This document shows, one piece after another, positions 1 to 64,000 of a stretch of DNA of 64,000 bases. The position numbers were made by a program, and so were the translations under genes. The notes under the pieces were generated by a model. The model was not told the DNA's origin. It was given only the letters and a program-made list of their open reading frames with translations, and did no database searches. Position 1 is the first letter of the stretch. Each line of letters begins with the position of its first letter. This stretch comes from Thermosinus carboxydivorans Nor1 (GTDB lineage: Bacteria > Bacillota > Negativicutes > Sporomusales > Thermosinaceae): positions 124,001 through 188,000 of the forward strand of contig NZ_AAWL01000003.1 in assembly GCF_000169155.1 (NCBI RefSeq). Direction: 5' to 3'.

Positions 1-33
1 AAACAAAGCACCTCCGGCCGGAGGTGCTTTGTG
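1..33. terminator. Bidirectional hairpin terminator
   Basis: AAAGCACCTCC and GGAGGTGCTTT form an 11-bp perfect stem around a GGCC loop. On the minus strand it is followed by a T-rich end and lies just past the stop of the flavin reductase gene, so it probably ends that transcript. It could also end a gene entering from the left edge. Confidence 0.75.
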
Positions 34-41
34 ATTCTACG

Positions 42-605
42 CTATTTATTTTTCGCAGTAAAGCCGTAGTCTGCCAGCTTGCGTTCGCCCAGCCCCCAGT
101 ATTCGGCTCCATTAAGGGTAACGGGGCGCAATTTGCCGAAGTCAATGGTGCCGGCGGCGGTGAGGACGGACGCATCGGCCTGGATGTGGACGATTTCACC
201 GATGAAAGTATGGTGGCTGCCCAGGCGCAGCGTCTCCCGCAAGACACATTCGAGGTTGACGGGACACTCGGCAATCGCCGGCGTCGTCACTTTTACCCCG
301 GGGCTGGGGGTGAAGCCGGCGGCGGCAAATTTATCTACCTCGCGACCGGACACGACGCCACACAAATCAATGGCGGCAAGTTGGTTTTCGGTAGGGATGT
401 TGATGATAAACTGTCTTGAGGCAGTAATTATACCGTAGCTGTAGCGGTCGGGCCGGAGGCAAATGCTTACCAGGGGCGGTCGCGCGCCGACGATGCCTGT
501 CCAGGCAATGGCGGTAATATTAGGGCGGAAGCCGGGTGCGGCGCATGATACCAGGACGGTAGGCAAAGGAAAGAGCAGGGTAGTGGGCGTAAGGTGCTGT
601 TTCAT
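42..605 (-). CDS. Flavin reductase family protein (FMN-binding split barrel)
   Basis: A 187-aa protein resembling the flavin reductase/flavoredoxin family, which binds FMN in a split beta-barrel and passes electrons from NAD(P)H or a partner protein. The N-terminal half has the family pattern of small-residue strands (PTVLVSC, NITAIAWTG, PLVSICLRP, YSYGIITASRQFIINIP), and the middle has the GREVDKF segment that follows the FMN site. The start ATG at 605 sits behind AAGGAGG. No redox partner is adjacent, so substrate and donor are unknown. A fragment of a membrane transporter lies immediately upstream on the same strand. The family call is from motif recognition only. Confidence 0.8.
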   Translation of the reverse strand: MKQHLTPTTLLFPLPTVLVSCAAPGFRPNITAIAWTGIVGARPPLVSICLRPDRYSYGIITASRQFIINIPTENQLAAIDLCGVVSGREVDKFAAAGFTPSPGVKVTTPAIAECPVNLECVLRETLRLGSHHTFIGEIVHIQADASVLTAAGTIDFGKLRPVTLNGAEYWGLGERKLADYGFTAKNK

Positions 606-617
606 AAAACCTCCTTA

Positions 618-734
618 CTACATGGGGGTGATCGGCTGCTCGGCCAGCCGGACAAAAATGCCGACACTGCCCCAAATGAGCATCGCCAGGATGACGAAAA
701 GGTAGGCTGATGCTGGCGGCAAGATGTATACCAT
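618..734 (-). pseudogene. Fragment of an EamA-type transporter N-terminus (38 codons)
   Basis: A 38-codon frame with one hydrophobic helix. Its motif AMLIWGSVGIFVRLA resembles the first transmembrane segment of EamA/DMT exporters, which usually have a WG pair in this helix. It stops after ITPM, 13 bp before the flavin reductase start. I infer a truncated remnant of a 10-helix exporter. A genuine small membrane protein translated together with the reductase is possible but less likely. Confidence 0.45.
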
Positions 735-875
735 CCTTTCATGAACAAATTACATGCTTAATTCGGCTTGGTGGCGGACTCATCCTGCCAGGTCAGGGTT
801 GCTTCCGATTTTCCAGTGCGTGATGCTTGCCACAGATAACCGAAACGGTGTATGCTCTGAAGGGGAGGTGCAAGA

Positions 876-2573
876 ATGTCGGAAATCCTCTTAGTGGAAA
901 TGATTGAACGCATGAGCGTTGCCGTGACAATGGCCCTCATTCTGGCCCAAACCGCGACTTTTCGCCGCCTGGTGCAGCAGCGGGTAACGGGCCGGGACCA
1001 GCTATTATTGACCCTATTCTTCGGACTAATTGGCATTCTCGGGACTTACGCCGGCATTCCGGTCAATGATGCGCTAGCCAATTCCCGGGTAGTCGGCGTT
1101 ATGGCCGCCGGTATGATTGGCGGCCCGAAAATGGGGTTGGCGGCCGGACTGATTGCCGGCGGTCATCGCTATCTGCTCGGCGGGTTCACGGCTGGCGCCT
1201 GCGCTTTGGCTAACATCTGCGAGGGGCTTCTTGCCGGCTATATTCACCGGCGCTGCCCCACCCGGCCTATTCCCTGGTGGCTGGCACTGGCGGCCGGCAT
1301 GGCCGGCGAAACGCTGCAAATGATGATCATTTTGCTCATGGCCCGCCCCTTTGCGGCTGCCCTTGCGCTGGTGCAGGAAATCGCCCTGCCAATGATCGTC
1401 GTCAACTCTATCGGCTTAGCCATCTTTATGCAGATCATGAAAATGGCCAGGGACGCCCAGCGGAAAGTAGGGGCCGAGCAGTCGCACAAAGCGTTGGAAA
1501 TTGCGACGAAAACCTTGCCGTTTTTGCGCCGCGGCCTCACTGCCGATTCGGCTGAGGCAACGGCCCGGATTATTTTTGCTACCGCCGGCTATGACGCCGT
1601 GGCGATAACCGATACCGAGCGGGTGCTGGCCTTCGTCGGCGCCGAGGCGGCCCACCACGCTGTCCCCGGAGCGGGTTTGACCCGGGCTACCCGGCATGTA
1701 TTGGCCACCGGACGCATTTGGGTTGCCCGCAACCGCCAGGAAATTGGTTGCCGGTGCGGTGACTGCCGGCTGGCCAGTGCGGTCGTGGTCCCGCTGGTGC
1801 GGGCGGGCTTGGTTGTGGGGACGCTGAAGCTTTATTACACCCGGGCCAATGCTGTCGGGGACGCCGATATTGTTTTCGCCGAGGGGATAGCCCATCTCTT
1901 TTCGACTCAGCTGGAACTGGCCGAAATCGATCAACAGGCCAAGATGGCGGCCAGAGCCAAACTAAAAGCGCTGCATGCGCAGATAAACCCCCATTTTCTG
2001 TTTAATACTCTCAACACCATCACCTCTTTGATCCGCACCAATCCTGACCTGGCGCGGGAACTGCTGCTGAAGCTGAGTACCATTTTCCGCTATACCCTCC
2101 ACAAAACAGGGCGCAATATCACAATTGCTGAGGAGTTAACCCAGGTTCGGGCGTACCTGGCCATTGAGCAGGCCCGTCACGGGCCAAAGCTTAAGGTCGT
2201 GGAGGACATCGCGCCCCATCTGGTAAACTGTCTCATTCCTTCCCTTACCATTCAGCCTTTGGTTGAAAACGCCATTAAACATGGTCTTGGGCCGAAGGAG
2301 GAAGGCGGCTGCGTCTGGCTTACCGTGCGGGAGGGGGCAGAGGCGGCGCTGGAAATTGTTATTGCCGACGACGGCGTCGGCATGGACCTGACCCGTCACC
2401 ATCCGCTGCGGCAGCCGGGCAATGAGGCCATTGGGCTGATCAACGTCCATGAACGGCTGCGGGGACAGTTTGGACCCGCTTACGGTCTGACCGTGGAGAG
2501 TAGGCCGGGGCACGGCACCACTGTAACCATGCGAGTGCCCAGGGGGCTTGAGGAGGTGGATGACTGTGCTTGA
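876..2573 (+). CDS. LytS/BtsS-type sensor histidine kinase
   Basis: A 565-aa membrane sensor kinase. The first ~200 residues contain several hydrophobic helices of the 5TM-LYT type. A GAF-like region follows (about 205-350), with a CRCGDCR cysteine cluster near residue 295. The C-terminal kinase has the phospho-acceptor motif HAQINPHFLFNTLNTI, the N-box LVENAIKHGL and ATP-lid glycines (DDGVGMD, GIGLINVHERL). The start ATG has GGGGAGG upstream. The response regulator gene overlaps its end by 14 bp, and a CstA-family transporter follows. This is the gene order of BtsS/BtsR/BtsT in enterobacteria, where the pair senses extracellular pyruvate; pyruvate as ligand here is inference. The cysteine cluster could allow redox or metal sensing. 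Confidence 0.9.
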   Translation: MSEILLVEMIERMSVAVTMALILAQTATFRRLVQQRVTGRDQLLLTLFFGLIGILGTYAGIPVNDALANSRVVGVMAAGMIGGPKMGLAAGLIAGGHRYLLGGFTAGACALANICEGLLAGYIHRRCPTRPIPWWLALAAGMAGETLQMMIILLMARPFAAALALVQEIALPMIVVNSIGLAIFMQIMKMARDAQRKVGAEQSHKALEIATKTLPFLRRGLTADSAEATARIIFATAGYDAVAITDTERVLAFVGAEAAHHAVPGAGLTRATRHVLATGRIWVARNRQEIGCRCGDCRLASAVVVPLVRAGLVVGTLKLYYTRANAVGDADIVFAEGIAHLFSTQLELAEIDQQAKMAARAKLKALHAQINPHFLFNTLNTITSLIRTNPDLARELLLKLSTIFRYTLHKTGRNITIAEELTQVRAYLAIEQARHGPKLKVVEDIAPHLVNCLIPSLTIQPLVENAIKHGLGPKEEGGCVWLTVREGAEAALEIVIADDGVGMDLTRHHPLRQPGNEAIGLINVHERLRGQFGPAYGLTVESRPGHGTTVTMRVPRGLEEVDDCA

Positions 2574-3324
2574 AGTGCTGATTGTGGATGATGAGTTACC
2601 GGCCCGCGATGAACTCAAGTTCTTACTCTCTCGTCAGACGGGAATTATTGTTGTAGGTGAAGCCGACAGCGGGCCGGCTGCCTTGGTGTTGGCTTCCGAG
2701 CACCAGCCCGATGTGGTCTTTCTCGATGTAGAGATGCGCGGCATGAGCGGCGTGGAAACGGCGCTCACGCTGCGGGCGGTAGCGCCGGACGCACTGATCG
2801 TCTTTGCCACCGCTTATGACGATTATGCCGTTAAGGCCTTTGAGATTGGCGCCGTCGATTACCTTCTCAAGCCGTTTGAAGAGGAACGGGTGGCGACCAC
2901 GGTAGAGCGCTTGCAGAAGTACCGCTCCGACGAATGGGCGGCAGCGGCGCAGCGGGTTGACCAAGCACTGGCGGCTATACGTGCTTCCATCCAAAAGCTG
3001 GCAGTGGAGCGAAACGGCAAAATTGTTATGGTCGATTACCGCGATATTTTGTATGCCTACATGCAGGCCGGGGAAGTAATGGTGGTCACTAGCGAAGGAA
3101 AGGCCGTTTACCCAGGTACGCTTTCGGACCTGCAGCAGCGGCTGCAAGCGACCAGTTTGGTGCGGGTGCACAAGAGTTATATTGTTAACCTGGACAAGGT
3201 AGTGGAAGTTATTCCTTGGTTTAAAGGAACCTACTGGCTGCGGGTGGGTGGACCAGACGGTGCGGAAATTCCTGTCAGCAAAGGCCAAATAAAAGAGATT
3301 AAGGAAATACTGGGGCTGAAATAG
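2560..3324 (+). CDS. LytTR-family response regulator (BtsR/LytR type)
   Basis: A 254-aa regulator with an N-terminal receiver domain: acidic pair DDE near residue 9, phospho-acceptor Asp in VVFLDVEM, and the conserved FATAYDDYAVKAFEIGAVDYLLKPF ending (quoted in parts: FATAYDDYAVKAF, then DYLLKPF). The C-terminal half is a LytTR DNA-binding domain (ILYAYMQAGEVMVVT and LVRVHKSYIVNL). I chose the ATG at 2560 because GGAGGTGG precedes it; an upstream TTG at 2548 is in frame. The start lies inside the kinase gene, so the two are translationally coupled. The likely target is the CstA-family gene 166 bp downstream. Confidence 0.92.
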   Translation: MTVLEVLIVDDELPARDELKFLLSRQTGIIVVGEADSGPAALVLASEHQPDVVFLDVEMRGMSGVETALTLRAVAPDALIVFATAYDDYAVKAFEIGAVDYLLKPFEEERVATTVERLQKYRSDEWAAAAQRVDQALAAIRASIQKLAVERNGKIVMVDYRDILYAYMQAGEVMVVTSEGKAVYPGTLSDLQQRLQATSLVRVHKSYIVNLDKVVEVIPWFKGTYWLRVGGPDGAEIPVSKGQIKEIKEILGLK

Positions 3325-3490
3325 CTCCAGTTTTTTGTTTGTCACCGCAGCCGTGTTTCTGTTTGGCGAAAGATATTTCCGGTTAAACCTGAATTTCTTC
3401 CATTCACGTGATTTAACTGTCGTACTGGCCGTAACTTTTGGTATTATGCTAATTGTCGAAATTTGTTGCACCATACAAAGGAGGAGAAAC

Positions 3491-5284
3491 ATGAACGGTA
3501 TTGCTCTTGTCATTATTGCCGCTCTCATTCTAACTTTGGCGTACCGCTTTTATGGCGCCTTCATGGCGGCCAAAGTGCTGGCTCTTGACCCAGGGCGAGC
3601 TACGCCGGCTGTTCGCCTGAGCGACGGCCGCGATTATGTGCCGACCAACAAATGGGTAACGTTTGGCCATCACTTTGCGGCGATTGCCGGGGCCGGTCCC
3701 CTCGTCGGCCCGGTGCTGGCTGCCCAGTTTGGCTATCTGCCCGGTACGCTGTGGCTGCTGATCGGCGCCGTTGTCGCCGGCGCGGTCCACGATATGGTCA
3801 TTCTCTTTGCGTCCATCCGCCACGACGGATTGTCGGTGGCCGAGATCGCCAAGAAGGAAATCAGTAAGGCCTCCGGCCTGGCGACCAGTATTGCCGTACT
3901 GTTTATTTTGATTATTACGATGGCCGGTTTGGGCATCGCCGTCGTCAACGCCCTCTACGACAGTTCCTGGGGCACCTTCACGGTGGCCGCCACCATTCCC
4001 ATCGCCATTTTTGTCGGCCTCTACCTCCGCTATATCCGGCCCGGTCATATTGGCGAAGGTTCGCTCATCGGCGTTACGCTGGTCCTTATCGCCGTATTTG
4101 TCGGACCGTGGGTCCAACAGTCTTCACTCGCGCCGTACTTCACCTTTAGCCGCGGCCAGCTGTCGGTCATGATGGCGGTTTACGGTTTTGTCGCCGCTGC
4201 CTTGCCGGTATGGCTGCTGTTGGCGCCGCGCGACTACCTCAGCACCTATATGAAAATTGGCACCATCCTGGCGTTAGCCGTTGGCATTATCATCGTCCGT
4301 CCGGAAATTCATATGCCGGCAGTGACGCCGTTCATTAACGGCGGCGGACCGATTATTCCCGGCCCCGTATGGCCCTTTATGTTTATCACCATTGCCTGCG
4401 GCGCCATCTCGGGCTTCCACGCGCTGATAAGCACCGGCACCACCCCGAAAATGCTGGCCAATGAAGCGGAAATCCGTGCTGTCGGTTTTGGCGGCATGCT
4501 GGTCGAATCCTTTGTCGCGCTGATGGCGTTGATTGCCGCTACCAGTCTCTATCCCGCCGACTACTTTGCCATTAATACCGCCCCTGCCGTGTTTGCCAAA
4601 CTGGGTATGCAGGTGAACGAACTGCCCATGCTGTCCGAATTGGTAGGTGAAAATGTCGCTGGCCGTCCGGGCGGCGCCGTATCCCTGGCGGTAGGCATGG
4701 CGCACATTTTTGCGCAAATTCCCGGCATGAACACCCTCCTATCCTTCTGGTACCATTTTGCTATTATGTTTGAAGCGCTCTTTATTCTGACGACCATTGA
4801 CGCCGGCACGCGCGTCGGCCGCTATCTCATCCAGGAACTTGGCGGCATGGTCTATAAGCCGTTGAAAAATGTCAACTGGGTTCCTGGCATTATTTTCAGT
4901 AGTGCTGCCATCTCGTTCGCCTGGGGCTATCTCTTGTACGGCGGCTCCATCTCCACCATCTGGCCCTTGTTTGGCGTAGCGAACCAGCTGCTGGCCACAA
5001 TGTCCCTGGCGATCGGTACTACGGTACTGTTTAGGATGGGCAAGGGGCGCTACGCATGGACAACGATTATTCCCATGTCTTTCCTGGGCGCAACCACCGT
5101 GGCTGCCGGTTACCTCAACATTACGACCAAGTATCTGCCGAAAAACAATTACCTCCTGGCCGGCGCCAGCGCCGTTATGATAATTTTAGTTATCTTTGTC
5201 ATCGCTGATGCCATACGCACTTGGCTCCGGCTTGCCAACGACAAACGTGTGTCTGCATGCCCGGCCGAAAGTATTGGCCAATAA
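3491..5284 (+). CDS. CstA/BtsT-family carbon-starvation (pyruvate) transporter
   Basis: A 597-aa polytopic inner-membrane protein of the CstA family. Diagnostic stretches are LSDGRDYVPTNKW near residue 45, FGHHFAAIAGAGPLVGPVLAA near 58 (written here in parts: FGHHFAAIAG, AGPLVGPVLA), SIRHDG, HALISTGTTPKM and LFGVANQLLA. CstA and BtsT import pyruvate or peptides using the proton gradient. The start ATG follows GGAGGAGAAAC; the frame is open further upstream but has no better ribosome site. Placement behind a LytS/LytTR pair supports a pyruvate/carboxylate transporter induced by that pair. A strong terminator follows the stop. Confidence 0.93.
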   Translation: MNGIALVIIAALILTLAYRFYGAFMAAKVLALDPGRATPAVRLSDGRDYVPTNKWVTFGHHFAAIAGAGPLVGPVLAAQFGYLPGTLWLLIGAVVAGAVHDMVILFASIRHDGLSVAEIAKKEISKASGLATSIAVLFILIITMAGLGIAVVNALYDSSWGTFTVAATIPIAIFVGLYLRYIRPGHIGEGSLIGVTLVLIAVFVGPWVQQSSLAPYFTFSRGQLSVMMAVYGFVAAALPVWLLLAPRDYLSTYMKIGTILALAVGIIIVRPEIHMPAVTPFINGGGPIIPGPVWPFMFITIACGAISGFHALISTGTTPKMLANEAEIRAVGFGGMLVESFVALMALIAATSLYPADYFAINTAPAVFAKLGMQVNELPMLSELVGENVAGRPGGAVSLAVGMAHIFAQIPGMNTLLSFWYHFAIMFEALFILTTIDAGTRVGRYLIQELGGMVYKPLKNVNWVPGIIFSSAAISFAWGYLLYGGSISTIWPLFGVANQLLATMSLAIGTTVLFRMGKGRYAWTTIIPMSFLGATTVAAGYLNITTKYLPKNNYLLAGASAVMIILVIFVIADAIRTWLRLANDKRVSACPAESIGQ

Positions 5285-5286
5285 GC

Positions 5287-5323
5287 TTAAAAACCGCCTG
5301 GCGTATGCCAGGCGGTTTTTCCT
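5287..5323 (+). terminator. Intrinsic terminator of the cstA-type gene
   Basis: AAAAACCGCCTGGC pairs with GCCAGGCGGTTTTT around a short GTAT loop and ends in a T run, 3 bp after the transporter stop codon. Confidence 0.9.
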
Positions 5324-5411
5324 ATAATTGGATGGCAAAGCTGCTCTTCTGACGGGCATATAAGCCTTCCTTGCCGCGCATGCTATTTTTGGCAGGAAAG
5401 GAGGGATTTTG

Positions 5412-5610
5412 GTGTTGACGCAGAAATGAACTGATGCAACTGGAAGACTCGCTTACCATGCATCAAACATGTGTTAAGACGCTTAACCATTTCGCCAACG
5501 AGTTGCAGGACAGCCAAGCAAGGCAAATGCTCCAGCAAATGGCGCAAAAACACCAGCAGCATGTACAAACGCTTAGCAAACATCTGAACGCAGGCCAAAC
5601 ATTACAGTAA
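5412..5610 (+). CDS. Small CotF-like spore coat protein, frameshifted at codon 6
   Basis: Read with one base removed near 5427, the gene starts at GTG 5412 behind AGGAGGG and encodes about 65 aa beginning MLTQKELMQLEDSL. The LTQKEL-LED start is typical of small spore coat (CotF/CotX-like) helical proteins. As given, the GTG frame stops at TGA 5427 and the rest is readable only from ATG 5434, which has no ribosome site. The body is Gln- and His-rich and helical (HQTCVKTLNHFANEL, HQQHVQTL). It is followed within 12 bp by a CotF-family gene, so the two are probably an operon made during sporulation. The extra T is either a sequencing error or a real lesion. Confidence 0.6.
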
Positions 5611-5622
5611 GAGGTGACAACA

Positions 5623-5934
5623 GTGGCACAAATGGGACAAGGTCAGGGCGCCATGTCTGGACAGGGCATGCAAATCTCCGACAAAGATCTGTTGCAGGTT
5701 TGTCTGAACGAGACGAAGCATCTGGCATCGTCGACCAATACTTATATTTCCGAAACGGTGAACGAGCAACTGCGCCGCGATTACATGACGATTCTTGGCG
5801 ACTTGTACAGCCAGGAGCAGCAACTGTTTAATTACATGCAACAAAAAGGGTTCTATAATGTCAAAAACGCCAGTCCTCAGGACATTGCACAAGCTAAAAA
5901 CAAGTTTTCCGGCCAAAGCCAGCAAATGAGGTAA
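5623..5934 (+). CDS. CotF-family spore coat protein
   Basis: A 103-aa protein with a Gly/Gln/Met-rich N-terminus, then a helical CotF-type region: ISDKDLLQVCLNETKHLASS, a TVNEQLRRDYMTILGDLYSQEQQLFNYM helical pair (quoted as TVNEQLRRDY and EQQLFNYMQQKGFY). CotF-family proteins are four-helix ferritin-like proteins of the spore coat. I chose GTG 5623 because GAGGTG lies 7 bp before it; GTG 5614 is an alternative. It forms an operon with the preceding small coat-like gene. Confidence 0.85.
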   Translation: MAQMGQGQGAMSGQGMQISDKDLLQVCLNETKHLASSTNTYISETVNEQLRRDYMTILGDLYSQEQQLFNYMQQKGFYNVKNASPQDIAQAKNKFSGQSQQMR

Positions 5935-5941
5935 TACTCGC

Positions 5942-5966
5942 AGTCTCGTGGCAGTCCCACGAGACT
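5942..5966 (+). terminator. Hairpin after cotF-type gene
   Basis: AGTCTCGTGG pairs with CCACGAGACT around a CAGTC-type loop, followed by TTTAATTT. It lies 8 bp past the coat gene stop. The T run is weak. Confidence 0.65.
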
Positions 5967-5985
5967 TTAATTTGCAAACTATACC

Positions 5986-6015
5986 TTGACAATTTTTCAC
6001 AGAACAAGGTAAAAT
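5986..6015 (+). promoter_or_regulatory. Sigma-A-type promoter of the Fur-family gene
   Basis: TTGACA at 5986-5991 and TAAAAT at 6010-6015 with an 18-bp spacer. Placed between the coat-gene terminator and the regulator gene. Confidence 0.7.
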
Positions 6016-6018
6016 AAA

Positions 6019-6047
6019 AATAACATTATAGGATAATCATTGTTATT
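6019..6047 (+). promoter_or_regulatory. Possible autoregulatory Fur/PerR operator
   Basis: AATAACA (6019-6025) and TGTTATT (6041-6047) are perfect inverted arms around an AT-rich centre containing GATAATCATT, which resembles half of a Fur box. The site overlaps the expected transcription start, which fits repression by the gene product. PerR and Fur boxes are hard to tell apart here. Confidence 0.55.
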
Positions 6048-6080
6048 TTAGTTTAATTATTTTTTGAAATGGGTGTAGTT

Positions 6081-6500
6081 ATGAACGTTTGTGTAACAAC
6101 TTTGTTGCGGGAAAAGGGCTTTAAAGTTACGCCGCAGCGGCTGGCGATTTACAACGTTTTAGCCGCAAGCAAAGCCCATCCCAGCGCCGAAATGATTTTT
6201 CACCAGCTGCAGCCTATTTATCCAACGATGAGTCTGGCGACAGTGTACAAAACCATTGAAATCCTCAAGGAGCTTGGGCTAATCCAGGTGTTAAACGCCG
6301 GTGAAGACAGCTTCCGTTACGATGCCGACACTTCCAACCATTCGCACATCTGCTGTCAGCGATGTGGCCGGGTGGATGACCTGCACGGCATCGACAGCAC
6401 CGAATTTGTGCAACAGGTAGTAAAGGCCACGCCCTACCGGATTACGGGCCAACAGTTTTATTTCTATGGCGTATGCCCTGAATGCGCGGCCAAAGAATAG
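6081..6500 (+). CDS. Fur-family transcriptional regulator (PerR-like)
   Basis: A 139-aa metal-dependent repressor. The N-terminal winged helix has GFKVTPQRLAIYNVL and PTMSLATVYKTIEIL. The dimerisation half has the metal-site motif HSHICCQRCGRVDDL and a C-terminal CPEC pair that would bind structural zinc with the CQRC pair. The conserved Asp in RYDAD fits the family. I chose ATG 6081; ATG 6069 is in frame but has no better ribosome site. The neighbouring rubredoxin-like gene suggests peroxide (PerR) rather than iron control, but this is inference. Confidence 0.88.
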   Translation: MNVCVTTLLREKGFKVTPQRLAIYNVLAASKAHPSAEMIFHQLQPIYPTMSLATVYKTIEILKELGLIQVLNAGEDSFRYDADTSNHSHICCQRCGRVDDLHGIDSTEFVQQVVKATPYRITGQQFYFYGVCPECAAKE

Positions 6501-6512
6501 GAGGTGCACTTA

Positions 6513-6623
6513 ATGGCAGTCTGGAAATGCACTGTGTGCGGCGCTACCAAGGAAGGCCGTTGCCGTCCCGGCAAATGCCCCGAGTGCGGCGCCCCAAAAG
6601 ACAAGTTTGAAAAACAGGGATAG
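6513..6623 (+). CDS. 36-aa rubredoxin-like zinc-ribbon/iron protein
   Basis: A 36-aa protein with two CxxC pairs, KCTVCG and KCPECGAPKDKF, joined by RCRPG. This matches the short RCKP-type rubredoxin-like proteins, which hold one iron (or zinc) in four cysteines. The ATG at 6513 follows AGGAGGTGC by 5 bp and lies 12 bp after the Fur-family stop, so the two genes share a transcript. The pairing suggests a small electron carrier controlled by its own peroxide or iron sensor. Confidence 0.8.
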   Translation: MAVWKCTVCGATKEGRCRPGKCPECGAPKDKFEKQG

Positions 6624-6629
6624 TTCATA

Positions 6630-6669
6630 GCCCCGGTTTGCCAATGCGCAGGCCGGGGTCTTCGTTTTT
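6630..6669 (+). terminator. Intrinsic terminator after the rubredoxin-like gene
   Basis: GCCCCGG pairs with CCGGGGT across a 16-nt loop, then TCTTCGTTTTTT. Confidence 0.7.
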
Positions 6670-6805
6670 TGTCGTTTACACCAGGAGTTTTGCCCGATAT
6701 TGGCGAATTCAATTGGGGCGGTAACTGAAAACATAACGGTTTTCGGCTGCTCGTCGGAAATAAGTCAAGCCTGACCCGCCAGGCTTGGGGAAGGGAGGGT
6801 CTTGT

Positions 6806-7444
6806 ATTAACTTAGCGGCATATATTGATCACACCCTGCTTAAGCCGGAGGCGACGGTGGACGACATTCTCCGCCTGTGCGCTGAAGCGGCCGAGCATAA
6901 TTTTAAGGCAGTTTGCGTCAACCCGTGTTATGTGAGCCTGGCGGCGCATCGTTTGGCCGGCAGCGGCGTAAAAGTGGCGACCGTAGTCGGCTTTCCGCTC
7001 GGGGCGACGCTTACGGCGGTTAAAGTTGTTGAAACGCAGGCGGCGGTGGAGCATAAAGCCGACGAAATTGACATGGTTATGAATATCGGTGCGGCTAAAG
7101 CCGGCCAATGGGCGGCGGTCGTCGAAGATATCCGGGCGGTCGTCCGGGCCGCCGAAGGGCGGGTTGTAAAGGTTATTATTGAAACGGCTTTGCTCACTGA
7201 TGAGGAGAAGCAGCGGGCCTGTCTGGCCATCCTGGAAGCAGGCGCGCAGTTTGTCAAGACGTCTACCGGTTTTGGGCCGGGTGGGGCGACCGAAGCAGAT
7301 GTCCGTTTGCTGGCCAGGGTAGCAGGCGGTCGGCTTGGCATCAAGGCCGCGGGCGGCATCCGGACGCGTGAGCAGGCGCTGAAGCTGATTGCAGCCGGGG
7401 CGACCCGCATCGGCACCAGCGTTGGCGTTAGTTTAGTCAAATAG
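6806..7444 (+). CDS. deoC: Deoxyribose-phosphate aldolase, apparent ATT start
   Basis: A 212-aa class I aldolase that splits 2-deoxyribose-5-phosphate into glyceraldehyde-3-phosphate and acetaldehyde in deoxynucleoside breakdown. Seen: [14 protein letters not shown] at the start, the [11 protein letters not shown] strand, the Schiff-base lysine region [19 protein letters not shown] with the second lysine, and KAAGGIRT. Family members usually begin MNLAxYIDHTLL, and here the matching codon is ATT at 6806, 7 bp after GGGAGGG. The only canonical in-frame upstream start is TTG 6785, which lies before that ribosome site. An infC-like ATT start or a base error are the alternatives. Confidence 0.93.
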
Positions 7445-7526
7445 TTTACAGAAAATACCGATAGGCGGGGGCCTGTTGTTGTGGTATAATGGGACTCCAT
7501 GAGAACCGGGAGAGGAGGGGGTACCC

Positions 7527-8399
7527 ATGCGTACCATTTTGTTTCACGATAAGGTGACAGCCCTCATCGCTCTTGGTCTGGTGATCGTGCTGCTGGCCTT
7601 TGTTCCGGCACAGCTTCCCCGTATGTGGCTATACCCGCTGGCGCGCCAGTTAGCTGTGGCGAAAATCGCTTACCAGACGCGCGATATGGCCGTTTATGAA
7701 ACACCGCACTTTATTATCAAATATACTGCGGCTGATGCTGATGCGGTAGCGATGCTTGCGACCGCCGCCGAAGCCGCTTATGGACCTGTAACCCAGGCGC
7801 TTAAGTATGAGCCGGCCGAAAAAACACTGTTGCTGGTTTATCCCGACCGCCGCCAGCTCAACCAGGCTTTTGGCTGGTCCGGCGACCAAAGTGCCATGGG
7901 GGTCTATTGGGGCGGCGTTATTCAGATTTTATCGCCTCGCGTCTGGCTGAAAGCCGGCGAATCCACTGAGGAGTTCATCCATAAGGGGCCAATGGTCCAT
8001 GAATTCACGCACCTAGTATTTGACCATATGACAAGCGGCAACTATACCCGCTGGTTTACCGAGGGGCTGGCCCAGTATATGGAATATCGCGCCAACGGTT
8101 ATGAGTGGCTTACGCCGCGCAATAAGCTGACCGGTAAGCTTTATACCATGGCCGAACTGGACGAGAACTTCGACAACCTGCCCGAGCAGTCGCTTGCTTA
8201 TCGCGAAGCGCTGGCCGCGGTCCGCTATATTGCCGAAGTGCATGGCGAGGACAAACTGATGGCCATTATTGCCGACCTGAAAAAGGGGCGCAGTACCGAG
8301 GCGGCCATCACCGGCGTTCTGGGCATGGATTATCAGGCATTTGAACAAGCCTGGCAACGGTGGGCTGTCACCAATATGAAAAATTATGACGAAAAATAA
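7527..8399 (+). CDS. Membrane-anchored peptidase MA-like (gluzincin) protein
   Basis: A 290-aa protein with one N-terminal hydrophobic helix (residues ~10-30) and an extracytoplasmic zinc-peptidase-like domain. The HExxH-type motif is HEFTHLVFDH near residue 155, followed by WFTEGLAQYMEY, whose Glu is the expected third zinc ligand. This is the pattern of the peptidase MA family found in Firmicutes. Substrate unknown. The ATG follows GGAGAGGAGGGGG. The gene stands alone between deoC and the hexomutase, with its own terminator. Confidence 0.82.
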   Translation: MRTILFHDKVTALIALGLVIVLLAFVPAQLPRMWLYPLARQLAVAKIAYQTRDMAVYETPHFIIKYTAADADAVAMLATAAEAAYGPVTQALKYEPAEKTLLLVYPDRRQLNQAFGWSGDQSAMGVYWGGVIQILSPRVWLKAGESTEEFIHKGPMVHEFTHLVFDHMTSGNYTRWFTEGLAQYMEYRANGYEWLTPRNKLTGKLYTMAELDENFDNLPEQSLAYREALAAVRYIAEVHGEDKLMAIIADLKKGRSTEAAITGVLGMDYQAFEQAWQRWAVTNMKNYDEK

Positions 8400-8441
8400 A
8401 AAGCCGTTTGCACGCAAGCAGTGTAGACGGCTTTTTATTTT
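8397..8441 (+). terminator. Intrinsic terminator
   Basis: AAAAAGCCGT pairs with ACGGCTTTTT across a loop of about 20 nt, overlapping the peptidase stop codon and ending in TATTTT. Confidence 0.8.
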
Positions 8442-8548
8442 AGACGCAGGCACTGCGTTTGCTATGGAAAGTACCGGCGCTCAATTGAATGATTTCCTGC
8501 GCTCGTGCTACAATATCCCTGATGTAGCTATTGCGAAAGGAGAACAGT

Positions 8549-9891
8549 ATGTCTATTTTTCACGCCTGCGATATTCGCGGTATTGTCGGTAAGACCTGAC
8601 CGATTATATGGCCCGCCGCATTGCCCTGGCGGTGGGAGTGAAACTAACCGGCCAAACGGTGGTGGTTGGCGGCGATATCCGCCTGTCGACACCGGCGCTG
8701 CAGCGCATTGTACTGGATGCCCTGGCCGAATCGGGGTGCCATGTTCTTGATATTGGCACCGTTGCCACGCCGGTTTTTTATTATGCGCTAAAAACTACCG
8801 GCGCTGCCGGCGGGGTGATGATTACCGCTTCCCATAATCCGGCGCCGTATAACGGATTTAAACTGGTATTGGGACCTGAGCCGGTGACCGAGGCGGATAT
8901 CGCGGAAATCGCGGCGATGGTAGCCGTTGATCGGCGTACTACCGGTAATGGTACGATTATCGCCCGGCCGATGGTGGACGATTACGTGCAGTTTACCGCC
9001 AGTATGGCTAAACCGGGCCGGTTGCGCGTCGTTGTCGACGCTGGCAACGGCGCCACGGCGCCCATTGCCCCCCGCCTGTTTCGCGCTCTTGGTTATGACG
9101 TCATTGAAATGTATTGCCAACCCGACGGCGCCTTTCCGCATCGGCCGCCCAATCCGGCCCTGGCGGAAAACCTGGCAGCTTTAGGGAGGCGGGTAAGAGA
9201 GACGGGCGCCGCCTTGGGCATTGCCTTTGACGGCGACGGTGACCGGGTAGGTTTTGTCGATGAAACTGGGCAGGCAATCGACAATGACGACATTCTCGTT
9301 TTGCTGGCCCGCCATTATCTCCGCCGGGAAAAAGGCGCTGTCATCTATGATGCCAAATGCTCAATGGTCGTTCCCGAGGAAATTGCCAAAGCCGGCGGCC
9401 GGGCCGTGATGGCGCGGGCGGGCCACACATTTAGCAAAGCCGCTTTCCTACGGGAAAAAGCGCTGTTTGCTGGCGAGATCAGCGGCCACTTCTTCTTCCG
9501 GGAACTTGGCTATGACGACGGCATGTATGCCGGGTTAAAAGTATGTGAAATAGTAGCCGAGTCTGGTCCGCTGGGGGCGCTCGTCGACACAATTCCTAAC
9601 TACATATTGACGCCTGACATCCGCGTACCTTATCCCGGCCCGGACAAAGACGCAATCCTGGCCGGTGTTGCCGCGCGTCTTGCCGCATACCAGCCTAACC
9701 TCATTGACGGTGTGCGCATCGAATTTCCCGACGGCTGGGGCATGATTCGCGCCTCGGTTACCGAACCGCTCTTTACCCTGCGGTTTGAGGCCAAAACAGC
9801 CAAGCGGCTACGGGAGATTACCGCCATTTTGCTTGATGCGCTTCCCGACCAGCTGCGCGCGGCGATTAGGGACAAAATGGCAGAAAAATAG
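8549..9891 (+). CDS. Phosphomannomutase/phosphoglucomutase, frameshifted near codon 15
   Basis: About 447 aa when corrected. ATG 8549 behind AAAGGAGA encodes MSIFHACDIRGIVGK, then the frame hits TGA at 8597. Adding one base after 8593 gives KDLTDYMARRIALAVG and joins the long frame that runs to 9891. Alpha-D-phosphohexomutase motifs are all present: catalytic serine loop TASHNP near residue 90, metal loop DGDGDRVGF, sugar loop GEISGH and a C-terminal phosphate-binding region. It would interconvert mannose or glucose 6- and 1-phosphates for surface polysaccharides. The long frame alone (from 8608) lacks the CDIRG start. Confidence 0.85.
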
Positions 9892-9953
9892 AAAGGGATT
9901 TACAGGCTCCAGGGCGAAATATTACCTGTTAAATTTACCAAAGGAGCCTGTTC

Positions 9954-10736
9954 ATGCAAGTCCACGTTCTGGCCAGCGGGAGCACTGGCAACGCTTTGTT
10001 CTTTGATTTCGATACTACCAAAATTCTGGTCGATGCCGGCATCAGCGCCCGGCGCATCCAGCAGGCGCTATGCGGGATCGGTACATCGCTTGAGGAAGTG
10101 GATGCCATCCTGGTGACCCACGAGCACCGCGACCATGTGAGCGGCCTGCCGACGCTGACGCGGCGCTATGGTCTGCCGGTATATACCCGCCCGGGGACAT
10201 GGGAAAATATGTTTTGCCGGGAACTGATTCCAAGCGCGTGCTGCTACGAGCTTGGGGACAGTCTCGAGATTGGCAACGTCAAAATTGAGGCTTTCAGCAT
10301 TTCGCACGATGCCGCCGACCCGGTAGGGTTCAATTTCTATTATCGCAACCGCAAGTATAGTGTCGCTACCGACCTAGGTTTTGTCACTGACAGTGTAAAA
10401 AAAGCTATTGCCTGCTCAGATGTGCTCGTCCTGGAGTCCAACCACGACGTGGATATGCTGAAAAAGGGCTCTTATCCCTGGTCGCTCAAGCGGCGGATCA
10501 TGAGTAGCCGCGGACACCTTTCCAATACCGACGCAGGCTGGGCGCTGGCCCGTCTGCCCAGGAAAAGCAAGACAGAAGTTTTTCTGGCACACCTAAGCCA
10601 GGAAAACAACCGACCCGACCTGGCCAAGACGACGGTCAGTACCATTTTGGCCGACCAGGGCTGCTGCCTTGACAGTGAAATTACCCTGCGGCTGACCTAT
10701 CCTGACCGCACGGCTAGTCTGGTCGAAGACCTATAA
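9954..10736 (+). CDS. walJ: WalJ/YycJ-type metallo-beta-lactamase-fold hydrolase
   Basis: A 260-aa MBL-fold protein. Metal ligands are in THEHRDHVSG (residues ~56-65), with H of SISHDAADPVGF and D of VATDLGFV as further ligands. YycJ/WalJ proteins sit beside htrA and rlmH in many Firmicutes and act as 5'-3' double-strand exonuclease-like factors tied to DNA repair and cell-wall regulation. The order walJ-htrA-rlmH is intact here, though walRKHI are not in the window. The ATG follows AAAGGAGC. Confidence 0.88.
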   Translation: MQVHVLASGSTGNALFFDFDTTKILVDAGISARRIQQALCGIGTSLEEVDAILVTHEHRDHVSGLPTLTRRYGLPVYTRPGTWENMFCRELIPSACCYELGDSLEIGNVKIEAFSISHDAADPVGFNFYYRNRKYSVATDLGFVTDSVKKAIACSDVLVLESNHDVDMLKKGSYPWSLKRRIMSSRGHLSNTDAGWALARLPRKSKTEVFLAHLSQENNRPDLAKTTVSTILADQGCCLDSEITLRLTYPDRTASLVEDL

Positions 10737-10750
10737 AAGGAGGAATGGTT

Positions 10751-11857
10751 ATGACGAAACGATTAATGCCATTTCTTATCGTAGCGCTGATTGGTATTCT
10801 GATTGGTGGCGGCCTGGTATTAAGCTACGGCGGCAAGTTTTTAGCCAAACCCGCACCCCAGGCGCCTCTGCCCAGTTTGCAGCCGCCTGCTGCCCAAGCA
10901 CAGCTTTCCGACGCTCGCAACACGCCTATCGTCCGCGCCGCCCAGGCCGTTGGTCCGGCGGTTGTCGGCATTACCAACAAAGCTTATGCTCGCGACTTTT
11001 TCAACCGTAAAGTTCTTATCGAGCAGGGAACCGGTTCGGGGGTTATTTTTGATAGCAATGGCTATATCGCCACTAACTATCATGTAGTGCAGAATGCCCA
11101 GGAAATCGTTGTTTCCCTGGCTGACGGCCGCACCTTCAACGGACGTGTATTGGGCGTTGACCCGGCTACTGACCTGGCGGTAGTCAAGGTGGACGCGACC
11201 GGCTTGCCGGCTGCCGTTCTCGGTGACTCTGATTCTCTCATGGTGGGCGAGCCGGCCATTGCTATCGGCAATCCACTGGGGCTGGAATTCAAAGGCAGCG
11301 TGACGGCTGGCGTTATCAGCGCCCTTAACCGTTCTATTGAAATCGGTGAACGCAAATTTAAGCTTATCCAGACCGATGCGGCCATCAACCCCGGCAACTC
11401 CGGCGGGGCGCTGGTCAATGCCGACGGCATGGTCATCGGCATCAACAGCGCTAAGATTTCCGTCCCTGGTGTGGAGGGCATCGGTTTTGCCATTCCCATC
11501 AACACCGCCCGCCCCATTCTCCAGTCGATCATTGACAAGGGCCGCGTTATTCGCGCTTATCTTGGCGTAGGGGTACTGGACAAAAACTCGGCGGCCCGTT
11601 ATGGCTATGAACTTACCATCGACCAAGGCGTCTATGTAGCCCGGGTTGAACGCTCCGGCCCGGCAGGCAAGGCCGGTATCCGCGAGGGTGATGTTATTCT
11701 GAAAGTTGCCGGCGCCGAAGTTAACAGCGTGGCAGACCTCCGGGCCGTACTGGATAACCAGGCCGTCGGCTCCCGCGTCGATGTGGTTATCCTTCGCGGC
11801 GACCAGACCCGCACCATTAGCGTGCTGCTTGAGGAAATGCCGGCTGATAGTCAATAA
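10751..11857 (+). CDS. htrA: HtrA/DegP-like trypsin-PDZ serine protease
   Basis: A 368-aa envelope quality-control protease. An N-terminal helix (residues ~5-25) anchors it. The catalytic triad is visible: His in YIATNYHVV, Asp in TDLAVVKV, Ser in NPGNSGGAL. One PDZ domain follows (about 270-360; GPAGKAGIREGDVILKV, in parts AGIREGDVIL). I chose ATG 10751 because AAAGGAGGA lies at correct spacing; ATG 10745 is too close to it. The gene lies 14 bp after walJ and 2 bp before rlmH. Confidence 0.93.
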   Translation: MTKRLMPFLIVALIGILIGGGLVLSYGGKFLAKPAPQAPLPSLQPPAAQAQLSDARNTPIVRAAQAVGPAVVGITNKAYARDFFNRKVLIEQGTGSGVIFDSNGYIATNYHVVQNAQEIVVSLADGRTFNGRVLGVDPATDLAVVKVDATGLPAAVLGDSDSLMVGEPAIAIGNPLGLEFKGSVTAGVISALNRSIEIGERKFKLIQTDAAINPGNSGGALVNADGMVIGINSAKISVPGVEGIGFAIPINTARPILQSIIDKGRVIRAYLGVGVLDKNSAARYGYELTIDQGVYVARVERSGPAGKAGIREGDVILKVAGAEVNSVADLRAVLDNQAVGSRVDVVILRGDQTRTISVLLEEMPADSQ

Positions 11858-11859
11858 CT

Positions 11860-12339
11860 ATGAAAATTACGATTGTTGCCGTAGGCAAGATTAAAGAAAA
11901 ATACCTCACCGCCGGCATCGCCGAGTATACCAAACGGCTCGGCCCTTACTGCCGCCTGGAAATCGTCGAGGTGGACGAAGAACGTATGCCGGCCGACCCT
12001 TCGCCTGCGGAAAAGGAGAAGGTGTTGGCCCGTGAGGGCGAACGGCTGCTTAAGCACGTTCGCGACGGCAGCTATTTAATCGTCCTCGACGTCCGGGGCA
12101 AGGCCCTTTCCTCGGAAGAATTGGCGGAAAAAATCGACGCTCTGGCCCTAGCGGGCCAGAGCGATGTTACATTTGTCATCGGTGGCGCCTTTGGTCTCGC
12201 GCCGGCCGTTGTGGCGGCGGCCAATGAGCGGCTGAGCTTTTCCCGGATGACGTTTACCCATCAGATGATCCGGCTGATACTCGTCGAGCAGCTTTATCGG
12301 GCGTTTAAGATTAGCAGGGGAGAACCGTATCATTGGTAA
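11860..12339 (+). CDS. rlmH: 23S rRNA (pseudouridine-1915-N3) methyltransferase
   Basis: A 159-aa SPOUT methyltransferase that methylates pseudouridine 1915 of 23S rRNA. Seen: KITIVAVGKIKEKYL at the start, the SAM-binding knot motif VIGGAFGLAP, and the conserved C-terminus RGEPYHW. It starts 2 bp after htrA stops. Its last seven codons form the left copy of the 21-bp repeat flanking the downstream island, and integration has kept the reading frame and C-terminus intact. Its own terminator now lies 5 kb away at 17378. Confidence 0.96.
   Translation: MKITIVAVGKIKEKYLTAGIAEYTKRLGPYCRLEIVEVDEERMPADPSPAEKEKVLAREGERLLKHVRDGSYLIVLDVRGKALSSEELAEKIDALALAGQSDVTFVIGGAFGLAPAVVAAANERLSFSRMTFTHQMIRLILVEQLYRAFKISRGEPYHW
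12319..12339 (+). repeat. attL-like copy of the rlmH 3' end
   Basis: A 21-bp sequence (begins GGAGAACC, ends TTGGTAA) that codes for the last residues and stop of RlmH. The identical 21 bp occurs at 17345-17365. The bases on either side of the two copies differ, which defines the repeat limits. This is the position of the SCC attachment site in staphylococcal rlmH. Confidence 0.85.
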
Positions 12340-12398
12340 GGTGGATAGGCATCTCGGATGAGGATATGAGTATGGCCGCAGGAAGGATAAGAAAACCG

Positions 12399-12428
12399 TT
12401 GACTTAGTATAGATTCCGTTTCTATATA
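12399..12428 (+). promoter_or_regulatory. Possible promoter of the HD-domain gene
   Basis: TTGACT at 12399-12404 and TATATA at 12423-12428, 18-bp spacer, inside the AT-rich stretch just inside the island. The extreme AT content makes chance matches likely. Confidence 0.45.
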
Positions 12429-12487
12429 TGTTATTTATTATAAATTTTTAATTTTATAATATAGCTTTTAATTGTAGGGAGGTAACC

Positions 12488-12970
12488 ATGAACAAAATTT
12501 TATTAGTTCAATCCAAACTGCTTAATAAAATTAATCAATATAAACATATTGCCGAACGTGACTACCCGATCGAATGGGAAAAAATACATATGGCTAGCTG
12601 TGCCAAAATTGGCCTGCTTTTAGCGGCCAAGCGCAACATTGAGCCGGAAATGGCGGCGATAGCTTGCTCGCTGCATGACTACGGTCGGATCGTGACCGGC
12701 AAGCAAGCCTATCATGCGGTAAATGGCTATGAGCCAGTAAAAGAGTTTCTCGCGGAAATTGGGCTGTTTACCAATGACGAGATAGAAAAACTTGCGCAAG
12801 CAGTTAAAAACCACAGCAATAAGCATGTTGTTGGCACGCCGCTGGAGGAGATTGTCAAGGATGCGGATGTGCTTGATTGCTACCAATATGGCGACGAACT
12901 TGAGCGACCCGAACAGCGTGAACGTTTAAAAAAGGTTATAGCTGAGCTAGGGTATAGCGAACTGTCTTAG
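12488..12970 (+). CDS. HD-domain metal-dependent phosphohydrolase-like protein
   Basis: A 160-aa protein with an HD-domain layout: first His in KIHMASCAK (~residue 35), HD pair in SLHDYGR (~63), a later His in KNHSNKH and the Asp of VKDADVLDCYQYGD. Such small HD proteins act on nucleotides or phosphate esters; the substrate is unknown. The ATG follows AGGGAGGTAACC. It is the first gene inside the rlmH island and is more AT-rich than the genes to the left. Confidence 0.78.
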   Translation: MNKILLVQSKLLNKINQYKHIAERDYPIEWEKIHMASCAKIGLLLAAKRNIEPEMAAIACSLHDYGRIVTGKQAYHAVNGYEPVKEFLAEIGLFTNDEIEKLAQAVKNHSNKHVVGTPLEEIVKDADVLDCYQYGDELERPEQRERLKKVIAELGYSELS

Positions 12971-13200
12971 TGCCGGCTAAACTTACATAATGGTGACCAG
13001 CTGTGCGGATCTGGTATGAAAGCATTTGAACTTTTCGGTCAGTCAATAATGCTGGGCAAAACGGATGCTGCTGTGGCGTAGGATTTGAAAGCATGCCCCA
13101 AGCGCCTAATTATCTGGCGTTTGCGAATTTTAGACTCAAAAGAAGTTGTTAACGACTTCAGTATTTTCTAGTGAAGGTATGTAGAGGAGATTTGTGAATT

Positions 13201-13591
13201 ATGTCTGAGAAAAAATTAGTTTTTATGGCTTTGCAGGAGAATGTAGGGGTTTGTAAATTGGATGCCAGGGGGACGATTCCAATATGGGCATACCAAGGGG
13301 AGTTTTTTTTCAATCACTAAAACGGTGGATGAACTTTCCATTGTATGTCCAGAGGGTGTTGTACCCGAAAATGTATTATGTGAAAAAGGATGGAAGATAC
13401 TCAAAATTCAGGGGACACTAGATTTTGGACTGGTGGGTATATTAGCGATGGTCAGCACGGCACTTGCAAGAGCGGGCATAAGTATATTTGCAATTTCGAC
13501 TTATAATACTGACTATATCTTAGTTAAGGATAGGGATTTTAATAGCGCGGTAGATATACTTAGAAATGAAGGGCATGAAGTCTTATATTAA
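13201..13591 (+). CDS. ACT-domain protein (COG3603-like), frameshifted in a T run
   Basis: About 129 aa when corrected. ATG 13201 encodes MSEKKLVFMALQENVGVCKL and continues to PIWAYQGEFF; the frame breaks in a run of eight Ts (13303-13310). Removing one T joins SITKTVDELSIVCPE and the C-terminal ACT motif LVGILAMVSTALARAGISI (in parts GILAMVSTAL, ARAGISIF). Two ACT-like halves are typical of this small-ligand-binding family, which often binds amino acids. An amino-acid racemase gene follows 360 bp downstream. A homopolymer sequencing error is the simplest explanation for the break. Confidence 0.7.
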
Positions 13592-13953
13592 GGCTCGCAC
13601 AATGAGGGCAGTTTACTCAAAAGGTGGATATGTGAATAATTATAAGATATTATTCAATACTGATTCAGGCGATTTTCATTTAAAACATAAAATATCTGGA
13701 ATAAAACTTGGTAAGGGCGAAAAATGATGAACAAAATCCCTTTGGGGCAGGAAAACCAGCTTCAAAGGGGTCTTCTTTTGTAACAGAAATTATTAGGGCT
13801 TTAGGTCACTTTAAGTCAAGGGGGCAGGAAAAGAATGGTTAGCGTTGTATTATACAAAGTGGTAATTATTGGAATGGGAGATGGCTAATGGATTAGGTTA
13901 GTATAATCAAACAATATTTGAAACGATGCTAATATTTACTGGAGGTGTTTATA
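13592..13953 (+). other. Intergenic stretch with a hairpin; no convincing gene
   Basis: AT-rich. A 32-codon GTG frame at about 13633 has no recognisable family. A hairpin, ATCCCTTTG with CAAAGGGG around 13736-13773 and followed by TCTTCTTTT, may be a terminator. Nothing else seen. Confidence 0.4.
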
Positions 13954-14646
13954 ATGAAAAAACTCGGGCTGGTAGGCGGGATTGGCCCGGCATCGACGCT
14001 GGATTACTACAAAGGCATCACCGAGGGTTATCGGATGAGGACAGCTAGCGACAATTATCCGCAAATGATTATTGACAGCTTAAATCTTGCCGAAATGTAC
14101 GCTTATGTGTCCAACAAGCAATGGGATATGTTTATTAACCGGTTGGTCGGCTCAATAAAAAATTTAGCGGCCGGTGGGGCTGAGTTTGCGGCCATGGCGG
14201 CCAATACTGCTCATATCGTATTTGATGAAGTCAATAGCCAATCCCCTTTGCCCCTTATAAGCATCGTCGACGAAACGTGCAAATACGCACAATCAAAGAA
14301 TTGCAAAAGCGTTGTAATATTCGGCACGGCTTTCACGATGAGCAGCGGGCTATATTCAAATGCGTTTGCGAAATACGGGATTGATGCATTTGTCCCCACG
14401 GCAGATGAGCAAAAAGCGATCCATAATATTATTTTTCCGAATTTGCAAGCGGGCATCGTTTTACCAGAAGATAAAAGGACAATACTACAGATCGCGAAGC
14501 GAATGATAGCTGAGAAAAATGCAGATGCATTGGTTCTTGGCTGCACCGAACTGCCGCTTATAATACAGGAAAATGATTTGGACGTTTTGCTTTTGGACAC
14601 AACGCAGATCCATATTGATGCGATATTAAACTATATGCTTGCATAA
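13954..14646 (+). CDS. Aspartate/glutamate racemase family protein
   Basis: A 230-aa cofactor-independent racemase. The N-terminal signature is LGLVGGIGPASTLDYYKGI. Both catalytic thiol regions should be present: the first is AMAANTAHIVFD, where the usual Cys/Thr position reads ANTAH, and the second is ALVLGCTELPL with a clear cysteine. A Thr at the first site is typical of the YgeA-like broad-specificity branch. The ATG follows GGAGGTG. It probably supplies or consumes a D-amino acid; it is cargo of the rlmH island. Confidence 0.88.
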   Translation: MKKLGLVGGIGPASTLDYYKGITEGYRMRTASDNYPQMIIDSLNLAEMYAYVSNKQWDMFINRLVGSIKNLAAGGAEFAAMAANTAHIVFDEVNSQSPLPLISIVDETCKYAQSKNCKSVVIFGTAFTMSSGLYSNAFAKYGIDAFVPTADEQKAIHNIIFPNLQAGIVLPEDKRTILQIAKRMIAEKNADALVLGCTELPLIIQENDLDVLLLDTTQIHIDAILNYMLA

Positions 14647-14649
14647 AGG

Positions 14650-14883
14650 TAAAACGCTAAAGTTCCGATTTCTGATAGCTTTCAAACTCATGCCGCACAG
14701 GCATGCATCTTCAAGTAAACGTTGGAAAGCTTTAATATGGGTATTCATATTGGGTGTCTTGGTTGGTATGCGCTCATGTTCGATACTTAGAGCCGCACAC
14801 GCTTCTTCAAATGCGTGGTACGTAAATTGCGGTCCATTATCAGTCCGAACAACTGGACGCACATCCGTGTTAAGCCTGTGCAT
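14650..14883 (-). pseudogene. Remnant of an IS3-family transposase (integrase domain)
   Basis: An 80-codon open stretch with VRTDNGPQFTYHAFEEAC and HERIPTKTPNMN, the DD(E) integrase core pattern of IS3-family OrfB proteins. Both ends of the gene and the upstream OrfA are missing. Its 3' end overlaps the end of the racemase gene. It records past insertion in the island. Confidence 0.72.
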
Positions 14884-14948
14884 AGTATAATTGACTTAAT
14901 TGCAGATTTTGGGCCATAACTCTATACCGCTAGCAATACCCCTTCTTT

Positions 14949-14967
14949 CACAATGAATGTCATTGTG
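14949..14967. promoter_or_regulatory. 8-bp inverted repeat, operator-like
   Basis: CACAATGA and TCATTGTG are perfect arms around ATG, about 180 bp before the EamA gene. It could be a regulator site or a small RNA hairpin; no regulator gene in the island is an obvious partner. Confidence 0.4.
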
Positions 14968-15146
14968 GCGGTACTAGCTAAACTTATTGTCGGCAATTTG
15001 TGTGCTTTAATAAATTGTCGAACAAGAAACCTAAAATAAAGGAACAGGTACCAGGAATAGGACTATGTGAAGTCGAAAAGAAAACTGCATATTCCTGCAG
15101 AACAGGGTTTCAGCAGGCAAAATTAAAAATAATTAAAGGTGTAATT

Positions 15147-16019
15147 ATGAATGGGGCAATAGCGCTTCTATGTTTAATTTGGGGGCTTAATTGGGTGGTA
15201 ATGAAGCAGGCCAATCAGGTCTTCCCACCTGTGTTATTTACGACGTATCGTTTTATTTTAGGGTCGGGTGTATTGCTTATTGTGACCTATTTTAAGAAAA
15301 TACCTATTCCGCGGCGTGAGGATTGGAAGTGGGTTATTCTAGGCGGTATTCTGCAAACTGCATTTTTTAACACCGCCGTTCAAGTTGGGATGCAGTTTTT
15401 AAGTGCTGGATTTTCTTCGGTTTTATCTTACAGTATGCCCTTTTGGGTGGCAATAATGGCGCATTTTTTACTAGGCGAAAAATTGACCAGGCGGAAAATG
15501 ACTGGTGTCGCCATGGGCATGGTTGGACTGGTTGCATTATTAAACGTAAGTGGCGGCGGTGCCTGGTGGGCAATTGTTTTGACACTCACAGGTGCCGTTG
15601 CGTGGGCATTTTCGAGTATTCTTGTCAAACTAAAATTGCAGCACTGTGATATTTTGCAATATACAACCTGGCAGATGGTGGTAGGGGCTATTGTGCTGTC
15701 AATTTATTCAGCTTTATTTGGGCATGGTACTATACAGTGGGGTTGGTATGCGGTAGGTTGTCTGGTGTATAACGGCGTACTTGCCTCGGCGTTGGCTTAT
15801 TTCCTCTGGACGTATATTTTATCAAACACGGAGGCCGGGAAGGCGTCTATTTCGATGTTGATTATTCCAATTATTGGCGTACTGGCAGGAGTGATTTTTC
15901 TTAAAGAAACGCTATACTGGAATACCGTGGTGGGGATGGCGTTAATTCTAGGCGGCATTTGGCTTGTCAATGGCCATACGGCATCTCGTGAGATAGAGTC
16001 AATACAACAAGGTGATTAA
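15147..16019 (+). CDS. EamA (DMT) family exporter
   Basis: A 290-aa inner-membrane protein with about ten hydrophobic helices in two EamA repeats. The first helix has LCLIWGLNWVVMK, and the second repeat ends in LIIPIIGVLAGVIFLKE, a family hallmark. Family members export amino acids or metabolites. I chose ATG 15147 (AAAGGTGTAATT before it) because it gives the usual length; the frame is open to 15000. Beside a racemase it may export an amino acid, which is inference. Last intact gene before the internal att-like copy. Confidence 0.88.
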   Translation: MNGAIALLCLIWGLNWVVMKQANQVFPPVLFTTYRFILGSGVLLIVTYFKKIPIPRREDWKWVILGGILQTAFFNTAVQVGMQFLSAGFSSVLSYSMPFWVAIMAHFLLGEKLTRRKMTGVAMGMVGLVALLNVSGGGAWWAIVLTLTGAVAWAFSSILVKLKLQHCDILQYTTWQMVVGAIVLSIYSALFGHGTIQWGWYAVGCLVYNGVLASALAYFLWTYILSNTEAGKASISMLIIPIIGVLAGVIFLKETLYWNTVVGMALILGGIWLVNGHTASREIESIQQGD

Positions 16020-16068
16020 CCAAGATTAATTATTACATGTAGAGAAGGGGATATCGTATGCCAAAGTT

Positions 16069-16107
16069 ACCGTATCATTGGTAACGGCGAAAAATGGCCT
16101 CAACCCT
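16069..16107 (+). repeat. Internal att-like copy (39 bp)
   Basis: 39 bp identical to 17350-17388: the last part of the rlmH end (CCGTATCATTGGTAA) plus 24 bp of what follows it at the right junction, up to the first arm of the rlmH terminator. On its left side GTTACC and GGTAAC make a 6-bp inverted repeat across the core. The copy then runs into an IS256 remnant. It divides the island into a 3.7-kb and a 1.3-kb part. Confidence 0.85.
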
Positions 16108-16111
16108 GGTG

Positions 16112-16507
16112 GCATGATTTGATCGTATCTGATCATCACAGCGGGCTAGTCCGTGCTATTCGCCAGCACTTTCAAGGTGTAACCTGGCACCAGCGCCGAA
16201 AGCAATGGCTATATTAGAAAAAGGGTTTGATGATGCAATCGCTGTTTTGGCACTGCCGGGAAAATACCGCAAACGGTTGCGTACAGAGAGCGGTATTGAG
16301 CGTCTCAATAAAGAAATCCGGCGTCGTGAACGGGTTATTCGTATTTTTCCAAACAGAGCTTCCGCTCTGCGTCTGATTGGCGCTTTGCTGATGGAATTGA
16401 CGACAAATGGGCAAGCGGTAAAAAAATACTTAGATATGGCCGAATATTGGGATTGGCGTGAACGCCAGGCTCATGCAGCAGACAATAAAATTGTTAAAAT
16501 CTGTTAA
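16112..16507 (+). pseudogene. Remnant of an IS256-family (Mutator) transposase
   Basis: Two parts in different frames. First HDLIVSDHHSGLVRAIRQHF, the central DDE-region motif of IS256 transposases; then from 16205 the C-terminal part GKYRKRLRTESGIERLNKEI and RRRERVIRIFPNRASALRL. The segment between them and the N-terminal half are missing. It directly abuts the internal att-like copy. Confidence 0.85.
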
Positions 16508-16694
16508 ATGCTCTGTTTCTAACTGAGGATGAATTTTACACATAGATTAGGACTTGATCACTTAAAATTATGTTAACTCGACCGAGGATGTATGTCTTCT
16601 AAAAAAATCTTACAATGTCTTGACACTATCTGGTACGTGGTCAGCTGGGTTCGGCAAGGAATTTTTGTGATATAATAATTTTGAGGTGGTATGA
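16508..16694 (+). other. Short gap before the toxin-antitoxin pair
   Basis: AT-rich. TTGACA near 16619 and TATAAT near 16671 are too far apart to be a single standard promoter, though TGATATAATAATTT close to the antitoxin start gives a good -10. Otherwise nothing seen. Confidence 0.35.
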
Positions 16695-16892
16695 ATGAGT
16701 ACAGCCAAAAGCATTTTAATAAAATTGATTGACCAAATTCCAGAAAGTCAAATACCAGAAGTTATTGATTTCATTATGTTTTTAAAAAATAAATCGGATA
16801 AACAGGTATTTAAAGATTTAGTATGTGCAAGTGAAAGTAGCATAGGTTTCTGGGACAATGATATTGATGATGAGGTATGGAATAATGTATAA
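16695..16892 (+). CDS. Antitoxin of a MazF-type pair
   Basis: A 65-aa acidic protein: helical N-terminus SILIKLIDQIPESQIPEVIDF resembling DUF2281-type antitoxins, and a disordered acidic C-terminus (FWDNDIDDEVWNNV) of the kind that wraps a toxin. The ATG follows GAGGTGGTATGA. The toxin ATG lies inside its last codons (overlap 8 bp), the usual coupled arrangement. Part of the right segment of the rlmH island. Confidence 0.82.
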   Translation: MSTAKSILIKLIDQIPESQIPEVIDFIMFLKNKSDKQVFKDLVCASESSIGFWDNDIDDEVWNNV

Positions 16893-17217
16893 ACAGGGCG
16901 ATATCTTGTTAATTCCAATACCTTTCAGTGATTTGACTTCCAATAAAAAACGCCCTGTTCTCGTTTTATCTAATGATGATTATAATAGTAAAACAGAAGA
17001 TATAGTGGTTGCTGCTATTACTTCGAACCTGACAACAAAGGATTATATTGTAATGCTGTCCAGTAGTGACCTTGACGAGGGAACCTTAAAGGTGGATTCT
17101 TGCATAAGAGTGGATAAGATTTATACTTTATCCCAAAATATTGTAATTAGCAAGTTTGGCACCGTGAAAAAATATATTATAGATGCTGTAAAGAAAAGGC
17201 TCTACGAGTTAATATAA
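16885..17217 (+). CDS. MazF/PemK-family endoribonuclease toxin
   Basis: A 110-aa protein starting YKQGDILLIPIPFSDLTSNK, with KRPVLVLSND, then VAAITSN and SCIRVDKIYTLSQ, all standard MazF/PemK positions (Arg of the RP pair, Thr/Ser of the AAITSN loop). MazF toxins cut mRNA at short sequences. With the upstream antitoxin it could stabilise the island, as addiction modules often do on mobile elements. Confidence 0.9.
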   Translation: MYKQGDILLIPIPFSDLTSNKKRPVLVLSNDDYNSKTEDIVVAAITSNLTTKDYIVMLSSSDLDEGTLKVDSCIRVDKIYTLSQNIVISKFGTVKKYIIDAVKKRLYELI

Positions 17218-17249
17218 AATGACCTTGAATAATTTGACAGGATCGCAGT

Positions 17250-17284
17250 ATTATAGCTTCTTGAAAAAGAAGCTTATAATTTTT
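17250..17284 (+). terminator. Intrinsic terminator of the toxin-antitoxin operon
   Basis: TTATAGCTTCTT pairs with AAGAAGCTTATAA around a GAAA-type loop and ends in TTTTT. Confidence 0.85.
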
Positions 17285-17338
17285 GGTGGGAGAAGTTTAA
17301 ATTGAGATTGTGTACTCAAAATTGTTTTTGATAATGGG

Positions 17339-17388
17339 TGATACGGAGAACCGTATCATTGGTAACGGCGAAAAATGGCCTCAACCCT
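17339..17388 (+). repeat. attR-like copy at the right end of the island
   Basis: 17345-17365 repeats the 21 bp of the rlmH 3' end exactly; 17350-17388 repeats the internal copy. The element side adds TGATAC, so TGATACGG-AGAA-CCGTATCA (17339-17358) forms a perfect 8-bp inverted repeat across the junction. To the right lies sequence that would directly follow rlmH in an empty site. Confidence 0.85.
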
Positions 17389-17419
17389 TGTGTAACGTGG
17401 GGTTGAGGCTTTGTTTTTT
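17378..17419 (+). terminator. Displaced intrinsic terminator of rlmH
   Basis: GCCTCAACCC pairs with GGGTTGAGGC across a 12-nt loop, then TTTGTTTTTT. In an empty site it would lie 12 bp after the rlmH stop, so it is inferred to be the original walJ-htrA-rlmH terminator. Confidence 0.85.
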
Positions 17420-17632
17420 GTGCGTTCCTGGAGCTTGGGGTAGGGGTCTAGCCTGATTGCCCTGCAATTTTGCAAGTATGTATGAACAACAGTGATTTCT
17501 AGTTGATAGAGAACTGCCCGCATTGCCCTCAAAAAAAGATGCAAGGAGTATTGCATAAGACAAGGGGAGAGGTATAAAATATAAGTAATCATTTATATAA
17601 GCGTGAATTGATGCAGGAAGGAAGGTGACAAT
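17420..17632 (+). other. Gap before the ArsR gene, AT-rich possible operator
   Basis: No gene seen. TATAAAATATAAGTAATCATT near 17573-17593 (given in parts: TATAAAATATAAG, TAATCATTTATATAAG) resembles promoter/operator DNA of ArsR-type repressors and lies 40 bp before the gene. Confidence 0.4.
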
Positions 17633-17956
17633 ATAGAGAGCCTAGCCCGCTTATTCAAACTACTCGGTGATGCTAACCGACTGAAAATTCTCCTGGCGCT
17701 CGAAGAAGAACCGAAGTCAGTTTCACAGCTAATCGAGCAGACGGGATTGTCCCAACCGCTCGTGTCTTTCCACTTGAAGGCATTGCGGGAGGCGGGACTC
17801 GTAACTACGAGCAGGAAGGCAACCCTAGTGTTCAATAGCCTTGCGGATAGTGACTTGCCAAGGCTAATACGACAGTTTGAAAAATATAATGGCGGTAGTT
17901 CAGAAACGGAAGTGAACTTCCCGTTTCCGTGCCGCCCGCCATGGATGAAAGGATGA
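17633..17956 (+). CDS. ArsR-family metal/redox repressor, start disturbed
   Basis: About 108 aa: SLARLFKLLGDANRLKILLAL, then the recognition helix LSQPLVSFHLKALREAGLV, a standard ArsR winged helix. The C-terminus is Pro/Cys-containing (PFPCRPPWMKG). No ATG, GTG or TTG occurs in frame before 17747, inside the DNA-binding domain. The GTG at 17625 sits behind GGAAGGAAG but meets TAG at once; dropping the repeated TA at 17631-17634 would give a normal start, MTIESLARLF. So a 2-bp insertion or an ATA start at 17633 is inferred. The stop overlaps the next gene as ATGA. Confidence 0.75.
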   Translation: MESLARLFKLLGDANRLKILLALEEEPKSVSQLIEQTGLSQPLVSFHLKALREAGLVTTSRKATLVFNSLADSDLPRLIRQFEKYNGGSSETEVNFPFPCRPPWMKG

Positions 17957-18195
17957 TGTGTATGTGGTGGGGTCATCCAATGTGGGGCGGATGGGGTATG
18001 CCGCTCGGCATGTTCCTATTTTCCGTGTTTTTCTTGGTTTGCCTTGGGTTTATGTTTTACTTCTTCAGCCGAGGAGGCTTTCCGTTCGGCCATGGTCGCG
18101 ATCAAGTTCACAGCGATGTTACAAATAGAGAACTGCTCGAAGAGGTACGGAAACTACGTCAAGAAGTAGAAGAATTGAAGAAAGAGAAAAAGTAA
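17953..18195 (+). CDS. Small single-pass membrane protein with coiled-coil tail
   Basis: About 80 aa. A Trp/Met/Gly-rich start (MWWGHPMWGGWGM), one transmembrane helix (LGMFLFSVFFLVCLGFMFYF, residues ~22-42), then a charged heptad-like tail LLEEVRKLRQEVEELKKEKK. ATG 17953 overlaps the ArsR stop; ATG 17962 is an alternative. The Met and His at the N-terminus could bind copper or another soft metal, and the ArsR neighbour fits that. No named family recognised. Confidence 0.65.
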   Translation: MMCMWWGHPMWGGWGMPLGMFLFSVFFLVCLGFMFYFFSRGGFPFGHGRDQVHSDVTNRELLEEVRKLRQEVEELKKEKK

Positions 18196-18207
18196 GGAGG
18201 GGCTGAG

Positions 18208-18531
18208 ATGAAGGGAATGTCAGGGATGCCGCCCATGATGGGCATGATGGTGGAAAAAATGGGTGAGGGATTCAACCCTATGGAAATGTGCAAGAACATG
18301 ATGGAGGCTGTCAAGACTACTGCTCAAATGGCGGGTTACGCTACACCAGAAGTCATGGCTTTGTTTGAGGACTGGGTCAACCAGGTTGAGGGGGAAGTTC
18401 TGGAATTGATGCGGCAAAAAGGGCAGGTAAGCCCTGCTGAAATAGCCCAGGAGCTGAAGGTTAGCGAGGACACTGCTCTTTACTTTATCAGCAAATTGAT
18501 TCGGGACAAGATGGAAGTGCTTTGGAGGTAG
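18208..18531 (+). CDS. Met-rich N-terminus plus winged-helix-like protein
   Basis: A 107-aa protein. The first 35 residues contain 13 methionines (MSGMPPMMGMMVEKM). The C-terminal 45 residues, VSPAEIAQELKVSEDTALYF-ISKLIRDKM, look like a small winged helix. The ATG follows GGAGGGG, 12 bp after the membrane protein, so the ArsR gene and these two form one operon. A metal-sensing or metal-handling role is inference from methionine content and context. Confidence 0.65.
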   Translation: MKGMSGMPPMMGMMVEKMGEGFNPMEMCKNMMEAVKTTAQMAGYATPEVMALFEDWVNQVEGEVLELMRQKGQVSPAEIAQELKVSEDTALYFISKLIRDKMEVLWR

Positions 18532-18680
18532 GAAGAATGTGGCTGAAGATTTAGTTTGGGTAGGCAAATGCTGAGACAATTCGGACGTTGTCAAGGGTTG
18601 CTAACTGTAAATACATAGGTAAATTGCAATAGCCAATGCTACACCGGAAAAATAAACAGTACAGTCATTGAAAAAACGTA

Positions 18681-18708
18681 TTGCTTTTTTTCTATAATTT
18701 GGTATAAT
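18681..18708 (+). promoter_or_regulatory. Promoter of the rubrerythrin gene
   Basis: TTGCTT at 18681 and TATAAT at 18703 with a 16-bp spacer. The overlapping AT-rich stretch TATAATTATTTCATGATATT is PerR-box-like, but the match is loose. Confidence 0.5.
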
Positions 18709-18747
18709 TATTTCATGATATTAATTATCCATTGAGGAGGTATATTT

Positions 18748-19297
18748 ATGAAGAAGTTTGTGTGTACCATCTGTGGTTATGTTCACGAAGGCAATTCCGC
18801 TCCCGATGCTTGTCCGCAATGCAAAGCACCTGCCACCAAATTTGTTGAGCAAGCTACGACAGGTTTAAGCTGGGCTGACGAGCACAGAATTGGCGTAGCC
18901 GCGGGTGTAGACGCCGAGATAGTTGAAGGACTGAAGATGAACTTTATCGGTGAATGTACTGAGGTTGGTATGTATCTAGCAATGAGCCGCCAAGCTGACC
19001 GGGAAGGTTATCCAGAAGTAGCCGAAGCTTATAAGCGCATCGCCTTCGAAGAAGCTGAACACGCTGCGAAATTTGCCGAGTTGTTGGGCGAAGTAGTACA
19101 TCCTTCTACTAAGAAGAACCTTGAGCTCCGTGTAGAGGCTGAACGTGGCGCCTGTGAGGGTAAACTAGCAATTGCCAAAAAAAGCAAAACAGCTTGGCTT
19201 AGATGCTATTCATGACACTGTACATGAGATGTGCAAAGACGAAGCACGTCATGGGGCAGCTTTTAAGGGCTTATTGGAAAGGTATTTTAGCAAGTAA
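18748..19297 (+). CDS. Rubrerythrin-type protein, frameshifted in an A run
   Basis: About 182 aa when corrected. An N-terminal rubredoxin domain ([14 protein letters not shown] and CPQCKAP, four Cys) is followed by a ferritin-like di-iron region ([34 protein letters not shown]). The frame breaks in seven As at 19177-19183; removing one A gives [35 protein letters not shown], which supplies the last iron ligands ExxRH. Rubredoxin-first order is that of reverse rubrerythrins, NADH peroxidases that remove H2O2 in anaerobes. A sequencing error is likely. Confidence 0.85.
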
Positions 19298-19302
19298 TAC
19301 TC

Positions 19303-19342
19303 GAAAGACCTACAAGCCGATTAGTCGGCTAGTAGGTCTTTC
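19303..19342. terminator. Hairpin terminator after rubrerythrin
   Basis: AAAGACCTAC pairs with GTAGGTCTTT, with a second inner stem AGCCGA/TCGGCT. Followed by TTCTGC; works best on the plus strand. Confidence 0.8.
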
Positions 19343-19517
19343 TGCTATTTACCTTCCCAACTTTGACACTGGTTTTATGGTTCACATTACATTATAGCAG
19401 GTGACCGCAAAAGCTAAAGAGATTATGGCAAAATAGTTCACTACGTTTTTGAGCTTTTCCGGAACTTGACTCATGTCTACATTGGGTTTGTGGACCCTGC
19501 CCCCCTAAAATGGCGGT
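19343..19517 (+). other. Gap, nothing recognised
   Basis: No gene, hairpin or promoter supported between the rubrerythrin terminator and the M23 peptidase remnant. Confidence 0.4.
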
Positions 19518-20174
19518 TTACTGTCGAAGTCGGGATAGAACCAGAAATTTAATAGGATCTACAGCGGTGCCGTTGACTCTGACTTCGTAATGAACATGTG
19601 GGCCGGTACTTTTCCCAGTGCTGCCGGCGTAAGCAATCACTTGACCTTTTCTTACACTTTGACCAACGCTTACTGCTATTTGTGAATTGTGGCCATAAAT
19701 AGTCTCAATGCCGTTACCATGATTGATTTGCACTATATTGCCATAACCTCCAGACCATCCGCTCTTTACAACCTCACCATCAGCAGTCGCAACAACTGGT
19801 GTACCTATACTGGCAGCGATGTCGAATACCCGGATGAAATTCACTACCGTCCCCCCAAGGCGAATTGCGCCAGCCAAAACCGGGAGGTAACCGCTCCGCT
19901 AACCGGCCAAATGGAAGGAGTGGTTGCAAGCGTATTCGTATTTCTTGCCATTTTTTTTATTTTCTTGAGCTTGTCCACTTTCCTTCTGTTGGTTAAGTCT
20001 TAGTTCAGTCGTTGCAACAGCATTTGCACTAAGAGCCTGGTGATAATTTGCAAAAATCCCTACTGAAAATAGGATAAGTATAAACATCGGCAAAACAATC
20101 CATCGTGCAGTAAGCATTGGCTTCCGACTAATATCTACTTTCTGTTTATTATGCGCTTCGTGCGGAATAGGCAT
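19518..20174 (-). pseudogene. M23 peptidoglycan endopeptidase, several frameshifts
   Basis: Read piecewise, a ~220-aa envelope protein: N-terminal transmembrane anchor (WIVLPMFILILFSVGIFANY, residues ~25-45), linker, then a LytM/M23 domain. ATG 20174 follows GGGGGAG. Frames change near 19933, 19885, 19870 and 19848: ATTPSIWPVSGAVTSRF, then GWRNSPWGG, then GSEFHPGI, then DIAASIGTPVVATADGEVV. Zinc and catalytic residues survive in pieces: HPGID, IYGHNSQ and GPHVHYEVR. M23 enzymes cut peptide cross-links in peptidoglycan. Four indels within 90 bp argue for a decayed gene or a poor-quality patch of sequence. Confidence 0.78.
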
Positions 20175-20330
20175 CTAGTATCTCCCCCTTCAAAAGCCAG
20201 AGAAGCCTCAATATTCATCAATTATACCTTCCCATTTTCCAACTAATTTCGCACTGTGTCAACACTTGACGCAAAAAGTGAAAAGTGAGAACATAGTAAC
20301 GGCTAGTCTTGATTATTGGAGACGACAGAT

Positions 20331-21487
20331 ATGGGGAAAATGACTCAGCAATATCGTCCGGCGGCGATAATAATAACCGTATTTTTGCTCAGCGTGGCAC
20401 TAGTGCTGGCTGCCCGTTCCGACCTGTTTCCGTTTACCCTTTGGTTCCAGCACATCCCGCGCACTCCCGTTAATGTTACTGCGGTACCGATAGGTACCAT
20501 AAATAAGCCAATACGAATAGATCGGCCGGGGTTCATAGAAAACTCGACTTCCATCCCTTTACATACCGAATTTTCCGGTCGCGTTAGTGAAATATATGTA
20601 ACAGAAGGCCAGGCAGTCAAGGCAGGCCAGCCCCTGCTCAAGCTTCAGGGATCTTCCGGACCGTCCGGTGACAGTGGACCTTCAACAGCAACGGGAGAAA
20701 ACCAAAAAGCGGGAGTCTCTCAGCAAGTACAAGATAATTATGATAATGCACTAAAAGATGTTAAGCGCTATCAAAAATTATATGAACAAGGGGCTATTCC
20801 ACGACGACAATTGGAAGATGCCATGGTCCGCCTACAACAAGCACAAGCAAGCTTGAACAACGGCCAGAACGCTATGTCATCTACAAATACAAATGCCATT
20901 ACAACAACGCTCATGGTTCCGCCACGATAACGGCCCCAATTGATGGCATAGTGACGGGGCTGTCTATAGCTCCAGGGAAAACAGTGCAGGCCGGTCAACA
21001 ACTGATGGCATTGGGAAGTGGTCAAGAAATAGAGATTGTCGTTCATCTTGACCAAAATGATTTGTATCTGGTCGATTTGGGTACTACAGCTACAGCAGAA
21101 GTATCGAACCAAACCATAATGGGCCAGGTTTCCAGTATCTATCCTGAAGTTAAGGATGACAAAATTTCTTCCTTCTTGGCTCATATTAAACTCACGAATA
21201 ATCAGGATGATTTACTAAAACCTGGCATGCCCGTAAATGTTCGTATAGACACCGGCCAATCAGTAACAGTTCCCGCAGTTCCTACAGCATCAATATTCCA
21301 AGACGAGCAAGGGCGGAATTTTATATACGTAGTAGCCAATGGTACAGCTGTCCGCCAGCAGATAAGTATCGGCGAAACCATCGGTGATTTCACAGAAATC
21401 ACTTCTAATGTGCCTCAGGAAATTATGGTCATAACTAGTAACGTTAATGAAATAAAAAATGGTGATGCCATCGTAGTAATGCAATAA
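20331..21487 (+). CDS. RND/HlyD-type periplasmic adaptor, one frameshift
   Basis: About 385 aa. An N-terminal helix (IIITVFLLSVALVLAAR), then the barrel-sandwich half GFIENSTSIPLHTEFSGRVS and VTEGQAVKAGQPLLKL, a coiled-coil hairpin (NALKDVKRYQKLYEQGAIPR), and after the break ITAPIDGIVTGLSIAPGKTV and the beta-barrel. The frame changes near 20915 (LMVPPR versus NGSATITAP), one base. Adaptors of this type join an inner-membrane pump to an outer-membrane channel; neither partner is adjacent. ATG 20331 follows GGAGACGAC. Confidence 0.82.
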
Positions 21488-21535
21488 AAAGCTGCTCCGT
21501 GTTAGTGTTAAATTACTGTAGGATTTTGCAGGGAA

Positions 21536-21608
21536 AAAATAGAAGAAGACATCACTATCCCTTGGTGGGTTGAGTAATCAAAATAGATTACCCCCAGATG
21601 ATGTCTTC
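21536..21608. repeat. 21-bp repeat copy plus short inverted arms
   Basis: 21536-21556 (AAAATAGAAGAAG then ACATCACT) is identical to 35021-35041. Within the same stretch GAAGACATCA (21544-21553) has a perfect inverted partner TGATGTCTTC (21599-21608). Role unknown. Confidence 0.5.
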
Positions 21609-21740
21609 ATGAAATATTCGCTTTGCCCAATTTGTATAGCGGCAGAACGCAAAAGTTCCTACATTTCACGAGTAAGTTTCCATTCAGGTGCCGCCGTTAG
21701 AGGCGGGGTAAGTGAGTGCCATGGCGGTAGGCCGGATCAC

Positions 21741-22135
21741 TGCTTGGAAGAATTGAACAAAGAAACCGGGGAAACGATTCATTTGGGCGTATTAAATGAC
21801 GATAGCCTGATTTATGTGGCAAAACTTGAAAGCACGCAAGCCGTGCGAATCATATCACGCATCGGAAAGACGGCCCCGCTTTATTGCACAGGCCTGGGCA
21901 AAGCCATGTTGGCTATTTTTTCCGATGAAGAGTTGGAGCGCTATTTAGCCAAAACCAGGTTTGAAAAATATACTGCTGTATTGCTGTCTCGCTTTCGACC
22001 AACGGAAAACTGTGCGGGGCCATTAGCGTAAGTGCTCGCAAGTACCTTATGGACGATAGCACTTTGCATAGTTACTTGCCATTGATTATGGCCACGCAAA
22101 GGAGTATTGAAGAACGGCTGCAGGTAATTTATTAG
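21741..22135 (+). pseudogene. Decayed IclR-family regulator (ligand domain only)
   Basis: LEELNKETGETIHLGVLNDD, SLIYVAKLESTQAVRIISRI and LYCTGLGKAMLAIFSDEEL are the ligand-binding domain of IclR regulators. The DNA-binding domain is absent upstream. After KYTAV the sequence jumps, with a deletion and frame change, to CGAISVSARKYLMDD and ends at 22135. It cannot make a working repressor. Confidence 0.8.
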
Positions 22136-22138
22136 GTT

Positions 22139-22684
22139 TTATGGTTTGCAGATAATTTCCGCGATATAGGTATCGAAAATATTGGCCGCATGGGCCGGGC
22201 GTATGATCACGGCCGTGTCAGCGCCTTCGCCGGTGCCGCCAATGGCAATAATGTCTTCGCCGTATGGGATAAGTCCGGCGTCTAATGCCATGACGGCGAT
22301 TTCTACGCATACTTTGACGCCCTGGCCGAACATACGGAGCGTGTGGGCGATGATTTCGACGGGATAAATGCCGCCGAATTTGCGGCTGATGCCGCGCTCC
22401 GCGCCAGATAGGACATGTGTGGTCGTTAATAATTTTACGCCTTTTTCGGTGAGCCGTGCCCGCATTTCCGGGGTCATCTCATTGGCTCCAGGTTTTTCAA
22501 AGCCGTTGACATGGGTTACACACACCACATTTTCCACTTTTCCGGCAACCATTTCCGCCGTTTTTCCGCTGCAAGAGGCAACCACAATCGAGTTAATTTT
22601 GGCTTCTTTAGCTTTTTGTAAGGCTAACGCCACTGTGTTGGCCGTATGAACAGGCCCTGCAGATTTCCAATACATTTTTGTCAC
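22139..22684 (-). CDS. Pyruvate kinase alpha/beta (C-terminal) domain protein
   Basis: A 181-aa stand-alone protein like the C-terminal domain of pyruvate kinase: TANTVALALQKAKEAKINSIVV, SCSGKTAEMVAGK, the ATHVLSGAERGISRKFGG segment (as TTHVLSGAERGI), and a GIY-PVEIIAHTLRMFG region. No kinase active site is present, so it is not an enzyme of glycolysis. Function of this family (COG1751) is unknown. The ATG at 22684 follows a GAGGTG motif. Confidence 0.82.
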   Translation of the reverse strand: MTKMYWKSAGPVHTANTVALALQKAKEAKINSIVVASCSGKTAEMVAGKVENVVCVTHVNGFEKPGANEMTPEMRARLTEKGVKLLTTTHVLSGAERGISRKFGGIYPVEIIAHTLRMFGQGVKVCVEIAVMALDAGLIPYGEDIIAIGGTGEGADTAVIIRPAHAANIFDTYIAEIICKP

Positions 22685-22689
22685 CTCGA

Positions 22690-23107
22690 TTAATTTGTTG
22701 TTACAACAACTATACTAAGTTAATTATGCCAATAAATTGGCGCCACAGACAATGGGAATCAAAATCATTCCACCATTTTCGCTTACTACTTCGTATAAGA
22801 TAAAAAACCTGGAAGCTATTGACAAGCTTATTGAAAAAATGGATAATACTAGCAGAACCACCATATGAAATGGTTTTGCAGAACTGGCCTAGGAATAGGC
22901 TTGGGGATTGTTTTTGGAGCTGTATTAAGATTAACAATAGCCGCGAAGGTTATCTTCCAAACAAGAATGTTTGGGGATTACTTTCGCGGTGTTTTATTTT
23001 GAAAGGAGAGTTGCCGCGAAGTTTATTGCCAGCACGTCTATCGCATTCTGAATTGTAAATTTACTATCCGGTGGATTGCAAAATTAATTATTCCGGGAGG
23101 TTGACCG
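22690..23107 (+). other. Leader region of the TonB receptor with a possible 45-aa frame
   Basis: A frame at 22865-23002 encodes a 45-aa peptide with a Gly-rich hydrophobic helix (TGLGIGLGIVFGAVL), without a clear ribosome site. CCGCGAAG near 22950 and CTTTCGCGG near 22980 are partly complementary. No B12 box and no clear Fur box was found. AAAGGAGAG follows the small frame; the receptor has its own site CGGGAGG. Confidence 0.4.
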
Positions 23108-25177
23108 ATGTATCCAAAGTTTGTATCAGGGAAACTGTTAACCGCGGCTGTTGCTCTAATGTTCTTAGTCTGTTTGCCGTTTAGCATTGTCAGAGCCAAT
23201 GAAGCGGAAAACTCGCCAGAATTCAGTCTCGAAACCATCTATGTCACTGGTAAGAGCATTCAGGGAGAAAATGAACCGCAGAAAAAACTATCAATCAACG
23301 TGAAAGATAAAATTGACGCCGGTCAAATAAACAGTGTCACCGACCTTCTGCGTGATGTTGCCGGCTTTACGGTGCAATTTAGTCCTCAGTCCGGAACGCA
23401 GGTCACAATGCGCGGCGTCAGCGGCGAACGTTTTTTAGTGGCCATTAACGGAAACATCTTAGAAAATCAAGGCGGATTGATGCGCGGCAGAGGTCTGGAA
23501 TGGGACATGATTCCCATCACGAATGTGCAAAAGATCGAGATCATGCGCGGGGCGAGTTCCGCAATCTACGGAGGTACGTGGGGCGGCCTTGTCAATATCG
23601 TAACAATTCAGGAACCGGGAGAAACCAAAACGGAGACCAAGTTTAGCTACGGCAGCTATGACACCAGAAAATTTGCAATCACAACGCAGGGTTCGACTAA
23701 CGATGGTAAATTCTTCTGGACGATTAACGGCAATAAAGATACATCCGATGGATTTTACAGGAATAACTGGAACGATATCAGGGACCTGAACCTAAACATT
23801 TCTTACAAGTTGCAGGATAGCGATAAGCTTACCTTTGCCTGGACAACCATCGAACGCAAGGAAGGCTCTATCGTTGGCAACAATCCTACATCCACCAATG
23901 GCTATGATCCAAACTATCCTACCGTTCCCGACGCGCCGACGTTTGGGTTGCCTGGCATAGCCCCTAAACCATGGATTGATGGCAGTTATCGGTACTGGAA
24001 AGGCAACAACTATTCGTTAAATTATACGACCGACACTACCAAATTGAGTCTTTACCAAAATGATCAGTTTCGGCAGGAGTGGGTTCGGACAATCCTTATA
24101 CCGACGTTGACCAAAAGCTGGGAATCGGATCTGGTCAACCGCGGCGTTAACTGGCAGCAGACCCTAAGCCAAAAGGACCACAAAATTACATATGGTTTGC
24201 AATATCAAACAATAAATTACGATCTGATCTCATCACAGTCGGCTTTAAACACAGATCAAACCGGAGTCTTCCTGCAAGATGACTGGAAATGGAAAAAGGA
24301 CGTGATCGTCGGGGTTGGATTGCGCTACGACCAACACAAACTTGATATGCAGGTGTTTAATTCGTCATTGGCGCAAAAACCGCGCAAAGATACGGATTCC
24401 AGGCTCAGCCCGAAGGTGAGCATAACGCGGCAATTGAATGATAACGAAGCGATTTTCGCCAGCGCAAGTTCGGTTTTCCGTCCGCCAACGGCATCTGATT
24501 ACTACCGGTGGAGCGGCAACTATTTCGATTGGTCTGTAGGCAGTAATCCGAGGCTAGCGTCTGCAGCCTTAGGTTTTGCCAGTCAGGCTGAGTGGCAAAA
24601 AGCGGTTGGCGTTTTAGGTCCGGAACATGGCATGTCTTATGAACTCGGCTGGAAGAAGGCTGATGGTAAACTCGGCTGGCGCGTCACGGGTTTCTACAAC
24701 GATATCGATAACTATATCACTACATTTATGCCTTCGTATATCAAAGGATATCCCCCCACCTACAATATAGGGAATGCAAAGATAAAAGGCTTTGAAACCT
24801 CGGCGGATTACACATTCGATAAGCGATTGACCTCGGTGCTGGCGTTTACCCACCAAACCGGCAGCAAGAGTGGCGATCCGCTTGATCCTAGTTCAACGCT
24901 CAATAATATCCCGCGCAACACCGTCAATTTTGGGCTGCGCTATCAGGTCAATAAAGAATTCCGCACCGCTTTGGATACCAGATATACCGGAAGGAGGTCG
25001 GTTAGCGGCGCAACCCTTGGTGGCTATGTGACCACCGATGTCTCTTTCTTACTTAACCACAAAGACGCGGCATACACTTTCGCTATCTGCAACATCTTTA
25101 ATAAACAGTATCAAGAATACGTTGGCTACCCCATGCCAGGGACGACCTATCATTTTTCGTGGCAGACCAAGTTCTAG
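23108..25177 (+). CDS. TonB-dependent outer-membrane receptor
   Basis: A 689-aa outer-membrane transporter. A signal peptide (about residues 1-30, ending IVRA) is followed by a TonB-box-like segment (LETIYVTGK), the plug domain (INSVTDLLRDVAGFTVQF, VTMRGVSGERFLVAINGN, VQKIEIMRGASSAIYGGTWG-GLVNIVT) and a 22-strand barrel ending in a C-terminal aromatic, SWQTKF. It needs TonB-ExbBD, which are not in the window. Lacking an ironbox or B12 riboswitch, its ligand cannot be read from the sequence. The convergent nickel/peptide-type ABC operon suggests a metal complex or peptide. Presence of this protein indicates an outer membrane. Confidence 0.93.
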   Translation: MYPKFVSGKLLTAAVALMFLVCLPFSIVRANEAENSPEFSLETIYVTGKSIQGENEPQKKLSINVKDKIDAGQINSVTDLLRDVAGFTVQFSPQSGTQVTMRGVSGERFLVAINGNILENQGGLMRGRGLEWDMIPITNVQKIEIMRGASSAIYGGTWGGLVNIVTIQEPGETKTETKFSYGSYDTRKFAITTQGSTNDGKFFWTINGNKDTSDGFYRNNWNDIRDLNLNISYKLQDSDKLTFAWTTIERKEGSIVGNNPTSTNGYDPNYPTVPDAPTFGLPGIAPKPWIDGSYRYWKGNNYSLNYTTDTTKLSLYQNDQFRQEWVRTILIPTLTKSWESDLVNRGVNWQQTLSQKDHKITYGLQYQTINYDLISSQSALNTDQTGVFLQDDWKWKKDVIVGVGLRYDQHKLDMQVFNSSLAQKPRKDTDSRLSPKVSITRQLNDNEAIFASASSVFRPPTASDYYRWSGNYFDWSVGSNPRLASAALGFASQAEWQKAVGVLGPEHGMSYELGWKKADGKLGWRVTGFYNDIDNYITTFMPSYIKGYPPTYNIGNAKIKGFETSADYTFDKRLTSVLAFTHQTGSKSGDPLDPSSTLNNIPRNTVNFGLRYQVNKEFRTALDTRYTGRRSVSGATLGGYVTTDVSFLLNHKDAAYTFAICNIFNKQYQEYVGYPMPGTTYHFSWQTKF

Positions 25178-25213
25178 TCGCTATGGTTGATGGTGATTGA
25201 CAGCGGAAGAAGC

Positions 25214-25252
25214 ATAAAAAATCCCGGTGCGAGTTCGTACCGGGATTTTTTA
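25214..25252. terminator. Bidirectional terminator between receptor and ABC operon
   Basis: AAAAAATCCCGGT pairs with ACCGGGATTTTTT around a GCGAGTTCGT loop, with A and T runs on both sides, between two convergent stops. Confidence 0.92.
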
Positions 25253-26050
25253 GTTTACGGACGGTTTTGTTTGAGCAGAGTGAAGGGATAAAAGTTGGCA
25301 GTTTTGACGGGCAGCATGCACTAAGCGCTTTGTATACTGATGCTGAGGGGAATGGACGATATTGGCAGTAATATCGTCTTCCACGATCCTTCCTTCATGC
25401 AAAACCATAATGCGGCTGCACGCATAAGCGGCAACAGCCAGATTATGGGTGATGAGAAGGATGGATAGATGGTGCTGTTGATTCAGCTCTACTAGCAGAT
25501 TTAAAATATCATTTTGTACCGCTACATCCAGCATGGAAGTGGGTTCGTCGGCTATGAGCAGACGCGGTTTGGCGATGAGGGCTCGGGCGATGGCTACCCG
25601 CTGCCGCTGGCCGCCGCTCAACTGGTGAGGATAACGGTCGAGAAAACTCTTGTCGCCAGGCAGTTTGACTTGTTCGATAACGGCCCGCACAGCCTGCTCC
25701 TGCAAATTTTTCTTGGGGATGGTTTTTTGGATGACTAATGGTTCTTGAATTATTTCGCGTATGGTCATACCACGATATAATGAAGCATACGGGTTTTGAA
25801 AAATCATTTGGGCCTTATGTGGTATGTTGCCCGATGTGTCGAGCCAATCGATTGAACCGCTGTCCGGCAATTCCAGGCCGGCGATAAGTCTTGCCAGAGT
25901 TGTTTTGCCGCTGCCGCTCTCGCCGATTAAGCCCACCACTTCGCCCGCGCTGATTGTGAAAGAAATCTGGTCTAAGACTACATGCGCCGGTTGGTGGTGC
26001 CGCGGAAAACTTTTTATTATACTCTTTACCGAAAGTATAGGATTAGACAA
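25250..26050 (-). CDS. ABC transporter ATPase, OppF/NikE type
   Basis: A 266-aa ATPase: Walker A GESGSGKTT (~residue 43), Q-loop MIFQNPYASL, signature LSGGQRQRVAIARAL, Walker B LLIADEPTSMLD, H-loop LLITHNLAVA. The C-terminal region after the Walker fold (HSPQHQYTKRLVHAA) is the oligopeptide/nickel type. The start is TTG 26050 behind GAGGGAG. Last gene of a five-gene transporter operon; it would energise import with the OppD-like ATPase. Confidence 0.9.
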   Translation of the reverse strand: MSNPILSVKSIIKSFPRHHQPAHVVLDQISFTISAGEVVGLIGESGSGKTTLARLIAGLELPDSGSIDWLDTSGNIPHKAQMIFQNPYASLYRGMTIREIIQEPLVIQKTIPKKNLQEQAVRAVIEQVKLPGDKSFLDRYPHQLSGGQRQRVAIARALIAKPRLLIADEPTSMLDVAVQNDILNLLVELNQQHHLSILLITHNLAVAAYACSRIMVLHEGRIVEDDITANIVHSPQHQYTKRLVHAARQNCQLLSLHSAQTKPSVN

Positions 26051-26065
26051 ATTGATACTCCCTCT

Positions 26066-26866
26066 CTAAACAGCCAAAAGGCTGGCGCAAAGGTATTGGG
26101 TATCGGCAATGATTTTTTGGGTGTAGGGATGGGTGGGGAACCGCAAAATAGCTTCTGTTGGTCCGGTTTCAACCAGTTTTCCTTGGTAAAGAACATAGAT
26201 TCTGCGGCACAATCTGGCAATGACAGTCAAGTCATGGGAAATAATGATTATCGCCATTTTGCGCGTTTGGCTTAAGTTATCTAACAGTTGAAGTACATCG
26301 TTTTGATGGGCAGCATCGAGAGAATTGGTGCATTCGTCGGCGATGATGCAGGCCGGTTCAGTGACACAAGCTGTAGCGATAGCTACTCTTTGGCGCATGC
26401 CACCGCTCAACTGATGGGGGTAGGAAGACAGGACTGTTTCCGTTAGCCCTACTTCGTGTAAAGCCGCTGCGGCCCTGCGGACGGCCTCGCTGCGGGCAAT
26501 ACCCAGTTGGTTTTCGATGTGTTCGGCCATCTGGTGGCCGATGGTCAGCACTGGATTCCAGGCGTTTTGCGAAGCCTGAGGAATGAGCGCGATTTCCTTG
26601 CCCCGGATGCTTTGCCAGTCATGCGGGGACAGTTTGAAAAGATTTCGTCCGCGGAAAAAGACAGATCCTGACTCTATAACAGCGCGGTCGCCCAACAGAT
26701 TGAGAAGGGCCAGCGCCAGCGTAGTCTTGCCGGCGCCGGACTGACCGATAATGCCTACAGCTTCCCCGGCATTAACCTGACAGGAGAAGTCGTGTAAAGC
26801 CAAAGTGGCTTCATTTTTGTTGCGATAACATACCGTAAGATTTTCAACGCGCAGAAGAGGCATCAT
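26066..26866 (-). CDS. ABC transporter ATPase, OppD/NikD type
   Basis: A 266-aa ATPase: Walker A GQSGAGKTT, Q-loop LIPQASQNAWNP (typical OppD/NikD), signature LSGGMRQRVAIATA, Walker B CIIADECTNSLD. The usual DEPT after the Walker B Asp-Glu reads DECT, so a cysteine sits where proline is normal; activity should be kept because the Glu is present. Its start overlaps the permease stop by 4 bp (ATGA). Confidence 0.9.
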   Translation of the reverse strand: MMPLLRVENLTVCYRNKNEATLALHDFSCQVNAGEAVGIIGQSGAGKTTLALALLNLLGDRAVIESGSVFFRGRNLFKLSPHDWQSIRGKEIALIPQASQNAWNPVLTIGHQMAEHIENQLGIARSEAVRRAAAALHEVGLTETVLSSYPHQLSGGMRQRVAIATACVTEPACIIADECTNSLDAAHQNDVLQLLDNLSQTRKMAIIIISHDLTVIARLCRRIYVLYQGKLVETGPTEAILRFPTHPYTQKIIADTQYLCASLLAV

Positions 26867-27681
26867 TTCACCTCGTTGAGGGATGGATTATACTTTTCCT
26901 CCAAGGCATATCCTACCATAGTCAACGCTAAGATGAGGAGCGTAATGCAAAGCCCGGGTGGCAATACCAGCCATTGCCAGGCAGAAGTAAAATAAATAGC
27001 CTGATAATCCAACGCATGTTTTAGCATCATGCCCCAACTTTTGGCAGTAGGGTCACCCAAGCCGAGAAAAGCTAAACCCGATTCGGCCAATACCGCCCAG
27101 CTTGAGCGGACGACCACCTGTGTCAATAAGAGCGGTATAAGATCGGGCAAGATGTACCGGCGGATCAAATAACTGTTGGAAGCTCCGGCAAGGCGGGCGG
27201 CATCCAGATATTCCCGCCGCTTTAGCATCAATACTTGTGCGCGGATCAGCCTTGCTTCTACCGGCCAGGAAAAAAAGATGAGGACGGCAATAGTTGTTGA
27301 CAGTTGAGGTTTGAAGTGGGCAGCCAATAGCAACATAAAGGGCAGGTGAGGGATAGTCAGAAAAATATCAATAAAGCGCGTTAAGAATCGGTCGGCAAAC
27401 CGCCCGTACATGCCTGCCGCCAAGCCTATGCCGGCACCCAGCAAGGTGCTGCCGAACGCCGCGCTTATTCCTACCAGAAGGGATACTCGGCTACCGTAGA
27501 TCAGTTGGCTGAGAATGTCTTGGCCGGTGCCATCGGTTCCGAGCCAATGGCGAAAACTGGGTTTCTCCAAGGGGGAACCGCTGTAATCCAGGGGCGAATA
27601 GGGCGCAAGCACGGGGGCTAACACGGCAGTAAGCAGAAATAAAGCGAGAAGGATGCCGCCAGCAGTACCCATTTTCGACAC
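26863..27681 (-). CDS. ABC permease, DppC/NikC type
   Basis: A 272-aa inner-membrane permease: N-terminal helix, the HWLGTDGTGQDILSQLIYGSR signature (as HWLGTDGTGQDILSQ), and the EAA loop ...DAARLAGASNSYLIRRYILP (as DAARLAGASNSYLIRRYIL). Six helices. Forms the pore with the upstream DppB-type permease, whose stop touches its start. Confidence 0.9.
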   Translation of the reverse strand: MSKMGTAGGILLALFLLTAVLAPVLAPYSPLDYSGSPLEKPSFRHWLGTDGTGQDILSQLIYGSRVSLLVGISAAFGSTLLGAGIGLAAGMYGRFADRFLTRFIDIFLTIPHLPFMLLLAAHFKPQLSTTIAVLIFFSWPVEARLIRAQVLMLKRREYLDAARLAGASNSYLIRRYILPDLIPLLLTQVVVRSSWAVLAESGLAFLGLGDPTAKSWGMMLKHALDYQAIYFTSAWQWLVLPPGLCITLLILALTMVGYALEEKYNPSLNEVK

Positions 27682-28718
27682 TATTGCACCTCCACCCGCG
27701 GGTCAAGATAAGCATATAAAACATCGACGAGCAAGTTGAGCAATAAAACAGTTAGGCTGATAACCAAAAATCCTCCTTGCAGGACCTGAAAGTCGCGGGC
27801 TGTTAGTGCTTCAAACATGAATTTGCCCATACCGGGATAACCGAAAACCGTCTCGACATAGATCATCCCGCCGGCTGCCAGGCCTAGCCGCAGGCCGATG
27901 TGGGTTATGACAGGGAGCAGAGCGTTAGGCAGCGCATGTCCGAACATGAGCTGCCTAACGCTCAAGCCGCGGGCACGCCCGAAAGTAATATAATCTTCGC
28001 GTAGCGTATCAAGTACTGCGCTCCTTGTCAGCAAAAATTTACCGGGCAGTTCGGTCAAGGTGAGCGTTGTTACCGGAAGAATCAGATGCCAGACAATATC
28101 TTTGAGTCGGGTTACCACGGAGGCATCGGCAGCCTCTACGCTGAAAGCGCCGAATATAGGGAACCATTGCATCTTGACGCCGAAAAGCAGGAGCAGGATA
28201 CTGCCGAGAAAAAAAGGCGGAATGGTTCGTATGGTTAAGAGCAGCGCCAGTAACCCATGATCCCACCGTGTTCCGCGCCGCCAAGCGGCGAAAACACCGC
28301 CCGCGATGCCGATGATCGAGGCCAGGAGGATGCCAGGGAACATAAGCAGCAGGCTCCACGGTAGACGTTCAGCCAGCAGCTCACCTACCGGAGCCTTAAA
28401 ATAATAGGCATAGCCCAGATTGCCATGCAACAGATTATCAAGGTAGATAATGAACTGCTCCCATAGCGGTTTGTCAAGGCCGTAATACTGGCGAAGAGCG
28501 GCTTCGCTCGCGGCATCAAGATTTATAGCCATTTCAGAACCGACTCCCGTGCCGCTGAGCTGGGCGAAAGGATCGCCCGGCAGCAGTCTAGGCAGAAAAA
28601 AATTAATTACGAGAATGAAACCTATGGTAAGCAGATAATCCAGCAACCGGCGCTTCAGGAAATGCAGTTTGTTTTTCGCAAGCCGCCGTTTTGACTCTTT
28701 GTCCACTACACAACTCAT
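27681..28718 (-). CDS. ABC permease, DppB/NikB type
   Basis: A 345-aa permease with a long polar N-terminus, RRLLDYLLTIGFILVINFFL as first helix, PGDPFAQLSG and LDKPLWEQFIIYLDNLLHGN typical of DppB/NikB, and the EAA loop YITFGRARGLSVRQLMFGHA. Pairs with the DppC-type permease. Lies 13 bp after the binding-protein gene. Confidence 0.9.
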   Translation of the reverse strand: MSCVVDKESKRRLAKNKLHFLKRRLLDYLLTIGFILVINFFLPRLLPGDPFAQLSGTGVGSEMAINLDAASEAALRQYYGLDKPLWEQFIIYLDNLLHGNLGYAYYFKAPVGELLAERLPWSLLLMFPGILLASIIGIAGGVFAAWRRGTRWDHGLLALLLTIRTIPPFFLGSILLLLFGVKMQWFPIFGAFSVEAADASVVTRLKDIVWHLILPVTTLTLTELPGKFLLTRSAVLDTLREDYITFGRARGLSVRQLMFGHALPNALLPVITHIGLRLGLAAGGMIYVETVFGYPGMGKFMFEALTARDFQVLQGGFLVISLTVLLLNLLVDVLYAYLDPRVEVQ

Positions 28719-28731
28719 AAATCTTCAACCT

Positions 28732-30333
28732 CTACCGTGGCTCGATAAAGACTAGTTTATTAAACTCGGTCGGGATGCCGATGGCGATGCCGCCAGGTGT
28801 GTAAAACCAACCGTCCAGCTTGTCGGGGCGGTAAGCAAAGTACATTTTGCGATAATACAGCGGTATGGTGGGTAGATCGTTGGCCAGTATTTCCTGCATC
28901 TTAAACACGGCTTGCCGGCGTTCGTTTTTATCAATCATGGCGGTTTGTTGCCGGGCCAGCCGGATATATTCGGGATTGTTATAAAGGGTCGGATTGTCTT
29001 TTACAGCCGTCAGGGGTTTAATTAACTGGTTTAGAAAAACAGGGTCGCCGCCGATTCCGCCGTGGCCATTGAGCGCCATTTGGTATTGTCCGCTGTCGAT
29101 CAGCTGATCATGCGCGCCTTTTTCCATCGCTTTGATTCGGACATCTATTCCGACAGCGGCCAGCATGTTTTTCACAATCTCCCCATCCTGTCCCTGCTGG
29201 AAAGTTAAGAGTTCAAAACTAAGGCGCTTTCCGTCAGGTGCCCTGCGTATTCCGTCCGGGCCTATCTGTGTGTAGCCCAGACCGGTCAGCAAGTTTCTGG
29301 CTTTTTCAGGGTCGTAGGGATAAGTTGCGACCCGGGGATTATACCATTCGCCTAGCTCAGGCGAAAGATAACCGGGATTGCCGGGAGTCGCCCCGCCATG
29401 AGTGGCCCGCGACACAATTTCAGGCAGATTCAAAGCATAGGCTACAGCTTGGCGAAATTCAAGTTGGTCAAAAGGGTGTTGGGCAAGGTTGAACATAAGA
29501 CGGAAAATCCAAAACCCACTGCCTTCAATGATTTTGACGTTTTTTCCGCCTTTCAGCACTGCCACTTGGTCGGCATCAGGGTTGAACGCATCTACCTCGC
29601 CGTTTTGAAAGGCAAGCAAGGGCTGGCCCGGCCAAGTAAAGACAAGTCGCCCGATTTTTACTCTGCCTTTAAAATATTGAGGATTGGCTTCGTATATGTA
29701 CAGAGAAGCTGCCTTATCGTATTTGACCAGTTTGAATGGACCGCTGCCAATAACGGCGGTCGGATCGGTGAACTTCATCGGGTCGCTGACGGTTTGCCAA
29801 ATATGCTTCGGTATGATTGGGATGGTGGCGGCAATGTTAGTCAAAAATGGAGCGTAAGGCGTTTTGAGAGTAAGTCTGACTTGTTGGGCATTAATTGCTT
29901 CGATGCTTTCGATGATGTTTATTTCTCTGCTATACCAGGGATGAGGGTGACTGCGAATATATTCAAAAGTAAATTTAACATCTTCGGCGGTAAGCGGCTG
30001 GCCGTCATGCCATTTCACACCGGGATGAAGATAAAAAACCCATTCCCGCCCGTCTTTCGATACTTCGTATCGTTCGCTTAGCCAAGGGATGACCCCCTTT
30101 TGATCCTTCCACACCAACGTATCGAACAAGAGTGACATCCGGATATACCCGGGCCCGCGCGGGTAGAAAGTATAAGGCGACGGATAGCCGTAATCCTCTG
30201 CGGCGATTTTTAGCGTTACTGGTTGCTTCTCGGTTGCTACCAGTCCGGGTGAACTAGACACATGGTATAACAGCAGGCTAATGCCTGTGACTAAAATCGC
30301 CGCTAAAGCCAAGAACAACTTGCGGCGCCTCAA
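28732..30333 (-). CDS. Extracytoplasmic solute-binding protein, nickel/peptide type (SBP_bac_5)
   Basis: A 533-aa binding protein with an uncleaved-looking N-terminal helix (LFLALAAILVTGISLLLYHV) and no lipobox cysteine, so it is membrane-anchored or periplasmic. Family 5 motifs: LTAEDVKFTFEYI, GSGPFKLVKYD, DQLEFRQAVAYALN and YDPEKARNLLTGLGY. Family 5 proteins bind peptides, nickel complexes or opines; residues cannot settle which. The gene follows the FmdE-type gene by 3 bp. Confidence 0.9.
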   Translation of the reverse strand: MRRRKLFLALAAILVTGISLLLYHVSSSPGLVATEKQPVTLKIAAEDYGYPSPYTFYPRGPGYIRMSLLFDTLVWKDQKGVIPWLSERYEVSKDGREWVFYLHPGVKWHDGQPLTAEDVKFTFEYIRSHPHPWYSREINIIESIEAINAQQVRLTLKTPYAPFLTNIAATIPIIPKHIWQTVSDPMKFTDPTAVIGSGPFKLVKYDKAASLYIYEANPQYFKGRVKIGRLVFTWPGQPLLAFQNGEVDAFNPDADQVAVLKGGKNVKIIEGSGFWIFRLMFNLAQHPFDQLEFRQAVAYALNLPEIVSRATHGGATPGNPGYLSPELGEWYNPRVATYPYDPEKARNLLTGLGYTQIGPDGIRRAPDGKRLSFELLTFQQGQDGEIVKNMLAAVGIDVRIKAMEKGAHDQLIDSGQYQMALNGHGGIGGDPVFLNQLIKPLTAVKDNPTLYNNPEYIRLARQQTAMIDKNERRQAVFKMQEILANDLPTIPLYYRKMYFAYRPDKLDGWFYTPGGIAIGIPTEFNKLVFIEPR

Positions 30334-30336
30334 GCT

Positions 30337-30948
30337 TTACCACCCCCGCGAATACTCTTCATTGCAGGGCAGACAGGCGATTTTTCCGTCTTTTATTCTG
30401 GCGCGGGGTTCCATCACCGGCTCGCCGCAGTAATCGCAAGTTACCGATCTGAATATTTTGGCAGGTTGCGGTAACGGCATTTCTACAAATTCCACTTTGA
30501 ACAGTGTGTCGGTATCTGTTGTCAGTAGTTGCTTAATTTTTGCCTGCTGCATCTTCTGGAATTCCTTACGCTCTTCTTCTGTAGCCTGACCCGAAAAAAC
30601 AGCGGAACGCAATTTTTCCTGGGCGGGTGACTGGGGAAAGACATTTGCTCTCATTGCAACACGTACCGCTTTATTCTGTTTGCGGCTGACTATGGTATAG
30701 ACTTGTTTGCCATAGTCCTTGTAGATAAGATTGCCTTTTCCCATGGTACAGCCAAGCAGTGACTGCACAGCATCGATACCGCAGGCGTCGGTTTCGACAA
30801 TGGCGACTAACTCTTCATCTTCGGCACGCTCTACCTGTAATTTTTCCATGGCCGCCTTAGCTGCCCGGTAGCCGATGGCCAGGCCGGGACAAAAATGTCC
30901 GTGAAAATCGATAGCCTTCTGTAAATCCTTTGGATAGTCTTGTTTCAT
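30337..30948 (-). CDS. FmdE-family protein with C-terminal zinc ribbon
   Basis: About 203 aa. The N-terminal FmdE domain has FHGHFCPGLAIGYRAAK (metal ligands His and Cys) and ETDACGIDAVQSLLGCTMGKGN. The C-terminus has a zinc ribbon, CDYCGEP and CLPCNEEYSRGW. FmdE proteins are named after a formylmethanofuran dehydrogenase subunit but are widespread beside molybdenum- or metal-related genes in anaerobes. I chose ATG 30948 because GGGAGGT lies 6 bp upstream; ATG 30951 is adjacent. As first gene of the ABC operon it suggests the imported solute is a metal complex. That assignment is inference. Confidence 0.85.
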   Translation of the reverse strand: MKQDYPKDLQKAIDFHGHFCPGLAIGYRAAKAAMEKLQVERAEDEELVAIVETDACGIDAVQSLLGCTMGKGNLIYKDYGKQVYTIVSRKQNKAVRVAMRANVFPQSPAQEKLRSAVFSGQATEEERKEFQKMQQAKIKQLLTTDTDTLFKVEFVEMPLPQPAKIFRSVTCDYCGEPVMEPRARIKDGKIACLPCNEEYSRGW

Positions 30949-30961
30949 CATAGTACCTCCC

Positions 30962-31177
30962 AATATATTTTCTTGTGCCAACGATGGTGGCAAAATTCTG
31001 GAAATGGTCACAGGGACTTTCCATTCTAAAACTTTTTCTTCTAAAAAAAAAGAAACGCCAAAGGAATTAATCTCCTTCGGGTTTCATACCCGTAATTGTG
31101 CTAAGTATGACTTTTTTGAAGCTGCTTCGCGACTACTAAGGCGGCGGGAAACTTCACGCTTCCCATTTTCTAATAAC
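30962..31177 (-). ncRNA. Structured 5' leader (attenuator/riboswitch candidate) of the fmdE-ABC operon
   Basis: From the promoter at 31178-31206 the transcript runs ~220 nt before fmdE. It contains GGGAAG...CTTCCC-type pairing near 31150-31165 (GGGAAGCGTGAAGTTTCCC), a GTCGCGAAGC hairpin region, and then a complete intrinsic terminator (31043-31085) well before the gene. A terminator inside a leader means transcription is decided there. The leader does not match the consensus of TPP, B12, SAM, c-di-GMP or NiCo riboswitches as far as I can judge by eye. Confidence 0.55.
31043..31085 (-). terminator. Intrinsic terminator within the fmdE leader
   Basis: On the minus strand GAAACCCGAAGGA pairs with TCCTTTGGCGTTTC (13 pairs, one G-U, one bulged C) around a GATTAAT-type loop, followed by nine Ts. 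It is 95 bp before the fmdE start. Confidence 0.8.
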
Positions 31178-31206
31178 ACTATAGCTTTCATGGATTTTTT
31201 TGTCAA
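31178..31206 (-). promoter_or_regulatory. Promoter of the fmdE-ABC operon
   Basis: Minus-strand TTGACA (31206-31201) and TATAGT (31183-31178) with an exact 17-bp spacer. Confidence 0.8.
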
Positions 31207-31235
31207 TACAACCGTGCTATGGATTAAGTCCTAAT

Positions 31236-31427
31236 TTATGTTTCTAAATTGCAATAGCAAATGCAACACCCAGAGAAATTGACGGTATGAAATCTCCGTC
31301 CAAAACACTTTAGGAAACAGAGCGCCAAACCGGTCTTCAATTCAATAACACAGCTACTGGTTTTGCTGGCAAGGGGGACAATAACCTCCGCCCGGGTTTT
31401 GCGTTCGGTCAATGTTAAAAAAATCAA
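31236..31427 (-). pseudogene. Remnant of an IS30-family transposase
   Basis: LTLTERKTRAEVIVPLASKT is the strand after the first catalytic region in IS30 transposases. In another frame it continues RFGALFPKVFWTE, also IS30-like. Both ends are missing. Confidence 0.65.
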
Positions 31428-31459
31428 GATTTTGACAATTGCATGACAACATGCTATTT

Positions 31460-34400
31460 TTAGTGTTTCACCAGTTCCATTAGTAAGTCGTCCAGCTCTA
31501 TGAGATCCTTTTCTTTTACATATACTTCCTTGACATAACCGTTAAAAGGAGCTTGAATCGTCGTTTCCATTTTCATGGCTTCTGTTACCAACAGAGGATC
31601 CCCTTTCTTAACTTTTGAGCCCTTTTCTACCAATATTTTCAGCACAGTACCGGGCATAATGGCCCCGATTTGCCGAGGATCGTCTTTGTCGGCTTTTGCT
31701 TTGGCCAATACGATGGTCTTTAGACTATAATCCCTGATTAGCGTCTCCCGCGGCAACCCGTTCAGTTCGAATTTGACGGTTCTTGTACCATCCGGATTGG
31801 GATCCCCGACAGAAATCAGTTTGATAATTAACGTCTTTCCTTTCTCTATTTCCACTTTGATCTCCTCGCCCGGACGCAAACCGTAAAAGAAAGCAGGAGT
31901 ATCCAGTACCGAAACGTCGCCAAATTTCCGGATAAACTCAACCCATTCCAAGAAAACTTTCGGATACAAAGCGTAGGACAGTACGTCACGGTCTGTAACC
32001 GGCCGCGGCAACTTTTCCTTCAGCGTGCTCCGGATTTCCTCGAAGTTGAGGGGTTCCAGCAATTCGCCCGGTCGCTGGGTAATCGGTTTTTGCCCTTTTA
32101 GAATGATACGCTGCAATTCCTTGGGAAACCCGCAATAAGGCTGGCCAAGCTGTCCCCGGAAAAACTCCACGACAGAATTAGGGAAATCAAGATACTCGCC
32201 CCGCTCGTAAATGTCGTCTTCCGTCAAATTATTTTTGACCATGTATAAGGCCATATCCCCTACAACCTTGGAGGAAGGCGTCACTTTTACTATGTCGCCA
32301 AACATTTCGTTAACTTTGGCGTACATGACCTGAATTTCGTCCCATCTATTTTCCAACCCTAAAGCTTTGGCTTGTTGCTTTAGATTGCTGTATTGGCCGC
32401 CGGGCATTTCGTGCAGATACACCTCCGGATTCGGGAAGGCAATCCCCGCTTCAAAATCCCGGTAGTAGCCCCGGACATCTTCCCAGTAGCGGGATAATTC
32501 GGTAAGAGCTTGGATGTCAATGCGGGGCTGGCGTTTGTGGCCTGCCAGGGCATAGTACAGTGTATTACCGCTAGGCTGCGAAGTCATTCCCGCCAACGCC
32601 GAAAGCGCCACATCAACGATATCCACCCCCGCATCAATCGCCCGGGCATAGGTATAAATGCCATTGCCACTGCAATCATGGGTATGAAGATGCACCGGGA
32701 TATCAACCGCTTCCTTAAGAGCCGATACCAACCGGTAAGCGGCTTCCGGTTTCAGAACACCCGACATATCTTTTATTCCCAAGATATGCGCTCCAGCTTT
32801 CTCCAGCTCTTTGGCCATCGTTACGTAGTACTGCAAATCGTATTTGCTGCGGTTTTTATCCAGAATGTCCCCGGTATAACATATAGCCGCTTCCGCTACT
32901 TTATTGGCATTGCGCACGGCTTCAATCGCCACTTTCATTCCTTCCACCCAGTTCAGGCTGTCAAAAATACGGAATACATCTATCCCCGCTTCAGCCGATT
33001 TTGCCACAAAAACCTTGATGACGTTATCGGGATAATTGGCATAACCCACGGCATTAGAACCGCGCAGTAACATCTGGAACAGAATGTTGGGCATCTCCTG
33101 GCGCAGCAATGCGAGTCGCTCCCACGGGTCTTCCTTCAAAAAACGGAAAGCGACATCAAAAGTGGCTCCTCCCCACATTTCCAATGAAAAAAGGTTAGGC
33201 AGCATTTTTGCTGTGGCGCTTATTACTTTCAGCATATCATACGTCCGAAGCCTAGTGGCCAGCAATGACTGGTGCGCGTCCCGCAATGTGGTATCGGTCA
33301 ACAGTACTTCCTGTTGCTCCTTGATCCATTTTACCAGCCCTTCCGGTCTCCGTTTATCGAGAATTTGTTTAGTCCCGGGCAGGGGATCGCCTGCGGGCGC
33401 CTTGGGAACCCGTACCGGGCCAAAAGTCGGTTTTTCCCGCTTGGGCAAACCTTCAAAACCATTCACGATAATATTGCCAAGGTAATTAAGCAGTTTCGTG
33501 CTGCGGTCCCTTCTTTCCGGAAGCACAAACAATTCGGGTGTAGAATCAATAAATATGGTGTCACAGGTTCCGCTCAGAAATTTTTCATGTTTTACCACAT
33601 TGTCAAGAAATGCGATATTGGTTTTGATGCCGCGGATGCGGAATTCTCCCAAGGCGCGCCGCATCCTGTTAATCGCACTTTTATGAGTCAACCCCCAGGT
33701 GGAAACCTTGACCAGCAGAGAATCATAATGCGGCGTGATTACAGACCCGGCATAAGCATTGCCGGCATCAAGCCGCACGCCGAAGCCGCCGCCGCTACGG
33801 TAGACGGTAATCTTCCCGGTATCCGGCATGAAATTATTGGCAGGATCTTCTGTCGTCACTCGGCATTGAATGGCGTGTCCGTGACAGCTGATATTCTCCT
33901 GTTTTGGTATACCAACTTCCTCGCTATGTAAGCTATACCCGTCGGCAATTAAAATCTGAGCTTGAACAATATCAATTCCGGTGATCATCTCGGTTATGGT
34001 ATGTTCCACCTGGATACGAGGATTGACTTCAATAAAGTAAAATTTTTCATCAGGCGTCACGAGAAATTCTACAGTTCCTGCACTGAGGTAATTTACGTGT
34101 TTCATCAGCTTTACTGCTGCATCGCAGACTGCTTGACGCAAAGAATCCGAAAAAGCTATGCTGGGAGCAATCTCCACCATTTTCTGGTGGCGCCGCTGCA
34201 CCGAGCAGTCGCGTTCATATAAATGAACAATGTTGCCTTCGGCGTCTCCTAGTATCTGGACTTCTATATGCTTGGTATTCTCCAGCAATTTTTCAACATA
34301 AATTTCATCGTTGCCAAAAGACGTCTTCGCCTCCGATTTAGCCCGATGATAAGCCTCACTTAAGGACTCAGGCCCGCGTACAATCCTCATGCCGCGGCCG

Positions 34401-34900
34401 CCGCCACCTGCGGACGCTTTAATAATAATAGGGAAACCATGTTTCATGGCAAAAGCTTTAACCTCGTCGATGCTCTGCACCGGTCCGTCCGTACCGGGAA
34501 TGATCGGAAGTCCCGCGGTTATCGCCTGGTTGCGGGCTTTGATCTTATCGCCAAACATATTAAGATGCTCAAGCCGCGGCCCAATAAAAATAAGCCCCTC
34601 CTCCGCGCAACGCTTGGCCAGATCCATATTTTCCGCTAAAAATCCGTATCCAGGGTGGATTGCATCCACATTATTTTTTTTGGCGACATTGATAATTGAA
34701 TCTATATCCAGATAAGCTTCGACCGGACTTTTGCCTTCCCCGATGAGATAAGCCTCGTCAGCCTTATAGCGGTGTAGTGACAGATTATCCTCCTTGGAAT
34801 AAACCGCTACCGTTCGTATGCCCAACTCATGACAGGCGCGAAAAACCCGTATAGCAATTTCGCCGCGATTAGCCACAAGAACAGTACCAATCTTGTTCAC
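31460..34900 (-). CDS. pyc: Pyruvate carboxylase
   Basis: A 1146-aa single-chain biotin enzyme making oxaloacetate from pyruvate, bicarbonate and ATP. Domains in order: biotin carboxylase (1-450; VANRGEIAIRVFRA, ATP-grasp loop KASAGGGGRGMR, EVNPRIQVEHTITE), carboxyltransferase (~530-810; LLTDTTLRDAHQSLLATR, the metal site HLHTHDCSGNG), allosteric linker and biotin carrier domain (~1075-1146; VTEAMKMETTIQAP with the biotinylated Lys). Length is usual for the family. It feeds the reductive or gluconeogenic branch. A Na+-decarboxylase beta subunit is 8 kb away. No terminator was seen right after the stop. Confidence 0.97.
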   Translation of the reverse strand: MNKIGTVLVANRGEIAIRVFRACHELGIRTVAVYSKEDNLSLHRYKADEAYLIGEGKSPVEAYLDIDSIINVAKKNNVDAIHPGYGFLAENMDLAKRCAEEGLIFIGPRLEHLNMFGDKIKARNQAITAGLPIIPGTDGPVQSIDEVKAFAMKHGFPIIIKASAGGGGRGMRIVRGPESLSEAYHRAKSEAKTSFGNDEIYVEKLLENTKHIEVQILGDAEGNIVHLYERDCSVQRRHQKMVEIAPSIAFSDSLRQAVCDAAVKLMKHVNYLSAGTVEFLVTPDEKFYFIEVNPRIQVEHTITEMITGIDIVQAQILIADGYSLHSEEVGIPKQENISCHGHAIQCRVTTEDPANNFMPDTGKITVYRSGGGFGVRLDAGNAYAGSVITPHYDSLLVKVSTWGLTHKSAINRMRRALGEFRIRGIKTNIAFLDNVVKHEKFLSGTCDTIFIDSTPELFVLPERRDRSTKLLNYLGNIIVNGFEGLPKREKPTFGPVRVPKAPAGDPLPGTKQILDKRRPEGLVKWIKEQQEVLLTDTTLRDAHQSLLATRLRTYDMLKVISATAKMLPNLFSLEMWGGATFDVAFRFLKEDPWERLALLRQEMPNILFQMLLRGSNAVGYANYPDNVIKVFVAKSAEAGIDVFRIFDSLNWVEGMKVAIEAVRNANKVAEAAICYTGDILDKNRSKYDLQYYVTMAKELEKAGAHILGIKDMSGVLKPEAAYRLVSALKEAVDIPVHLHTHDCSGNGIYTYARAIDAGVDIVDVALSALAGMTSQPSGNTLYYALAGHKRQPRIDIQALTELSRYWEDVRGYYRDFEAGIAFPNPEVYLHEMPGGQYSNLKQQAKALGLENRWDEIQVMYAKVNEMFGDIVKVTPSSKVVGDMALYMVKNNLTEDDIYERGEYLDFPNSVVEFFRGQLGQPYCGFPKELQRIILKGQKPITQRPGELLEPLNFEEIRSTLKEKLPRPVTDRDVLSYALYPKVFLEWVEFIRKFGDVSVLDTPAFFYGLRPGEEIKVEIEKGKTLIIKLISVGDPNPDGTRTVKFELNGLPRETLIRDYSLKTIVLAKAKADKDDPRQIGAIMPGTVLKILVEKGSKVKKGDPLLVTEAMKMETTIQAPFNGYVKEVYVKEKDLIELDDLLMELVKH

Positions 34901-34924
34901 GCTTTCGATTCCCTCCTAAATTTT

Positions 34925-35138
34925 CCACAAATATACAGTTATGATGTGATGTTATTAATTAAGCAAAAAAAAGTAAATAGGTTTGCGAAAAGTATACCTG
35001 CATACACTTATAATTGGTGGAAAATAGAAGAAGACATCACTGTCATTCATGACGCCGCCAAAGCGATTAATCCTGATGTTTTGGTCATGTGTCTTTTTAA
35101 TTGTTTTCCCTTGAATGAACATGGTCAGCGGAACTTGC
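34925..35138 (+). other. Open stretch between pyc and adh with no assigned gene
   Basis: A plus-strand frame (34955-35140 region) reads NRFAKSIPAYTYNWWKIEED then AINPDVLVMCLFNCFPLNEH, which looks protein-like but matches no family I know, and has no ribosome site. It holds the second copy of the 21-bp repeat (35021-35041). Possibly a gene remnant. Confidence 0.35.
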
Positions 35139-35188
35139 AAAAAAAAAATCGGCCTGAAGCCTAGTAATGGGATTCAGGCCGATTTTTG
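35139..35188. terminator. Bidirectional terminator beside adh
   Basis: AAATCGGCCTGAA (35146-35158) pairs with TTCAGGCCGATTT (35173-35185), with an A run before and Ts after. Lies 22 bp past the alcohol dehydrogenase stop. Confidence 0.88.
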
Positions 35189-35210
35189 CTGTGCTATTAA
35201 GACTGCTACT

Positions 35211-36356
35211 TTAAACGGTGACAGGCGTACCGCTGTAAATGCATTTAAGCAAAGCTGCCATGTCACTTTTTGTTACAGGTATGGGGTTGACGCGGGTCGA
35301 ACCTTTCAGGGAGTTTTCGACAAGTTGGTCGAAAGCCGTGGTAAACTCTTGCTCAGTTATCCCCGTTTCCCGCAGCGACTTGGGAATATTAAGAAAGTCG
35401 TTTAATTTTTCAACGGCACTGATAAAGTCGTCACACCCGACTTCGCGGGCCAGCCTGGCCAGGCGGCGCACAACCATCGCGTCCTGAGAATTATACTTGA
35501 GCGCATATGGCAGGACAACGGCGTTAATCAGGCCGTGGCCGAGATCAAACTGGCCGCCGACCGCATGGGCGATGCCGTGCACCACGCCGAGGCCGACATT
35601 GGCAAAGGCCAGCCCCGCCATACATTGATAGTGATGCACTTTTTCCCTGCTCTCCGGCGTCTTGTCACGATAGGAAACCGGCAAATACTCCAAGAGGCCG
35701 GCCACTGCCCCTCTGGCCAAAGCCTCACTAAAGTCGTCAAGGCTTTTGTTAATATAGCACTCCACGGCATGCGTGACGGCGTCCATGCCCGTCTCGGCCA
35801 CAATATGGGGCGGCATGCTCATGGTGATGTCCGCATCAAGAATGGCCAAATCAGGCACAAACGCATCGGTCTTTAAACCGATTTTAAGGTTTTGGTCCCG
35901 GAAGGTAATGACCGCCGCCCTGGTCACCTCGCTGCCTGTCCCCGATGTTGACGGTATGGCGATAAACTGCACACCGCGCCTTTGCTGCGGCAGTTCGTCT
36001 GTTAACATATTGTCAAATGTAAGGTCCGGATAGTCGTACATCAGGGCCATGACTTTGGCAGCGTCAATCGGCGAGCCCCCGCCAACGGCAATCACCACAT
36101 CTGGCGCTAGCTCGCGCATTTTTTCAAGGCCGCCTAAGACGGCGCCGGTATCAGGATTTTTGCCGATACCGGAATATACGTATGTTTCAATTTTTTTGTC
36201 TTGTAGCACTTGTTCGATTTTGGCAATTGTCCCGTTGGCGAACATGGAATTGCCGCCGGTAACGATAAACGCTCTGGCCCCATTTATCTCCCTTAGGCTG
36301 TCTAACGAGCCGCGGCCGGCGATGACCGCTTGTCCGCCCAGGATAATTCGTTTCAT
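35211..36356 (-). CDS. Iron-containing alcohol dehydrogenase
   Basis: A 381-aa group III dehydrogenase. NAD-binding region VVIAVGGGSPIDAAKVMAL, TSGTGSEVTRAAVIT, and the iron site: Asp in DADITMSMP, His in THAVECYINKSLDD, GIAHAVGGQFDLGHG. Reduces aldehydes or oxidises primary alcohols or butanol-type substrates. ATG 36356 follows GAGGTGATG. The gene is alone with its own terminator. Confidence 0.92.
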   Translation of the reverse strand: MKRIILGGQAVIAGRGSLDSLREINGARAFIVTGGNSMFANGTIAKIEQVLQDKKIETYVYSGIGKNPDTGAVLGGLEKMRELAPDVVIAVGGGSPIDAAKVMALMYDYPDLTFDNMLTDELPQQRRGVQFIAIPSTSGTGSEVTRAAVITFRDQNLKIGLKTDAFVPDLAILDADITMSMPPHIVAETGMDAVTHAVECYINKSLDDFSEALARGAVAGLLEYLPVSYRDKTPESREKVHHYQCMAGLAFANVGLGVVHGIAHAVGGQFDLGHGLINAVVLPYALKYNSQDAMVVRRLARLAREVGCDDFISAVEKLNDFLNIPKSLRETGITEQEFTTAFDQLVENSLKGSTRVNPIPVTKSDMAALLKCIYSGTPVTV

Positions 36357-36540
36357 GCACCATCACCTCGATTGACCTTTTAGGTATATTATACCATCGC
36401 TTACCGTTTGCATTATCTTTCTTTGCGCCGGCTGCGGCAAGACGGTAAATGTCAGTGGTTATTGCAGGGTTTTGCTTAGTTTTCTAGAAAACTTAATATT
36501 GTTTAACTGTTTTGTATTTTGGATATAAGGAGATGGCGCT

Positions 36541-37386
36541 ATGCAGGAGAATGATGAAGCATTATTAGAAAAGTTTCGCTTTGTTCTCGAATATTTCAAT
36601 GACCTTTCCACTGGCGACTGCGGAGTTAGCCTCACCGACCGGGAAAAATACTTGTATTATAAGCCCGGCAAAAAACTGGACCTTAAGGTGCAAGTCGGTT
36701 CACCGCTAAAGCCAGGCAGCGCCGTGTACCGGGCGATTCACGAAAAGAGGCGGGTAGTCATCCGCGGCGACAAATCACTCTTTGGTCAGCCCTATATTGC
36801 GGTAGCCATCCCTATCGTTAATTCAAGCGGCGAAGTCATTGGCGCAGCCTGCACGCAGGAAACGGTTGACCGCCAGGATACCCTGAAAGAAATGGCCGGC
36901 AAGTTGACTGAAAGTATTGCCGTCCTGGCCAGTACGTCTGAAGAAATTACCGCCCAAGCCGAGGAGATTACGGCAATTACGCAGGAATTGGCAAAACTTG
37001 CCCGCGAATCGGAAAAACGCATGCGCGAGACTGACCAAGTGCTGGGGTTTATTAGATCGGTGGCTGACCAGACCAATCTTTTGGGACTAAACGCCGCCAT
37101 TGAAGCAGCCCGCGTGGGTGACGCGGGCCGCGGGTTCGGTGTTGTTGCCGAAGAAATCCGCAAACTGGCAGCCTCAAGCGCCGAGTCCATTCAGAAAATT
37201 GAGAAAATCATCAAGGCTATCCAGTCTGACAGCAGTCGCACTTATAACGAGATGGACAATATCCATAATATGGTGTCCCAAATTACGGCGGCAATAACCC
37301 ATGTTACCGGCTCTATCCAGCAGACAAACACGCTGGCGCTGGAGCTTGACCGGCTGGCGGAGAGTCTCAGTCAGGATCAGGCTTAA
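36541..37386 (+). CDS. Soluble methyl-accepting chemotaxis-type transducer
   Basis: A 281-aa protein without membrane helices. Residues 1-110 form a small sensory domain ([38 protein letters not shown]). Residues ~120-280 are a short MCP signalling coil: [20 protein letters not shown] and [18 protein letters not shown] is the CheA/CheW contact tip. The bundle is short. Likely cytoplasmic sensor of an unknown signal. Fragments of related sensors lie at 40.5 and 42.5 kb. The ATG follows AAGGAGATGGCGCT. Confidence 0.9.
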
Positions 37387-37404
37387 CAAGACAATGCCCA
37401 TGCT

Positions 37405-37526
37405 GGGCGCACCATAAAGCTCCCGGTCTTGCGGCGGGCAAGAACCGGGAGCTTTTTTATATACTAGGCCTATGACGCAACAGACGCCCGGTCCGCGGCG
37501 ACCGGCCAGCGGCGCCCGCCACGCGC
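37405..37526 (+). repeat. Dispersed repeat copy A (terminator plus GC-rich tail)
   Basis: About 120 bp that matches 40722-40839 with scattered differences: GGGCGCACCATAA, the AAGCTCCCGGT/ACCGGGAGCTT hairpin with T run (37417-37459, terminator of the transducer gene), then GCAACAGACGCCCGG and CGGCGCCCGCC. Confidence 0.75.
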
Positions 37527-37725
37527 TGGCTACCGCAGCTACATGCAAGCGACCGGCCAGATCTTTCCCGCCAGCCTTCTCCTATCACCCGGCTACAAAA
37601 AATGCACTTCTTAAAAAGTGCGTTTCCCAACAGCCTGGCAGCCATCGTCTTCACAAGGCGGTGGCTGGTTTTGTAATAAATCTGAAGGTGTGGGCAGCTT
37701 TTTGCGTTTGAAAGATTTGGTAATT
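37527..37725. other. Intergenic region with a second hairpin
   Basis: AAATGCACTT and AAGTGCGTTT (37598-37624) make a small hairpin with T run. No gene seen. Confidence 0.45.
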
Positions 37726-38397
37726 TTATAACGGTAACAAGGCCAAGACGTCCTGTTTTTCTATTTTTGATATCATGTCATACCAAGCTTGGGGTTTGTT
37801 CGGCAGTACAGCATAGTAACGTTTCAGAAACTTTGCCACCAGTTCGGCTGAAATACTTACAGTTGCTTCGTCATAAGGCAGAAAACATAAATCTAATCCC
37901 GTTACGGCCTCGCCGTCATTTTTCCACGATGGGTGAACATAATCAATATTGATGCGTTTGTAGCCAAGGTGGGAAAGAACTTCACGGCGCACGAACGGAT
38001 CCATGGGTTTGATACCGCCAAATTCAAATTTTTCGACTCTGTACGGATCGTAAACTTCAGCAAATACGCCAAATAATTTGTTATTGCTTGCTTTAGCCAA
38101 CGCAAACAAATCTTCTTGCCGCTTTTGCGCCAAGAAGCGGCCAATACCTAAGCCTGCCTGTCCGATGATGGTAAAATCGGTCATTGCCACATTAAAATCA
38201 GGGTAATAACGGTACTCGGTTGCACCTACAACTTTTCCCTCATGTACGGCTACGTAAACCCGAATACCAGGGTCGGCAAGGGGTTCTTTCCACAAATCGA
38301 ATGCCAATACTTCCTCCTTAGGAAAAATCTGTTGCATCAGCCGGTGCATTTGAACAAACAAGGGGTCAGTAATATCCGTTATTCTAATATATTCCAC
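37726..38397 (-). CDS. GNAT-family N-acetyltransferase
   Basis: A 223-aa protein with a GNAT fold: GIRVYVAVHEGKVVGATEYRY (beta 2-4) and TIIGQAGLGIGRFLAQKRQE (acetyl-CoA loop, variant of Q/RxxGxG/A). A long C-terminal extension follows (~130-223). Third gene of an operon after a second GNAT and a nitrilase-family enzyme. Substrate unknown; possibly an amino-acid derivative. Confidence 0.78.
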   Translation of the reverse strand: MEYIRITDITDPLFVQMHRLMQQIFPKEEVLAFDLWKEPLADPGIRVYVAVHEGKVVGATEYRYYPDFNVAMTDFTIIGQAGLGIGRFLAQKRQEDLFALAKASNNKLFGVFAEVYDPYRVEKFEFGGIKPMDPFVRREVLSHLGYKRINIDYVHPSWKNDGEAVTGLDLCFLPYDEATVSISAELVAKFLKRYYAVLPNKPQAWYDMISKIEKQDVLALLPL

Positions 38398-38409
38398 TAT
38401 TTTAGCCTC

Positions 38410-39087
38410 CTATTTGCTGCTTTGAAAAAAAGGGTTCTTCCATTCCATCAAAGCTGCATAATTGCATGATTCGCGATCTTCCAGATAGTTGGCTACCACT
38501 TTTACCGGAGTACGGCCGCAGCGCAGCAGGAAAGTAATAACCGGATCGTAAAGTTCACCTTTAACTACCGCCGCCAGGTATTGGTCAGCAGTCATCTCGC
38601 CGGCCTTCTTGTAATATCCTGGCATCCTGCCGCCACCTAACAGTCGTCGCAACCCTTTATGGACTACCACTTCATACATCGACTGCATGAGCGCTTTGCC
38701 TAGTCCAAGCTTTCGATATGTCGGGCGGACGCAGATGTCAACAATATACAGTGTGTCCCCAGCCGGATCATGATTACGAATGTAGCCACTGTCAGTAATT
38801 TCTTCCCAGGTATGATCCAGATGATCAGTATCGAGTTTGACCACCAGACTGGTAATTGATCCCACAAGCTCGCCGTCGATTTCTGCACACATGGCCCCTT
38901 CCGGAAACAAGGTAACATGGTTATATAGCTGCTTTTCATTCCACCATAGCTCAGACGGAAACGGTGGAGGGAAGCTCTCTTGCTGAATACGGATGAGGGC
39001 AGCAAAATCTTCTACCCGGTAATTGCGAATAATTGTTTTGATTGGGCGATTATTATCAAACGCATAAAATTCTTTGCGGTACATCAT
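38410..39087 (-). CDS. GNAT-family N-acetyltransferase
   Basis: About 225 aa. IIRNYRVEDFAALIRIQQES, AMCAEIDGELVGSITSLVV and the acetyl-CoA loop CVRPTYRKLGLGKALMQSMY (R-x-x-G-x-G). I chose ATG 39087 behind AAGGGGGA; a longer frame to 39204 overlaps the hydrolase. Similar GNAT domains are found fused to nitrilase-family hydrolases, and here the two lie side by side. Confidence 0.85.
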   Translation of the reverse strand: MMYRKEFYAFDNNRPIKTIIRNYRVEDFAALIRIQQESFPPPFPSELWWNEKQLYNHVTLFPEGAMCAEIDGELVGSITSLVVKLDTDHLDHTWEEITDSGYIRNHDPAGDTLYIVDICVRPTYRKLGLGKALMQSMYEVVVHKGLRRLLGGGRMPGYYKKAGEMTADQYLAAVVKGELYDPVITFLLRCGRTPVKVVANYLEDRESCNYAALMEWKNPFFQSSK

Positions 39088-39115
39088 AGTTCCCCCTTGC
39101 TCTGGTTTTACGGCT

Positions 39116-39970
39116 TCACCAGTCAGGATAGAGATCTGTTCGCCTATCGCGCCACGTCGTGACAGAACCGCGCTCTCTAACCCGGTATAGCAATTCCAAG
39201 TCAAGGTCAGCTGTAATAATCATATCGTGGTTTATTTCCCCTTCCGCCAATAGACCTCCTGGCGGGAAAGGAATATCGTTAGGGGTGATAACAGCCGCCT
39301 GACCAAAATTGGCCCGCATAAAATCCACCGTGGGCAGAGAACCAACCGTTCCGGTGGTTACAACATACACCTGGTTTTCAATCGCCCGGGCATGGCTGGT
39401 GTACCGTACACGGTAGAACCCATGACGATCATCAGTGCAAGAAGGACAGAAAATAACGTCAGCCCCTTTGGCTCTAACCATACGGACAATTTCCGGAAAC
39501 TCAATGTCGTAACAAGTCAGAATGGCAATAGTCCCTTTTTCAGTTTCAAATACATTGATGTCATGGCCGGCAGCCATATTCCATTCTTTTACTTCCGTTG
39601 GCGTAATGTGAAGCTTAGGCTGTCGGACTATCTTGCCATTGGGGTAGAACAGATGGGCCACATTATATAAACGCTCATCTTCCCGAATAACATGGGTTCC
39701 ACCGATTATATGCATTCCGGTTTGCTGCGCCAGTGAGGTGAATAATAAACAATACTGCTCGGTAAAATCAGGCAAATTATGGATGCTGAGCGCATTCCCG
39801 TGGCTGTCGCCAATTGACAGCAACTGCGTCGTAACAAACTCGGGGAATAGGACAAAATCAGCTTCAAATTCGGCAGCAGTCTTGACATAATGCTCCACCT
39901 GCTGCGCAAACTCAGCAAAAGATTTAATGGTATGAAGATGATACTGCACCGCTGATACTCTTAATCTCAC
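39116..39970 (-). CDS. Carbon-nitrogen hydrolase (nitrilase superfamily)
   Basis: A 284-aa hydrolase with the catalytic triad: Glu in LFPEFVT (~44), Lys in RQPKLHITP (~119), Cys in ILTCYDIEFPE (~158). It would cut an amide or nitrile C-N bond in a small compound. First gene of the nitrilase-GNAT-GNAT operon, with ATG 39970 behind AGGAGGGGT. An HxlR regulator is divergent. Confidence 0.9.
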   Translation of the reverse strand: MRLRVSAVQYHLHTIKSFAEFAQQVEHYVKTAAEFEADFVLFPEFVTTQLLSIGDSHGNALSIHNLPDFTEQYCLLFTSLAQQTGMHIIGGTHVIREDERLYNVAHLFYPNGKIVRQPKLHITPTEVKEWNMAAGHDINVFETEKGTIAILTCYDIEFPEIVRMVRAKGADVIFCPSCTDDRHGFYRVRYTSHARAIENQVYVVTTGTVGSLPTVDFMRANFGQAAVITPNDIPFPPGGLLAEGEINHDMIITADLDLELLYRVRERGSVTTWRDRRTDLYPDW

Positions 39971-40143
39971 TGTAACCCCTCCTTTATATCAGCCCAAAAT
40001 ATGAAAACCATTTCCAAAAGGTTCATTAGACTTTATAATAAAAAACACTACGATTATTATTATGCATATACCGCTTTTATATCAAGTACGCACTTTTTCG
40101 TAAGTTAGTATCATTAAACATATTTAGAGAAAGGAAATGACCT
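39971..40143. promoter_or_regulatory. Divergent promoter region between the hydrolase operon and the HxlR gene
   Basis: 173 bp of AT-rich DNA between divergent starts. TTATATCAAG and TATAATAAAAAAC lie here; TTTCCAAAAGG... no single palindrome stands out. It must hold both promoters and a likely HxlR site. Confidence 0.4.
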
Positions 40144-40473
40144 ATGGGAGACCAGGAATTCAAGAACGCCGTCAAGACTACTTTAAAAACGATTGGTGGG
40201 AAGTGGAAACCAGTCATCCTCTGTTTTCTTAAAGAAGGCGTAATGCGTTTCAGCGAACTTAAACGGGAAATACCCGAAATTACAGAAAAAATGCTGGCTC
40301 AACAGCTAAGAGAATTGGAGCAGGACGGTATTATTTCCCGTAAAGTGTACCCCCAAGTACCGCCCAAAGTGGAATACTCCCTTACTGAATACGGCCAGAC
40401 CATTCAGGAAGTTTTGGATGTCATGTATAAATGGGGACGGCAGCATCAAAAACGGATAAGAGAAAAAGCATAA
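40144..40473 (+). CDS. HxlR-family transcriptional regulator
   Basis: A 109-aa winged-helix regulator: IGGKWKPVILCFLKEGVMRF, SELKREIPEITEKMLAQQLR, ELEQDGIISRKVYPQVPPKV and EYSLTEYG, the complete HxlR pattern. No sensor cysteine of the YodB type near the N-terminus is seen. The ATG follows AGAAAGGAAATGACCT. Divergent from the hydrolase operon, which it likely controls in response to a quinone- or aldehyde-type signal. Confidence 0.9.
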   Translation: MGDQEFKNAVKTTLKTIGGKWKPVILCFLKEGVMRFSELKREIPEITEKMLAQQLRELEQDGIISRKVYPQVPPKVEYSLTEYGQTIQEVLDVMYKWGRQHQKRIREKA

Positions 40474-40489
40474 AAAGAAAAAGGCCCAC

Positions 40490-40640
40490 CGGCCTGTGAT
40501 GTAGCCCTGTGCGCTACTTGCGGCATGGTGCTAGCCAGTTCCTGAGAAACTGAGTTCACCTCCTGGGATACTGCCGCCAGGCTCTGAAAATGGCTGGTCA
40601 GCCTCACGGATAGGTAAATATAAAAAAGCCTGCAGACTTG
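40490..40640 (-). pseudogene. Fragment of a chemotaxis-type transducer
   Basis: Minus-strand RLTSHFQSLAAVSQEVNSVS and QELAST resemble the start of an MCP coil (compare the transducer at 36541). Only ~45 codons remain. Confidence 0.4.
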
Positions 40641-40652
40641 CCACAGGCCTTG
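40622..40652 (-). terminator. Hairpin terminator
   Basis: On the minus strand AAGGCCTG pairs with CAGGCTTTTTT across an 11-nt loop (TGGCAAGTCTG). Confidence 0.65.
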
Positions 40653-40721
40653 AGTCATTGCGATGATTTAGTCTTCGCGCCACATGTTTTTGACAAGTAA
40701 AGATTGGCCGACGCCCTTGCC

Positions 40722-40839
40722 GGGCGCACCATAAGGCTCTCGGTTTTGCGGTGGACAAGGACCGGGAGTTTTTTCACATACTATGGCGCAACAGACGCCC
40801 GGGCCGCGGCGGGTGGCCAACGGCGCCCGCCGCGCGAGC
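40722..40839 (+). repeat. Dispersed repeat copy B, running into the HipA-like gene
   Basis: Matches copy A (37405-37526): GGGCGCACCATAA, a hairpin GCTCTCGGT/ACCGGGAG with T run, GCAACAGACGCCCGG and CGGCGCCCGCC. Its right 58 bp encode the last ~19 residues of the HipA-like protein. Confidence 0.75.
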
Positions 40840-41605
40840 TGGGAATATGCTTACGCAGCCTCTGCCAGATTTCTTCAGCCATGTCGCGCCGCACTTTGAT
40901 ATACTCCGCCAGAGCCTGCCGTTCATTTTCGTCCGGAAGCCAATCATAGGGTATCTCCCGCACCAGTCCGCAAATTCGTTCATCAGTCAGATTTTTCACC
41001 CTGGCAAGGTAAGGGAGAAAATCCTGTGCTGTCAAGCATTCTCTAAGTAGCCATGCATAAATAAAACGAAAATATACCCGTTTTCGAGTGCTCAATCTTT
41101 CGAGCGACCTGAGCGTCCATTTGCCAGACCTGAACAGGTGAGAATTGTCAATGGCATATATTATATATCGATCCTCTTCATGGCGCAATAAGAGATTTTT
41201 TTTGTTATATGCACGGTCGGGATTATGAAACATATGGTCAAATAACAGTACACCAGCCATTTCCGACGTGTTGGACGCTTTATCTAGATTATGCTGTCCC
41301 AAATATTCCGCGCCGACCAAGTACTCTGAGGCAAAGTGCCGTCCTGGAAGCACGCCGTATTCAGCCGACTCCGCGCCATCCGCGAGCAGAGACTCGCCAA
41401 TCTCGATAATACCGCCGCTGGGCGGAAAAGGCAAATTCATAAATTGGCCAATTTTGGCCGCCAACAGCTCGTTTACCAATACCTTCACGCCAAGCTTGTT
41501 GTTTTGCAGTTTCACCACATACACCTTACCGTCATCAGCACGAAAAAAACGGGGTGAGGTTATGCCAATCCCCACCTTGCCGATATATTCAACAGCAGTG
41601 AGCAT
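40781..41605 (-). CDS. HipA-like kinase-fold protein
   Basis: A 274-aa protein. YIGKVGIGITSPRFFRADDG, VYVVKLQNNKLGVKVLVNEL (Lys like that of the kinase beta-3 strand), LLFDHMFHNPDRAYNKKNLL (the catalytic-loop-like H-N-PDR-x-x-NLL) and IIYAIDNSHLF (Asp-Asn metal site). This is the HipA-type kinase family found as stand-alone genes in Firmicutes; substrate unknown, no HipB partner here. The last 19 residues (GGRRWPPAAARASVAP) come from the dispersed repeat, so the original C-terminus was changed. ATG 41605. Confidence 0.82.
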   Translation of the reverse strand: MLTAVEYIGKVGIGITSPRFFRADDGKVYVVKLQNNKLGVKVLVNELLAAKIGQFMNLPFPPSGGIIEIGESLLADGAESAEYGVLPGRHFASEYLVGAEYLGQHNLDKASNTSEMAGVLLFDHMFHNPDRAYNKKNLLLRHEEDRYIIYAIDNSHLFRSGKWTLRSLERLSTRKRVYFRFIYAWLLRECLTAQDFLPYLARVKNLTDERICGLVREIPYDWLPDENERQALAEYIKVRRDMAEEIWQRLRKHIPSSRGGRRWPPAAARASVAP

Positions 41606-41639
41606 ACTTTCAGCCCCCGGTCAATACGCACTTTAATTA

Positions 41640-41672
41640 AAAAGATCCGGTAGGGAAAGATACCGGATCTAA
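41640..41672 (-). terminator. Intrinsic terminator of the 41.7-42.3 kb gene
   Basis: GATCCGGTA and TACCGGATC make a 9-bp stem around GGGAAAGA, with TTTTTAATT on the minus strand. Confidence 0.82.
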
Positions 41673-41703
41673 AAGTCCTTGATCTCGCGGACTAACAACA
41701 GCA

Positions 41704-42303
41704 TCAACTAGCAGCTCCGGATACCGAGGTCAGCGCTTCCAGGTTTACGATAACCGACCTTACGTTGTCGCCTGAAATTGCCTCAGAAGCGCCAGGTACA
41801 AATATATCTTGTACTCGCAAAATCGCCAATTCATCTTCTACGTCGGTAAGAATGCCATCAAACAGAAAACCACCGAGAGTTGTTATGACCACTTCGTCCC
41901 CAATTCTCCGCCTTAACTGATGAATCAACTCGTGACTTTCTTGCCTTTCAGCTTCTGTACGAACCTCAGCCGCAGCATCAGGGGCAGGAGGAGCAGCATT
42001 GGCGTTATTCGAATTTTCTTCAAGCGGGTCTTCGGCGATACCAGTCCCTTTGGCAACTACTTGCCATAGATCCACGTTGGCAAATTCTACTTCAATACGC
42101 TCGCCTCCCGGAGTAAGGATTTCCACGGCGTTTGTGTCGGCTTCAATTGCCGGTGTCAGAATGGCAATCCGGCAGTCGTCAATTGCCTGCAAATTACCAA
42201 AGTAGACAAACCCGTCAAAGCCAAATAGCAAAACGTCTGTATTCAGCTCACGAGACAGCTCTTTGATAAGGCACTCGTTGCGTATTTGTGTAAATATACC
42301 CAT
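41704..42303 (-). CDS. Unknown protein with a duplicated beta-rich module
   Basis: A 199-aa protein I cannot name. Residues ~20-52 (NTDVLLFGFDGFVYFGNLQA, IDDCRIAILTPA) and ~135-168 (GDEVVITTLGGFLFDGILTD, VEDELAILRVQD) align as two copies of a short beta-barrel-like module. An Ala/Pro/Glu-rich linker (PPAPDAAAEVRTEAER) separates them. The module resembles Sm/SH3-type barrels or spore-surface YuzF-like repeats only loosely. ATG 42303 follows GGAGGGAT. Single gene with own terminator. Confidence 0.75.
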   Translation of the reverse strand: MGIFTQIRNECLIKELSRELNTDVLLFGFDGFVYFGNLQAIDDCRIAILTPAIEADTNAVEILTPGGERIEVEFANVDLWQVVAKGTGIAEDPLEENSNNANAAPPAPDAAAEVRTEAERQESHELIHQLRRRIGDEVVITTLGGFLFDGILTDVEDELAILRVQDIFVPGASEAISGDNVRSVIVNLEALTSVSGAAS

Positions 42304-42399
42304 AATCTATCCCTCCTAAAGATGTATCTACTATACTTATATGAACATATCGCCGAATATGTCACCGGAATTGAAATCTTAATTTCGGCTTTTAAGGCA

Positions 42400-42535
42400 T
42401 TGTAGGATTTTTTAAGAAGGCACACCTCCTCGATAAAGTTAACATAATCGTCGAAGATGGGCATGCTGATGGCGATATAGGGAAAACCATAGAGCTCTTT
42501 GGGAACTGGGGTTATGATGCGTTCCTTTTTTCCAT
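42400..42535 (-). pseudogene. Fragment of a chemotaxis-sensor-like protein
   Basis: Minus-strand ITPVPKELYGFPYIAISMPI then FDDYVNFIEEVCLL resembles the sensory domain in the transducer at 36541 ([14 protein letters not shown]). No intact start or end. Confidence 0.4.
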
Positions 42536-42674
42536 GGCCTAGTACGGGCCTGAGCTGGCTTGATAGAATCGCCCACTGCCGCCTGGCTGCTGTCCGTACG
42601 CCGTTTCACGCAGCGGAGCCTAAGAAAGGTATCTCTGCGGCGTAATATGCGACTTTCCAGAGGAGTGGGCTTGA

Positions 42675-42718
42675 ATGATAATTATATAATGATAATTATA
42701 TATTGAATAATAATTGAG
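42675..42718. promoter_or_regulatory. Tandem 14-bp AT-rich repeat, Fur-box-like
   Basis: ATGATAATTATATA occurs twice head to tail (42675-42688, 42689-42702), followed by TTGAATAATAATTGAG. GATAAT and ATTATA half-sites resemble a Fur box. It lies before the possible structured RNA and the OadB operon. Confidence 0.5.
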
Positions 42719-42764
42719 AATTTGGTATCATAAATACTAAAGTAAGTTTCTATTTTTCTTTGCG

Positions 42765-42950
42765 CCTAAAATTAAATATACTTATGCGGCAACTGTGTAT
42801 GCGGGGCAGATTGGATGGGAGAAACATTTCCATGCAAGAAGCCGAGATACAAGCCGTGGAGTTTACGGTCTATTACTGGAAAGGTAATAGGCGCTTAGTA
42901 GTCTACACCTGGTTTGTTTTGATATTCAAAACAAACCAGGTGTTCTTTGT
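42765..42950 (+). ncRNA. Possible structured RNA ending in a strong terminator
   Basis: No gene, but several local stems in order: ATGGGA/TTTCCAT near 42815-42833, CCGT/ACGG near 42858-42870, CTATTAC/GTAATAG near 42872-42892, then a 16-bp perfect stem (42905-42920 with 42928-42943) and a T-rich tail. This is the layout of a riboswitch with terminator or of an sRNA. The OadB operon starts 180 bp downstream. Does not match a consensus known to me. Confidence 0.5.
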
Positions 42951-42953
42951 TTT
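42905..42953 (+). terminator. 16-bp perfect terminator hairpin
   Basis: ACACCTGGTTTGTTTT pairs with AAAACAAACCAGGTGT around GATATTC, then TCTTTGTTTTC. Confidence 0.88.
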
Positions 42954-43124
42954 CAACCCTATGAACTACTTCACGTAGTATTGAAAACTACCAAGATCAT
43001 CCCCAATAGTTTAGAGAAGAGGTGATATTTCTTCAAATTTTATCGATGTACATAATGCACTGTATACTGTATGCAATAATGTCACTTATTTCCTTGTTTA
43101 ATACAAGTGAAGGGAGGGAAAACA

Positions 43125-43232
43125 ATGGACATTTATAGCTATGCTGTTTTTGCTTATGGGATTACAGCCGCTATTTCCTTAGCCACAGTTGGCCTAATAT
43201 TAATAATTAATAACCTTGTAAACCGCATTTAA
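43125..43232 (+). CDS. 35-aa single-helix membrane protein
   Basis: A 35-aa peptide, one transmembrane helix (VFAYGITAAISLATVGLILI) and a short basic tail. ATG follows AGGGAGGGAAAACA; stop lies 19 bp before the decarboxylase subunit ATG. Position and size suggest a small companion of the Na+-pump, replacing the OadG/MmdC type subunit; not recognisable by sequence. Confidence 0.72.
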   Translation: MDIYSYAVFAYGITAAISLATVGLILIINNLVNRI

Positions 43233-43251
43233 ACCGAGGAGGATGAAGACC

Positions 43252-44460
43252 ATGATCGGGATATTGCACGATTTGTTTCCGGGTATTTTTTCGTTATTCG
43301 TACAGGATGCATCTGTAGCGTATGTTCGCTTGTTCTTAATCGTTTTCGGATTTGTTCTTGCCTACCTGGGGTTTAAAAGGACGCTCGAACCATTGATCAT
43401 GGTGCCAATGGGTATTGGCATGATAGCGATTAATGCAGGGGTCCTGTTTATGAAAGGCGGCGGTATAGGCAATATATTCCTTGACCCCCTTGTGGAGCGG
43501 CCTGACCAGCTTGTGAGCATAATGCAAGTAAACTTTTTGCAGCCTATTTATAATTTTACTTTTAGCAACGGTCTGATTGCTTGCATTATCTTTTTTGGGA
43601 TCGGCTCAATGAGCGATATCGGCTTTGTTTTGGCCCGGCCATGGGCCAGCATTGTTGTCGCCATATTTGCTGAATTGGGATCATTCATTACTTTGGTTAT
43701 TGGCTATAAGCTTGGTTTGCCAATCGGGGAAGCAGCGGCGGTCGGCATTATCGGCGGCGCGGATGGCCCCATGGTTCTTTTTACTTCGCTTATGTTAGCC
43801 CCTAAGTTGTTTGTGCCGATTTCCATCATCGCCTATCTTTACCTAAGCCTGACCTATGCTGGCTATCCCTATCTGATTAAGTTATTTATACCCCGCAAAT
43901 ATCGTGGGATACCGGTGGAAATTAAACATGTTGATGTCCCGAAAAAACAAAAATTTATTTTTACAGTAGTCATGTGTGGGGTGCTGTGTATTTTGCTGCC
44001 AGTAGCAGCGCCGCTCATTATGTCCTTCTTCCTGGGAGTGGCAATCAGGGAAGCCGAAATCGAGCAGTATAAAGCTTTATTGGATAACACTCTGCTTTAT
44101 GCGTCCACCTTATTCTTGGGGCTTCTTCTCGGCATCCTGTGCGATGCGCGGACGATAATGGATCCTAAAGTCGGGCTGTTAATTTTACTCGGCATACTTT
44201 CCTTGGCGTTTTCCGCCATCGGCGGCATTTTGGGCGGCTGGATAGTTTATTGGTTTACCAGAGGCAATTTTAATCCGACAATAGGCATTGCCGGTGTATC
44301 TTGCGTACCTACGACTGCCAAGCTGGCGCAATACGCCTCGCGGGAAGCCAATCCCGGCGTCATGATTTTGCCCATTGCCTTGGGCGCCAATATTTGTGGC
44401 GTTATCGTAACGGCAATAGCAACCGGCGTTTTTATTTCTACAGTAAACCTGGTTAAATAA
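43252..44460 (+). CDS. Na+-translocating decarboxylase beta subunit (OadB/MmdB/GcdB)
   Basis: A 402-aa integral membrane protein that couples decarboxylation of a carboxybiotin to Na+ export. Motifs: KRTLEPLIMVPMGIGMIAIN, ASIVVAIFAELGSFIT, the conserved GGADGPMVLFTS with the Asp essential for Na+ transport, and GVSCVPTTAKLAQYASREAN. I chose ATG 43252 because GAGGAGG lies 9 bp upstream. No alpha, gamma or biotin-carrier gene is adjacent, so it must work with subunits encoded elsewhere or in an unusual setting. Confidence 0.93.
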   Translation: MIGILHDLFPGIFSLFVQDASVAYVRLFLIVFGFVLAYLGFKRTLEPLIMVPMGIGMIAINAGVLFMKGGGIGNIFLDPLVERPDQLVSIMQVNFLQPIYNFTFSNGLIACIIFFGIGSMSDIGFVLARPWASIVVAIFAELGSFITLVIGYKLGLPIGEAAAVGIIGGADGPMVLFTSLMLAPKLFVPISIIAYLYLSLTYAGYPYLIKLFIPRKYRGIPVEIKHVDVPKKQKFIFTVVMCGVLCILLPVAAPLIMSFFLGVAIREAEIEQYKALLDNTLLYASTLFLGLLLGILCDARTIMDPKVGLLILLGILSLAFSAIGGILGGWIVYWFTRGNFNPTIGIAGVSCVPTTAKLAQYASREANPGVMILPIALGANICGVIVTAIATGVFISTVNLVK

Positions 44461-44486
44461 GCTAGGCCCAATTATACTCAGGAGAT

Positions 44487-44522
44487 ACACAAAACCACCA
44501 GTAAACCCTGGTGGTTTTGTGT
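44487..44522. terminator. Bidirectional terminator
   Basis: ACACAAAACCACCA pairs with TGGTGGTTTTGTGT around GTAAACCC; 14-bp perfect stem between convergent genes. Confidence 0.88.
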
Positions 44523-44528
44523 TGACGT

Positions 44529-45200
44529 TTAAACGGTTTTTTCGAGTGATTTACCGTCTGCGGCATCAAGGGCGAGGGGGCAATCAATTCCTTTTACGTC
44601 CTCAATTGCGGATACAGGCGGGAAGTAACTTTCCAGTATAAGTTCCGCCATCTTTTTCGACAGGTTGGCTTGCGCAATAAGGACAAGGACGCTTAAGAAC
44701 AGCTTGGCAACATTAACATTTGCTTCGCCTTCCAAGTGTTTCGTTTTATTGTCGATAAAGGATAAATATTTACCAAAGTTTTCGCTGAACTCATTCAAAG
44801 CGGTTTCGGTGAGATCTAGGTAAGTGGAATAGATGCTTTCTAACGGAATTAAATCATCATCCGGCGTATCAATGTCCCGCAAAATCGGTTCAAATAAGCG
44901 CTTAATGTCGCTGATGGACAGTATACCTTTCAAATTATATATTAATATCAGAAGCAGAATGTGCTGTTTGGAATATCTTTTGTTTTTGGGCGGGATTAGG
45001 ATACGGTCTTTTGTATAGTTATTTATCATTGTTTTTGTAAAAATCTGGCTGTCTGTTTTTCTGCCATCGGGATTTAAGCGTTGATTAAGGAAGTTTAATA
45101 GTTGATCCATATATAATTCGATGTCAGGGATTGTTTCAATCGGGATATTATTTATTTCGCGGACGCGCTCGATTAGTTCGGTTAAGTTCATTTTTTTCAT
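44529..45200 (-). CDS. DUF1836 domain protein
   Basis: A 223-aa protein with the DUF1836 pattern: YMDQLLNFLNQRL, then FTKTMINNYTKDRILIPPKN, RYSKQHILLLILIYNLKGIL, which resembles a MerR/winged-helix DNA-binding domain, and SISDIKRLFEPIL. A helical C-terminal half follows. Likely a Firmicute-specific transcription factor of unknown target. Start at 45200 (ATG AAA AAA), 19 bp after GAGGTG; ATG 45191 is also possible. Confidence 0.85.
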   Translation of the reverse strand: MKKMNLTELIERVREINNIPIETIPDIELYMDQLLNFLNQRLNPDGRKTDSQIFTKTMINNYTKDRILIPPKNKRYSKQHILLLILIYNLKGILSISDIKRLFEPILRDIDTPDDDLIPLESIYSTYLDLTETALNEFSENFGKYLSFIDNKTKHLEGEANVNVAKLFLSVLVLIAQANLSKKMAELILESYFPPVSAIEDVKGIDCPLALDAADGKSLEKTV

Positions 45201-45380
45201 GGCAATGCTGCACCTCGTTTGTTTTCTGGTTGTGGATCCAGTCTGATACTTATCTGTTTCTTCTGTGGCGCTTAATATTTTCGCCGCCGCTTACAACATT
45301 ACCTGTTATAATACCCTAATAATCTCAATAACGCATGACGTGTTTAGATTGTTTTTTTCAGTTGATACGTAATGTGAAAG
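45201..45380. other. Gap, nothing recognised
   Basis: Only promoter-like AT-rich DNA for the DUF1836 gene; no gene seen. Confidence 0.4.
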
Positions 45381-45422
45381 AGTAATAGGGCTTCACCACG
45401 GTAGTGGTGAAGCCCTATTACT
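45381..45422. terminator. 19-bp perfect terminator hairpin
   Basis: AGTAATAGGGCTTCACCAC pairs with GTGGTGAAGCCCTATTACT around GGTA. It lies past the stop of the flavodoxin-like gene. Confidence 0.75.
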
Positions 45423-45448
45423 ATGAAGGCGGCGTTATTGGCCTTGAA

Positions 45449-46006
45449 TTATTTTAGGTTACGACCGATGTTCTCGGCCATGGCCAAAAGTTCTGGCTGG
45501 CTGTTAATGGCATCGGCCGGGCCCAAACTTCCGCCGACAATATTTTTCACGAGCTCCAGCTTGAAAAAGCTACCAAGCCAATGGTTTAGGTAGTCTGATA
45601 AAGATTGAAAAGCTTCTGCGGGGGCGCCGCTGGCCGTAACGGTAATGTATTTTTTGCCTGGCAGATACCGTATTTGATAGTTAGCATCCATGAAGGTGTA
45701 CCAGCGGTCAAAAAAGTTCTTCATTTGGCCGGTCATTTGGCCCATGTACACCGGCGTGCCAAGAACAAGACAATCTGCCTCTACAATTTTCGGATATAAT
45801 TTCTGCATGTCGTCGTTAATGGCGCAGTATTCGATCTTGCCGGTCTTGCACGTACCACATGCGACACAATCGTGAATGTTCAGGTCAGTTATATTAATAA
45901 CCTCTGTTTGGTGCCCGGCTGCTGCGGCTCCTTTGCAGACGGCGTTTACCAGCGCGGCTGTGTTGCCATTTTTCCTTGGACTTCCGATGATACCTAAAAC
46001 GTTCAT
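45449..46006 (-). CDS. Flavodoxin-fold FMN reductase / iron-sulfur flavoprotein-like
   Basis: A 185-aa flavodoxin-fold protein: FMN phosphate loop GSPRKNGNTAALV, a Cys cluster CVACGTCKTG plus EYCAIND, the GTPVYMGQMTGQMKNFFDRW loop. The C-x2-C...C cluster is like that of iron-sulfur flavoproteins but short by comparison. NAD(P)H- or ferredoxin-dependent reductase. ATG 46006 is 6 bp after GGGAGGAAG. Confidence 0.88.
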   Translation of the reverse strand: MNVLGIIGSPRKNGNTAALVNAVCKGAAAAGHQTEVINITDLNIHDCVACGTCKTGKIEYCAINDDMQKLYPKIVEADCLVLGTPVYMGQMTGQMKNFFDRWYTFMDANYQIRYLPGKKYITVTASGAPAEAFQSLSDYLNHWLGSFFKLELVKNIVGGSLGPADAINSQPELLAMAENIGRNLK

Positions 46007-46107
46007 TGCCAACTTCCTCCCGTTACCAGCTGGTTATGTTATATAATTAATTAGCATAATAAAGAGCACTCGTCAAGAGTGCCCTTTGAGGTTTATCATC
46101 CGTTTAA

Positions 46108-47400
46108 TTAACATTCAAAGTTTTTCGCCGCTTCAATATCTTTTTGGGATACGGTTGCGCTAACCAGTTTGGTGATGACCAAGTCGCCGGATACGTTCAA
46201 CGTAGTTCTGCACATATCCAGGAAGCGGTCAACACCCAGTATCAAGCCCATGCCTTCCGCAGGAATACCTACCGAAACGCATAGTATTGCGATCAGCGGC
46301 AGAGACCCGCCTGGAACACCCGCTGTGCCTATGCCGGCCAATACGGACATTAACACAACAACAAACTGGCTTTCAAGGGGGAGGTTGATGCCATAAACTT
46401 GCGCCAAGAATAAAACAACGACGCCTTCAAACAATGCTGTCCCGTTCTGGTTGGCGGATGCGCCGCACGTTAGTACGAAACGGGCAATCTGCGGGGGCAT
46501 TTTTAAAGTCTTTTCAGCAGCTTCAAGTGCGATCGGCAGAGTCGCGTTGGAAGAAGCGGTTGAGAACGCATAAACGTAAACTTCTTTACAGCCTTTGAAG
46601 AACTCCCAGGGGTTGGTTTTTGCAAAGATTTTTAGGAAAGCGCTATAAACAACAAACTGTTGAATCAGCAGACCGAGCACGACGACGCCGGCGAAGTAAG
46701 CCACGTTCTGCAAAAAGCCTGCGCCGAGTCTGTAGGTGGTATTGAAAACGATGGCGAAGATGCCGTAGGGTGCGAGCAGCATAGCCCACTCAATAACCTT
46801 CAATGAGGCAGTGAATACGGTGTCAAGTCCTTTGATAAGCGGATTATTTTCATCCTTAACGGTCACGCTAAGCGCGTAGCCGAAAATTAGCGAGAAAAAC
46901 ATGAGCGCGATAATTTCGCCGCCGAAGGCTCTGGCCGCGGAGTCAACCGGGTTTTGCGGAATTAGTTCAATGAAATACTGGTACCAGGGTTTATTTTTTG
47001 CGGCTTCGACGTTTTTGCTAATAGACAGTACGCCTTGGTTTTTGGCGAGCTCAGCCTTATCAAAGGTCACCCCGACACCCGGCTGGAGTATACTGGTCAA
47101 CGAAACAGCGATAATTACTTGCCAAAAAGCTTAAAACCAGAGTGAACGCTATGGATCTGCCCGCTACTTTGCCTAGGTTGCGACCTTTACCCAGTTCATA
47201 AACACCCAGCATCAGCGCTGATACCAGCAGGGGCACAACGACCATGAAAATCAATCTAAGGAATACTGCACCGGTCAAAGTGCAAAATCAGTAAAGGTTT
47301 TCATGAACGGGTAGGTTTTTTGCGGTAAGAAATAATAGCCAATTAAGCCAACAACAATGCCTAAGATAAAGCCCAATAAAAGCTTTTGATACTGTTTCAT
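46108..47400 (-). CDS. Na+/H+:dicarboxylate (or glutamate) symporter, two frameshifts
   Basis: About 430 aa in three frames. ATG 47400 (behind GGAGGAGG) encodes KQYQKLLLGFILGIVVGLIG to TDF; one missing base near 47281; then TLTGAVFLRLIFMVVVPLLV; one extra A near 47118; then IIAVSLTSILQPGVGV and the rest. Family motifs: SSNATLPIALEAAEK (Ser-rich hairpin), ANQNGTALFEGV, GTAGVPGGSLPLIA (second hairpin) and the NVSGDLV of helix 8. Imports C4-dicarboxylates, glutamate or aspartate with Na+ or H+. Both breaks are single-base and the protein is otherwise well kept. Confidence 0.85.
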
Positions 47401-47523
47401 TAGCAGACCTCCTCCTTGGATTTTTGTAACAGTTAGCTATAAAAACCCACCCTTTTAATAACAAAATTGTAAGCTTGAATTTAAGATTAAATATACAATT
47501 AGCCTTATTTTATTAAATATTCC

Positions 47524-47895
47524 TTATTTTGGTACGTCCTTTGGATCCATGATTGCGATGTCGCCTTCTTCGCCGGTGCGAATTCGCACGGCGTTTTCTA
47601 TAGGATAGACAAAGATCTTGCCATCACCGATATTGCCTGTTCTACACACCTGTTTAGCGGTTTCCAGCACCTTTTCTACCGGTACCTCGCATACGACAAT
47701 TTCTACTTTAATTTTGGGTAAAAGATTAATATTATATTCTTTTCCCCTATATATTTCGGTATATCCCTTTTGTAGTCCGCAGCCAAACACCTGGCTCACC
47801 GTCATGCCGGTGACCCCGATGGCGTTTAGCGCCTCCTTGAGTTCATCCAGTTTGCCCGGACGGGTAATAATTTCAATTTTAGTCATCTTTCTCAT
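47524..47895 (-). CDS. glnK: P-II nitrogen regulator
   Basis: A 123-aa P-II signalling protein: KIEIITRPGKLDELKEALNA, GVTGMTVSQVFGCGLQKGYT (as GMTVSQVFGCG), the T-loop EIYRGKEYNINLLPK with the Tyr that can be uridylylated in some species, and GDGKIFVYPIENAVRIRTGE. Trimers sense 2-oxoglutarate and ATP/ADP and block Amt under nitrogen excess. Start at 47895 from the ribosome site GGAGG. Cotranscribed after amt (33 bp gap). Confidence 0.93.
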   Translation of the reverse strand: MRKMTKIEIITRPGKLDELKEALNAIGVTGMTVSQVFGCGLQKGYTEIYRGKEYNINLLPKIKVEIVVCEVPVEKVLETAKQVCRTGNIGDGKIFVYPIENAVRIRTGEEGDIAIMDPKDVPK

Positions 47896-47928
47896 TGTTT
47901 TCCTCCGGCACAATATGAATTTTTTTAT

Positions 47929-49338
47929 TTACGAATTTAAACTAATGGACGTATTTGCTGCCACCGCTTTTCCCGCTGGTAAGTCATAACTGATGGGCGA
48001 ACCTGTAATCAGGTCTTGATAAGCATAGCCGCGTTCGCCGTGTTCAGTGAGATCGAGGCCCATAACCTCTTGATTTTCACTGGCCCGCAGCTGCATAAAC
48101 ATACCCATGACTTTGAGAATAATGAACGTCATGACAATGGCAAACGCCCAACTTGCCGCAACACCAATGAGCTGTGTGGTTAATTGCTCAGGGTTGCCAA
48201 AGAACAGGCCGTCGGCACCGGCGGGGTTTACTGCTTTGGAGGCAAAAAGGCCGGTTGCAATAGCTCCCCAAGTGCCGCCAATGCCGTGCACGCCAAAGGC
48301 ATCAAGCGCGTCGTCGTAACCAAGTTTGGTTTTTACCACACTTACAGCCAAGAAGCAGAAAATACCGGCAACCAGGCCAATAATTACGGACGGTAGTGTT
48401 CCGACAAAACCGGCGGCCGGAGTGATGGCAACCAGGCCGGCAATACAGCCGCTGGCGGCGCCTAATATGGTAGGCTTACCATGAAACAGCCATTCCGTGA
48501 AGACCCATGCAACGGTGGCAGCGGCGGCTGCGGTATTTGTTACTGTGAAAGCGCTGGCGGCAAGGCCGTTGGCCGAAAGGGCGCTGCCGGCATTGAACCC
48601 GAACCAGCCAAACCAAAGAAGAGAGGCACCGATTACGGTCATGGGGAGGTGGTGGGGCAGTATAGCCTCTGAACCATAACCTTTGCGCTTGCCAAGCATT
48701 AAAGCAATAACCAAGCCGGAAACACCGGAAAGAATATGGACGACGGTTCCGCCGGCAAAATCAAGGACGCCTAACTCACGCATCCAGCCGCCTACACCCC
48801 ATACCCAATGGGCAACCGGGTCATACACAACGGTGGCCCAAATTAGGGTGAAGACAACGAATGCCGGAAATTTCATTCGCTCGGCAAATGCGCCGGTAAT
48901 AAGGGCAGGGGTAATAACGGCGAACATTGCTTGAAAGATCATGAACGCGAAATGGGGGATGGTTGCGGCATAATCGGCGTTTGGCTCCTGGCCGACACCT
49001 TTGAGGCCAATCCAGTCCAAACTACCGATAATGTGGTTGACGTCTGGGCCGAAAGCTAGCGAATAACCCCATAGCACCCATTGGACAGAGATCAGACTGA
49101 CAATGAAGAAACTTTGCATAATGGTGTTTAATACATTTTTGGTTCGGACCATGCCGCCGTAAAATAAGGCAAGCCCCGGGGTCATGAGCATGACAAGGGC
49201 GGCGCTAATTAGGACAAAGGTAGTATCACCGGTGTCAATTTTGGCTGGTTCAGGAGTGGCGCCATCGGCAAACGCCGCCGGCATAAAAATGGATAGCATT
49301 AGGAGACACAAACTTAATATGGTCCATAACTTTTTCAT
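47929..49338 (-). CDS. amt: Ammonium transporter
   Basis: A 469-aa Amt protein with a signal peptide (FMPAAFADG) and 11 helices. Seen: LVMLMTPGLALFYGGMVRTK, the Phe gates and twin-His region (AHWVWGVGGWMRELGVLDFA, GGTVVHILSG with His) and VHGIGGTWGAIATGLFAS with the second His, and a cytoplasmic C-terminus. Conducts ammonium as NH3/H+ and is shut by GlnK. ATG 49338 behind GGAAGGGATAAGG. Confidence 0.95.
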   Translation of the reverse strand: MKKLWTILSLCLLMLSIFMPAAFADGATPEPAKIDTGDTTFVLISAALVMLMTPGLALFYGGMVRTKNVLNTIMQSFFIVSLISVQWVLWGYSLAFGPDVNHIIGSLDWIGLKGVGQEPNADYAATIPHFAFMIFQAMFAVITPALITGAFAERMKFPAFVVFTLIWATVVYDPVAHWVWGVGGWMRELGVLDFAGGTVVHILSGVSGLVIALMLGKRKGYGSEAILPHHLPMTVIGASLLWFGWFGFNAGSALSANGLAASAFTVTNTAAAAATVAWVFTEWLFHGKPTILGAASGCIAGLVAITPAAGFVGTLPSVIIGLVAGIFCFLAVSVVKTKLGYDDALDAFGVHGIGGTWGAIATGLFASKAVNPAGADGLFFGNPEQLTTQLIGVAASWAFAIVMTFIILKVMGMFMQLRASENQEVMGLDLTEHGERGYAYQDLITGSPISYDLPAGKAVAANTSISLNS

Positions 49339-49638
49339 CCTTATCCCTTCCTTCTGCTAAGTTAATTAGGTATTCCATGGATGGTAGAAATCATTTTATT
49401 GCCGTATTCCTCCTTTCGCCGTGAAAAACAGGAAGGCGTCCTAAGGCCAAAGCCTTAGGACGCCATTGTCCTATTAAGCATAAAAGCCTTCGCGTTGTGC
49501 GAAGGCTTCATTGCCAAGAAATATTATTTGCCAATAAATATACTATGCCGATCGGGATGTGTCAATAACAAATTCGCATCTGAAAATTAAAACTTCGACG
49601 AAACTGCGCCAATAGTAAACGAGTTTGCAAGGCAGTTG
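49339..49638 (-). promoter_or_regulatory. amt leader region with two tandem hairpins
   Basis: GGCGTCCTAAGGC / GCCTTAGGACGCC (49435-49464, 13-bp stem, CAAA loop) and AAGCCTTCGC / GCGAAGGCTT (49484-49508, 10-bp stem, 5-nt loop) precede amt. The second is followed by TTTT on the minus strand, like a terminator. This suggests attenuation; no clear sigma-54 site was found. Confidence 0.55.
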
Positions 49639-50049
49639 TTAGCCAAGGTACTTGAATGTCACCGTTTTCTTCATGTCAGGGTGGAGGCTGTTGTATACCG
49701 GGCATTCCTTAGCCGCAAGCTCGATGATCTTTCGTTCTTTGGCGCTGTAATTATTATGGGGCAGAATAATTTCGGTAATTAATTCTACTATCCGGCGGGG
49801 ATCGGTTCCCATTACTTTCGTTGTATGCACCTCTGCGCCATCGATGTTAAAGCCGTGAGTTTGCGCGGCAATGCCAATGATGGTTAACACGCAGGCCCCA
49901 TAAGCCGTAGCCAGAAGGTCAGTAGGCGAAAATGCTTCCCCCTTGCCATGATAATCGGTGGGGGCGTCGGTAATTAGTTTGCTTCCGGACTGGAGATGTA
50001 CCGACTCGGTGCGTAGCCCGCCTAGATATTTCGTTTGTACGGTTGCCAT
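49639..50049 (-). CDS. OsmC-family protein
   Basis: A 136-aa OsmC/YhfA-like protein: FSPTDLLATAYGACVLTIIGI with the catalytic Cys in GACVLT, and the second Cys in KECPVYNSLHP. Reduces organic hydroperoxides or handles thiols. ATG 50049 follows GGGGTTATT. Gene alone. Confidence 0.9.
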   Translation of the reverse strand: MATVQTKYLGGLRTESVHLQSGSKLITDAPTDYHGKGEAFSPTDLLATAYGACVLTIIGIAAQTHGFNIDGAEVHTTKVMGTDPRRIVELITEIILPHNNYSAKERKIIELAAKECPVYNSLHPDMKKTVTFKYLG

Positions 50050-50118
50050 AGTAATAACCCCTTTCGCTTAGTTGCGTTTTTAAAGGTATAGTTCGCTCTT
50101 TGGTTATTTTTTCCTCCA

Positions 50119-51027
50119 CTAATCAGAGCTCTGGGTCGTGAGATAAACCCCGGCGATAATTAACATAGCGCCGGCAATTTGTTGCCAGGAAACCGCTTCA
50201 TTTACCAACAAGACGGCCAAGATCGTCCCCGCTACCGGCACGATATTCATAAATATCGCTGCCCGATGGGGACCGAGAACCGATACTCCATGATTCCACC
50301 AGAAAAAGGCTAAACAGCCACTTCCCAGTACCATGTATGCCATACTAACCCAGCCGAAGAAACTCAGGGCAATAGTGCCGTTAAATCCCTCCATGCGCGC
50401 AATTATGAACAGGATGAGCGAGCCCACTACACTCGCCCAGGCGGTTGCCGCCAGTGCTGACATGGTGCGCATTACTTTGCGGCCGATGACGGAGTAAACG
50501 GCCCAGCTCACCTGCGCTAGCGCCAGCATAATGTCGCCGATGTTAAAGCTAAGCCCGGTCAACACGGCCAGGCTGCCTTTGGCGACTACGATAATAACCC
50601 CGAAAAAAGATATGGCTACCCCTGCCAACTGGCGCAAGGTTAAGCGTTCGTTTAGCAGGAGCGCTGCCAGACAGGCCGTAGTCACCGGGCCTACCGCGTT
50701 TAGCAGGCTCATGTTGGTAGCCGTCGATAATTTGACGCCGCTATAAATTAAAAAATTAAACAGGGCTATCCCGGTTAGCCCCATGGCAATGATGCCAGGC
50801 AGCTGTTCCCGGCGGGGCAGGCATTTTTTACCTTCAATATAAAACGCCAGAACAATTAAAATGACGCTGACCGCGGCGAAGCGTAAAAATGCGGTCGTAA
50901 CCGGCGGCAACTCGCCAACTGTATACTTGGCCGCTACCGCGTTACCTCCCCAAAGTACTGCCGTCATCGTCAACAAAGTATAGACGCCTTGTTCAGTGTT
51001 AAAAAAACGCACCAATACACTCGGCAC
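50119..51027 (-). CDS. EamA (DMT) family exporter
   Basis: A 302-aa membrane protein with ten helices in two EamA repeats: TAVLWGGNAVAAKYTVGELPP in the first, LSFFGWVSMAYMVLGSGCLA and FMNIVPVAGTILAVLLVNEA in the second. Metabolite exporter of unknown substrate. ATG 51027 follows GGAGGTG. Divergent from the broken iadA-like remnant. Confidence 0.88.
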   Translation of the reverse strand: MPSVLVRFFNTEQGVYTLLTMTAVLWGGNAVAAKYTVGELPPVTTAFLRFAAVSVILIVLAFYIEGKKCLPRREQLPGIIAMGLTGIALFNFLIYSGVKLSTATNMSLLNAVGPVTTACLAALLLNERLTLRQLAGVAISFFGVIIVVAKGSLAVLTGLSFNIGDIMLALAQVSWAVYSVIGRKVMRTMSALAATAWASVVGSLILFIIARMEGFNGTIALSFFGWVSMAYMVLGSGCLAFFWWNHGVSVLGPHRAAIFMNIVPVAGTILAVLLVNEAVSWQQIAGAMLIIAGVYLTTQSSD

Positions 51028-51120
51028 CTCCGCTGTGCTAAAACCTCGATAAATTTATTTTAGCTTTAATCTTAATTCTTGCGCAATGCGTAGGGATGAG
51101 ATTTTTTATGGCGCTCTGGC

Positions 51121-51428
51121 ATGGTAGCTAATCAAGACTCATTCCGGGCAAACCTGCGCGACCTGGTCCAAGAGGAAGGGTTGCCGCTGACGGAGACGAT
51201 CCAGGTAGTCACCGCCAACGTAGCCAAGGCTCTTAAGCAGTGGCCTAACAAAGGCAGCATCCAAGTGGGTCTGACGCGGACTTTGTAGTTCTTGCCTCTG
51301 ATCTGAACATCAACCAGGTTTGGGCGCGGGGCCGGTTAATGGCGAGCGAGGGGATCCCGGTCGTCTTGGTACCTTCAAAAAAGTCTGGGGATAAAGAATT
51401 AAACAGGGATACTTTACATTACTCCTAA
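51121..51428 (+). pseudogene. C-terminal remnant of an isoaspartyl dipeptidase (IadA-like)
   Basis: ATG 51121 gives NLRDLVQEEGLPLTETIQVV, VAKALKQWPNKGSIQVG, then a one-base shift (near 51274) to SDADFVVLASDLNINQVWAR and GRLMASEGIPVV. This is the last quarter of a beta-aspartyl dipeptidase, with the catalytic barrel missing. A dead remnant. Confidence 0.7.
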
Positions 51429-51462
51429 TCTGGAATACAATGTAAATAGATGAATAGACAGA

Positions 51463-51545
51463 GAGCTGGGGGGGCCTGTTGGCTGAGAAGACGGCATGTC
51501 TGACCCTTGGAACCTGATGTGGTTAGCACCACCGTAGGGAAGCTT
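51463..51545 (+). ncRNA. TPP riboswitch
   Basis: The thi-box core is present: GGCTGAGAAGACGGC, TGACCCTTGGAACCTGAT, GTGGTTAGCACCACC and GTAGGGAAGCT, with AGCT ends closing helix P1. It binds thiamine diphosphate and turns off thiC when TPP is plentiful. Confidence 0.97.
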
Positions 51546-51560
51546 TCATCGAACAATACG

Positions 51561-51594
51561 AAGCAAGCTTTTCTGCGCTTGCTTTTTCTTTTTA
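51561..51594 (+). terminator. Riboswitch-controlled terminator before thiC
   Basis: AAGCAAGC pairs with GCTTGCTT across TTTTCTGC, then TTTCTTTTT. It lies between the TPP aptamer and thiC and shares AAGCTT sequence with helix P1, so ligand binding probably decides its folding. Confidence 0.82.
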
Positions 51595-51622
51595 CACTAA
51601 TATAAGGAAGGTTGGGATTAAC

Positions 51623-52924
51623 GTGACGTACACTACCCAAATGGATGCGGCGCGAAAAGGGATAATAACTGAGCAGATGAAAATCGTCGCCGCTAAAGAA
51701 AAAATGGATCCAAACCGGCTGCGAGAACTGGTAGCCAGCGGGCAAGTGGTAATTCCCGCGAACAAAAATCACCGCAACTTAGATCCTGAAGGCATTGGCG
51801 CGGGGCTTCGGACCAAAATCAATGTAAATTTGGGCGTTTCTAAGGATTGCTGCAATATTGAACTGGAACTGGAAAAAGCAAGAAAGGCAATTGAATTAAA
51901 GGCTGAAGCCATCATGGACTTAAGTTGCTACGGCAAGACCCGGGAATTTCGGCGAAAGTTGGTTGAGATGTCACCTGCGATGATTGGCACCGTTCCGATG
52001 TATGATGCGGTGGGGATGTTAGAAAAGGACCTCAAGGACATAACGGTGGACGAATTTTTTAAGGTCGTAGAGACCCATGCGGAAGACGGCGTCGATTTTA
52101 TGACCATTCACTGCGGGATCAACCGGGCCACGGCGGAAAGGGTTAAACGGAATAAACGGTTGACCAATATTGTTTCTCGGGGCGGCTCGCTGCTTTTTGC
52201 CTGGATGGAACTGAACAATCAAGAGAATCCCTTCTATGAATATTATGACCGGCTGCTCGATATTTGTGTTAAGTACGATATTACGCTAAGTTTGGGTGAC
52301 GCGTGCCGCCCCGGTTCTATTCACGACGCTACCGACGCTGCGCAGGTCGAAGAACTGATTGTCCTGGGCGAGTTAACCAAACGAGCTTGGGAGAAAAACG
52401 TTCAGGTAATGATTGAAGGACCTGGCCACATGGCGATCAATGAAATACCAGGAAACATGATGCTGCAGAAACGGCTGTGCCATGGCGCTCCGTTTTATGT
52501 CCTAGGCCCGATCGTTACCGATATCGCTCCGGGCTATGACCACATTACGAGCGCCATCGGCGGGGCGATCGCCGCGGCCCACGGCGCTGATTTTCTCTGC
52601 TATGTAACGCCGGCTGAGCACCTGCGCTTACCTGATCTTGATGACATGAAAGAAGGCATAATCGCGGCGAAGATTGCTGCTCACGCCGCTGATATTGCGA
52701 AGGGCATTCCGGGAGCCCGTGATTGGGACAATGCGATGAGTGAGGCCCGGGCGAACGTGGATTTCCCGCGCATGATCGAATTGGCCCTTGATCCGGAAAA
52801 GGCCCGTCGCTACCGGGAATCGTCCAGACCGGAACACGAGGATACCTGTACCATGTGCGGCAAAATGTGCCCGATGAAGAATATGAAAAAAATTCTTAAT
52901 GGCGAGGATTTGTGCATAAAATAA
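51623..52924 (+). CDS. thiC: Phosphomethylpyrimidine synthase
   Basis: A 433-aa radical-SAM enzyme that turns AIR into HMP-P for thiamine. Motifs: [55 protein letters not shown], and the C-terminal cluster site [11 protein letters not shown] (Cx2Cx4C). Starts at GTG 51623 (AAGGAAGG before). Length is the short bacterial form without the N-terminal domain. Controlled by the TPP riboswitch. Confidence 0.97.
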
Positions 52925-52925
52925 A

Positions 52926-52966
52926 AGCAGAGGTCGGGGGCTTTTTCTCCCGGCCTCTGTTATTAT
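52926..52966 (+). terminator. Intrinsic terminator of thiC
   Basis: GCAGAGGTCGGG pairs with CCCGGCCTCTGT across GGCTTTTTCT, followed by TATTAT. Confidence 0.82.
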
Positions 52967-53055
52967 ATCAGGAAAGAATATTTTTTTAACCGCGAAGATA
53001 ATCATGCCAATAGTTGGCACCACAAGCGATGAAAAGTAAGTTTTTGAACTAATCT

Positions 53056-53075
53056 CGCGCGACAACTGTCGCGCG
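53056..53075. promoter_or_regulatory. 9-bp inverted repeat, operator-like
   Basis: CGCGCGACA and TGTCGCGCG flank AC; a perfect palindrome. It lies in a gap of 210 bp between thiC and the response regulator. No partner known. Confidence 0.45.
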
Positions 53076-53176
53076 CGTAGCCCTTTGCGGTTTTGCTAAA
53101 AAGCGCGTCTGCTTTCAAAAGAACCTGCCTGGATGGTATGAATGGTTGCTAACTTGTCTATGGTTAATGGGGCTGG

Positions 53177-53980
53177 TCAATCCGGAAGGCTGGTGTTTGA
53201 CGCGCTACTGCGTTTTTTCTCCAGTACGTTCAGCAAATCGTGGACCGTTTCCCCGTCGTCGGGATAGGTAGCACTAACCGTTAAAATGCCTTCATCTTTT
53301 AGCATGGGCAGCTGACTTTTCAGTTTATCTAGTACGACGGTTATGCCTTCTACACCGGTAAAGGGCAAGATAAGCAATAAATTACGTTGCTCGGTTAAAA
53401 AGACCGAGTCTATCTCCCGGATCAATGACTTAATCGTGTCTTTAGCGGCAAAAAGTTGTGGTGAATTGTCAATGGACCGCAATTTAGGCGGCAAGTATAA
53501 CCCGAGGAGGGTAATCTTTGTTTTTGCTCTGCGCGCCCGGTTAATCTCCAGGCGAACTACATCTTCGATTGCTAAGGGAGGCTGGTTTTGTTCCAGCGGG
53601 GAAATTCCTAATGCGTGCTGTACGCGCTCAAGCAGTTCTTCTCGGGCAAAAGGCTTTTTTATGTAATTTACAGCACCGGCGGCAATGGCCCGGCGGACTG
53701 TATCCCGGTCGGAAAGACCGGTCAAAATGATAACCGGTATGTAAGCAAAATGTTGATCGTGCTGCAGCTGCTGGAGCGCAGTTAACCCGTCCATTCCCGG
53801 CAAAGTTATATCGAGAATTAAGAGATCGACATCATAGTAACGCCATATGTGTTTAAGTAAATCTTCCGCATTGTTTAGTTCCAAAACGGTAAATCCGTGC
53901 TTTTCAAGAATTAACTTGACTTCCATGCGGATGATATTAGAGTCTTCAATAACCAAAATCTTTTGCATCCGTCGCGTCAT
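53177..53980 (-). CDS. Response regulator with a C-terminal GGDEF-like domain
   Basis: A 267-aa protein. Receiver domain (residues ~5-120): ILVIEDSNIIRMEVKLIL, phospho-Asp in LLILDITLPGMDGL, Thr in PVIILTGLS, Lys in NYIKKPF. The C-terminal half (~135-240) resembles a degenerate GGDEF domain: ARRAKTKITLLGLYLP and LLLILPFTGVEGITVVLDKL, TVSATYPDD, without GG(D/E)EF, so no diguanylate cyclase activity is expected. ATG 53980 is 9 bp after GGAAGGAGT. No cognate kinase adjacent. Confidence 0.87.
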   Translation of the reverse strand: MTRRMQKILVIEDSNIIRMEVKLILEKHGFTVLELNNAEDLLKHIWRYYDVDLLILDITLPGMDGLTALQQLQHDQHFAYIPVIILTGLSDRDTVRRAIAAGAVNYIKKPFAREELLERVQHALGISPLEQNQPPLAIEDVVRLEINRARRAKTKITLLGLYLPPKLRSIDNSPQLFAAKDTIKSLIREIDSVFLTEQRNLLLILPFTGVEGITVVLDKLKSQLPMLKDEGILTVSATYPDDGETVHDLLNVLEKKRSSASNTSLPD

Positions 53981-54068
53981 GGCTGCCAACTCCTTCCCGA
54001 ATTTTTCGCCTGTGGTTGCAATATTTTTACAAATGTTATGAATACTTTTGCATTGTTAGTTTGCAGCA

Positions 54069-55154
54069 TTAACAGGCGGACAACTTCTTAAACCGCACCA
54101 TAAAGGTAGTGCCTTCGCCTGGGACGCTATGGACGCTCACTGTGCCGCCGTGCGCTTCTACCAGGCTTTTTACGATTGCGAGGCCAATGCCGGAGCCGCC
54201 GCTTTGCCGGTCACGTGCTTCATCGATCCGATAAAATTGATCAAAAATGTGCGGAAGATGTTCCGGCGGTATGCCCGGGCCATCATCGGCTACCGCTACT
54301 TCTGCCCACTCGTCTTCTTCCGTTACGGTCACCGTTACGCGGGTTCGCGCGTAGCGCAGCGCATTGGACAATAAGTTCTGGATAATCTGCGTCGTCCGGC
54401 CTGGGTCAGCTTCGACGATAGCGTCTGAACCTGAATAAGAGAGCAATATTCCTTTTTCTTCGGCAATAGGGTTAAGCAGTGCAATGCTTCTGCCTGCCAA
54501 TTGCAGGAGGGATACTTTGGTTTTTTCCAGCGGCAGATGTCCGGCATTGGCCAGCGAGAGATCCCGCAAATCCTTAATCAGCCGGCTAAGGTGGACCGCT
54601 TCCTCATATAGCGAAATAAGTTGTGCTTTATTCGGTTCGATGATGCCGTCAATCATTCCCTCCAGGTTGCCTTGGATTATGGTAATCGGGGTTCTCAGTT
54701 CATGGGCGATGTCGGCGAGCAGACGTTTGCGCAGTTTTTCGTTGGTGGCCAGCCGGTCGCTCATGCTATTGAAAGCCTCGGCCAGACTTGCCAATTCGCC
54801 GCCGGTGGTGATCTCTACCTTCTGGCCGTACTTTCCTTCTTGGATTTCCGCCACAGCGAAGCAGAGCCGCCTGAGCGGTTCCGAAATTCCCCTGGCAAGG
54901 ACGTAACTGGCAGCCAATCCGACAATGAGCATACCGGCGCCTACCCAGGCTAGTCCCCTGTGAACCGACGACAGATAAGCCAGCTCGTGCACGCCGTACA
55001 TGCCCATCATGTGTTCGTGGTCGGCGGCGCCCACGGCAGTGACATAGGCTTGGAAATGCGTTGTCATCTGCCAGTCAGTCAGCCATATCATTACTCCTAC
55101 AGTTACGGCAAGGAGGAGGAACACAAGACCGGTTATTCTCTTAGTAACACTCAT
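54069..55154 (-). CDS. HAMP-domain sensor histidine kinase
   Basis: A 361-aa membrane kinase: helix 1 (LVFLLLAVTVGVMIWLT), a short outer loop with HEHMMGMYGVHE, which is His/Met rich, helix 2 (GMLIVGLAASYVLARGI), a HAMP domain, phospho-His region ADIAHELRTPITIIQGNLEG, N-box QIIQNLLSNALRYA, G boxes DDGPGIPPEHL and GSGIGLAIV. The His/Met loop could bind a metal such as copper (inference). Its start overlaps the upstream regulator by 4 bp. Confidence 0.93.
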   Translation of the reverse strand: MSVTKRITGLVFLLLAVTVGVMIWLTDWQMTTHFQAYVTAVGAADHEHMMGMYGVHELAYLSSVHRGLAWVGAGMLIVGLAASYVLARGISEPLRRLCFAVAEIQEGKYGQKVEITTGGELASLAEAFNSMSDRLATNEKLRKRLLADIAHELRTPITIIQGNLEGMIDGIIEPNKAQLISLYEEAVHLSRLIKDLRDLSLANAGHLPLEKTKVSLLQLAGRSIALLNPIAEEKGILLSYSGSDAIVEADPGRTTQIIQNLLSNALRYARTRVTVTVTEEDEWAEVAVADDGPGIPPEHLPHIFDQFYRIDEARDRQSGGSGIGLAIVKSLVEAHGGTVSVHSVPGEGTTFMVRFKKLSAC

Positions 55155-55837
55155 TTTTCTGCCTCCGCCGGCAGGAACTTATAGCCAATCCCGTAGACTG
55201 TTTGGATATACTGGGCATCGCCGAGTTTTCGCCGCAAATTTTTCACGTGCGCATCCACCGTTCTTTCGTACCCTTCAAACGAGTAGCCTTGTATATGCTC
55301 AATAATCTGAAGGCGGGAAAAAACCCTCTCGGGATTGCTGGCGAGCAGGGCAAGGAGCTTGAATTCTGTGGGCGTTAGCTCTAACGGAATATCGTCGATT
55401 TTTACCACATGTCTGGTTCTATCAATCGCGAGCCTGCCGGCAGTTATGACGTCGCTAGTGTCTTCTGTTCCTTTGCCGGACCGTCGCAGAATAGCCTTCA
55501 CTCTGGCTACCACTTCTCTGGGGCTGAACGGTTTTACCACATAATCGTCGGCGCCTAGTTCAAGGCCAATCAACTTATCGGTTTCTTCGTCCCTTGCCGT
55601 AAGCATGATTATCGGTATATTGCCTTCTTTTCGTAGCTTCCTGCATATTTCAAAACCGTCCAGCTGCGGAAGCATTACATCCAGTACCGCGATATCCGGT
55701 GTTTTATCTTGGATGAGTCGCAAGCCTTCGGCCCCATCATGTGCTTCATACACGACAAAACCTTCTTTTTCAAAATAGGTTTTAAGAAGGGCAACGATTT
55801 TCTTATCGTCATCGACGATTGCTATCCGTTTGGCCAT
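55151..55837 (-). CDS. OmpR-family response regulator
   Basis: A 228-aa regulator: receiver with DDDKKIVALL, phospho-Asp AVLDVMLPQLDG, TARDEETD, VVKPFSPREVVAR, and a winged helix (LELTPTEFKLLALLASNPER, VFSRLQIIEHIQGY, DAHVKNLRRKLGD). Pairs with the kinase downstream; the ATGA overlap shows translational coupling. Target unknown. Confidence 0.95.
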   Translation of the reverse strand: MAKRIAIVDDDKKIVALLKTYFEKEGFVVYEAHDGAEGLRLIQDKTPDIAVLDVMLPQLDGFEICRKLRKEGNIPIIMLTARDEETDKLIGLELGADDYVVKPFSPREVVARVKAILRRSGKGTEDTSDVITAGRLAIDRTRHVVKIDDIPLELTPTEFKLLALLASNPERVFSRLQIIEHIQGYSFEGYERTVDAHVKNLRRKLGDAQYIQTVYGIGYKFLPAEAEK

Positions 55838-56133
55838 TTTTATACACCTCTATGGAACATTATATAAGTTATCCTCTAAATGGTTCAAGGCATTTTCCGG
55901 TCGCCGGAGCGGGAACAGGCAAGTAAGTACCAGAGACCATTGCCGAAGAAACGCTAAAAATTCAGATAAGTCAGTCGACGACCATAAACAATAATGCTTA
56001 TGAGTATCAAGGTGCCAGAATACAAAGGGGGAACTGGATCCTTAATGGGGGAGCAAGCGAAGGAGTTTTTCAATTATCATGTACGCGAACGGGGGACTGT
56101 TGTGGCGATAAAGGCGGTTTCTATAAAAAAAAC
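55838..56133 (+). other. Gap with a doubtful 63-codon frame
   Basis: A frame at 55994-56185 begins MLMSIKVPEYKGGTG but ends inside the terminator hairpin at 56134, so it is probably not a gene. Nothing else seen. Confidence 0.35.
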
Positions 56134-56174
56134 AGAAGTCCTTGGGCGTGCTGGTTGCACGACCAGGGACTTCT
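56134..56174. terminator. Hairpin terminator by the GT2 gene
   Basis: AGAAGTCC pairs with GGACTTCT and CGTGC with GCACG inside. It adjoins the GT2 stop and ends in A/T runs on both sides. Confidence 0.8.
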
Positions 56175-56181
56175 TAGCTTG

Positions 56182-57144
56182 CTAAAGATACTGTAAAGCA
56201 TTTTCGCAGCCATTGGCCTTTGTTGCTTTGCAGACAACCGCCAGATATTGACGTAGAACATAGGTAAAAGCCGGCTCTGGATAGTAACCGCGGGTCAGGT
56301 TAGCGTGTTTTAGTTTTGTAAACCACAGCAATACCGCTTCGAAAAAAGCGTCGCTCTTAGGGAATTTACCCAGGCTGATGGCTTGATGCAGTGAATATTC
56401 TTGTTCTGTTGGCGTGATGCCTAGGGCGTTAATTTGCTCTAGCTGTATTTTGGCCGTTGCCGCTAATTGCTGCTGCTTGAATTTACTGGTAATCCGGTGC
56501 TTAAGCAGTACTTGCGGTAGGTTGGTAATATCATATTTTTTAGCGATTGTTACCCATAACGCGTAATCTTCGGCATGGGGGTAAAGGTCTAAATAGCGCA
56601 TTCCTTCTGATATGAGAATATTTCTCCGCATAAGCACAGAAGGATGGGCGATGATATTGCGAAATAACAATGAACACTTGGCTAACCCCGGGTCAATGGG
56701 ATAACCCCAAACGGTCTTAGCACATTCGCCAAATGTTTCTACCCAGCTCCCGCATACAGCGATGTTCGGATGGCAATCCATAAATTCTACTTGCCGGGCT
56801 AATCGCTCCGGTTTGCTAATGCCATCACCGTGCATTACCGCAATATACGTTCCTTGGGCGGCATCAATCCCTTTGTTGAGAGAAGCGACTAGCCCCATAT
56901 TCTTTTCATGGCGAATGAGTACAATGCGGGCGTCATTGTAAGCTTCAATTATCTTTAAACTATTATCACTGGAACCGTCGTCAATAATTATAAATTCAAA
57001 ATCAGTAAAGGTTTGACCAAGGATGCTGTCGATTGCCCTGTGCAAATAATCCTGGCAGTTATAAACAGGCAGAATGACAGAAACCTTGGGCGAGCGAACT
57101 ACACTGGAAAGAAGCTGGTCTGCAGGCGAGCCATACCCGTCCAT
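56182..57144 (-). CDS. Family 2 glycosyltransferase
   Basis: A 320-aa GT-A enzyme. PKVSVILPVYNCQDYLHRAI, DFEFIIIDDGSSDNSLKII (nucleotide-sugar site), NMGLVASLNKGIDAAQGTYI, then AVMHGDGISKPERLARQVEF. The usual DxD (normally MDADD) reads MHGDG, so metal binding relies on a single Asp. A C-terminal region carries HPSVLMRRNIL. Adds one sugar to a surface glycan or protein. The start is 57144 behind AAAGGAGG. Divergent from the coiled-coil and GT4 genes. Confidence 0.9.
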   Translation of the reverse strand: MDGYGSPADQLLSSVVRSPKVSVILPVYNCQDYLHRAIDSILGQTFTDFEFIIIDDGSSDNSLKIIEAYNDARIVLIRHEKNMGLVASLNKGIDAAQGTYIAVMHGDGISKPERLARQVEFMDCHPNIAVCGSWVETFGECAKTVWGYPIDPGLAKCSLLFRNIIAHPSVLMRRNILISEGMRYLDLYPHAEDYALWVTIAKKYDITNLPQVLLKHRITSKFKQQQLAATAKIQLEQINALGITPTEQEYSLHQAISLGKFPKSDAFFEAVLLWFTKLKHANLTRGYYPEPAFTYVLRQYLAVVCKATKANGCENALQYL

Positions 57145-57295
57145 GTTCTTAAAACCTCCTTTTTAGGTATTGTATTCACTGGTTTTTTAACTGGTGAGCA
57201 ATACGTGTAAGACATTTATTGCACCTGAAACTCACAATTTAGATTTCTTTGACATATAGTGTAATAGCCTGGGTGTTGAAAGGGGGGCAAATAAG
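57145..57295. promoter_or_regulatory. Divergent promoter region of the glycosylation cluster
   Basis: 151 bp between divergent genes. TTGACA near 57250 and TATAGT-like ATAGTGTAAT about 5 bp later are too close for one promoter; GTGTAATAGCC may be a -10. A GGGGGGCA stretch precedes the next gene. Confidence 0.4.
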
Positions 57296-57820
57296 ATGAG
57301 GCCAAAGAACATAGAGTACCAAAACGGAATGTTCATATTGTCTAATTCCGACGATGTGACCAAGTTGGTGCGGAACCTGCGCAACAAGCCGCTTGATGAA
57401 TACGCCCACGAATCAGTTGAGGTAACGAATGTTAAAAGTCAAAGCGAGATATTGGAGAAAATCACCGCCCATCTCCAGACTATTGAGGAAAAGCTGCAGC
57501 TGATGGAGGGTTCTTTTGCGGCTGTTCTGCGCCAGACATTAGAGGACCAGGAAAACGAACGAATAAGCGCGATGGAGAAAATCACCGTTCATCTCCAGAC
57601 TATTGAGGAAAGGATGCAGCTGATGGAGAGTTCTTTTGTGGCTATTTTGCGCCAGGCACTGGAGGACCAAGAAAGCGAGCGAAAAAAAGTTGAGGTCGAA
57701 TGGCAGCAAGAACTGGCTGAGCGGGACCGCCGGTTGCTGGCAGAAATAGGGGCCATGCTGGGGAAAACAGTTGAAGGGCAGCAGTCCGCCTGGTGGCAAA
57801 AACTGTTTGCAACGAAATAG
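57296..57820 (+). CDS. Coiled-coil protein with a tandem ~40-residue repeat
   Basis: A 174-aa acidic protein, no named family. Residues ~54-90 (EKITAHLQTIEEKLQLMEGS, FAAVLRQTLEDQENER) and ~94-130 (EKITVHLQTIEERMQLMESS, FVAILRQALEDQESER) are near-identical repeats, both heptad-like. The C-terminus ends WWQKLFATK, typical of small Firmicute proteins with a MerR-like front or cell-surface phage-like parts. ATG 57296 follows GAAAGGGGGGC. Located between GT2 and the large glycosyltransferase. Confidence 0.75.
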   Translation: MRPKNIEYQNGMFILSNSDDVTKLVRNLRNKPLDEYAHESVEVTNVKSQSEILEKITAHLQTIEEKLQLMEGSFAAVLRQTLEDQENERISAMEKITVHLQTIEERMQLMESSFVAILRQALEDQESERKKVEVEWQQELAERDRRLLAEIGAMLGKTVEGQQSAWWQKLFATK

Positions 57821-57934
57821 ATTAGCGGAAAAGAGCGGAATTGCCGCTTTTTTTGTTCCCGGCCAAGGACAGCGCCCGCTGGCGTGGTTAGCCAAATTAG
57901 CCGATAAGGTTGTTTTAGTGAGGAGATGAGAAAC

Positions 57935-60900
57935 TTGCGGGTTGTCCATGTTAACCGTTTTGATTTCCAGGGTGGGGCGGCCCGGATTGTCTGGACGCTC
58001 ATAGATGGCATGACGGCCTTAGGCTATGATGGTCATATTTTTGCCCACCACTGTACTACTAACGACCCACGGGTCATACCAATGCCATTTACAGAGACTA
58101 AATGGCAACGAAAGCTGCTTAGGCAGCAATCCCAGGAGGGCATGTTTGATTTATACTCGGCTGCTCTAATCAATGTGCTTAATCACCCTTTGTTTGATCA
58201 GGCGGACATTGTTCATCTGCACTGTATCAACGGTGGCTATTTTTCCTTTTTGCTGCTGCCGTTTCTGACAGCCAAACCCACAGTATGGACATTGTATGAT
58301 CCGCTTGCCTTTACAGCCGGGTGTTTGAATTCCGGTTCCTGCGACAGATGGCGGCAGAACTGGTGTGCACAATGTCCACAGGACGAAAATAGCAAGAACC
58401 CGCGGCAGCGGGAGTTAGTGCAGCTAATTAAAGCGTCGGTATATAAAATAGCTAAATTCACAGTGGTCTGTCCGTCAGCGTGGCTGGAAAAGCAGGCCAA
58501 AGACAGCATTTTGCAGGGACATGACATCAGATTGATTTACAACGGCATCGATACCGACCATTTTTGTCCGGGAGATCGGGCCAAGCTGAGGAAAAAGCTG
58601 GGGCTGCCTGCGGACAAAAAAATCATTATGTTTGCCGCCCATGGCGGTTGTAACGATAGTGTGAAGGGCGACGTTTTTTTATGCCAGGCTTTACAAAAAC
58701 TACATAACCGCTATCCGGATCTGCTTTTGCTTAATATTGGCACGATAGATAATTCTGCGCTCACCGGACTGCCAACACCGCGTATAGACCTTCCCTTCAT
58801 CAATGAACCGCGGCTCTTAGCCGAATACTATGGGGCGGCTGACCTTTTGGTCTCACCGTCCCTAGTGGAAAACTTAAGCCTTACTATTTGTGAGGCCATG
58901 GCCTGCGGTACGCCGGTTGTGGCCTTTGCCGTCGGCGACACGCCGGAAATTGTGGTACACGGGGAAACAGGGTATCTGGCAGAACCGGGCGATAGTGACG
59001 ACCTTGTCCGCGGCATGGCTTTTTTCCTGGACGATGCCGCTGCCAGACAGCGCGCTGGCGAGGCGGCGAGGCTAAGAATTCTGGATAAATTCAGCGCTAA
59101 GCGCATGGTAAACGACTATATTGATCTTTATGAAGAAATATTATGGACTGCCGGTGGTCCAAACTTGATAGCTGTGGGCCTCGAACGTTTGCCCCGGTTG
59201 ATAGCAAAAAGCCAAAGTCAAGGCTGGGACCAAGTCTGGCAGGAGTTTCGGAAGCTTCATAATACCTTTGCGCCAGAGGATGCGCCACAACGGGCCCTCT
59301 TTATTGACCAGTTCTTTAGCAGCTGTCTTCAGTTCATAAATGCGGCGGCCCAGAGCTCAGTATTCTGGGAGATCATTGAACGATGGCATAAATATCGCTT
59401 GCTGTCCTGCTGTGATGGGTTGCCGCCGGCGGAACAACAGGTGCTTTTGTCTTTTTGCCAGATCTTGCGGGAGAAAATGCGCCAGTATTTAACCCATACA
59501 CCGCTTACCGAATTAGCCAAACTAGACGAACAGCGGCAGCAGCTGCTCCTTATCATCTGGCGGCAAGTATTCTTCGATGCTTTTTCCCCCCTCAACCTGC
59601 AGGCCAATGTTTCGGCCGCGCCTGGTCGTAGCGAAGATTTTGTTGCTGCCAGAGGTACGGCTGATTGGTATGCACGGCTGATGGTGGCCAGTATGGATTA
59701 TCCCTTTGCCGTCCCACCTGTTCCCATTACTGCGGCCGAGCTGTGGAACCATTCGGTAGTGCCTTTTTGCGTCAAAGCTATCATTACTTATTGGCTGCTT
59801 AACGTGCCGTTCTTTAATATTGAAGAACAACACCGGCGAAAGTTTTTACAATACGCAACCGACTTGTGCCGCTTGTCTATGTCACGCCGGTTTTTCCTCC
59901 CTTTTGTCGGTGCGGTCATGGACGGCTTCTGGCGTATTTCCTATGTCGGCGGCAACAATGTTGCGCCCCTTTCGGCGTTTGGCGATTTTATCGCCAGCCA
60001 CATGCGGCGGTTTTTCCCGCAATATGCAGCGTTGGACCGCAGCCGGAAGAAACGCCGCAAAGGCGATAAAATTCGTATTGGCTATATATCAAGAATGTTT
60101 CGCCATCAGGCCGTTAGTTACTACATGGTGAACAGGATTATACACCATGATAAAAGCAAGTTTGAAGTATATGTATTTGCGCTAGATAGCTGCCATGATG
60201 AGATAAGCGAGTTATTCGTCAAGCATAGCGATTATTTTAAAAGGTTTCCCAATATATATGATATTGAAAGCATCGCCCAAAGTATTGTTGACAGCCAACT
60301 AGATATTTTGATCTATACCGACATTGGTATGGACCCCGTTACCTACATGCTGGCCGGTTTACAGCTGGCTCCTGTTCAGTGCGCAATGGTAGGCCATGGG
60401 ACGACGACCGGCATGCCGACAATTCAATATTATATCAGCGGCGATTTTGAACCGGCCGATGCCGATAGTCACTACCGGGAAACACTGATAAGACTGCCCA
60501 ATTTGGGAGCGGCCCAGTATCCGCCGCCGTTCACGCCGGAGCCCCTTCCTACCCGTAAGGACTGGAAGATCCCCGAGGAGGTTGTCGTTTTTGTTTCCTG
60601 TGCCAACGGCATCAAGCATGGCCCTCAGCGTGACGCCCTCCTGCTTGATATCCTGAAAAAGGCGCCTAATGCCTGTATCGTACTTAAACCCTATCATGTT
60701 TCCAATGTAGATAATCCGTTGACTAGCCGTATTATGGCGAAAGCGCGGGAGGCAGGCGTAGACAACCGCTTGTTTATTATTCCGCCGCTTAAGCACGTAG
60801 TGGCCCTATTAGCCATTGCCGATGTACAACTTGATACTTATCCTTACGGCGGCTGGACAACCAACATGGAAGCACTGTATATGGGTCTGCCGATTGTCAC

Positions 60901-61174
60901 CCAGGAAGGCGAGATGGCTCGCAGCCGTTGGGGGGCCCATATGCTGCGGGCTTTGGGTATCCAGGAAGGCATTGCCGCCAATGAGCTTGAATATGTTGAC
61001 TGGGCGGTGCGGTTTGCCCAAGATGGAGAACTGCGCCGGCGGGTCAGGGACCAGATACGCAAGCGGGCCACAAGCGTCCTGTTTAATGGCGCCGCGGCCC
61101 AGCCGGCCTTTGAGGCAGCCTTAACCCGAATTGTTAATGAGTACCGGGACCCAAAAGAACAGGGAGGTTTTTAA
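57935..61174 (+). CDS. GT4 - OGT/SPINDLY-type double glycosyltransferase
   Basis: About 1,080 aa with two catalytic parts. N-terminal GT4 (1-400): VVHVNRFDFQGGAARIVW, YNGIDTDHFCPGDR, and the nucleotide-sugar site SLVENLSLTICEAMACGTPV-VAFAVGDTPEIV. A ~270-aa helical linker. C-terminal SPINDLY/OGT-like GT41 (~705-1,080): RIGYISRMFRHQAVSYYMVN, ILIYTDIGMDPVTYMLAG, QCAMVGHGTTTGMPTIQYYI, RLPNLG, QLDTYPYGGWTTNMEALYMG-LPIVT. No TPR repeats are visible. GT41 enzymes put GlcNAc on Ser/Thr of proteins such as flagellin; a two-step glycosylation of a surface protein is inference. TTG 57935 has AGGAG 9 bp upstream; ATG 57926 is too close to it. Confidence 0.9.
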   Translation: MRVVHVNRFDFQGGAARIVWTLIDGMTALGYDGHIFAHHCTTNDPRVIPMPFTETKWQRKLLRQQSQEGMFDLYSAALINVLNHPLFDQADIVHLHCINGGYFSFLLLPFLTAKPTVWTLYDPLAFTAGCLNSGSCDRWRQNWCAQCPQDENSKNPRQRELVQLIKASVYKIAKFTVVCPSAWLEKQAKDSILQGHDIRLIYNGIDTDHFCPGDRAKLRKKLGLPADKKIIMFAAHGGCNDSVKGDVFLCQALQKLHNRYPDLLLLNIGTIDNSALTGLPTPRIDLPFINEPRLLAEYYGAADLLVSPSLVENLSLTICEAMACGTPVVAFAVGDTPEIVVHGETGYLAEPGDSDDLVRGMAFFLDDAAARQRAGEAARLRILDKFSAKRMVNDYIDLYEEILWTAGGPNLIAVGLERLPRLIAKSQSQGWDQVWQEFRKLHNTFAPEDAPQRALFIDQFFSSCLQFINAAAQSSVFWEIIERWHKYRLLSCCDGLPPAEQQVLLSFCQILREKMRQYLTHTPLTELAKLDEQRQQLLLIIWRQVFFDAFSPLNLQANVSAAPGRSEDFVAARGTADWYARLMVASMDYPFAVPPVPITAAELWNHSVVPFCVKAIITYWLLNVPFFNIEEQHRRKFLQYATDLCRLSMSRRFFLPFVGAVMDGFWRISYVGGNNVAPLSAFGDFIASHMRRFFPQYAALDRSRKKRRKGDKIRIGYISRMFRHQAVSYYMVNRIIHHDKSKFEVYVFALDSCHDEISELFVKHSDYFKRFPNIYDIESIAQSIVDSQLDILIYTDIGMDPVTYMLAGLQLAPVQCAMVGHGTTTGMPTIQYYISGDFEPADADSHYRETLIRLPNLGAAQYPPPFTPEPLPTRKDWKIPEEVVVFVSCANGIKHGPQRDALLLDILKKAPNACIVLKPYHVSNVDNPLTSRIMAKAREAGVDNRLFIIPPLKHVVALLAIADVQLDTYPYGGWTTNMEALYMGLPIVTQEGEMARSRWGAHMLRALGIQEGIAANELEYVDWAVRFAQDGELRRRVRDQIRKRATSVLFNGAAAQPAFEAALTRIVNEYRDPKEQGGF

Positions 61175-61215
61175 GCAGCAAGCCGGAAATGGCTACACCA
61201 TTTCCGGCTTGCTGC
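61175..61215. terminator. 18-bp perfect hairpin after the large glycosyltransferase
   Basis: GCAGCAAGCCGGAAATGG pairs with CCATTTCCGGCTTGCTGC around CTACA. T run is weak (ATATACTACATT). Confidence 0.7.
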
Positions 61216-61297
61216 ATATACTACATTACCTTTTACCACAGGGATAATCCATTGACAGATGCTGAAACAGGCGGAAGCAGAGGAGGTTAAATCAGCT

Positions 61298-61912
61298 ATG
61301 AGCGCTGAGGGTAAAACTTTTCGCAAACTGGCATCCGGGGATGAACATCATAGCCGGGAACTACCTTCCCCGGAATCGGCGGCTAAAGAACTGGAGGCTC
61401 AGTTGCTGCGGGATGAGTATTTGGCTTGGCAGGATGGGGAGCAAAAAATTTATATATTGCCGCCAGAGGCTGGCGAGCAGCTACTGCGTGGCTTTCCTGA
61501 CGCTGAACCGGGCGAATTCACTCTGACCCGGGTGTGGCGGCGGACGGACACGGAGGCCGAAAATGATCAGAACGTCCTGTTGCAGGAAATAGCAGCCCGG
61601 CTGCAGGCCATGCCCGATGCTGCCTCGCCTGTGCCGTCAGCCGCCGTAGACAAAGATATGGCGCAGTTTCAAGGTGATGCTGATGTAGTTTGGCAATACG
61701 GGGAGGAAGTTTACGTGCTGCCCAATACTGCTGCTGTCGACGTCTTCCTACACAAATTGTCAGGCAGCAGCGCGGAAAACTTTAGCCAGAACCGGCTGTG
61801 GCAAAAACCGGTCATGACTACCGACCAGAAGAAACAGGAGGCTCTCCTGGAGGAAATAGCAGAGCGCCTCCGGGTTATCGAAGCCCAGCTCGCGCGGTTG
61901 GCGAAATTTTAA
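61298..61912 (+). CDS. Unknown protein with a duplicated module
   Basis: A 204-aa protein with two similar halves. Half 1 has LAWQDGEQKIYILPPEAGEQ, FTLTRVWRR and LLQEIAARLQAM; half 2 has VVWQYGEEVYVLPNTAAVDV, FSQNRLWQK and LLEEIAERLRVIEAQL. Each ends in a helix that could form a coiled coil. The pattern is unlike any family I know. ATG 61298 is 9 bp after GAGGAGGTT. It follows the glycosyltransferase gene and may be part of the same surface system or target. Confidence 0.7.
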   Translation: MSAEGKTFRKLASGDEHHSRELPSPESAAKELEAQLLRDEYLAWQDGEQKIYILPPEAGEQLLRGFPDAEPGEFTLTRVWRRTDTEAENDQNVLLQEIAARLQAMPDAASPVPSAAVDKDMAQFQGDADVVWQYGEEVYVLPNTAAVDVFLHKLSGSSAENFSQNRLWQKPVMTTDQKKQEALLEEIAERLRVIEAQLARLAKF

Positions 61913-61929
61913 TGACAGGCGACTTAAAA

Positions 61930-61970
61930 CAAGAGAGTGCAGACCGCAGTCTGCAGTCTGCACTCTCTTG
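61930..61970. terminator. Bidirectional terminator
   Basis: CAAGAGAGTGCAGAC pairs with GTCTGCACTCTCTTG across CGCAGTCTGCA; between convergent genes. Confidence 0.8.
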
Positions 61971-61982
61971 GCGCTAACCTTT

Positions 61983-62756
61983 CTATGGACAGGTGACGCT
62001 GTTACAAGGCCCAAAGTTATGGTTGAAGGTGGTAATCTCAGTTTTGACCGTGAACTGTGTAAAGTTCGGAATTTCAGGATAGGGCTGGACGGCCATGACC
62101 CACAGGTTTTCGTGGCGCCATAGTTTGTCAATGATTTTGCCTCTGAGCTCGATCTTATCACCGGTGGCGTTGACATTGGCTTGTAGTACGACTTTAATGC
62201 AGGAACCGTCGGTCTTGCTGATAATTTCTTTCATTGCATCTGCATCGGGAACTTTGGTACAGGTAGCGAAGCTGAAGGTGTTGCTGGCATCGCAGGTAAA
62301 CCTGACACAGGTTGGCAGGGCTACTGCCCCTTGACCGGACGGACAGATAATCATTAGCCCGACTTCGACATTAACAGACTTACAGTCGCTAGCCAGTTCT
62401 TCCTCGGCGCAGGTAAGCACAACTTGGCAAACTTGGTTTGGGGTAAGTGTCGGAAAGTTAACACCTGGCGGCAAATTTATCCGGCATCTGCCGACAGGTG
62501 GATAGGGAAGGTCGACGTTAACCACATGGGTACAAAGATGGGTGACTTCCTGGACGCAAATATCATGGCAGCTGCAATTGGTCTCAGGATGGTTCGGCAC
62601 ATTGCCTGGCACTGTCCTTCCTGTCGCAATATTGCAAGTTGCGTTTTGACTCTTGGCGCAGCACTCGTTGCAAGGTCCTAGGAGGGGGTCACAAAGTAAA
62701 CCATCGGGTCTGAGACTGGCAAAGGCGGGTACTTCTAATTTGTATTCTTCTGTCAT
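61983..62756 (-). CDS. Cysteine-rich protein, possible spore-surface component
   Basis: A 257-aa protein with at least 17 cysteines. N-terminal third: LLCDPLLGPCNECCAKSQNA, CSCHDICVQEVTHLCTHVV; middle: RCRINLPPG, NQVCQVVLTCAEEE, CTKVPDADAMKEIISK; end FGPCNSVTCP. No signal peptide. Cys-rich proteins of this sort occur in spore coats and exosporia in Clostridia and Sporomusaceae; the family is not one I can name. ATG 62756 follows AGGAGGTCG. Direct repeats of 47 bp lie upstream, on the other side of which the terpene-cyclase-like gene begins. Confidence 0.72.
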   Translation of the reverse strand: MTEEYKLEVPAFASLRPDGLLCDPLLGPCNECCAKSQNATCNIATGRTVPGNVPNHPETNCSCHDICVQEVTHLCTHVVNVDLPYPPVGRCRINLPPGVNFPTLTPNQVCQVVLTCAEEELASDCKSVNVEVGLMIICPSGQGAVALPTCVRFTCDASNTFSFATCTKVPDADAMKEIISKTDGSCIKVVLQANVNATGDKIELRGKIIDKLWRHENLWVMAVQPYPEIPNFTQFTVKTEITTFNHNFGPCNSVTCP

Positions 62757-62854
62757 AATACGACCTCCTAATTAATTTATCACTCAGGTTTAGGTAAGCA
62801 AAGGAATTTAGTTACCGGTTATCCCCCCTCCCTCGAGGTTATATCGTAAATTTT

Positions 62855-63001
62855 ATGTTGTTGGTACATAAGGTAGTTATTTTCTTAGTACATAATATGC
62901 TTATTATCGCGAAAGGTGCGAACCTATCGAAAAAAAGCAGAATTTTTGCGGCCATGTTGTTTGGAACATAAGGTGGTTATTTTCTTAATACAGACTATGC
63001 T
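62855..63001. repeat. Two near-identical ~47-bp direct repeats, 100 bp apart
   Basis: 62855-62901 and 62954-63001 share ATGTTGTT-GG-ACATAAGG, then T-GTTATTTTCTTA-TACA and -TATGCT, with about six differences. They lie in the 395-bp gap between two divergent genes and could be repeated regulator or sigma-factor sites. Confidence 0.7.
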
Positions 63002-63072
63002 GTTTGTTGTGGAGGTGTGTCAGCGCGTGAAAATGTAAAAAGTTTGCCGCAGGGCACGTTATGCTGTAAAAA

Positions 63073-63099
63073 AGCGAGCGCGGCTGGTGCACTCGCTTA
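63073..63099 (+). terminator. Weak hairpin
   Basis: AGCGAG pairs with CTCGCT across GCGGCTGGTGCA near 63074-63098; about 55 bp before the next gene. Its role is unclear. Confidence 0.4.
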
Positions 63100-63151
63100 A
63101 ATTCCTACTTCAAACATAAGCTTAAATAGGGCGAAAAAGGGGGGAAGTTAT

Positions 63152-64000
63152 ATGGCTACCCGGCAGCAGATAGATAAAGCGATAAAAAATGGCGTACTAT
63201 GGCTTATGGCGCAGCAAAACGCCGATGGTAGTTATGGCAAATGGGGGGTCGGTTCAACTTGTTTAGCCGTAATGGCGCTGCTTTATAACAATGTAGCAAA
63301 TCAAGACGCGGCGGTTAAACAGGCGATCGCTTACATCTTAAATTCTGCCCCGGTGGACAATGGCTATTTCCGTTCGTTAACTGTTATGGCGCTGGTCGCC
63401 AACGGGGAAAAAACGCCGGATATTGTAAGCAGGGTACAATCCGACACTGAGTGGCTGATTCAGGCGCAGGGCCATAATCCGGACGAAATATTGTCCTATG
63501 GCGGCTGGGGTTTTACCAGTGTTTCAGAAGCGGCCGACGGTTCCAGTACGCAATATGCTCTATTGGCATTATATGCCGCCGCCGCGTGGGGGCTAGCGGC
63601 GCCGCGGGAAACGTGGAGCAGGGCGGTCAGGTGGTATCAGCGAAACCATGATATTAATAATGACGGAAGTTACACGTATGGTTTGGGTGATTATTCCTGG
63701 TTCAATAGAGGCGGTATTCGGCATAGTATGACGGCCGCGGCGCTAGCAGGCCTTAAAGCGATTAACGCGCTTGCTGCCGATCCGGATGACCAGGCGCAGG
63801 TTAAAAGTCTGGTTGGCCATGCTTTGGACTGGTTAAATACCAACTACATTATCGAGTTATCGCCAGGTATTCGTGATAGTTGGTACTATTATTATTTATA
63901 CAGTATGGCCAGTGGTTGCGTTATCGAGCCGCACATTATTTTTATTGGGACGAATGACTGGTACACCGATATGGCCGATACATTGGTAGCTCTCCAAAAA
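63152..64000 (+). CDS. Terpene-cyclase/prenyltransferase-like alpha-barrel protein, cut by window edge
   Basis: The first 283 codons of a gene that runs off the right edge. ATG 63152 follows GGGGGGAAG. It has repeats of the squalene-hopene cyclase / prenyltransferase kind: LWLMAQQNADGSYGKWGVGS, TCLAVMALLYN, LIQAQGHNPD-YGGWGFTSVSEA, DGSSTQYALLALYAAAAWGL, DGSYTYGLGDYSW. QxxDGSYG is the family QW-type motif. The DXDD cyclase motif of hopene synthases is not seen in this part. Some such proteins in spore formers are non-cyclase surface or secondary-metabolism proteins; the full gene is needed. Confidence 0.75.
   Translation, partial: MATRQQIDKAIKNGVLWLMAQQNADGSYGKWGVGSTCLAVMALLYNNVANQDAAVKQAIAYILNSAPVDNGYFRSLTVMALVANGEKTPDIVSRVQSDTEWLIQAQGHNPDEILSYGGWGFTSVSEAADGSSTQYALLALYAAAAWGLAAPRETWSRAVRWYQRNHDINNDGSYTYGLGDYSWFNRGGIRHSMTAAALAGLKAINALAADPDDQAQVKSLVGHALDWLNTNYIIELSPGIRDSWYYYYLYSMASGCVIEPHIIFIGTNDWYTDMADTLVALQK

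Follow-up and report, generated by a model that had tools for sequence, protein, structure and literature searches.

Likely remains of several SCC-type cassettes behind rlmH in Thermosinus carboxydivorans Nor1, with recombinase-bearing counterparts in distant relatives

Genes and repeats downstream of rlmH

The window, which is the whole stretch of 64,000 nucleotides analysed here, carries an intact copy of rlmH (11860-12339, +), a universal gene for ribosome modification, encoding a SPOUT methyltransferase of 159 aa (Pfam PF02590, E=1e-59) with 95% protein identity to that of the congener, and the 3' end of this gene is the location of the chromosomal attachment (att) site. It is followed by genes for an HD-domain protein (12488-12970, +; Pfam PF01966), an apparently frameshifted ACT-domain protein (13201-13591, +; Pfam ACT_7), the conserved part of which is open only from 13262, and an Asp/Glu racemase family protein (13957-14646, +) with 97% DNA identity to the congener. 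An rve-type transposase relic (14626-14883, -), in which positions 14669-14868 have copies of up to 95% identity at other places in the genome, precedes an EamA-type transporter gene (15147-16019, +), the C-terminal relic of an IS256-family transposase (16205-16507, +) and a toxin-antitoxin pair (16695-17217, +; Pfam PF10047 and PF02452) composed of a DUF2281/VapB-like antitoxin (16695-16892, +) and a PemK/MazF-type toxin (16885-17217, +). The rest of the variable region (17419-21631, +) comprises an ArsR-type regulator, small ORFs, rubrerythrin, and M23-peptidase-like and HlyD-like genes, and the congener backbone restarts at a pyruvate-kinase-like ORF (22139-22684, -); the last three names were given from sequence only. 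The GC content is 37-43% in 12340-17344, compared with 55.6% upstream and 48% downstream. The original prediction of an AT-rich insert with a MazF-type pair and IS debris behind an intact RlmH was borne out by these features.

No recombinase genes were found in the variable region, no Ccr-like protein was found in the genome of the strain at E<=1e-60, and a Padloc search of the region's cargo gave no result. As neither the region nor the genome yielded a ccr gene, which an SCC element carries and whose absence had already been noted, the window region was classed as a remnant and not as an SCC. The sole large serine recombinase of the genome above the Pfam threshold, a 477-aa protein on contig C9, was considered as a mobiliser and rejected, since it falls outside the Ccr clade.

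The rlmH 3'-end site (attB/attL; 12319-12349, +) reads GGAGAACCGTATCATTGGTAA then GGTGGATAGG. As previously proposed, an exact second copy of the terminal 21 bp of rlmH (12319-12339) lies at 17345-17365, and elsewhere in the 64-kb window the rlmH tail has no same-strand match of at least 22 bp. The distal copy is included in an attR-type palindromic site (17327-17375, +) with the core TGATACGG-AGAA-CCGTATCA, which agrees with the attR consensus at 34 of 44 positions and exactly with a 23-nt attR pattern, its left arm being conserved over 8 bp only. An internal att copy with the left arm of a type-1 terminator, interrupted by IS256-family debris, lies at 16064-16107 (+); the 39-bp repeat reported there earlier (16069-16107) is exact and extends to 43 nt at 98% (16069-16111 against 17350-17392), carrying part of the rlmH site. 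A worn copy overlooked by the earlier reader, the degenerate att right half TTGGTAAGGGCGAAAAATG (13708-13726, +), has 18/19 matches. The right half alone is kept at 16064 and 13708, and the att copies in the window share one orientation. As in SCC, direct repeats mark an insertion at the rlmH 3' end, with outer limits that are uncertain, and a palindromic attR is present at 17327-17375. The repeats look like the attachment sites of SCC-type mobile DNA that targets rlmH.

A type-1 terminator lies at 17366-17418 (+). In ccr elements, the flanks behind att sites fall into two sets that do not match each other, of which type 1 follows attL and type 2 attR. The flanks at 16064 and 17345 in the window are of type 1, and in two intact elements the kind of terminator behind the 17345 copy is found after attL rather than attR. 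Because it is of the attL-following type, the terminator at 17366-17418 probably represents the left end of a cassette that was displaced. This terminator had been taken for the sequence that would follow rlmH in an empty site, and rlmH of the congener G001 does have a similar terminator immediately behind it; however, that terminator is itself of the attL type of ccr elements, and the congener was dropped as proof of a clean insertion. No empty site was seen in the genus. A hairpin after 13708 was rejected as a cassette terminator, as its counterpart in the congener is the terminator after the kdp operon.

Extent of the variable DNA

The variable DNA reaches about 21.6 kb. The stretch 12340-17419 is not a single insertion and covers only part of the variable region, so that the single 5-kb element once proposed between 12319 and 17365 was given up. 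The backbone alignment between the window and the congener stops at 12341, at the rlmH att site, with 91% DNA identity in rlmH, and the pyruvate-kinase-like region shows 89.6% over 22140-22693. Most of 12340-14666 is also present in the congener, where the 60-bp left-junction sequence (12340-12399, +) is matched at 98% by DNA ~340 bp downstream of the rlmH stop. Within this part, the HD/ACT and racemase blocks share 97-98% identity with the congener (HD gene, 99.2% at the DNA level and 98.8% at third positions), compared with 90-91% for the flanking backbone, and this excess indicates that the blocks were exchanged. The congener has an 8.7-kb segment with a kdp operon at the position matching the worn att copy at 13708. 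In the congener gene order, inferred across the contig break C20/C3, HD-ACT-racemase lies to the right of a type-1 terminator and the racemase adjoins the pyruvate-kinase-like ORF; in the window, the same genes lie to the left of the terminator.

Similarity of individual blocks between genomes is unusually high. Pieces 84-87% identical to the racemase occur in G009, which belongs to another family, one of them ~0.5 kb from an att copy. In a genome of another family, G015, the EamA segment (15041-16028) is matched at 95% ~93 kb downstream of rlmH, and 19535-21487 at 93% by DNA adjoining an att site downstream of rlmH. The 14.67-21.63 kb block is flanked on both sides by IS relics or dispersed repeats, and AAAGTTCC is common to about 14661 and 21647, the edges of the block. 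Neither of the two patterns named in advance as refuting the earlier reading was observed: the 12.3-17.3 kb block is not conserved throughout the relatives, and those with a second att copy have DNA between the copies.

Recombinase-bearing elements in other Negativicutes

A search of 380 Negativicutes genomes gave 74 occurrences of the palindromic att form, distributed over 33 genomes, with seven to nine copies in single genomes; the reversed att pattern had zero matches in the same sample. Most palindrome copies near rlmH in relatives share its orientation, while others lie far from it (G031, G024, G027) or on another contig (G009), and longer fragments of the rlmH 3' end are present in some relatives. 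The TATC motif keeps its C, reported to be essential for SCC (PMC6222049), in 52/52 palindromic and 39/39 rlmH sites compared.

A CcrB-like recombinase was detected in 7/380 genomes, always within a tandem CcrA/CcrB-like pair of large serine recombinases, and the distance from rlmH to the downstream pair is ~7-12 kb in each of the six genomes with flanking sequence (G007, G023, G054, G065, G111 and G123). The B-like proteins reached 325-428 bits in their best NCBIfam CcrB/CcrC match and the A-like proteins 218-233 bits against CcrB, compared with 117-173 for five other large serine recombinases, all CcrAB-like scores in the relatives being below the SCCmec-specific cut-offs of NCBIfam. In a tree that left staphylococcal CcrA without placement (long branch), both Negativicutes proteins clustered with staphylococcal CcrB and rlmH-linked recombinases from other Bacillota, with seven controls apart (97/96). 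Comparison with solved structures returned general serine integrase relatives only.

Two elements could be delimited. That of G123, about 21 kb between rlmH and a palindrome, encodes a Cch-type DUF927 helicase with HTH_56, and DUF1643, in the annotated core order of staphylococcal SCC. That of G007 spans 29.2 kb between the rlmH attL and a palindromic attR and encodes DUF1643 and a Prim-Pol domain protein, with no recognised Cch; in an empty-site comparison, the flank of its attR matched the rlmH flank of G027 at 83%, a short match over 53 bp. On gene content and boundaries, SCC-type cassettes are present in Negativicutes, and the window therefore most likely holds ccr-less debris of such cassettes. 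For Negativicutes or Sporomusa, a literature search found no description of SCC or of islands at rlmH.

The window region resembles SCC in its insertion at the rlmH 3' end with RlmH kept intact and in att repeats with a TATC core, and composite arrays and ccr-less pseudo-elements are known for SCC; the ccr-bearing relatives add the staphylococcal order DUF927/Cch, CcrA-like, CcrB-like, DUF1643 (G123, and G007 apart from Cch). It differs in its lack of ccr and cch, in its host, and in the Negativicutes att sequence, which is GTATCAYTGGTAAYGG and not TATCATAA; moreover, the Negativicutes CcrA-like protein scores best against CcrB and is no established CcrA orthologue. The Enterococcus cassette chromosome (ECC) shares the rlmH site, a ccrAB-like pair, highly variable cargo, att sites of ~50 bp, inverted repeats in attR and multiple attR sites (PMC6222049). 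It belongs to another bacterial class, and fewer than five att copies per genome are described (PMC6222049), whereas single Negativicutes genomes hold seven to nine palindromic copies, some far from rlmH, and the window element has no recombinases. The rlmH-inserted PolA-SSB islands of Bacillota lie mostly downstream of rlmH, have ends matching its last ~12 bp, mostly carry large serine recombinases and include composites (PMC10061031). The Prim-Pol domain protein of G007 is noted beside this comparison, and the entries seen of Table 1 of that source include no Negativicutes.

Origin of the region and its significance

We consider it probable that the DNA from 12340 to about 21.6 kb represents a composite array of SCC-type cassettes in a decayed state. 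We infer a recombination mechanism in which a CcrAB-like pair, encoded by cassettes of relatives and lost or never present in the window strain, would join the rlmH 3'-end site (attB) to the palindromic site on a circular cassette. Since the shared sequence rebuilds the last codons of rlmH, RlmH would stay intact, and the cassette left end would bring a new terminator immediately after the stop codon. With every further insertion at rlmH, the previous left end would move rightward together with its att site and terminator, and successive displacement in this order could have produced the copies at 13708, 16064 and 17345. The cargo may later have been rearranged by IS elements and by exchange with other genomes, and the array would now be mobile only with Ccr proteins supplied from elsewhere. 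Counting against such an array are the absence of a ccr gene from the genome at E<=1e-60 and the partial palindrome arms at 17345, 16064 and 13708. As HD-ACT-racemase lies on opposite sides of the terminator in the congener and the window, simple stacking would need a different insertion order in each species, and AAAGTTCC at both block edges leaves room for an IS-type insertion of the 14.7-21.6 kb block.

That insertion is central to a rather unlikely alternative, in which HD-ACT-racemase is genus backbone exchanged by homologous recombination, the att copies at 16-17 kb arrived in an IS-carried 7-kb block (14.67-21.63 kb) from the rlmH region of another genome, and no Ccr event took place at rlmH of the window. 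The adjacency of racemase and pyruvate-kinase-like ORF in the congener, the IS relics or dispersed repeats and AAAGTTCC at the block edges, and the two modules 93-95% identical to G015 speak for it, but congener homology ends at the rlmH att site (12341), and the worn att copy coincides with the point of presence or absence of the kdp segment. High identity of the HD and racemase genes alone does not discriminate between this account and a cassette array. The original view, in which Ccr placed a single SCC-like cassette of 5 kb (12340-17344) between rlmH and a native terminator at 17366, is improbable: the exact terminal repeats, the congener terminator right behind rlmH and the sharp GC drop at 12340 would suit it, but two additional att copies lie inside, most of the left 2.3 kb has a counterpart in the congener that is interrupted by a kdp segment, the DNA past 17419 is variable as well, and the terminator belongs to the attL-following set. 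What endured of that view is the likeness to SCC, seen in the att-type repeats and in the CcrAB-like, Cch and DUF1643 genes and palindromic attR of relatives at rlmH.

Islands with tyrosine integrases often use gene 3' ends, and the longer rlmH 3' fragments of some relatives would fit such an island here. We regard this as highly implausible, as a motif scan found no convincing tyrosine recombinase in the rlmH-downstream stretches examined and none of the PF00589 matches listed falls in these stretches. There is also little likelihood that the palindrome is a dispersed REP- or MITE-like repeat that resembles the rlmH end and has no link with a recombinase, as its copies far from rlmH or on another contig might suggest, given that the rlmH 3' coding end forms half of the palindrome, that rlmH and such palindromes mark the two ends of the ccr-bearing elements in G007 and G123, that copies near rlmH are mostly in its orientation, and that inverted repeats in attR are a described cassette chromosome trait (PMC6222049).

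The window of this anaerobic bacterium thus most likely contains the worn remains of several mobile cassettes, of which intact-looking, recombinase-bearing versions are found at the corresponding position in distantly related genomes. That terminators are conserved behind att sites suggests a way in which rlmH retains a transcription end after each insertion. More tentatively, it is conceivable that Negativicutes harbour an old, separate SCC branch in which ccr-less cassettes with their own rlmH terminators, arrayed at rlmH and distant secondary loci, are mobilised in trans by CcrAB pairs that only ~2% of genomes possess; large serine recombinases would then sustain an economy resembling that of integrons. 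Methicillin resistance is carried by cassettes of the SCC type, whose described relatives are from staphylococci, macrococci, enterococci and other Bacilli. Negativicutes are mostly anaerobes from the environment that have an outer membrane, and the presence in this class of the same site together with a CcrAB-like pair, Cch and DUF1643 widens the host range of the family and gives outgroups for its origin; the many ccr-less att arrays make the movement of recombinase-free cassettes in trans testable.

Ccr-like recombinases and att sites in Negativicutes

A tandem pair of large serine recombinases was identified downstream of rlmH in the relatives G007 and G023, the second member scoring 394 bits against the NCBIfam model of CcrB, a recombinase of the staphylococcal cassette chromosome (SCC). 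A search of 380 Negativicutes genomes at E<=1e-60 recovered a CcrB-like protein in seven, each time as a pair, and the pair was located ~7-12 kb 3' of rlmH in all six genomes with flanks (G007, G023, G054, G065, G111 and G123), the contig of the seventh, G108, being too short to place it relative to rlmH. With the CcrB or CcrC model the B-like proteins scored 325-428 bits, and the A-like proteins reached 218-233 bits, compared with just 117-173 bits against CcrB for five other large serine recombinases, one of them from the window genome. All Negativicutes scores lie under the SCCmec-specific NCBIfam cut-off of 700-900 bits, indicating that these proteins are relatives of the staphylococcal Ccr and not staphylococcal Ccr themselves. 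In a tree, both Negativicutes proteins were grouped with staphylococcal CcrB and the near-rlmH recombinases of Peptoclostridium and Pontibacillus (97/96), with seven controls outside; a Paenibacillus protein, not known to be rlmH-linked, also falls in this group, and the very long branch of staphylococcal CcrA permitted no placement.

The rlmH 3'-end motif recurs many times downstream of rlmH in the relatives, mostly in the orientation of the gene. Copies outside rlmH have an additional left arm in common, which makes the complete site a ~50-bp palindrome. The consensus of 52 palindromic sites, which were gathered by pattern with up to 6 mismatches tolerated and are biased toward the pattern's own letters, is TTCGCCGTTA.ACCTGATACGGAGAACCGTATCATTGGTAACGGCGAAAA. 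The C of TATC, reported to be indispensable in SCC att sites (PMC6222049), was kept in 52/52 palindromic and 39/39 rlmH sites, and an attR with inverted repeats is described for an enterococcal cassette chromosome (PMC6222049). The 23-nt palindrome core occurred 74 times (<=2 mismatches) in 33 of the 380 genomes, compared with no occurrence of a reversed control pattern in the same set, and was matched exactly by the window copy at 17340. The rlmH of one same-order relative is identical to that of Lucifera (now Allolucifera) butyrica, class Negativicutes.

Palindromic att clusters distant from rlmH (87 kb) were observed in G031 (C1:740074-815776 and 2430638-2452013; L226-L232), where several sites have a terminator behind them and an rlmH 3'-end relic precedes one site. 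Six palindromic or palindrome-like copies in a single orientation lie within 54 kb 3' of rlmH in G009, a genome of another family (C27:64568-118432; L062, L224, L225). Neither genome contained a Ccr-like protein at E<=1e-60. Loose rlmH 3'-end fragments of 30-46 codons were seen in G018 (C1:49763-49900), G003 (C82:75729-75842), G015 (C1:3715198-3715287) and G007 (C1:2471735-2471833), three of which lie 3' of the complete gene and the fourth 1.9 Mb away; some end in an att site.

Limits and flanks of the intact elements

The bounding att sites are 29.2 kb apart in G007, whose element encodes DUF1643, RadC and a Prim-Pol protein, and ~21 kb apart in G123, where a protein with DUF927 and the Cch helix-turn-helix domain precedes the recombinase pair and DUF1643 follows it; the gene order in an annotated staphylococcal record is DUF927, two recombinases, two small genes and DUF1643.

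Sequences following att sites fell into two sets with no cross-matches. Set 1 consists of a hairpin (TGGCCTCAACC..GGGTTGAGGCC) and a T-run, with CCTGATTGCCCT often coming next. It follows rlmH in three genomes that carry ccr (G007, G023 and G123), in the congener (G001) and in G008, G015, G025 and G035, and it also follows window sites 17345 and 16064. Set 2 lies behind attR of G007 and G123 and behind rlmH of G027, G022 and G011. On the simplest reading, set 1 is the cassette left end and set 2 the chromosomal right flank. The original prediction had taken the terminator at 17366 onward as the native sequence of an empty site; with set 1 read as a cassette left end, neither the window nor the congener contains an empty site. 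Simple terminators occurred within 75 nt of 33/52 palindromic and 23/39 rlmH sites, compared with 18% of random stretches from the same loci. A CCTGATTGCCCTGCAA motif is conserved ~90 bp past the rlmH stop codon or the att site in G007, G008, G015, G025, G035 and the window (17450-17475).

Repeats and variable DNA of the window

The predicted exact copy of the last 21 bp of rlmH (12319-12339) at 17345-17365 was confirmed, as were the internal copy, which extends over 43 nt (16069-16111 against 17350-17392, 98%), the intact RlmH, the AT-rich insert (GC 37-43% between repeats versus 55.6% upstream), the MazF-type pair (DUF2281/PemK) and the IS debris (rve and IS256 relics). The region also encodes an HD-domain protein, a racemase of the Asp/Glu family and an EamA transporter. 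A worn 19-nt copy lies at 13708-13726 (18 matches to the other two copies), and the rlmH tail had no same-strand match of at least 22 bp elsewhere in the window. An ACT-domain gene is present with a broken reading frame. The ORF at 18208-18531, adjoining an ArsR-type regulator, matches the end of the NCBIfam model TsoA ('LULAXC motif selenoprotein') at 80.6 bits, under the cut-off of 170. In two other Bacillota genomes (L165:11435-11893, L180:7085-7552), relatives of the HD-domain protein (52-56% identity) are likewise encoded just 3' of rlmH.

Upstream of rlmH, the backbone shares 90.6% identity with the congener over 11.6 kb, the alignment stopping at 12341, two bases beyond the rlmH stop. 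There the congener has a set-1 terminator, ~280 bp more and 60 bp matching 12340-12399 at 98%, adjoining apparent IS sequence and a contig end. A second congener contig carries 12476-13399 (97.6%), 8.7 kb of DNA that includes the kdp operon, 13735-14666 (96.8%) and the counterpart of the window ORF at 22139. Two window segments also match G015, of another family: 15041-16028 is 95% identical to DNA ~93 kb downstream of its rlmH, and 19535-21487 is 93% identical to DNA ~53 kb downstream, starting ~580 bp from a palindromic att. From these comparisons the variable DNA spans 12340 to ~21.6 kb, and the predicted island end at 17419 was not borne out. Two short repeats (16561-16630 and 21499-21612), probably IS ends, have many copies in the window's own genome (2,889,774 bp, 49 contigs), the congener and G015 (75-93%).

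Likely origin of the variable DNA

Identity to the congener is higher for the HD (99.2% DNA, 99% third-position) and racemase (97.1%, 94%) genes than for rlmH (91.4%, 82%) and the 22-kb ORF (88.8%, 78%), so these blocks were probably swapped between the two species after their split. The variable DNA most likely represents the remains of several rounds of Ccr-type cassette insertion. A CcrAB-like pair would join the palindromic site of a circular cassette to the rlmH 3' end, which insertion would restore while the cassette left end supplied a terminator; each later insertion would shift older left ends rightward, leaving, together with IS activity, the observed leftovers. The recombinases of the array may have been lost or provided in trans. 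What the sequences show directly are the att sites, the recombinase genes and the exchange of blocks; the recombination reaction, the succession of insertions and any mobilisation in trans are inferred. The main competing explanation brings in the 14.7-21.6 kb block by an IS-type insertion with att copies on board, as favoured by the common AAAGTTCC at its edges, and treats the HD-racemase block as ordinary DNA moved by homologous recombination, with which the racemase location in the congener agrees.

Cassette chromosomes at rlmH are described from staphylococci, macrococci and enterococci, and from other Bacilli with PolA-SSB primases (PMC6222049, PMC10061031). A literature search, with subscription journals and preprints mostly outside its coverage, returned nothing linking Negativicutes with a cassette chromosome or Sporomusa with rlmH. 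Because no ccr gene was found in the window array, nor a Ccr-like protein in its genome at E<=1e-60, it is named a remnant and not an SCC; the intact Negativicutes elements are newly found cassette chromosomes of an already known type.
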